A DNA stretch of 20,857 nucleotides from a virus. The notes beneath the pieces were generated by a model. It saw nothing but the letters and a program-made list of their open reading frames with translations, was not told where the DNA came from and did no database searches. The DNA is taken from the IMG/VR virus record IMGVR_UViG_3300042472_000572, positions 1-20,857 of that record; one strand, 5' to 3'. Below, piece after piece: positions 1 through 20,857 of the stretch. How positions within the stretch are numbered: the first letter of the stretch is position 1; every line of letters starts with the position of its first letter. A program made the position numbers and the translations under genes.

Positions 1-2
1 GC

Positions 3-374
3 CCTGGTGTTAGTTTGCGCATTTCGCCAAACATCACACAGAATCAAATCAAGTCATGGCGTCGCAACTGTGGCGAAGATTCCAAGCAAGGTTTGGATAC
101 TTTGAAGTTTGCGGCAACAGTTGTTGGTCATTCCACGACAGGTATTTTGTTTAATGGCGAAGTCGCCAAAGACGAAAATGGTTTTGATGTAACTTTTGCT
201 TCACCCCAAATCCTTGAGATGCTGAGTGCTGTTCGCCCTATCCCTGATGCTGTTATCGCTATTTTTGGTCTTGAGCCACATGTCGAGGCAGCCGCTGTTG
301 CAATCATGGAGGCTGCTGGATACGGCGATTCAGTAGAAACCGTGGACCCCACGGTGCGGTCTTCGACGAACTAG
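3..374 (+). CDS. Tail assembly chaperone, short form (gpG-like), 5' partial
   Basis: This frame is open from base 3, so the gene starts off the left edge; the first start codon inside the window is a TTG at 15. The visible part is about 120 aa, acidic and mostly helical, and ends at TAG 372-374. I assign it by position: the gene just before a phage tape measure gene normally encodes the chaperone that coats the tape measure protein during tail assembly and is absent from the finished virion. The second frame that overlaps its end and runs on to 550 supports this, because a -1 frameshift giving a longer form is a conserved feature of these genes. The sequence itself shows no diagnostic motif, so an ordinary small structural protein remains possible. 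Confidence 0.7.
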   Translation, partial: PGVSLRISPNITQNQIKSWRRNCGEDSKQGLDTLKFAATVVGHSTTGILFNGEVAKDENGFDVTFASPQILEMLSAVRPIPDAVIAIFGLEPHVEAAAVAIMEAAGYGDSVETVDPTVRSSTN

Positions 375-550
375 TTGAAGACCCCGTCATTAAGACGGCG
401 GCTCAGTTGGGTGAGTTGTTTCATGTTGACCCAATACAAATCTTAAACTGTTCAGATACTGAATGGATGATACGCCTTGCGTGTGCTACAGTTATAGCAC
501 AGCAACGAGAAAAAGATGCTGAAGAGGCAGAGAAGCGCCGTGGCCGTTAG
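3..550 (+). CDS. Tail assembly chaperone, long form by predicted -1 frameshift (gpGT-like)
   Basis: Between the short form stop (374) and the tape measure start (577), the -1 frame is open to TAG 548-550 and has no good start codon of its own. If the ribosome slips back one base at the CCCC run (347-350), 66 residues are added, beginning HGAVFDELVEDPV and ending EEAEKRRGR. The extension looks like a real protein: acidic and helical, with EW.IRLA and a charged C-terminal helix, as in known gpT extensions. In lambda and many other tailed phages the T domain binds the tape measure protein and recruits tail tube subunits. The exact slip point is inferred; the zero-frame codons there are GAC CCC ACG, and only the CCC tRNA re-pairs perfectly after slipping. 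A sequencing indel joining two frames is the main alternative. Confidence 0.68.
344..350 (+). other. Candidate -1 slippery site (GGACCCC)
   Basis: In the zero frame the codons are GTG GAC CCC ACG. The CCC at 348-350 can re-pair on CCC at 347-349 after a one-base backward slip, which enters the frame that continues to 550. It is not a classic X XXY YYZ heptamer, because GAC does not re-pair, so slippage would be of the single-tRNA type. No other codon between about 330 and the stop at 372 re-pairs as well. I did not identify a convincing stimulatory stem-loop downstream. Confidence 0.45.
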
Positions 551-576
551 TCCGTTTCTCCTTTGATGGAGTTCTT

Positions 577-3500
577 GTGACAACAATCAGGATTAATGTT
601 GACGCCGATACCGCTGCCATTGCGAGGGTTAAGGCTGAATTAGAAGCATTATGTAGGAGTGTTGACGACTGCTCCAAAACATCTGATAAGCACAGTAAGT
701 CACTTAAAAGCCTTGCTGGGGCTGAGGACGATGTTGCGGATTCTGTAAAAAGAACAAAAAAAACAGTAGATGACATAGTCCCATCTCACAATAAAAATAC
801 AAAAAGCCTCAAGTATTTACTAAGTACCAAGTATCAGTTAATAGACATCACTCATAAGTTGTTTAAAGGAATTGAAAAACTTGGCAAATTAGCGTTCAAG
901 GGCATGGCAATTCAGGCTCTCGCTGCCGCTGGGACGCTCGCTTTATCTACTTTGATGTTCAAATCTGGCGCTCGTGTGGCAAAAATTTATCAAGGGGCTT
1001 TAAATATGCTTTCTGGCGGCTTGCTTGCTGCAGCCGCTGCAGCCGCTGTATTTTTAGCCGCACAGCAACAGATAAATTCAGCAAAATACGCTGGTCTTTA
1101 CGCGGACTCTGGGACTTTAGAAGGTACAGACAAAATAACTGAAGCATCTGGCGCAATGAAGATGTTCACGCAAGATTCGCAACTTGCAATTATTGGTGCG
1201 AAGGGATTGACTGCGGCTTTTGGAACGCTCAGCAAGCAGAGGCCAGTCACTGGTGAGACCCTTGGCGTTTTTAAGTCCTTGAGCGACTACACAGCAAGCA
1301 ATGGTGGAGACCTAGAGAAGCAAAGCGATTCTCTTGCTAAGTTCCTTGCCGCTTACCAGAAAGCAGGAGTGGTCAATGATTCCGTAACCACGGCTGCTAA
1401 AGAACTTGGACCAGAGTTTGAAAAGATTCTTAAAGAGTCTGGAAAACTCGGAATCAAAACTTACGCCGACTTTGCTAAAGCAGCGCAGAAGGGCGAACTT
1501 GGTGAAACCTTTGCTAAATACCGTGGTGGACTACAGGGGCTGAACAGCACCCTTGTGGGGACGCTTAAAACAATGATGGGCAACCTGAAGGGTCAGTTCG
1601 CTTCTATTGGTGAACCAATGCTTCAAGGTGTCACCAATACTCTTCACAAGATTGAACCAATTATTTCTGCGTTACTGACTCGTATTACAAGCAATGTTCA
1701 AGGCATGGGCACAGAGTCAAAACTTGAGACTGTGGTTAACCTTTTAAGGAAGGCTTCACTGTGGCTCGGAAATCTTTTAACTAGAGACTTGAATTCTGCT
1801 TCCAGTTCATTTGGAAAAATGATGGAATTCTTTAAGGGCATTCGGGCAACTTTTGAGAAAGTTCAAGATTTCATGCGCCCCCTTACGGATGCTGGTCAAG
1901 TACTTCTTGATATTTTTGGTCAAATTGGGGGCGGTGTTGCATCTAGTTTTGTTGAAACGCTTGAGTATCTCGCAGACCTATTGACGGGTGCCGAGGGAGA
2001 CAACCTTAAAGGTTTTGTGAGCGGTCTTGGCGCAATCATGGGGCTTCTTCATGAGAAGTTCCTTTTGTTCCTCAAGGCAGCAATGGATGTGCTTCCTATC
2101 ATCACTTTGCTTTTTAAGCCTGTTGAGTTACTGCTCAAACTTATGACTGGCGTTGTAAAAGTTATTCAAACTATCGGCGACAAGTTTGGGACAATTGGTA
2201 GGGCAATTTCTGGTTTAATCATTTTGTTTATGCTAATGAAGAAATTTTATTTAATGCAGTATCTTGAGAAAAAACTTGGTGCGGCTGTTAAGGTTCAAAA
2301 AGTTTGGGTCATGAATAACAACAGTGGACCTGGTAATCAATTCAAGAGATTCAGCAAAGCAAAAGACTTGATGAGTAAGGTTAAAGGCAAAATTCCTTTC
2401 TTGGGTGGAGGGGCTGGCGCAGGTGGTGCGGGCGCAGGTGGTGCGGGCGCAGGAGGTGCTGGTGCAGCAGGAGCCTCAACGGCGGCGACTGCCGCTACTG
2501 CTATCTTGCCTTTAATTGGAGGTCTTGTCAGTGGAAAATTAAGTGGTGACTATCTATTTAATCGGGATGACTCTATTAAATCACGAACGATGTCTGCTGG
2601 CGTTGGTGCAGCAGGCGGCGCTGCTATAGGCGCAACGGTTGGTGCGATATTTGCACCATTTACTTTTGGTTTGAGCGTTGCTGTCGGTGCCGCTATTGGT
2701 GGTATTACTGGCGCAGTGACTGGATTCCTGACTGCTGGTAGAACTAAAAAAGCCGCTCGCAAGGCTGCGAATAAAATTGTTGATGACCTGACTACAGGGA
2801 TTGACGATGCTGTAAAAGATGGCGACCTTGAAGCAATGGGTCAATCACTTACTGCTGCTCTTAAATTGGCACAAGCACAGTTTGACAAAGGTGGAATTTC
2901 TGCTGGTGAAATGGAAAAGCGCAGAAAAGACCTAGAAGCACAACAAAAGCGTATTGATGTCTACAACCAAAATGCTTCCAAGTTTAAACTATTCTTTGGT
3001 GAAGATACCGACCAAATGAATAAGTACTTCAAGGAACAAGGGACACAAGATGGAACAAAGTCTGTAGAGAACATTTTTGACATTATTAAAAATAAGGGTC
3101 TTGATGCTACTGAAGTTGTCGGAACACTTTTTGATAACTTTAACCAGCAACTTCTTGAAGCCCGCTTGTTGATGTACGATTCGTGGAAAGCAGCCGCTGG
3201 GGCGATGAAAGATGTTGATGCCGCATACCGCAAGATTGCTGGTGGCGCGACAGACATGGGGTCTATTACTGACTTCTTGAAGAAAGAATTTCAGTACAAC
3301 CTTGTAAAAACTGGTGGCAATGTTTATAAAGCCATGATGGCTTCGGAAGAAAACCTCAAGGAACAAATGAAGGTTGGTGGTGCTCTTGAAAAGGTAGCCC
3401 CTGAAATTAATCAAGCAATAGCCGACCTTCGTCTTGACGATTATGGTGTTCTTCTTGAACAGATTACAAAAACTGGCGAATTAAACGCTAAAGCAACTCT

Positions 3501-3981
3501 TCTTTCTGATGCCTCAGGGGGACTTCTGACCGAATCGCAGGCAAGACTTCTTGTGGCGCAAGCAGCAGCAGTTAGTGGCGGAACGGGTATGAATGCCGTC
3601 GATGAAGGAATCAATGCATACTTGCGTGGTTCTGTATCCTCTAATCAACTAGTGGAGGGGATAGGGCGAGGAAACGCATCCGCTACAGCAACAGACCCAG
3701 GTAAATACACATACACCACAGCAAATGGTGAAAGAGTACTAAATGATGCGAACAAAACAGGCAAGTCTGCTTTTGTTGGAGGTGCAGGAGTGGGAATAAC
3801 AGCACCAGTTTTTGCGGGTAATCAATCAATGAATGTTAACAACACATCTATTGCAGTATCTGGCGTATTGGATGAGGCGTCAATCAAGAAGATTGCTGCA
3901 GCAATCGCGGCAACACAGTCTAATTATACGGAACGCCAAACAAATGGGCGGGTTGTACCTAAAGGAGCATTCGACCGCTAA
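577..3981 (+). CDS. Tail tape measure protein
   Basis: This is the longest gene of the window (1134 aa), placed directly after the frameshifted chaperone, as tape measure genes are. The protein sets tail length and is ejected through the tube during infection. At about 0.15 nm per residue (a known rule for these proteins) it predicts a tail near 170 nm. Visible parts are a charged helical N-terminus (about 10-75), hydrophobic helices near 105-165, a long helical middle, another hydrophobic helix near 540-565, a Gly/Ala linker near 610-640, a glycine-zipper-like hydrophobic stretch near 672-725, and a charged helical C-terminal third. I see no peptidase or lysozyme motif. The GTG start is supported by GGAG at 568-571, five bases upstream. 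It ends in a TAATG overlap with the next gene. Confidence 0.9.
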   Translation: MTTIRINVDADTAAIARVKAELEALCRSVDDCSKTSDKHSKSLKSLAGAEDDVADSVKRTKKTVDDIVPSHNKNTKSLKYLLSTKYQLIDITHKLFKGIEKLGKLAFKGMAIQALAAAGTLALSTLMFKSGARVAKIYQGALNMLSGGLLAAAAAAAVFLAAQQQINSAKYAGLYADSGTLEGTDKITEASGAMKMFTQDSQLAIIGAKGLTAAFGTLSKQRPVTGETLGVFKSLSDYTASNGGDLEKQSDSLAKFLAAYQKAGVVNDSVTTAAKELGPEFEKILKESGKLGIKTYADFAKAAQKGELGETFAKYRGGLQGLNSTLVGTLKTMMGNLKGQFASIGEPMLQGVTNTLHKIEPIISALLTRITSNVQGMGTESKLETVVNLLRKASLWLGNLLTRDLNSASSSFGKMMEFFKGIRATFEKVQDFMRPLTDAGQVLLDIFGQIGGGVASSFVETLEYLADLLTGAEGDNLKGFVSGLGAIMGLLHEKFLLFLKAAMDVLPIITLLFKPVELLLKLMTGVVKVIQTIGDKFGTIGRAISGLIILFMLMKKFYLMQYLEKKLGAAVKVQKVWVMNNNSGPGNQFKRFSKAKDLMSKVKGKIPFLGGGAGAGGAGAGGAGAGGAGAAGASTAATAATAILPLIGGLVSGKLSGDYLFNRDDSIKSRTMSAGVGAAGGAAIGATVGAIFAPFTFGLSVAVGAAIGGITGAVTGFLTAGRTKKAARKAANKIVDDLTTGIDDAVKDGDLEAMGQSLTAALKLAQAQFDKGGISAGEMEKRRKDLEAQQKRIDVYNQNASKFKLFFGEDTDQMNKYFKEQGTQDGTKSVENIFDIIKNKGLDATEVVGTLFDNFNQQLLEARLLMYDSWKAAAGAMKDVDAAYRKIAGGATDMGSITDFLKKEFQYNLVKTGGNVYKAMMASEENLKEQMKVGGALEKVAPEINQAIADLRLDDYGVLLEQITKTGELNAKATLLSDASGGLLTESQARLLVAQAAAVSGGTGMNAVDEGINAYLRGSVSSNQLVEGIGRGNASATATDPGKYTYTTANGERVLNDANKTGKSAFVGGAGVGITAPVFAGNQSMNVNNTSIAVSGVLDEASIKKIAAAIAATQSNYTERQTNGRVVPKGAFDR
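2416..2460 (+). repeat. Three tandem 15-bp repeats in the tape measure gene
   Basis: The unit GGCGCAGGTGGTGCG occurs at 2416-2430 and identically at 2431-2445. A third copy at 2446-2460 differs at two positions, and degenerate copies follow. It encodes the flexible GAGGA-type linker of the tape measure protein. Copy number could change by slippage without breaking the frame. Confidence 0.85.
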
Positions 3982-4793
3982 TGACTACCTACACAAACAT
4001 AGATACAATTAAGGCAAGGCTTCGCGGGGAACCATTTAGTTCTAGTTATAAAGATTCGTATGACAACTCAGCAATCCGTATTGCATACATTAAGGACTTT
4101 ACAGGAACATCGGAAGAAAAGTTTAAGGGTTTGGCGGCACTTGATAGTGCTCAATTGCAATTAGTTGCTCCACGAATGAGTTTTGTTAAAAAGCAAAACT
4201 ACGACGACTATGAGTATTTTTTTCCTTTTGCTCCTATAGCAATTAGTTATGATGGTTTAGCGGACGAAGTTGTTGAAATACCTCGCCCTGGTACCACTCC
4301 ACTTATTGCATTCAAGGCTCACAGGTTGTTAAAAGTTTCGTTTGAATTTACAATCGCCCGTGTTGGTGATGGGATTGTTGGCAGTGTCGATAATGATATG
4401 AAGCAGTTGAGAAATATGGCTGGAATGTCTGACCGTGATGTGCAGTTCAGCAACTTCGACGGCATGATGACCGTGCCTCGTATTTATCGTAATGACATTA
4501 CGGGTAAAAACAAAGTTGCTGGTATCCGTTTCAAAATTGCTGAATTGACTTTTAGTAGTGTGCGCCGCAACGAAAAAAATGAAATATCGCAGGCAACAGC
4601 AAGTATTACTTTTATCGAAAACAACAACCCGTTGGTTGAACTTGTGAATATTCCTAAATTGAAAAAACCTAAACCTGTATCAAAGAAGGATAAAGATAAA
4701 AAATTAGTTAACAAGGCGTTGGGTTTGTGGTCAGTGATTACTAAAGGTAATTCAAATTATACTGATGCTCAAGGCAACATGACCAATGATTAG
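3981..4793 (+). CDS. Tail/baseplate protein between tape measure and hub
   Basis: A 270-aa protein whose ATG overlaps the tape measure stop (TAATG). The middle (about residues 60-150) is predicted mostly beta and holds SYDGLADEVVEIPRPGTTPL followed by LLKVSFEFTIA. That pattern recalls the small baseplate/tube-initiator proteins that sit next to the hub in contractile tails (T4 gp53-like or LysM-bearing proteins). The C-terminus is Lys-rich (KKPKPVSKKDKDKK), and I do not see a clear LysM repeat there. Position between tape measure and hub genes supports a role at the tube-baseplate junction. The family name is not certain; the structural role is fairly safe. The last bases overlap the hub gene by 8 nt. 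Confidence 0.65.
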   Translation: MTTYTNIDTIKARLRGEPFSSSYKDSYDNSAIRIAYIKDFTGTSEEKFKGLAALDSAQLQLVAPRMSFVKKQNYDDYEYFFPFAPIAISYDGLADEVVEIPRPGTTPLIAFKAHRLLKVSFEFTIARVGDGIVGSVDNDMKQLRNMAGMSDRDVQFSNFDGMMTVPRIYRNDITGKNKVAGIRFKIAELTFSSVRRNEKNEISQATASITFIENNNPLVELVNIPKLKKPKPVSKKDKDKKLVNKALGLWSVITKGNSNYTDAQGNMTND

Positions 4794-6075
4794 TACTTTT
4801 GATTCTCAACTGCAACGAGTTTTTCTTCTTGACAGTACAGATACCGAGCATGAGGTAACTCATGCAGTGACGAGCATGTCGCTCAATTACACAATTGACG
4901 CTGGCGCTGATTTGCAAATTGAACTGTTTGACGAAGAAAAACAGATGTTGAAAAAAGACTATTTTCAACTTGGGTCTATGTTTTTTGTTGGGTCAGGGAT
5001 AACTGTTTCTGGCTATGAGCCATTCATTCTTGTTGAAATCAGTGTCTCCGATGGGGAGGGTTTTGGTGCAAGTGTTAAATTAAACTTTAGAGACAAAGTT
5101 TTTCATGAAATGAAAAATGACTTTTCTCCTCAAAACCTTCGCGCTGCTAATGGTTATGATTTTGCTGCAAAAGTAGCAAAAAAGTTTGGTCTTAGATTTA
5201 TCGGGCAGCAGGTAAAAGGCAAACAATCAGTTATTAAAGTTAAAACAAAAAATAACCGTGATTCTGTTTGGAAAGTTTTAAGCGATGCCGCAAACCAAAA
5301 CCAGTATGTGTGCTTCGTTTCTAACGACACTCTTTTTTTTGGTTCACCCAAATTCCTTCTTGGGCAGTGGGGTATTGATTCCGTAGAATCCGTAGGGGAT
5401 AGCCGACCTACAACTGCCTACCCTAAAACACCCATACCTGTCGTAAAAGGGAATATCAATCTCAATCGCCGTCCATTGGCAAGTTACAAGGGCGGTACTG
5501 CAACGGTTAGGTCTATCCACTTCAGTGAAGGAAAAGTATTTGTTCTTATCCCTACTGTTTTAGAGCCAGGTATTGTTGTGAGCGACAAGGTCGCATTGCA
5601 GCACTATCGTAAAACTGGGCAACATTTAGGCAAATATCGCACTAACGCCGATGCAACTCTGGCTGCAAAAAACCTTCACGCATTGCAAGCAGAATGGGTA
5701 AAAGCAGTCGCTGCAAACATGAAGACCATTTACTATATTCCCCTTATTTACCCTACTCCAAGTACGGAAAATAGATTCTTTCTGACTGGTATGCCCGAAA
5801 TGAAAAGAAGCCTTGAAAGCGTAAAAGAAGGTGAAGGTTCATGCAATATCTTCGGACCTTCCGCTCGTAATCTACGAGCAGGAATGACAGTCATCCTGAG
5901 AGGTATGAATCAATTTAATGGTGAATATATTATTACTTCAGTGGACTTTTCTCTTGGTGAGCCAGAACCAGTCAAAATAAATTTTGCCAATGTTTCAAAG
6001 ATGGCACCAGAAGACAAGGCTAAAGTAGACCAAAAGATTGCTGAAGTAACAGTAATTTCAGGGACTGGAAAATAG
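4786..6075 (+). CDS. Baseplate hub protein (gp27/gpD-like)
   Basis: A 429-aa protein with the layout of phage tail hub proteins. There is an N-terminal beta domain (about 1-100), then a middle domain with SVWKVLSDAANQNQYVCF (160-177) and FFGSPKFLLGQWG (184-196). The C-terminal domain has GPSARNLRAGMTVILRGM (357-374), an ending typical of the gpD/XkdQ-type hub in which the tube is closed. In contractile tails the hub forms the trimeric ring on which the spike sits and from which the tube grows. No lysozyme or peptidase domain is present. The gene overlaps the previous one by 8 nt and the spike gene follows after 2 nt, which suggests coupled translation of hub and spike. Confidence 0.82.
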   Translation: MISTFDSQLQRVFLLDSTDTEHEVTHAVTSMSLNYTIDAGADLQIELFDEEKQMLKKDYFQLGSMFFVGSGITVSGYEPFILVEISVSDGEGFGASVKLNFRDKVFHEMKNDFSPQNLRAANGYDFAAKVAKKFGLRFIGQQVKGKQSVIKVKTKNNRDSVWKVLSDAANQNQYVCFVSNDTLFFGSPKFLLGQWGIDSVESVGDSRPTTAYPKTPIPVVKGNINLNRRPLASYKGGTATVRSIHFSEGKVFVLIPTVLEPGIVVSDKVALQHYRKTGQHLGKYRTNADATLAAKNLHALQAEWVKAVAANMKTIYYIPLIYPTPSTENRFFLTGMPEMKRSLESVKEGEGSCNIFGPSARNLRAGMTVILRGMNQFNGEYIITSVDFSLGEPEPVKINFANVSKMAPEDKAKVDQKIAEVTVISGTGK

Positions 6076-6077
6076 TT

Positions 6078-6380
6078 ATGCGTGGTGGAATATACGACCC
6101 ATTCTCCCATATTGGGGACTACGGCTCTAGTGAGGCAGAGGATGTCTCTGCGGTTAAGCCATCTATCCATATGGGTATTGTCAAAAGTTATAACCCGACG
6201 CTCAAGACCTGCATGGTTCTTGTTCCAAGTATCAATGACCTAAGCCCCATCGGACCTTGCAAAACATTAAAACCTTATAACTCGTCTGGATTTATTACGC
6301 CAGTCAAGGGGGACAAAGTTGTTGTGGCGTTTATAGATAGCAAGTTGAACCAACTTGTCATTCTTGGGAAACTGGCTTAA
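6078..6380 (+). CDS. Baseplate spike OB-fold protein (gpV / gp5 N-terminal-like)
   Basis: A 100-aa protein. From about residue 31 the pattern MGIVKSYNPTLKTCMVLVPS, then FITPVKGDKVVVAFIDSK and a final LVILGKLA, is the layout of the OB-fold that begins gpV/gp45/gp5-type spike proteins and docks on the hub. Known spikes continue into a beta-helix and a metal-bound tip; here the protein stops after the OB-fold. It lies between hub and gp25-like genes, the usual place. The N-terminal 25 residues are acidic and probably flexible. The piercing tip must come from another protein or be absent. Domain call is moderately firm; the short length is seen directly. Confidence 0.72.
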   Translation: MRGGIYDPFSHIGDYGSSEAEDVSAVKPSIHMGIVKSYNPTLKTCMVLVPSINDLSPIGPCKTLKPYNSSGFITPVKGDKVVVAFIDSKLNQLVILGKLA

Positions 6381-6402
6381 CTATGTGGGAGAATAGATAG
6401 AT

Positions 6403-6693
6403 ATGGATACTTTGAGATTGCCTTTGTCTTTTGTTAGCGGTGCTGCCGTACTGAATGTTGACGCCTCAAAAGAGTTTTATGAGCAGATTTTGTCTATTGT
6501 TATTCAGACAGAACCTGGCGAACTTGCCATTACGAAGAGTTTCGGCATCCCTGACCCTGCTTTTTCCAACCTTGCCAGAATCAACCCTTTTGAGGGAATC
6601 CAACAGTTTGTCCCAGAAATTGAAATTAAAGATGTATCCTTTGCGATTGGTCCAGACCAGCAAACTTCAGCCATCCTGACCTATACCTCTTAG
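6403..6693 (+). CDS. Baseplate wedge protein, gp25/gpW-like
   Basis: A 96-aa protein of the usual length for the family. It shows a helix before LSIVIQTEPGELAITKSFGI (residues about 30-49), where GEL..TKSFGI matches the conserved core of gp25-like proteins (GER..rp.fG), and ends in a beta strand pair (EIEIKDVSFAIG, SAILTYTS). gp25-like proteins join the sheath's first ring to the wedge and hub in all contractile tails, so this gene is one of the best markers that the phage has a contractile tail. GGGAG lies at 6387-6391, somewhat far (11 nt) from the ATG. The gene is followed by the gpJ-like gene, as in P2-type clusters. Confidence 0.82.
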   Translation: MDTLRLPLSFVSGAAVLNVDASKEFYEQILSIVIQTEPGELAITKSFGIPDPAFSNLARINPFEGIQQFVPEIEIKDVSFAIGPDQQTSAILTYTS

Positions 6694-6702
6694 GAAGTTA
6701 CC

Positions 6703-7869
6703 ATGCCATCACCTGATTTTAGCGACTACATAAATTTAACCATCTTTGATGTTGAGCCAATCGATATCTACAACGAGGCTGTTGATTACGCAAAAACATC
6801 ATTGCCTGAGTTTGAACCACGAGTTGGGACAGTAGAAAACGCCATTCTTGAAGCCGTGTCATACAGTACTGCGGTATTGGCTAACACCATTAACCGAATT
6901 CCTGATGGGTTGATGGAAGGAATTCTGTCGTTGATGGGTTTCACCCGTAACGAGTCTACTTTTGCTACTGGAAGAGTCAAATTCACCACTTTTGATGACT
7001 TGGGTGGACTTGTTGTTGCAGGCACCGTGGTGTCATACGAGCAGGTGAGCGGAACAACAGTAATTTCTTGGGCATTTGAAACTCTTACCGACTTAGTTAT
7101 TGCTAGTGGTGCAACAGAAGCAGAAGTTGATGTCATTGCACTTAATGCGGGTCTTTATCCTGAATTATTTGCTACACAATCGTTGGTTGTTATTTCAGCA
7201 GCAGAAGATGTTGCAGAGGCAGAATTTGTTGATGACATTTTTGTCGGCTCTGACAGCGAAACAGATTTTGAATACTTTTCTCGTGGCTCCCAGTTCTTAG
7301 CCTCACTAAATACAGGTTTGGCTACTGCGGCACAAGTGTCTAACAAGATTCGTTCCGCGTACCCCTCTGTCCCTGTGTTTAAAGTTTACGACTTAACAAA
7401 AAGCGACAACATGACTATTGGAACTAGCGTGGTTGGTTGCTTTACGGTAGCGGTATGTGCCCTAGATGGAACAGCACTAACTACTGGCGTTAAAAATGAA
7501 TTAAAGGCAAATCTAGAAGAACTATGCATCGCTGGGCTTGACATATCCATCGCCGACATGACTACAGGAATTGCGACCATCACGACATCAATAGCGATTG
7601 TTGATGGATACACCCCAGCAAATGTAACCGCCGATGTTGAAGAAGCCATCAATAGTTACATGTCTTTTGCGGGCTGGGACTTCACTACCACACTTCTCAA
7701 AAACCGCTTGATTGCCTTGGTCTCTGCAGTAGCGGGCGTTGACTATGTCACCGAACTTGCGATTGTGAGTTACAGCAACGCTAACGCAACAGTGAACGGC
7801 GCAGGAAACCTTGTATTCACTAAAAAAGGTGAAGTGCCAACAACAGACATCACAGTATCGGTCGTGTAA
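6703..7869 (+). CDS. Baseplate J-like wedge protein
   Basis: A 388-aa protein with the features of the baseplate J family (P2 gpJ, T4 gp6). The N-terminal region runs through helices up to MGFTRNESTFATGRV and a beta-barrel-like domain. Then comes GSDSETDFEYFSRGSQFLAS (about 182-201), the equivalent of the conserved sD.d...R....l segment. A domain with VFKVYDLT and the C-terminal regulatory/dimer domain follow. Such proteins form the iris of the baseplate that opens when the tail contracts. AGGAAG at 6692-6697 lies five bases before the ATG. The stop codon TAA is directly followed by the ATG of the gpI-like gene (no gap). Confidence 0.85.
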   Translation: MPSPDFSDYINLTIFDVEPIDIYNEAVDYAKTSLPEFEPRVGTVENAILEAVSYSTAVLANTINRIPDGLMEGILSLMGFTRNESTFATGRVKFTTFDDLGGLVVAGTVVSYEQVSGTTVISWAFETLTDLVIASGATEAEVDVIALNAGLYPELFATQSLVVISAAEDVAEAEFVDDIFVGSDSETDFEYFSRGSQFLASLNTGLATAAQVSNKIRSAYPSVPVFKVYDLTKSDNMTIGTSVVGCFTVAVCALDGTALTTGVKNELKANLEELCIAGLDISIADMTTGIATITTSIAIVDGYTPANVTADVEEAINSYMSFAGWDFTTTLLKNRLIALVSAVAGVDYVTELAIVSYSNANATVNGAGNLVFTKKGEVPTTDITVSVV

Positions 7870-9129
7870 ATGGGGTACTCGGTAAATAAAATATCACCCG
7901 CCGACTCTGTTTTTTTGGCTTCAGGGGCACCAACAGATAGGTGGCGCGGAGAACTGTGTGCGCTTGTTAACGCTCCGACTATCTCTAAATGGGACGACGG
8001 AAGCATTGCTGTTACTGGTGATAACCAAGCAGAATTTAGGGTTGTTTTCAACAAGATAGAAGCAACTGGCAAACAGCAGTCTTCTTTTTCTGTTACTACC
8101 CATGAAATGAAAGACGACTATGTTGAGTCGTTTATTTGGATTAAATCAGACAATATCGTTACTGTGTCCAGCAAAATGCAGTTAATCGCCATTACGAACG
8201 CAGCACTCCTGCCTGAAGAAACAATTACTTCCACTTTCTCTAATACACGAATCACAACAGGTGAGTGGACATTAGTGAGAAGTGGTGTTGTTCAGGTTCC
8301 ATCTGATGAACATCATTACGGCATTTCTTTAACTATTACTTTTAAAAATGTTTCAGGAGTGGACACTACTCCGACTGTCTATATTTCTAATCCAACTGCT
8401 TATTCAAGGCTGCAATTTACTAATAACCCATCGTTTTTTTCCGTGTACGAAACATTGCCTCAAGTCTTGCAGTTATCTGACTCCGAGGTCAACGCTCCGA
8501 CTTATTCTCTTTTGCGATTTGTGGAAACGGCACTCGCAATGCGTGGAGAGTTGTACGACCTATACCAAGACATTATCCCGCTAGATATTAGTCAAGGGTA
8601 TAGCCCAACTGACCTCACAACACATAGTGCGCTTGTTGACGGTGATAAAATCTTCCCCGAGTTTGCCCCATTTATTGCACAGTTCGTCGGTACAAAGTTA
8701 TCCAACCCCTCACCGTCGTCTACTCCTTGGGAAAACATCCCAGGAACATGGGAGGAGATAGACAGCGTTGACATCGCCCTAGAAGCAAACACTGATGCAG
8801 ACGAGGTTCAATGGAGGGCGCTTGAACGCTACAACACTCAAATTAGTGGTCTTGCTGACTTCTTTCGCTGGCAAATAAACACTGGCTATTACGGACTAAA
8901 CGCTGGTTCCAAAAGCGCCCTCGTTTCAGCAGCAAAATATTATTGTACTGGAACAAAAACAGTCAATTATTCCGTACCGAGCGTATGGAATGTCAAGATT
9001 GAGACAAAACTTGAAGAAACACCCAACGGTGGCAGTCTCGTAGTTGGCGACTCAAACCCAGACATTCTTGATTTTTTAGAGAAAATTCGTCCACTTGGAA
9101 CTGTTTTTGAGCACGAACTCATCGCCTAA
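7870..9129 (+). CDS. gpI-like tail protein with added N-terminal beta-sandwich
   Basis: A 419-aa protein. Residues about 195-280 (YETLPQVLQLSDSEVNAP, LLRFVETALAMRGELYDLYQ, then FPEFAPFIAQFVGTKL) resemble P2 gpI-type proteins: a helix pair, then a short 'pELl..LA..lG' segment. The end, KIRPLGTVFEHELIA, resembles the gpI C-terminus. P2 gpI is about half this length. The extra N-terminal part (about 40-190) is beta-rich with an alternation reminiscent of a jelly-roll or carbohydrate-binding sandwich. gpI links the baseplate wedge to tail fibres, and the first fibre gene follows here, so the job fits. The domain split is from reading the sequence; the exact fold of the N-terminal part is not established. 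Confidence 0.65.
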   Translation: MGYSVNKISPADSVFLASGAPTDRWRGELCALVNAPTISKWDDGSIAVTGDNQAEFRVVFNKIEATGKQQSSFSVTTHEMKDDYVESFIWIKSDNIVTVSSKMQLIAITNAALLPEETITSTFSNTRITTGEWTLVRSGVVQVPSDEHHYGISLTITFKNVSGVDTTPTVYISNPTAYSRLQFTNNPSFFSVYETLPQVLQLSDSEVNAPTYSLLRFVETALAMRGELYDLYQDIIPLDISQGYSPTDLTTHSALVDGDKIFPEFAPFIAQFVGTKLSNPSPSSTPWENIPGTWEEIDSVDIALEANTDADEVQWRALERYNTQISGLADFFRWQINTGYYGLNAGSKSALVSAAKYYCTGTKTVNYSVPSVWNVKIETKLEETPNGGSLVVGDSNPDILDFLEKIRPLGTVFEHELIA

Positions 9130-9142
9130 ATGCAATCTATTG

Positions 9143-9148
9143 TATAAT
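9143..9148 (+). promoter_or_regulatory. Possible -10 box (TATAAT) before the first fibre gene
   Basis: A perfect TATAAT lies in the 37-bp gap between the gpI-like gene and the first fibre gene, within TTGTATAATTAACG. I see no good -35 hexamer at 16-18 bp upstream (that region is coding). It could be a weak or activator-dependent start. CAGGAG at 9155-9160 is the ribosome binding site of the gene starting at 9167. Confidence 0.3.
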
Positions 9149-9166
9149 TAACGCCAGGAGAACTTT

Positions 9167-10585
9167 ATGGCTGTATCAAATACCCCTCGTTTTACACTTC
9201 CTCAGTGGTCGTCTAGTGCTGATGAATTTACGCGCGAACAAATGACGGATGCTTTTGCATCTATTGGCGAGGATGGGGCACTTTTTACTTCTTCCGCTAC
9301 AGCAACTCCTCCAGCCTCTGCGGCAGCAAATATTAAGTCATTTTTTTGGGATAACACAAATGGAAAACTTTATTTCCGTGGAGATACGACTGCTTCGGTA
9401 ACTCACCCATACACTCAGATTTTTCCAGTACTTCCTGCAGGACATGTTCATGCAGACCTTCAGCCATTAGATAGCGACCTCACAGCAGTCGCGGGATTGT
9501 CAACAACAGGAATTATTGTCCGTACGGCTTCAGGAACTGCGGCAACACGCAAACTCACCGTACATGGCTCTGGAATTTCGATTGCTAACGATACGGGCGT
9601 CGTTGGAGATATTGGTTTGACGATTGCGTCCGCAACCGCTAATACCCCTTCAACTTTGGTTTTTCGTGACGCAACTGGCAACTTCACTGCTGGCACAATA
9701 ACTGCCGCATTATCGGGTAATGCCTCTACCGCTACGGCGTGGGCTACTGCACGCAACCTGAGCCTTACTGGTGATGCCACTGCAACCCTGTCAGCGGTTG
9801 ATGGCTCTGCAGCCGTGTCCGCTGCTGTAACGCTCGCCACAGTCAACACAACTACTGGTTCGTACGGTACCGACCATGACATTCCCACCTTTACGGTCAA
9901 CGCTAAAGGTTTAGTCACTGCTAGCGGTTCTGTTCAGGTTCGTTCTGGTACCACTTCAGTTGCAGGAACCGTTCAATTAACAGACTCTGTTTCTTCAACT
10001 TCAACAACAACTGCGGCTACACCAGCATCAGTAAAGACTGCGTATGACCTTGCTGCTTTGGCTCTTCCTTATGCTGGCGGAACGATTACTGGCAAATTGA
10101 CGACTGTTGCTTCGGGAACTTCCACGGCAAGCATTCTGTTATCTGCGGGTTCTGCAGACCCTTCTGCTCCAGTAACTGGTGACCTTTGGAATAACGCTGG
10201 AACACTCAAGTTGCGCCAAGCGTCTTCCACGAAAACGATTGCTTTCATTGACGGCAACATTGCTACCGCAACAACATGGGCAACATCTCGCACTATTACT
10301 TTGGCTGGTGACGCTACTGGTTCAGTATCAATCAACGGTTCTGCTGATGCGACCTTGACCGTAACTGTGGCTGATGACAGTCATACACACAACACTATTT
10401 ATTACACCGAAACTGAAGTTAACAACGCCAAGTTGTATCAGTATGGAAATACTGGTGGCGTTGCAAACGCCGAAGGAACGAGCGGTGCAATTCTTGGTGC
10501 GACACGCGTCACTCCTCGTATTTATGTGCAAACAACAAACCCTGGTACTACTGGTGTTGTTGGGGACATTTGGTTTGAAATCTAA
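9167..10585 (+). CDS. Tail fibre protein
   Basis: A 472-aa Ala/Thr/Ser/Gly-rich protein. The N-terminus (about 1-90, MAVSNTPRFTLPQW...) is probably the baseplate-attachment domain. Fibre repeats follow: WATARNLSLTGDATATLS (192-209) and WATSRTITLAGDATGSVS (371-388) are two copies of one module, and GTVQLTDSVSSTST with TPASVKTAYDLA (267-296) is a common phage fibre shaft repeat. ADDSHTHNTIYYTETEVNNA (402-421) is also typical of phage fibre stems. The C-terminus has the GDIWFEI motif, related to the modules in the large collagen-like fibre downstream. It follows the gpI-like gene exactly as fibre gene H follows I in P2. The TAA overlaps the next ATG. Confidence 0.8.
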   Translation: MAVSNTPRFTLPQWSSSADEFTREQMTDAFASIGEDGALFTSSATATPPASAAANIKSFFWDNTNGKLYFRGDTTASVTHPYTQIFPVLPAGHVHADLQPLDSDLTAVAGLSTTGIIVRTASGTAATRKLTVHGSGISIANDTGVVGDIGLTIASATANTPSTLVFRDATGNFTAGTITAALSGNASTATAWATARNLSLTGDATATLSAVDGSAAVSAAVTLATVNTTTGSYGTDHDIPTFTVNAKGLVTASGSVQVRSGTTSVAGTVQLTDSVSSTSTTTAATPASVKTAYDLAALALPYAGGTITGKLTTVASGTSTASILLSAGSADPSAPVTGDLWNNAGTLKLRQASSTKTIAFIDGNIATATTWATSRTITLAGDATGSVSINGSADATLTVTVADDSHTHNTIYYTETEVNNAKLYQYGNTGGVANAEGTSGAILGATRVTPRIYVQTTNPGTTGVVGDIWFEI

Positions 10586-10776
10586 TGAAGTCAATCAAGG
10601 CGTGGCATAACGGAGAATGGGTTGCCGTCAAGAATATTTATGCATTCCATCACGGCATCGGATATGTAAAACTTCAATCTATTCGTGTTAATGATGGACA
10701 AAATTGGATTGTATGCGACATCAACCAACGAGATGTAGTAAAATATGGGAGTACATTTGTATTGACAGGGGCATAA
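10585..10776 (+). CDS. Small tail-associated protein
   Basis: A 63-aa protein whose ATG overlaps the fibre stop (TAATG), so translation is probably coupled. It contains NGEWVAVKNIYAFHHGIGYV, a pattern like the short 'GGVWK.v...yvk..G.W' repeats seen at the ends of many phage minor tail proteins. It may be a cap or accessory subunit of the fibre encoded just upstream. No signal peptide or membrane segment is seen. The function is not known to me. Confidence 0.6.
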   Translation: MKSIKAWHNGEWVAVKNIYAFHHGIGYVKLQSIRVNDGQNWIVCDINQRDVVKYGSTFVLTGA

Positions 10777-10779
10777 AGC

Positions 10780-11112
10780 GTGAATACAATGACAAGCACT
10801 TCAGTAGCAATATTTTCGCTCGTTACGGCTTGTATATCCGCTTTCGTAATGCTGCGAGGTCAAAAACTGGGCTTTAAATCTAATTCTCAACAAGCAGAGA
10901 ATCGTCAAGTCCAAGTTATTTTTGATGGCTACAATAAAATTGTTGAAGACCTTCGCTATGAGGTTGAGCGACTCACTTTTTCCTTGGAAGTTATACAAGA
11001 AGAGATGATACTGTGCGATGATAGAAACAGGAAACTTAGCACTGAGATAGACACCCTTACTGCTCGCCTCAATCAATTGGAAGTAAGAGATGGATTCCCC
11101 AGAGGAAAATGA
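10780..11112 (+). CDS. Membrane-anchored coiled-coil protein, spanin-like
   Basis: A 110-aa protein with one N-terminal membrane helix (about residues 6-26, STSVAIFSLVTACISAFVML), a short basic linker, and then a long heptad-rich helix (about 38-100) ending in DGFPRGK. One membrane anchor followed by a periplasmic or cytoplasmic coiled coil is the layout of i-spanins (Rz-like) and of some lysis-cassette proteins. No cysteine-bearing lipobox partner is seen nearby. The GTG at 10780 is preceded by AGGGG at a good distance; an in-frame ATG at 10789 is the alternative start. If the host is Gram-positive, a spanin would not be expected, and the protein would have another role. Confidence 0.55.
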   Translation: MNTMTSTSVAIFSLVTACISAFVMLRGQKLGFKSNSQQAENRQVQVIFDGYNKIVEDLRYEVERLTFSLEVIQEEMILCDDRNRKLSTEIDTLTARLNQLEVRDGFPRGK

Positions 11113-11350
11113 AGAGACAGTTCTTCTTAAATTTGTTGACATGATGAAAGAGGCGATGCCTGACAAAGTCATCTCCAATTTCATTTTTGTAGCAGAAGTC
11201 GTAGGCAACGACGACAACCGCCTATCAATTCTCACCTCCACCGCCATGACCCCTTGGCTTGCCACAGGCATGCTCCGAGTAGCAATGGACATGGTTATCA
11301 ATGGTCAAGACACATTCACCGACGAAGAGGACGACTACGAAGATATGTAG
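11090..11350 (+). CDS. Conserved small acidic phage protein, unknown function
   Basis: An 86-aa protein overlapping the previous gene by 23 nt, with GGAAG at 11079-11083 before its ATG. It contains VISNFIFVAEVVGNDDNRL (28-46) and TPWLATGMLRVAMDMV (54-69), and ends in a very acidic tail (DEEDDYEDM). The 'fvvvaEv...ddgdr.L...t.....tW...GML..a' pattern resembles a small protein I associate with actinobacterial phages near their tail or lysis genes; this match is from memory and untested. No catalytic motif, membrane segment or signal peptide is visible. Confidence 0.6.
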   Translation: MDSPEENEETVLLKFVDMMKEAMPDKVISNFIFVAEVVGNDDNRLSILTSTAMTPWLATGMLRVAMDMVINGQDTFTDEEDDYEDM

Positions 11351-11416
11351 TCCCCATTACCTTCCCTTGCAGGGACGCCGTATGGTCTAAAATGCATATA
11401 GCACATGGAGGCAGTA
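11351..11416 (+). promoter_or_regulatory. Leader with strong ribosome binding site; possible weak promoter
   Basis: This 66-bp gap is one of the longer ones in the region. GGAGG at 11407-11411 is the strongest Shine-Dalgarno of the window and sets the start of the next gene at ATG 11417 rather than the ATG at 11405, which it overlaps. TTGCAG (11367) and TAAAAT (11388) could be a poor promoter pair, but their spacing is only 15 bp. A small inverted repeat, TCCC/GGGA, lies at 11363-11375. Confidence 0.4.
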
Positions 11417-11767
11417 ATGATTGCTGGAATTTACAACATAACCTGTGAACAGGGCGCTACCTTGACACGGACATTCCGCGTTCAAAACCCCGATGAAACC
11501 GTCTACAACCTGCAGGGTTATCAGGCAAGACTGCAGATTCGGCGTGAAGTTGACTCCACGACCGTTCTTTTTGCTGCAACTTCCAATCCGTCCGCTGGTA
11601 TTGAAATCAGTACGACTTTTGGTGAGATAAGTTTAACCATGACTGCTGCTCAGACTGCTGCTATTCAGCGGAGCGGCTATTACGACTTGGAAATCTACAA
11701 CGGTTCTGGAATCGTCTACAAGGTTGTCAAGGGTAAATTTAACCTTGCAAAAGAGGTGACACGATGA
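11417..11767 (+). CDS. Ig-like baseplate/tail accessory protein
   Basis: A 116-aa beta-rich protein (start fixed by GGAGG five bases upstream). The order GATLTRTFRVQNPDETVYNL, GYQARLQIRREVDSTTVLF, then GEISLTMTAAQTAAI, YYDLEIYN and VVKGKFNLAKEVTR follows a small Ig-like domain often found in phage baseplate upper proteins: 'kG.tf..tf....dg..vdLtGy.a.m.iR', '..g.i.l.lsa..t..l..g.y.YDl....g...rll.G...v...vT'. These proteins decorate baseplates or fibres. It overlaps the next ATG (ATGA), so the two are probably translated together. Confidence 0.7.
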   Translation: MIAGIYNITCEQGATLTRTFRVQNPDETVYNLQGYQARLQIRREVDSTTVLFAATSNPSAGIEISTTFGEISLTMTAAQTAAIQRSGYYDLEIYNGSGIVYKVVKGKFNLAKEVTR

Positions 11768-11928
11768 GCGATGCCAATATTGTCAACATCTCTGAGATGA
11801 AGAACATTGTCTCCGTGGATGAGATTCAGCCAAATTTAATTAGAGTTACAACTTTCTCTACCGAGAGCATCCAGACCAATTTCTTGAGTGGCTCTGGCGC
11901 TCCTTGGACAATCGAAGTGGAGTTCTAA
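11764..11928 (+). CDS. Small protein of 54 aa, unknown
   Basis: A short gene beginning with ATG 11764 that overlaps the preceding stop (ATGA) and ends at TAA 11926-11928, three bases before the next gene. The product starts MSDANIVNISEMKNIVSVDE and ends APWTIEVEF. The overlap with the upstream gene and the tight fit to the downstream start argue that it is real. It is beta-prone, with the alternation PNLIRVTTFSTESIQTNFL, and may be a small accessory part of the fibre or baseplate. No known domain is recognised. Confidence 0.65.
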   Translation: MSDANIVNISEMKNIVSVDEIQPNLIRVTTFSTESIQTNFLSGSGAPWTIEVEF

Positions 11929-11930
11929 GA

Positions 11931-12266
11931 GTGCCCTTTATCTCAAGTACTTACGGCAGAACTGGCGATTACTATATCGACCAAGCCACAGGAGACTTTT
12001 ACGGTCCGAAAACCGATGAGGGTTGGCCCGAAATCCCATTTTTTACCGCATTAATTGAGGCAACTCACTTCAATACGCGCTATGTACACAATGAGCCAAC
12101 TTCGTCAAGTACTTGGATTATTAACCATCCATTACACGGGAAACCTTCTGTTACTATCGTTGATTCTGCAGGAACTACAGTCTTTGGTGAAGTACAATAT
12201 ATAAGTGACACACAAGTGAGGGTTTTCTTCACTGTGCCGTTTTCGGGATTCGCATATCTAACATAA
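11931..12266 (+). CDS. Small fibre-tip-like protein
   Basis: A 111-aa protein. I choose GTG 11931, since GGAG at 11919-11922 lies eight bases upstream and it follows the 54-aa gene directly; the TTG at 11904 would overlap that gene by 25 bases. The N-terminal part has GDYYIDQATGDFYGPKT, a motif usual at the ends of collagen-like phage and bacterial proteins. The rest (FNTRYVHNEPTSSSTWIINH, then KPSVTIVDSAGTTVFGEVQY and FSGFAYLT) matches a small beta domain common in phage fibres, of the 'W.i.H.l...P.v.vvds.g..v.g.v.y' type. It is probably an adhesin or fibre accessory subunit. Confidence 0.7.
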   Translation: MPFISSTYGRTGDYYIDQATGDFYGPKTDEGWPEIPFFTALIEATHFNTRYVHNEPTSSSTWIINHPLHGKPSVTIVDSAGTTVFGEVQYISDTQVRVFFTVPFSGFAYLT

Positions 12267-12278
12267 GGGCAATGTCCA

Positions 12279-13622
12279 ATGGCAACAAAATTTCTTACAC
12301 ATATTGACCTCAATCAGAACCAGATTGTCAATGCCACTTTGCAACAAGTGCCTTCCGACCCAGCGTCTGGCAACTTTGAGGGTCGCCTCATCTATCACAC
12401 TGGCGAAGATGTCATTAAGGTTTGGTCTGGGACTGCGTGGAGAACGCTTCTTGCGTCAATTGGTCAAGGGGCTGTAGGCACCAATGGCGTAATTTCTGGT
12501 GGAGCAAATGCGACTGCTATTACAATCTCAGAGACAAACGGTCAGATAACAATCACCCCAGTTCTGGCGACAGCATCAATTGCTGGTCTTTTAACCGCAG
12601 CAGATTTTACCAAACTTGGCGACTCCACTGCCGAAAATACCTTTGGTAAACTTGTTCAGCGTGACGCAGGCGGTCAGGCTAAGGTCTCTGACCCAACACT
12701 TGCGGCACATATTGCCACCAAAGGCTATGTGGATGCTGCCCGTCAAGGTCTTGATGTTAAGCAGTCAGTACGAGTTGCGACGACTGGCGCAATCAACCTT
12801 ACAACAGACCTGAATAACGGCGATACAATTGACGGCGTAACTCTTGTTACTGGTGACCGTGTTCTTGTAAAAGACCAAGCAACAGCATCGCAAAACGGTA
12901 TTTATGTTGCAACTGCTTCTGGTGCAGCAGTTCGTGCTTCCGATGCTAACGGAACGGCAGATACTGGTGAACTCACAAGTGGAACCTTTGTTTTCGTAGA
13001 AGCAGGAACTCTCAACTTTGACTCTGGTTTTGTTATTTCAACAGACGGAACAATTACTGTTGGCACTGACGCAATTACTTGGACACAGTTCTCTGGTGCT
13101 GGCTCGTTTGATGCTGGTGATGGTCTCAGCAAAATTGGAACACAAGTCAATGTCAATGTCACTGCTAACAGGACAGCAATTGTCTCAGACGCCATTGATA
13201 TTGCATCGACCTATGTTGGTCAGTCTTCAATCACAACCCTTGGAACAATCACCACTGGTGAATGGGGTTCTGCCGCAACCGACATCGCTGTTACTTCTGG
13301 TGGTACTGGTTCCTCAACAGAGTCTGGTGCTCGCACCAACTTAGCATCGGCTTCTGGTGAAGCCACGGGAAGAACTACGGATGGCTCTCCGACCCTTGCT
13401 CGTACTGCCCATCAGGCTTGTGCTGCCTCTATCGGTACTACTTCGGTCACGACCGTTACACATAACTTCAACACAAAGAATGTAACCGTTCAGGTTTATC
13501 AAGTGTCAACAGGAGAAACGGTCAACTGTGATGTTGTTCGTGGAACTAATGACTCACTGTCCGTAACAATTAACGGTTCAACAATCGGTGCAGACGACTT
13601 CCACATCGTCGTAACTGGATAG
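12279..13622 (+). CDS. Tail fibre protein
   Basis: A 447-aa fibre. The N-terminus (MATKFLTHIDLNQNQIVNAT, then GRLIYHTGEDVIKVWSGTAW, about 1-55) is the attachment-type domain used by many phage fibres. ATKGYVDAARQGLDVKQSVR (146-165), DGVTLVTGDRVLVKDQATAS (185-204) and NGIYVATASGAAVRASDAN (206-224) form a well-known fibre module also met in cyanophage and pelagiphage fibres. The C-terminal domain, from about 390 (VTHNFNTKNVTVQVYQV ... GADDFHIVVTG), looks like a separate small beta tip. AAGGG at 12265-12269 is the probable ribosome binding site. The domain order suggests attachment, then shaft, then tip. Confidence 0.82.
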   Translation: MATKFLTHIDLNQNQIVNATLQQVPSDPASGNFEGRLIYHTGEDVIKVWSGTAWRTLLASIGQGAVGTNGVISGGANATAITISETNGQITITPVLATASIAGLLTAADFTKLGDSTAENTFGKLVQRDAGGQAKVSDPTLAAHIATKGYVDAARQGLDVKQSVRVATTGAINLTTDLNNGDTIDGVTLVTGDRVLVKDQATASQNGIYVATASGAAVRASDANGTADTGELTSGTFVFVEAGTLNFDSGFVISTDGTITVGTDAITWTQFSGAGSFDAGDGLSKIGTQVNVNVTANRTAIVSDAIDIASTYVGQSSITTLGTITTGEWGSAATDIAVTSGGTGSSTESGARTNLASASGEATGRTTDGSPTLARTAHQACAASIGTTSVTTVTHNFNTKNVTVQVYQVSTGETVNCDVVRGTNDSLSVTINGSTIGADDFHIVVTG

Positions 13623-13628
13623 GAAAAC

Positions 13629-13817
13629 ATGAAAATCACAGCAGAACAAAAAGCAATGGCAGCATCGTACGCAAGAAGCGTCCTTGGTGCAGCAGTCGCA
13701 ACATATGTAGCAACAAGCGATTTGAAACTTACCGCTAATGCTCTCTGGGCAGCAGCACTACCTGTTATCCTTCGTTATCTGAATCCAAAAGATACAGCCT
13801 TCGGCAAAAAGGCTTAA
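13629..13817 (+). CDS. Holin-like small membrane protein
   Basis: A 62-aa protein with two hydrophobic stretches (about 11-28 and 36-50) separated by DLKLT, and a charged C-terminus, RYLNPKDTAFGKKA. Size, two-helix layout and charged tail fit a class of small holins, and very similar short proteins ending in 'NP.D.aFG' sit in the tail-fibre or lysis regions of aquatic phages as far as I remember. Holins make membrane holes that time lysis. No endolysin gene lies in the window, so the call rests on shape alone. AGGAA overlaps the preceding stop codon and serves as ribosome binding site. Confidence 0.6.
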   Translation: MKITAEQKAMAASYARSVLGAAVATYVATSDLKLTANALWAAALPVILRYLNPKDTAFGKKA

Positions 13818-13839
13818 CTAGCCTTGCCCTGAGGGGCAA
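13809..13839 (+). promoter_or_regulatory. Two adjoining hairpins between holin-like gene and large fibre gene
   Basis: AAGGCT (13809-13814) pairs with AGCCTT (13820-13825), and TTGCCC (13824-13829) pairs with GGGCAA (13834-13839). Both stems are 6 bp and perfect, and they share the two T bases at 13824-13825. The first encloses the stop codon of the holin-like gene. There is no T-run after either stem, so neither is a standard intrinsic terminator. They may be an RNA processing or attenuation element. Confidence 0.45.
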
Positions 13840-13862
13840 CAACATAGGAAGCGATTGAGGTC

Positions 13863-16331
13863 GTGGCGCAAAAATTTATTACCCCTATTGCTATTCGGCA
13901 GTTGTCATCTGCTGGTTCTGACGGGTTAACGATTTATGTTGACGGCGACACCTATGCGAGACTCCAAGTTCAAGGCGGCGGACGCATTGTCTGGGGTGAC
14001 GGAACCAATGTTGGGGATGTAAATCTCTACCGCGATGGAGCGGATGTCCTCAAAACTGACGACACATTAAAAGTTCCCACTCTTTTTATTGACGGCATTG
14101 AAGTAGATACTTCTGGGGCTACTACTGACCAAGTGCTCAAATACAGCGGGGGCAAGTTCTCTCCTGGCACTGCATCTACCGTTGCTGCGCTTGATGACTT
14201 AACCGATGTAACCATAACGAGCATTGCCACTAATCAGGTTTTGCAATGGAACGGCACCGCATGGGTGAACTCAACTGCTGCAGGTGGAGCAACAATCTCC
14301 GACACCGCTCCGAGCACTCCTGTTGCTGGTCAGATTTGGTTTGAGTCCGACACTGGTAAAACTTTTATTTACTACGATTCTTTCTGGGTTGAAGTTGGAA
14401 CACAGCCTCTTGGGCCAAGTGGGCCGACTGGTCCTGTCGGTCCTACGGGTTTAACTGGAGCGACAGGTGCAACTGGGGTTGGGGCTACTGGACTTACTGG
14501 TGCCACGGGGTTAACTGGTGCCACGGGCGCAACAGGGCCTAGTGGTATTCCTGGTGAGGCAGGTACTGTTGGATTGGGTGGCGTTGATGGGGCAACAGGT
14601 CCAACAGGGCTAACTGGTGCGACTGGTGCAACGGGTCCACAAGGTCAGTCATCAAGTTTTTATAACTACCAAGTTAAAACTGGTTCTACTAGCGGTGACC
14701 CTGGTGACGGTCATATTACCTACAACAACGCAACACAGATTAGTGCCACGCAGTTACAAATAAACCATCTTGACACAGCCAATAACGATATTGACTTGTT
14801 TCTTGGTCTGCTTAAAAGCGGCGACAGAATATTTATTCAAGACCAGAATAACTCTGCCAACTTTCAGTCGTGGACGATTAACGGAACCGTTGTGGACCAC
14901 GGCAACTCGTGGCTTGATTTCCCTGTTTCGTTTGTTTCTTCTGGTGGCGTCGGTACTACTGGTTTCATCAATAACCATGCTGTTATTTTGGTTATTGCGA
15001 GCATTGGTGCCACGGGCGCAACTGGTCCCACGGGTGCAACTGGCGCTACTGGTCCATCTGGTTCTAACGGCTATGTTGGTTCTGACGGTGCAACTGGCGC
15101 TACTGGTCCAACGGGCGCAACAGGACCTGCTGGTGCTACAGGCGTAGCGTATGTGAGCGTTTCTGATACTGCTCCAGCATCACCAGTATCGGGCGACCTT
15201 TGGTTTGATTCATCAACTTCAGTTACATATGTTTATTACGATTCTTACTGGGTTGAAGTTGGTCCGCAACCACTAGGTCCGACTGGTCCGACTGGTCTTA
15301 CTGGAGCGACAGGTTTAACAGGCGCTACTGGTCCTACGGGTCTTACTGGCGCAACAGGACCGACTGGTCTAACGGGCGCAACAGGACCGACTGGTGTTGC
15401 TGCAACAGTCACGGTTGGAACCACAAGCGGTGGAGCAACAGGTTCTGTAACGAACAGCGGAACATCGGGTGCTGCGGTTTTGGACTTCGTGGTTCCTATC
15501 GGTGCTACTGGGGCGACAGGCCCAACAGGTTTAACAGGCGCAACAGGACCTACGGGAATTACGGGAGCGACTGGACCAACAGGCGCTACAGGCGCTACAG
15601 GTGTCGGTGCGCCATTAACAAGTTCTGCAACTGCTCCAGTATCTCCTGCTGCTGGTGACCTTTGGTTCAACTCAACTACTGGTTCTACTTACATCTACTA
15701 CAACTCGGCATGGGTTGAACTAGGTGCTGGTGCAATGTCGCCACTACCAGTTACTTCATCTACTCGTCCATCAGGTCCTTGGACTGGGCAGACAATTTAC
15801 GAGACTGATACTGGAATGATGGCCGTTTATAACGGCACATCATGGCGCTATGTAGCATCAGGAACTGCTGCATCGGGGAGCGTTTTACAGATTGTTGCAG
15901 CAAACAAAACTGACACTTTTACGACAACAAATACAACATTTACAGATGTAACTGGCTATAGCGTAACAATAACTCCAAAATCAACATCATCTAAAATACT
16001 CATTCAAGCATCAATGAATATTGGTGCAACATATGCAGCAAATACAACATATGTAAGACTAGTTAGAGATACAACAGCAATAGCCGTCGGTGATGCTGCT
16101 GGTTCACGAACACAAGTATCTATTGCTGCTGAGCCAAATGGAAACTCAATGGCTCAAGGAACTATTCAATACCTTGACTCTCCAGCAACAACAAGTTCTA
16201 TTACATACAAAATACAAATATGTACCAATGGTGCTGGTACTGCTGCAATAAACAGAAGTATTGATGATACAAATGCTACTGGGCGTCCAAGAGGAATGTC
16301 TTCAATTGTTGTTACAGAAATAGCAGGTTAA
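13863..16331 (+). CDS. Large collagen-like tail fibre / receptor-binding protein
   Basis: An 822-aa fibre with GTG start. The order is an N-terminal attachment domain (about 1-105), a small module ending [20 protein letters not shown], and then four collagen-like blocks of Gly-X-Thr/Gly-X-Y triplets (residues 184-262, 382-427, 472-511 and 547-582). Between and around them lie three copies of a module with [20 protein letters not shown] and [10 protein letters not shown] (beginning near 146, 434 and 588). Residues from about 625 form a beta-rich tip ([24 protein letters not shown]) like C1q/TNF-type heads on phage fibres. Collagen-like stalks make trimers and hold the head away from the tail. 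AGGAAG at 13846-13851 may be the ribosome binding site. Codon use changes sharply in the tip. Confidence 0.85.
14412..15608 (+). repeat. Four collagen-like Gly-X-Y blocks (GATGPTG type)
   Basis: The 9-bp based repeats encoding GATGPTG/GLTGATG lie at 14412-14648, 15006-15143, 15276-15395 and 15501-15608. In the third block almost every triplet is Gly-X-Thr with X being Pro, Leu or Ala, so proline sits in the X place and threonine in the Y place. The last three blocks are separated by about 105-130 bp carrying other modules. The DNA is repetitive enough to recombine, so block lengths may vary among relatives. Confidence 0.9.
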
Positions 16332-16333
16332 TA

Positions 16334-17098
16334 ATGGCTGCTATTACTTTTCCATCTTCTCCGTATGTAAATCAGATTTTTACTGTTGGTCCCAAGAGTT
16401 GGCAATTTGACGGAACGGTCTGGAACGCCTACTTCAACGAAGCCGTTGATTCTGTTTACGGAACTGGCGCAGACGGCGATGCAGTACTGGACGGAACTAC
16501 AACTATTCTCAGCATGGCTCCATCTTCAAGCGTGTATTCAATGACGCGCGATATGTACTTTAACGACTTGACTATCAATGCGAGCGTTCGTCTCGCCCCT
16601 AATGGATACAGAATCTTTGTCAAAGGCACGCTGAAGTTTATGGGGAACAACTCCACGGTTGGTTACACAACTGGCTTCGCAACTGCTGGTTCCATCGCTC
16701 AGGGTGGCGGAATACTAGAAGCGGTCATTCATTCTTTGGGTGGTGCTGCGACTGGGTATCTATCAACAGTTCCAACGGCAGCGCTAGGTGGCGCTAACTA
16801 TTTTAAAGTTCCACGACAAGCAGTTACTGGTTACTCAATCACTGCAGCAGGTGGACCTACCTTTTTGCGTGGAGGTGCTGGTGGACTAGCCCAAGTTGGA
16901 GGTGGAATAGTTATCATTGCCGCTCGTTACATTTCTGGTCCAGCGACAGGTACGGCTTACATCAAAGCACCAGGAACTGCACCTGCAGGCGGTGGGGTAA
17001 TACTTATTGTTTCTTCTGCTGAGGTTCTGGCTGCTGGAATTACGACTGATGTGACTGGGCAAAACCCAGGAACCGTCTACTATATGTCACAGGTGTGA
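16334..17098 (+). CDS. Gly-rich adhesin / fibre protein, shorter paralogue
   Basis: A 254-aa protein. Residues 1-34 (ITFPSSPYVNQIFTVG, then WQFDGTVWNAY) are a common phage fibre N-terminal motif. Residues 41-102 (VYGTGADGDAV ... PNGYRIFVKGTLKF) closely match residues 17-67 of the next protein. The C-terminal part has two Gly-rich strands, GGGIVIIAARYISG (189-202) and GGGVILIVSSAE (219-230), about 30 residues apart, followed by QNPGTVYYMSQV. The same two strands occur in the next protein far apart. Tandem position and shared ends mean the two genes came from a duplication. It is probably a fibre-tip adhesin. Confidence 0.72.
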   Translation: MAAITFPSSPYVNQIFTVGPKSWQFDGTVWNAYFNEAVDSVYGTGADGDAVLDGTTTILSMAPSSSVYSMTRDMYFNDLTINASVRLAPNGYRIFVKGTLKFMGNNSTVGYTTGFATAGSIAQGGGILEAVIHSLGGAATGYLSTVPTAALGGANYFKVPRQAVTGYSITAAGGPTFLRGGAGGLAQVGGGIVIIAARYISGPATGTAYIKAPGTAPAGGGVILIVSSAEVLAAGITTDVTGQNPGTVYYMSQV

Positions 17099-17099
17099 T

Positions 17100-18833
17100 A
17101 TGCCAATTTCAAGAATAGAAAAAAGTGTTACACGAGCAGGAAACGACTCTGTGTATGGGACAGGCATGGATGGTGATGTTGTTGTTTCTTCGGCGGTTAC
17201 TTTAACTTCTGACATGTTTTATAACTCTCTGACTATTACTTCGTCGGGTGTTTTGTTAACGAATGGATATAGAGTTTTTGTAAGAAACACATTGACCTTG
17301 GATGGTCATATGGGTATTGGTGCTGTGTCTGGTGCGACTGTTAGTCCTTCAGCCACTGTTGTTGCAGACGGAACAGTTAAAGGTCATTCGCAAGCAGCAA
17401 TAACCTACAGGGCGGGCGGTCAGGGCGGCGGAACATCGGCTCCTTCTATTCCGCAGTTGCCTTCGTACCTGTATAAAGACATCAATATGATGCTTTCTGG
17501 AATCATGGTTGATACCACTGGGTCTATCGTCGCTATTGGTGGAGGTTCTAAAGGAAACGCTGGGGCAACTGGTTCAACAGGTCCTAGTGGTGCGCCAGGG
17601 GCGGCTGGAGCATCAGGTACACCAAGCGAGACACCTGCTTCTTGGCCAGGTAAGGCTGGCGCGGCTGGTTCTAACGGCGGGTACGGACCTAGTGCAACAA
17701 CAGTCGGTGTACCAGGCGGAAGAGGAAACCCTGGCGCTGATGGTTCAGCCAACCCTACTGCCACAGGCGGAACAGGTGGCGCTGGAGGAGCAGGCGGTGC
17801 TGGAGGAACGGGAGGCGCAGGAGGCTCTGCGGGTGCAGGTGGAGGAGTTGTTCTTGTTGTTGCTAAAACAATCCTTGGTGCAGGAAAAATAATTTCTATT
17901 GGTAGTCATGGTTCTGCTGGTTCTGCAGGAAGTCCTGGTTCTGCAGGGAGTCCTGGTTCTGCAGGCGGCACAGGGCAACATCAACCTAAAGGTGCAAACG
18001 GTGCAAACGGCACCGCTGCACCTGGTCGTACAGACCATCACCATGTGGCTCCTGGGCATACTCATGCTCCACATACAAGAACACATAACCACCACAATCA
18101 CACGACGATACATTCTGACCGTCATGGGCACATAGTAAAACCTCATCACCATGTGGATTTTGGTAAATTTGTAGGTCACCTAAATGTTGAAGGTGCTCAC
18201 TGGCATCATGGTGGTCATTACCATCACCCTCATAACGACGGACCACACGGTGGTGTTACTCACTGGGATGGTCACTATTGGCATGCATGGATACCCCACT
18301 ACAACGGACAGGGACACTGGGTTCATTACCCCCCTAATCCTCATTCAAAACCCAACGGGCATCACAGTAGCGCCCAACCTGACGGCAATGGTCATCACCA
18401 CACTTTGGTCTACCACGGCTCTTTTGGTGGTCACGACGGACACACACATGCACACTTTGGACTTCCTCACCATAGCCATACCCACGGACACCACCCTCAC
18501 TCAAGTGCTGATTATCATCACCATAATCATTCGGCAAGTCACCCTAACGCTGATGCTTCCGCACACTACCCAGGTGGTGCTGGTGGAGTAAACGATGGAA
18601 CAAATACTGGCGCAGGCGCACCTGCAAGAACTGCTCCGAATGGTTCTGCAGGTTCACCTGGTGCCACAGGTTCTACGGGTTCAACAGGCGCTGCAGGCGG
18701 AGGCGGAGGCGGCGGAGCGATATTAGTCGTATCAGATACGGTCGCCAACACAATCACATACGATACAACGCAGGGCTCGTATGGTAGCATAAGTGCAACC
18801 CAAGGCTCTGCATACCTACTCATCAACTCATAG
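17100..18833 (+). CDS. Histidine-rich, collagen-like Gly-rich adhesin
   Basis: A 577-aa protein. Residues 17-67 match the N-terminal domain of its neighbour; 150-245 are Gly-rich with collagen-like triplets (GAP, GVP and GNP, with proline in the Y place). Strand GGGVVLVVAKTIL lies at about 247-259. There follow GSAGSPGSAGSPGSAGG repeats, then a histidine-rich segment (313-489) with 55 His in 177 residues (runs such as HHH, HTH, HGHHPH), many next to Gly, Trp, Tyr and Asn. A second Gly-rich strand, GGGGGGGAILVV, lies near 533-544, and the end is GSAYLLINS. The insertion between the two strands is about 260 residues compared with its paralogue. HxH motifs are known to bind metal in T4 gp37, so metal binding is likely by chemistry but unproved. 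It is likely a virion surface protein. AGG at 17091 is a weak ribosome binding site. Confidence 0.8.
   Translation: MPISRIEKSVTRAGNDSVYGTGMDGDVVVSSAVTLTSDMFYNSLTITSSGVLLTNGYRVFVRNTLTLDGHMGIGAVSGATVSPSATVVADGTVKGHSQAAITYRAGGQGGGTSAPSIPQLPSYLYKDINMMLSGIMVDTTGSIVAIGGGSKGNAGATGSTGPSGAPGAAGASGTPSETPASWPGKAGAAGSNGGYGPSATTVGVPGGRGNPGADGSANPTATGGTGGAGGAGGAGGTGGAGGSAGAGGGVVLVVAKTILGAGKIISIGSHGSAGSAGSPGSAGSPGSAGGTGQHQPKGANGANGTAAPGRTDHHHVAPGHTHAPHTRTHNHHNHTTIHSDRHGHIVKPHHHVDFGKFVGHLNVEGAHWHHGGHYHHPHNDGPHGGVTHWDGHYWHAWIPHYNGQGHWVHYPPNPHSKPNGHHSSAQPDGNGHHHTLVYHGSFGGHDGHTHAHFGLPHHSHTHGHHPHSSADYHHHNHSASHPNADASAHYPGGAGGVNDGTNTGAGAPARTAPNGSAGSPGATGSTGSTGAAGGGGGGGAILVVSDTVANTITYDTTQGSYGSISATQGSAYLLINS
17919..17966 (+). 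repeat. Tandem 18-bp repeats (GSAGSP) before the His-rich segment
   Basis: The unit GGTTCTGCAGGAAGTCCT at 17919-17936 is repeated at 17937-17954 with one change, and the first 11 bases again at 17955-17965. It encodes Gly-Ser-Ala-Gly-Ser-Pro, with proline in the collagen Y place. It joins the Gly-rich strand to the His-rich segment and looks like an expandable linker. Confidence 0.85.
18036..18566 (+). other. Segment encoding 177 residues with 55 histidines
   Basis: The frame of the 577-aa adhesin here uses CAT and CAC for about one residue in three, with Gly, Pro, Asn, Asp, Trp and Tyr between. The opposite strand and the +1 frame show long open stretches only because of this biased composition; they are shadows. 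No other gene in the window has such a bias. Confidence 0.9.
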
Positions 18834-18843
18834 AGGAGACAAC

Positions 18844-19071
18844 ATGGACTACGGTCTAAACACACAACAGAAAAAAGCCGTACTGGAAAGTAGTTTGGCA
18901 AATGTTAAGTCGGAGATTTTTCACTTGCTTCTCCGCTCAAACATTGACCCAGATACCTTTGATGCAGAAAACTATACTATTTCGGAAGTTTTAATAGGCG
19001 AACAGCAGCGACTAGCAACCCTGCTAAACAGCGTAGAACTGATTGAAAGAAAATTGACAGAGATTGCGTGA
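18844..19071 (+). CDS. Small helical protein, unknown function
   Basis: A 75-aa protein, MDYGLNTQQKKAVLES ... IERKLTEIA. The ATG at 18844 is chosen since AGGAG at 18834-18838 lies five bases upstream; the open frame continues to 18793 inside the previous gene. It is almost fully helical and amphipathic with no membrane segment, and may be a chaperone-like or structural partner. It is the first gene of the accessory cassette and overlaps the next one by GTGA, implying coupled translation. I do not recognise a family. Confidence 0.7.
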   Translation: MDYGLNTQQKKAVLESSLANVKSEIFHLLLRSNIDPDTFDAENYTISEVLIGEQQRLATLLNSVELIERKLTEIA

Positions 19072-19466
19072 AAAGGTTTGTTTGTGTCCCATCCAGCATG
19101 GGTGGGGTGCCAGATGAAGCAGTCAAACTGTCGAAAGAGTCTCAACTATCAATTCGTATAGAAGAAGATATTGATAAAATCTGTATTATGTCTTTCCCAG
19201 AAGATGATTTTACTGACTGCATGGACGAAGTAAAAGCAGGCTTCATACATATGTTGGACATTACAAACGAATTCGTCGATTTCCCCAGACATACGCACAT
19301 GGTAGCAACGGACTTGAATTCTTGTTCTCAAGTAATTAAGCCAATAGTCATCACGAATCATTCTCTTAGGTTTCGTTCACGATTTAGTACGCTAGGCTTG
19401 CATCAGTTTTCCATTGTCGATAATGATGCTGAAACTTATTACCAAGGAGAGTTCACAGTAATATGA
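19068..19466 (+). CDS. Unrecognised 132-aa protein of the oxygenase/halogenase cassette
   Basis: A GTG start at 19068 overlaps the previous stop (GTGA), and its TGA overlaps the next ATG (ATGA), so it is tightly coupled to the oxygenase gene. The protein has an N-terminal alternating region, then acidic FPEDDFTDCMDEVKAGFIHM (43-62), FPRHTHMVATDLNSCSQVIK (72-91) and a beta-rich end, HQFSIVDNDAETYYQGEFTV. The HTH residues 75-77 and the beta tail might recall a cupin-like or carrier fold, but no family motif is clear. Its placement suggests that it acts with the oxygenase: as partner, substrate adaptor or small beta-sandwich binding protein. I give no function. Confidence 0.7.
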   Translation: MKRFVCVPSSMGGVPDEAVKLSKESQLSIRIEEDIDKICIMSFPEDDFTDCMDEVKAGFIHMLDITNEFVDFPRHTHMVATDLNSCSQVIKPIVITNHSLRFRSRFSTLGLHQFSIVDNDAETYYQGEFTVI

Positions 19467-20047
19467 AGCATACAAAACTGGGAACATGCATATCCCTCTA
19501 TGAAGATGTGTTTACCGCCGATAACGCAAGTAAGTTTTTGAAAAGCCTAGAAAAAGAGACAGAATCAGATTGGTCTGAACTGTCATGGGGTGGCTCTTAT
19601 GTAGGGTCTGGGCAAGCCACATCCCATAGAACATCTTTAAATTGTTCCCTTGTTCCATTAATGAAGCCATACCCAGAAACGGATTTGTCGAAGTTCTTTA
19701 CAGAAACAATCCGCAATCCTATTGAAGAGGTTTCGGAAGACTACAGAAGCGAATTTTTAATTCCAACCGCCATGCATGAGCCGTATTCCCTTTTAAAGTA
19801 TTTGGAACAAGCGGAATACAAGCCGCATCACGACCATGCTCCAGATAATCGCAGGGTATATAGCATGGTTTCATTCTTATCGACCTCAGAAGAAGGTGGT
19901 CAATTAGAGTTTCCGCTTTTTGATGTTACTGTTGAGGCAATATGCGGAAGAGTCATCATGTTCCCATCTAACTTTCCTTACTTGCATATAGCACACCCAG
20001 TGACCAAAGGTGTAAAACATTCACTCGTTACTTGGTATCAAGGATAG
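19463..20047 (+). CDS. 2-oxoglutarate/Fe(II)-dependent dioxygenase (prolyl 4-hydroxylase-like)
   Basis: A 194-aa protein with the double-stranded beta-helix signature of the P4H-type superfamily. Iron ligands are visible as H122-x-D124 in YKPHHDHAPD, and the distal His as H175 in FPYLHIAHPVTKG. K185 in GVKHSLVTWY takes the place of the 2-oxoglutarate-binding Arg/Lys. VYSMVSFLS and GGQLEFPLFD (P4H-type 'GG.L.fp') lie between. The Asp in HxD means hydroxylase rather than Fe/2OG halogenase chemistry, in which this residue is Gly or Ala. The length is typical for small phage and bacterial P4H-like enzymes. Substrate unknown; protein prolines, other residues or small molecules are all possible. 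Cytosolic: no signal peptide. The ATG overlaps the previous stop, and the halogenase gene follows at 7 nt. Confidence 0.87.
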   Translation: MKHTKLGTCISLYEDVFTADNASKFLKSLEKETESDWSELSWGGSYVGSGQATSHRTSLNCSLVPLMKPYPETDLSKFFTETIRNPIEEVSEDYRSEFLIPTAMHEPYSLLKYLEQAEYKPHHDHAPDNRRVYSMVSFLSTSEEGGQLEFPLFDVTVEAICGRVIMFPSNFPYLHIAHPVTKGVKHSLVTWYQG

Positions 20048-20054
20048 GAAAACA

Positions 20055-20857
20055 ATGAACGACCGTATAAAAACCTTTGGCATAGTCGGCTCTGGTACTG
20101 CTGGACTAATCACGGCACTTATCCTGCGTAGGGCTTTCCCTACTTGCAGAATAACTGTTTTATCTTCTTCAAAGATTGGCATTATCGGGGTAGGTGAGGG
20201 GTCTACGGAGCACTGGAAACAATTCATGGAATTAGTCGATATCCCTCTTGAGGAGATGTTGGTAGAAACTCTGGCTACGCATAAGTACGGAATACGCTAC
20301 GAAAACTGGACTACGCACACAAAAGACTATTTTCATAGTGTGGGTCATGTCGATGATATTTTCTGCTACGGATTCTTTGCAGCATATATGGGGATTATTG
20401 AATCTGGGAAAACGCTAACTAGTCAAACATCAAGTGTTGGCATGGTACGGAACAAAATCAATAGAGAAGGTTTACACAAGAACACTAACCAGTTTCATTT
20501 TGACACAATTAAACTAAATGAGTATTTTACAAAATTGGCTTTCAAGCGGAATGTTAAGTTTGTTGATGGGGAAGTTGAATCTGTCGTAAAGGACGAAGAT
20601 GGGCTTATTGCTTCGGTACTAACAAAACAGGGCGATGCGATAGATGCCGACTTTTGGTTTGACGCCTCAGGTTTTAGCCGAGTATTAATGAATGAAGTTG
20701 GCGATGCGGACTGGAATTCTTTTAGTGAATTTTTGCTATGCAACTCAGCAATTCCTTTTCCAACAGAAAGCGACCCCAACGGACAAATTCGTCCGTACAC
20801 CCGAGCCCGTGCAGCGTCTTCTGGATGGATGTGGGAAATCCCTACACAGGAACGCAG
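20055..20857 (+). CDS. Flavin-dependent halogenase (tryptophan halogenase family), 3' partial
   Basis: The frame from ATG 20055 (AGGA at 20046-20049) runs to the right edge, giving 267 residues of a family whose members have about 500. Diagnostic motifs are all present: the FAD-binding GxGxxG as GSGTAG (12-17), GVGEGST (45-51) like the family's GvGEat, and HKYGIRYENW (76-85), whose K77 matches the catalytic lysine (K79 of PrnA and RebH). DFWFDASGFSR lies at 199-209, and GWMWEIP (257-263) is the GWxWxIP motif that separates halogenases from monooxygenases. Such enzymes use reduced FAD, O2 and halide to put Cl, Br or I on electron-rich aromatics, and need a flavin reductase (none seen here). 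Cyanophage VirX1 shows that phages can carry active members. The substrate cannot be read from sequence. Confidence 0.93.
   Translation, partial: MNDRIKTFGIVGSGTAGLITALILRRAFPTCRITVLSSSKIGIIGVGEGSTEHWKQFMELVDIPLEEMLVETLATHKYGIRYENWTTHTKDYFHSVGHVDDIFCYGFFAAYMGIIESGKTLTSQTSSVGMVRNKINREGLHKNTNQFHFDTIKLNEYFTKLAFKRNVKFVDGEVESVVKDEDGLIASVLTKQGDAIDADFWFDASGFSRVLMNEVGDADWNSFSEFLLCNSAIPFPTESDPNGQIRPYTRARAASSGWMWEIPTQER

Follow-up and report, generated by a model that had tools for sequence, protein, structure and literature searches.

A phage gene cassette linking a histidine-rich tail adhesin with a prolyl-4-hydroxylase-fold oxygenase and a flavin-dependent halogenase

Genes of the cassette and the His-rich insert

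The window examined here, a 20,857-nucleotide stretch of viral DNA (IMG/VR record IMGVR_UViG_3300042472_000572), closes with a set of six genes at positions 16334-20857, all of which ORF analysis of the window places on the + strand, in keeping with the co-directional set described in the initial annotation. The first gene (16334..17098) encodes a short adhesin-like paralogue of 254 amino acids, and the second (17100..18833) a long Gly-rich tail adhesin of 577 amino acids that matches phrog_8745 (tail fiber, E 5.7e-07). Profiles reveal an N-terminal domain common to both proteins, and the adhesin can thus be called duplicated, as had been proposed. Neither protein has a match in GenBank phages, and for the short adhesin searches of Pfam (E up to 1) and PHROG (E up to 0.01) are empty as well. 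The next two genes are small: a 75-aa gene, s (18844..19071), preceded by AGGAGA, and a 132-aa gene, m132 (19068..19466), whose GTG start lies inside a 4-bp overlap at 19068. A second 4-bp overlap, at 19463, joins m132 to a gene (19463..20047) for a 194-aa 2OG-Fe(II) oxygenase with a predicted prolyl-4-hydroxylase (P4H) fold. The two small genes are coupled, as was noted earlier. The last gene (20055..20857) encodes a flavin-dependent halogenase and is cut by the contig end after its first 267 residues. Among relatives, a second copy of s often lies downstream of the halogenase.

Residues 291-503 of the long adhesin (17970..18608, + strand) form an insert of 213 residues that includes 56 His, 5 Trp, 7 Tyr and 18 HxH motifs. 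Relative to L005, the insert retains 89% identity with a dN of 0.09 (dS was not computable, which we take as saturation), and the other two + frames of the region contain 5 and 14 stops. Thus, the His-rich insert is a real coding segment. Its composition is not due to chance: in 80 halogenase loci, the 1155 other ORFs with a length of 100 aa or more include just 3 that reach 12 His within 60 residues, one of them being a cut piece of the long adhesin. Hypervariability of the insert was considered and rejected: when loci of like halogenase identity are compared, variation in the insert does not clearly exceed that in the N-terminal domain, and diversifying selection is therefore not claimed.

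The adhesin had also been called collagen-like. This description suits the neighboring gene at 13863-16331 (Pfam Collagen, 89.4 bits) and only weakly the long adhesin, which scores 20.3 bits, below the cut-off of 27.2. Collagen was the only family returned for the long adhesin by a Pfam-A scan (E up to 1), with no match to the gp38 adhesin family of Pfam. According to PMC6851490, the Gp38 adhesin of S16-like phages is a polyglycine sandwich with hypervariable segments that sets host range. The likeness to the window adhesin lies in a tail-fibre tip protein whose Gly-rich motifs are split by variable segments; the window adhesin differs in lacking the Pfam match and in having one very long His-rich insert and adjoining enzymes. 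In a composition table of 61 adhesins, which were picked at a threshold of 10 His per 60 residues with two further adhesins added, Gly makes up 23% outside the insert, a composition that would suit the polyglycine II lattice expected of Gly-rich motifs in a Gp38-type adhesin. Because the adhesins were selected for His, this table and the adhesin lists describe rather than test, and the 35-fold enrichment of His in the insert is descriptive in the same sense. A script finds the junction motif [YW]-x-GG at the insert end in 50 of the 61 adhesins, which we regard as a lead only.

The halogenase, the oxygenase and an adjoining protein

The part of the halogenase in the window matches PF04820 with 200.2 bits and a complete copy with 349.2 bits (cut-off 21 for both); the halogenase of L002 has 497 aa and is 100% identical over the 267 residues common with the window copy. 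Among 43 aligned rows, G12, G14 and G17 of the GxGxxG motif are invariant, as are K77, W258 and P263, and W260, I262 and E332 are retained in at least 90%. Within the 14 rows of the window's own halogenase clade, K77, E332 and the WxWxIP residues are all invariant. The window copy carries K77 and WMWEIP at 258-263; E332 falls beyond the window end, and its position is taken from L002. The best PDB sequence match, and hence the closest solved structure by sequence, is 6frl ('Tryptophan halogenase superfamily'; 189 bits over residues 3-431), which we take to be BrvH. We assume that K77 and E332 are the catalytic Lys and Glu. A catalytic Lys and Glu are also given for flavin halogenases in PMC8407142. 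Matches to the NCBIfam models for QhpG (48.2 of 240 bits) and LodB (26.7 of 400 bits) are weak and far under the curated cut-offs. QhpG, a halogenase-like flavoprotein, dihydroxylates Trp within a protein, as described in PMC7876137, and so offers a parallel for modification of a polypeptide; QhpG and LodB differ, however, in serving cofactor making.

The gene calls for both enzymes agree with the initial annotation, the oxygenase matching PF13640 with 46.2 bits (cut-off 27). Residues H122, D124, H175 and K185 are invariant in 37 rows, giving an HxD...H pattern with a Lys ten residues on, which is the pattern of collagen P4H enzymes. An AF2 model (pLDDT 91.9) is predicted to resemble most closely 3gze_A, a structure with a Ser-Pro peptide (VIA-align Z 19.7, rmsd 2.4 over 169). 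Prolyl hydroxylases fill all 50 rows listed by VIA-align, many of them entries of one enzyme, PHD2; these lists re-examine Foldseek's own matches, and the top 50 rows of Foldseek's list include two entries under names other than prolyl hydroxylase. The viral collagen prolyl hydroxylase of PBCV-1 (vCPH) and algal and bacterial P4H enzymes likewise have the 2OG fold and the conserved iron-ligand pattern, but the partner of the window oxygenase is a Gly/His-rich tail adhesin with an adjoining halogenase. Hydroxylation of collagen stalks had been suggested for this enzyme. The sequences do not clearly point to a collagen-stalk enzyme, given the weak collagen score of the adhesin and the location of G-P-T type repeats in another gene. 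2OG genes also occur beside adhesins without a halogenase.

In relatives, a protein that we call D271 adjoins the halogenase beyond the window. Its AF2 model (pLDDT 87.1) appears to adopt a dUTPase fold (3lqw, Z 10.4, rmsd 4.2 over 125; 2y8c_C, Z 9.7, rmsd 1.9 over 106). The first Asp of dUTPase motif 3 is the catalytic one, and a profile alignment of vvhTDfYh against VIDSDYRG indicates that it is absent in D271.

Linkage of halogenases with tail adhesins

The initial annotation proposed counting how often these genes co-occur, and the linkage proves near-absolute in both directions. When the IMG/VR halogenases are clustered at 85% identity, 47 of the 49 clusters have the adhesin within 10 kb, with 14 of the 80 loci in this count undetermined. 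Conversely, all 52 adhesin-anchored loci in which the long adhesin is complete and followed by 6 kb or more of sequence carry a halogenase within 2.5 kb; 48 of the 52 carry a 2OG gene, as labeled by an iterated profile that also catches other 2OG groups. Left out of the adhesin-anchored count were 28 of 80 loci, 10 without a complete long adhesin and 18 with less than 6 kb behind the adhesin. Fifteen of these 18 have a halogenase, and the 3 that do not have at most 1.2 kb behind the adhesin. The adhesin scans took the best 80 of 453 and the best 80 of 333 relatives, and some contigs are in both samples; a core-phage sample obtained via a baseplate protein yielded 2 loci only and was dropped.

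The pairing is also one-to-one per record. Among 25 long records chosen for holding a halogenase, 24 pair a single halogenase with a single long adhesin, and the remaining one holds two of each, in a tandem copy of the whole unit. Relatives of the cassette have members reordered, extra genes inserted and adhesins inverted, and the set stays together; single members have been lost while halogenase and adhesin remain side by side. On the 9.6-kb halogenase contig L065, profiles detect no adhesin, 2OG or D271 gene. The phages that carry the cassette include uncultured freshwater phages.

Halogenase presence also follows adhesin composition. When only the adhesin-anchored samples are counted, a halogenase accompanies all 62 non-redundant adhesins that reach 10 His in 60 residues, compared with 1 of 12 below that threshold. 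Adhesins were not chosen by His in this count, in the adhesin-anchored count or in a wider set of 233, of which 11 are undetermined and which also includes loci fetched through the halogenase. Sister Tyr-rich adhesins are without a halogenase and keep the 2OG and DUF6065-like genes. Of two such loci that we read, one has a GlcNAc-transferase and the other an FkbM methyltransferase; a PDB sequence search with the GlcNAc-transferase-like protein of L246 was empty at E up to 0.01. Three marine adhesins with a halogenase (L192, L193 and L215) stay below this threshold of 10 His, and the insert therefore need not be His-rich.

The same kind of association recurs with unrelated adhesins of cyanophages. 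All 20 cyanophage records that hold a Gly_rich_2 adhesin have a halogenase of the VirX1 type within about 3 kb of it. The syn9 gene at L111:11511-13103 matches the VirX1 structure (cyanophage Syn10, PDB 6qgm) over its full length and is 100% identical to that of Syn10, and the VirX1 gene sits in a tail-adhesin locus, where 2OG genes and a relative of D271 are also present. VirX1 resembles the window halogenase in Pfam family, active-site motifs and location; it differs in belonging to a separate clade of the tree and in the adhesin family that it accompanies. Among nine S-RIM44 records, five have the adhesins and two extra halogenases and four have neither, reflecting exchange of the entire block that lies between the tail fibre genes and the neck genes. 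It had been stated that enzymes found mostly in phages without such adhesins would contradict a role in adhesin modification. This does not describe the window's halogenase clade, but other phage halogenases do fit it: as we interpret their annotation, half of 20 annotated halogenase loci in isolates (10) lie outside tail-fibre loci, and the VirX1-clade halogenase of S-B64 is similarly placed.

Proposed tailoring of the adhesin and alternative explanations

The nearly constant company of adhesin, hydroxylase and halogenase suggests that the host-binding protein is finished by chemical modification under the phage's own control, and we judge it fairly likely that the enzymes tailor the receptor-binding tail adhesin. 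The window would then hold the start of a cassette for making and finishing this adhesin. We infer that the long adhesin, with its extreme His-rich segment between Gly-rich modules, is both the receptor-binding protein and the substrate. The P4H-fold oxygenase might hydroxylate the adhesin, with Pro residues of extended segments as the simplest target, and the halogenase might modify the insert at His, or at Tyr or Trp among the His. Modification would presumably occur in the infected cell before tail assembly, with the small proteins and the DUF6065-like protein adjoining the halogenase perhaps presenting or holding the substrate. Modification may change the surface chemistry, metal binding or stability of the adhesin, and any benefit would lie in such a change.

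Halogenation of aromatic or His residues had been envisaged from the outset. Trp, free or as the only target, drops out as a universal substrate because five of the 61 adhesins (L121, L126, L135, L181 and L192) are without any Trp and yet have a halogenase. Tyr is present in 61 of 61 adhesins counted, with a least number of 4, and thus could still be modified; as a residue tracked by the enzyme it was rejected, Tyr content running opposite to halogenase presence. Several observations count against adhesin tailoring, among them contig L065 and the isolate halogenases placed outside tail-fibre loci. The 2OG gene is absent from 4 of the 52 loci, most described flavin halogenases, and VirX1 in vitro, act on small molecules, His is only moderate in the cyanophage adhesins and low in the three marine ones, and the His/halogenase contrast corresponds to one change on the adhesin tree, a single evolutionary split.

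An unlikely alternative is that the enzymes target a compound of the host, either a metabolite or part of the envelope (with an antibiotic-like or signalling role, or as a receptor changed against superinfection), and adjoin the adhesin as fellow host-range genes. Other phage halogenases are indeed placed among metabolic genes, and the papers examined explain aquatic-phage halogenases as antibiotic or metabolite genes, proposing antibiotic protection via pyrrolnitrin-like chemistry (PMC2984593, PMC9964418) or changed host metabolites (PMC10452541). Such a role does not readily account for the one-to-one coupling with one adhesin family, the tandem copy of the whole unit or the coupling of halogenase to insert composition, and the nearest predicted folds of the oxygenase are those of protein hydroxylases. 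We consider equally improbable that the substrate is another cassette protein (the short adhesin, the 75- or 132-aa protein or the upstream collagen-like fibre) rather than the His-rich insert. The short adhesin and small genes are widely conserved among relatives too, the collagen-like fibre gene lies just upstream in the window and in many relatives, and marine adhesins with few His have a halogenase; nonetheless, no collagen-like fibre is seen near many modules, and among the cassette proteins it is the long adhesin whose composition shifts along with the set of enzymes. Less probable still is hitchhiking, in which a host-range locus is swapped as a block and the enzymes ride along with no biochemical link to the adhesin: the S-RIM44 exchange, a possibly large share of vertical inheritance in the window's group and the single His/halogenase switch would suit it, but halogenase and adhesin stay together through reordering, strand inversion and single-member loss, the halogenase catalytic residues are kept, and a second, unrelated adhesin family has the same kind of enzymes.

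If adhesin tailoring is correct, it might extend to a wider class, a generalization that we hold tentatively and at somewhat less than even confidence. Gly-rich adhesin families with a low-complexity insert, His- or Tyr-rich, would each be served by their own modifying enzymes: a P4H-type hydroxylase and halogenase for His-rich inserts, and, for Tyr-rich inserts, a hydroxylase with a GlcNAc-transferase or methyltransferase. The VirX1 group would then consist of protein halogenases whose substrates are the adhesins of the virion, and phages infecting freshwater actinobacteria and marine cyanobacteria would bear receptor-binding proteins that are halogenated. PMC8407142 describes VirX1 as iodinating many small aromatics in vitro; adhesin tailoring provides a hypothesis for its natural substrate and for that of many 'tryptophan halogenase' genes of aquatic phages. 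If true, halogenation of a virion protein would be shown, phages would extend receptor-binding protein chemistry beyond the 20 amino acids, and host-range prediction from sequence would change. In a literature search of open-licence papers, none of those listed connects a phage halogenase with a tail adhesin in its title or in the opening of its abstract. The Nereis jaw protein Nvjp-1, an animal structural protein and a compositional analogy only, is His/Gly-rich with zinc-binding relatives and, according to PMC13120676, belongs to a probably halogenated, cross-linked protein.

A six-gene cassette at the end of the virus record

The final 4.5 kb of the 20,857-base virus record (16334-20857) carry six genes on one common strand: a gene of 254 aa resembling an adhesin, a Gly-rich adhesin of 577 aa whose His-rich insert spans residues 291-503, genes of 75 and 132 aa, a P4H-fold 2OG-Fe(II) oxygenase (2OG) and a flavin halogenase represented by its initial 267 residues. 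Overlaps of 4 bp link three of the six. Contig L002 encodes an identical halogenase across the 267 shared residues, and its onward sequence holds the full 497-aa enzyme and a 271-aa protein (D271; phrog_7084, of unknown function). The His-rich frame is retained in relatives with few amino-acid substitutions but synonymous divergence too high for a value to be computed, and the other plus-strand frames over this segment contain stops. Thus, the insert is a real coding segment. Directly upstream lies a collagen-like fibre gene (822 aa; 13863-16331) with five Pfam Collagen stretches and repeats of the G-P-T type.

The 2OG scores above the cut-off for PF13640, and H122, D124, H175 and K185 are invariant in 37 aligned rows. 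Its predicted model (pLDDT 91.9) best matches 3gze_A with a Ser-Pro peptide (Z 19.7, rmsd 2.4 over 169); other matches include 4iw3 with EF-Tu and the viral collagen enzyme vCPH. On a second look, all 50 matches listed were prolyl hydroxylases, with the single enzyme PHD2 accounting for many of the entries. The halogenase matches PF04820 with 349 bits, has 6frl as its top PDB match, and retains the FAD, WxWxIP, Lys and Glu motifs. Its best NCBIfam match, far below that family's cut-off, is QhpG, which the excerpted text of PMC7876137 describes as a halogenase-like flavoprotein modifying Trp within a protein. D271 has a dUTPase fold in which the motif-3 Asp is not retained, and might play a structural role; its distant relatives match DUF6065 below cut-off. 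Such DUF6065-like relatives lie near tail genes and ribonucleotide reductase in Halorubrum viruses (L187:7830-8672, L190:7836-8669), and in HRTV-14 the genes neighbouring the DUF6065-like gene carry the annotations putative adhesin and tail fibre.

Linkage of halogenase and adhesin

Relatives of the halogenase were searched in IMG/VR, and 80 loci of 132 were kept. Nearly all 80 contain a typical set of short adhesin, long adhesin with His-rich insert, 75-aa gene, 132-aa gene, 2OG, halogenase and D271; a second copy of the 75-aa gene and a further gene, m226, are frequently also present. Clustering of the IMG/VR halogenases at 85% identity gave 49 clusters, of which 47 have an adhesin domain within 10 kb, 47 have D271, 45 have a 2OG and 45 have an ORF reaching 12 or more His per 60 residues. 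One of the two clusters lacking an adhesin (L027) derives from a contig that starts 1.9 kb ahead of the halogenase, and its His-rich ORF resembles a collar-type protein rather than the adhesin. The other (L065), with 3.5 kb before and 4.6 kb behind the halogenase, is a real exception. The L027 protein (L027:4687-5607; 12 His in 60 residues) looks collar-type by its start only, and a second such protein close to a module, matching Pfam Collar, has 16 His in 60 residues (L005:2319-3173).

The reverse count used 80 loci kept of 453 adhesin relatives, not selected by His or halogenase but retrieved with a query alignment built from halogenase-linked adhesins. Where the long adhesin was complete and at least 6 kb followed it, a halogenase lay within 2.5 kb in 52 of 52 loci; all 52 reached 12 or more His per 60 residues, and 2OG was present in 48. 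These two counts supply the co-occurrence survey proposed in the initial annotation, and the adhesin, hydroxylase and halogenase set seen there is both confirmed and extended. The association is not due to chance. Among 25 whole long records, each selected for having a halogenase, 24 hold exactly one halogenase and one long adhesin; in G024 an extra adhesin-domain match falls in a 168-aa frame at the contig edge. Record G031 holds two of each, in modules ∼10 kb apart (L076, L095), the two halogenases being 65% and 46% identical to the query.

The pair also persists through rearrangement. The 2OG is relocated behind D271 in L033, m226 lies between 2OG and halogenase in L051 and L053, additional genes are inserted in L025 and L029, the adhesins of L066-L069 are on the opposite strand, and no 2OG was found near the adhesins of L124, L129, L135 and L151. 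That halogenase and adhesin remain together despite such reordering, insertion, inversion and 2OG absence reflects more than fixed gene order.

Histidine content and the putative action on the adhesin

A more divergent query gave a second adhesin-anchored sample (80 of 333 relatives retained), which comprised 46 loci with a halogenase, 20 without one despite room, and 14 assignable to neither group. In the 20 adhesins that lack a halogenase, the richest 60 residues contain 0 to 9 His, and Tyr counts run from 28 to 71, save in L268 with 20. Among those read as sequence, Tyr-rich inserts occur in L246 (71 Tyr and no His) and L253 (32 Tyr, 11 His), and L268 has none of this kind. Among 89 non-redundant adhesins of known halogenase status, 75 reach 10 or more His per 60 residues, and every one of them is accompanied by a halogenase; of the 14 with fewer His, 3 are (L192, L193, L215). 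The AUC for halogenase presence is 0.98 for His, 0.02 for Tyr and 0.58 for Trp. The corresponding counts are 44/44 and 3/8 at 60% identity, and 62/62 and 1/12 in the adhesin-anchored samples alone. The contrast represents one change on the adhesin tree, and therefore p-values would overstate it.

Of the 11 non-redundant adhesins without halogenase, 10 still have relatives of 2OG and D271. Two loci lacking the halogenase were followed in more detail and differ in their enzymes. In L253 an FkbM-type methyltransferase (L253:15230-15943) accompanies two 2OG genes, and L246 has two D271-like genes and a PF11397 GlcNAc-transferase (L246:12891-14108) adjoining a 2OG. PF11397 presumably includes the enzyme that adds GlcNAc to the hydroxyproline of Skp1 after P4H action; if so, its pairing with 2OG would itself hint at protein hydroxylation. 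Hydroxyproline glycosylation or methylation of the Tyr-rich adhesin is possible in these sister loci.

The most economical reading is that the genes form a putative tailoring cassette for the adhesin, and the proposed action of the enzymes on the adhesin is the explanation with most support. Viruses are already known to modify virion proteins in other ways, by glycosylation and collagen hydroxylation. His both sets halogenase-linked adhesins apart and is plentiful in most of them; Trp is not required. Because indoles, phenols and pyrroles are the substrates for which flavin halogenases are usually known, the modified residue could possibly be a Tyr or Trp embedded among the His residues. HxH motifs hold iron in T4 fibre tips, and the His-rich insert may by analogy bind metal. 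Nereis jaw proteins, in the excerpted text of PMC13120676, are His/Gly-rich, zinc-binding and described as probably halogenated. Phage halogenases have been explained by antibiotic or metabolite roles (excerpts of PMC2984593, PMC9964418, PMC10452541). A report on lake phages describes one phage with an ORF for a tryptophan 7-halogenase and a different one with a 2OG oxygenase, and its excerpted text does not make the link seen here (PMC10611076). The literature searched yielded no description of a halogenase dedicated to an adhesin.

Cyanophage loci, hosts and habitat

The window's two adhesins and the N-terminal domain of the L033 adhesin matched no GenBank phage record, and the window's adhesin profiles matched none of 17 cyanophage proteins. 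Certain cyanophages hold a further, unrelated arrangement built on a different Gly-rich adhesin type, with PF21722 in the four scanned. A halogenase of the VirX1 type adjoins a syn9-type adhesin, within about 3 kb by listed coordinates, in 20 of 20 records, which represent 11 named phages and include several RefSeq copies; the syn9/Syn10 enzyme is VirX1 itself. Also present in loci of this kind are D271 relatives (L111, L197, L199, L206), 2OG genes and, for S-CREM1, a JmjC_2 protein. The halogenase list includes nine S-RIM44 records; the adhesins come with two extra halogenases in five of these, and both are missing from the remaining four. Between the S-RIM44 strains NC_047734 (L207) and KX349295 (L208), the block separating the giant tail fibre from the neck gene is exchanged: one version holds two halogenases, 2OG genes and three genes of the Gly-rich adhesin type, and the alternative, without these adhesins, has a handful of short genes that include one 2OG. 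On a tree rooted at its midpoint, the clades of VirX1 and of the window are separate, with P-SSM2- and S-PM2-type halogenases between.

The generality of the link is weakened by three observations. By annotation, 10 of 20 halogenase loci read in isolates lie outside tail-fibre loci, including S-B64 of the VirX1 clade and S-H38, so counted though a tail fibre gene is 6.6 kb off. Neither the window's adhesin domain nor an ORF reaching 10 His per 60 residues occurs in any of nine loci from the phage collection. His is moderate in the 17 cyanophage adhesins (4 to 10 in 60 residues). In the reservoir cyanophage S-SRM01 (L110:7974-12582), a halogenase lies between a tail fibre gene and an annotated gp37-gp38 adhesin tip complex. 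Sf-CH11 (L209) has a halogenase 41% identical to VirX1 in a tail locus that also carries P4H/2OG genes and a LamG-like gene, with no match to the syn9-type Gly-rich adhesin.

WhiB genes, which are actinobacterial, were found in 15 of 30 records searched, including all 7 of 100 kb or more; among the controls, only Corynebacterium rings matched. The cassette gene set also occurs in contig L191, which was binned into an Actinomycetota MAG, and the hosts are probably actinobacteria. Relatives L192 and L193 belong to a MAG assigned to Gammaproteobacteria, possibly through a binning error. The habitat appears to be mostly fresh water, and L192 and L193 appear to be marine.
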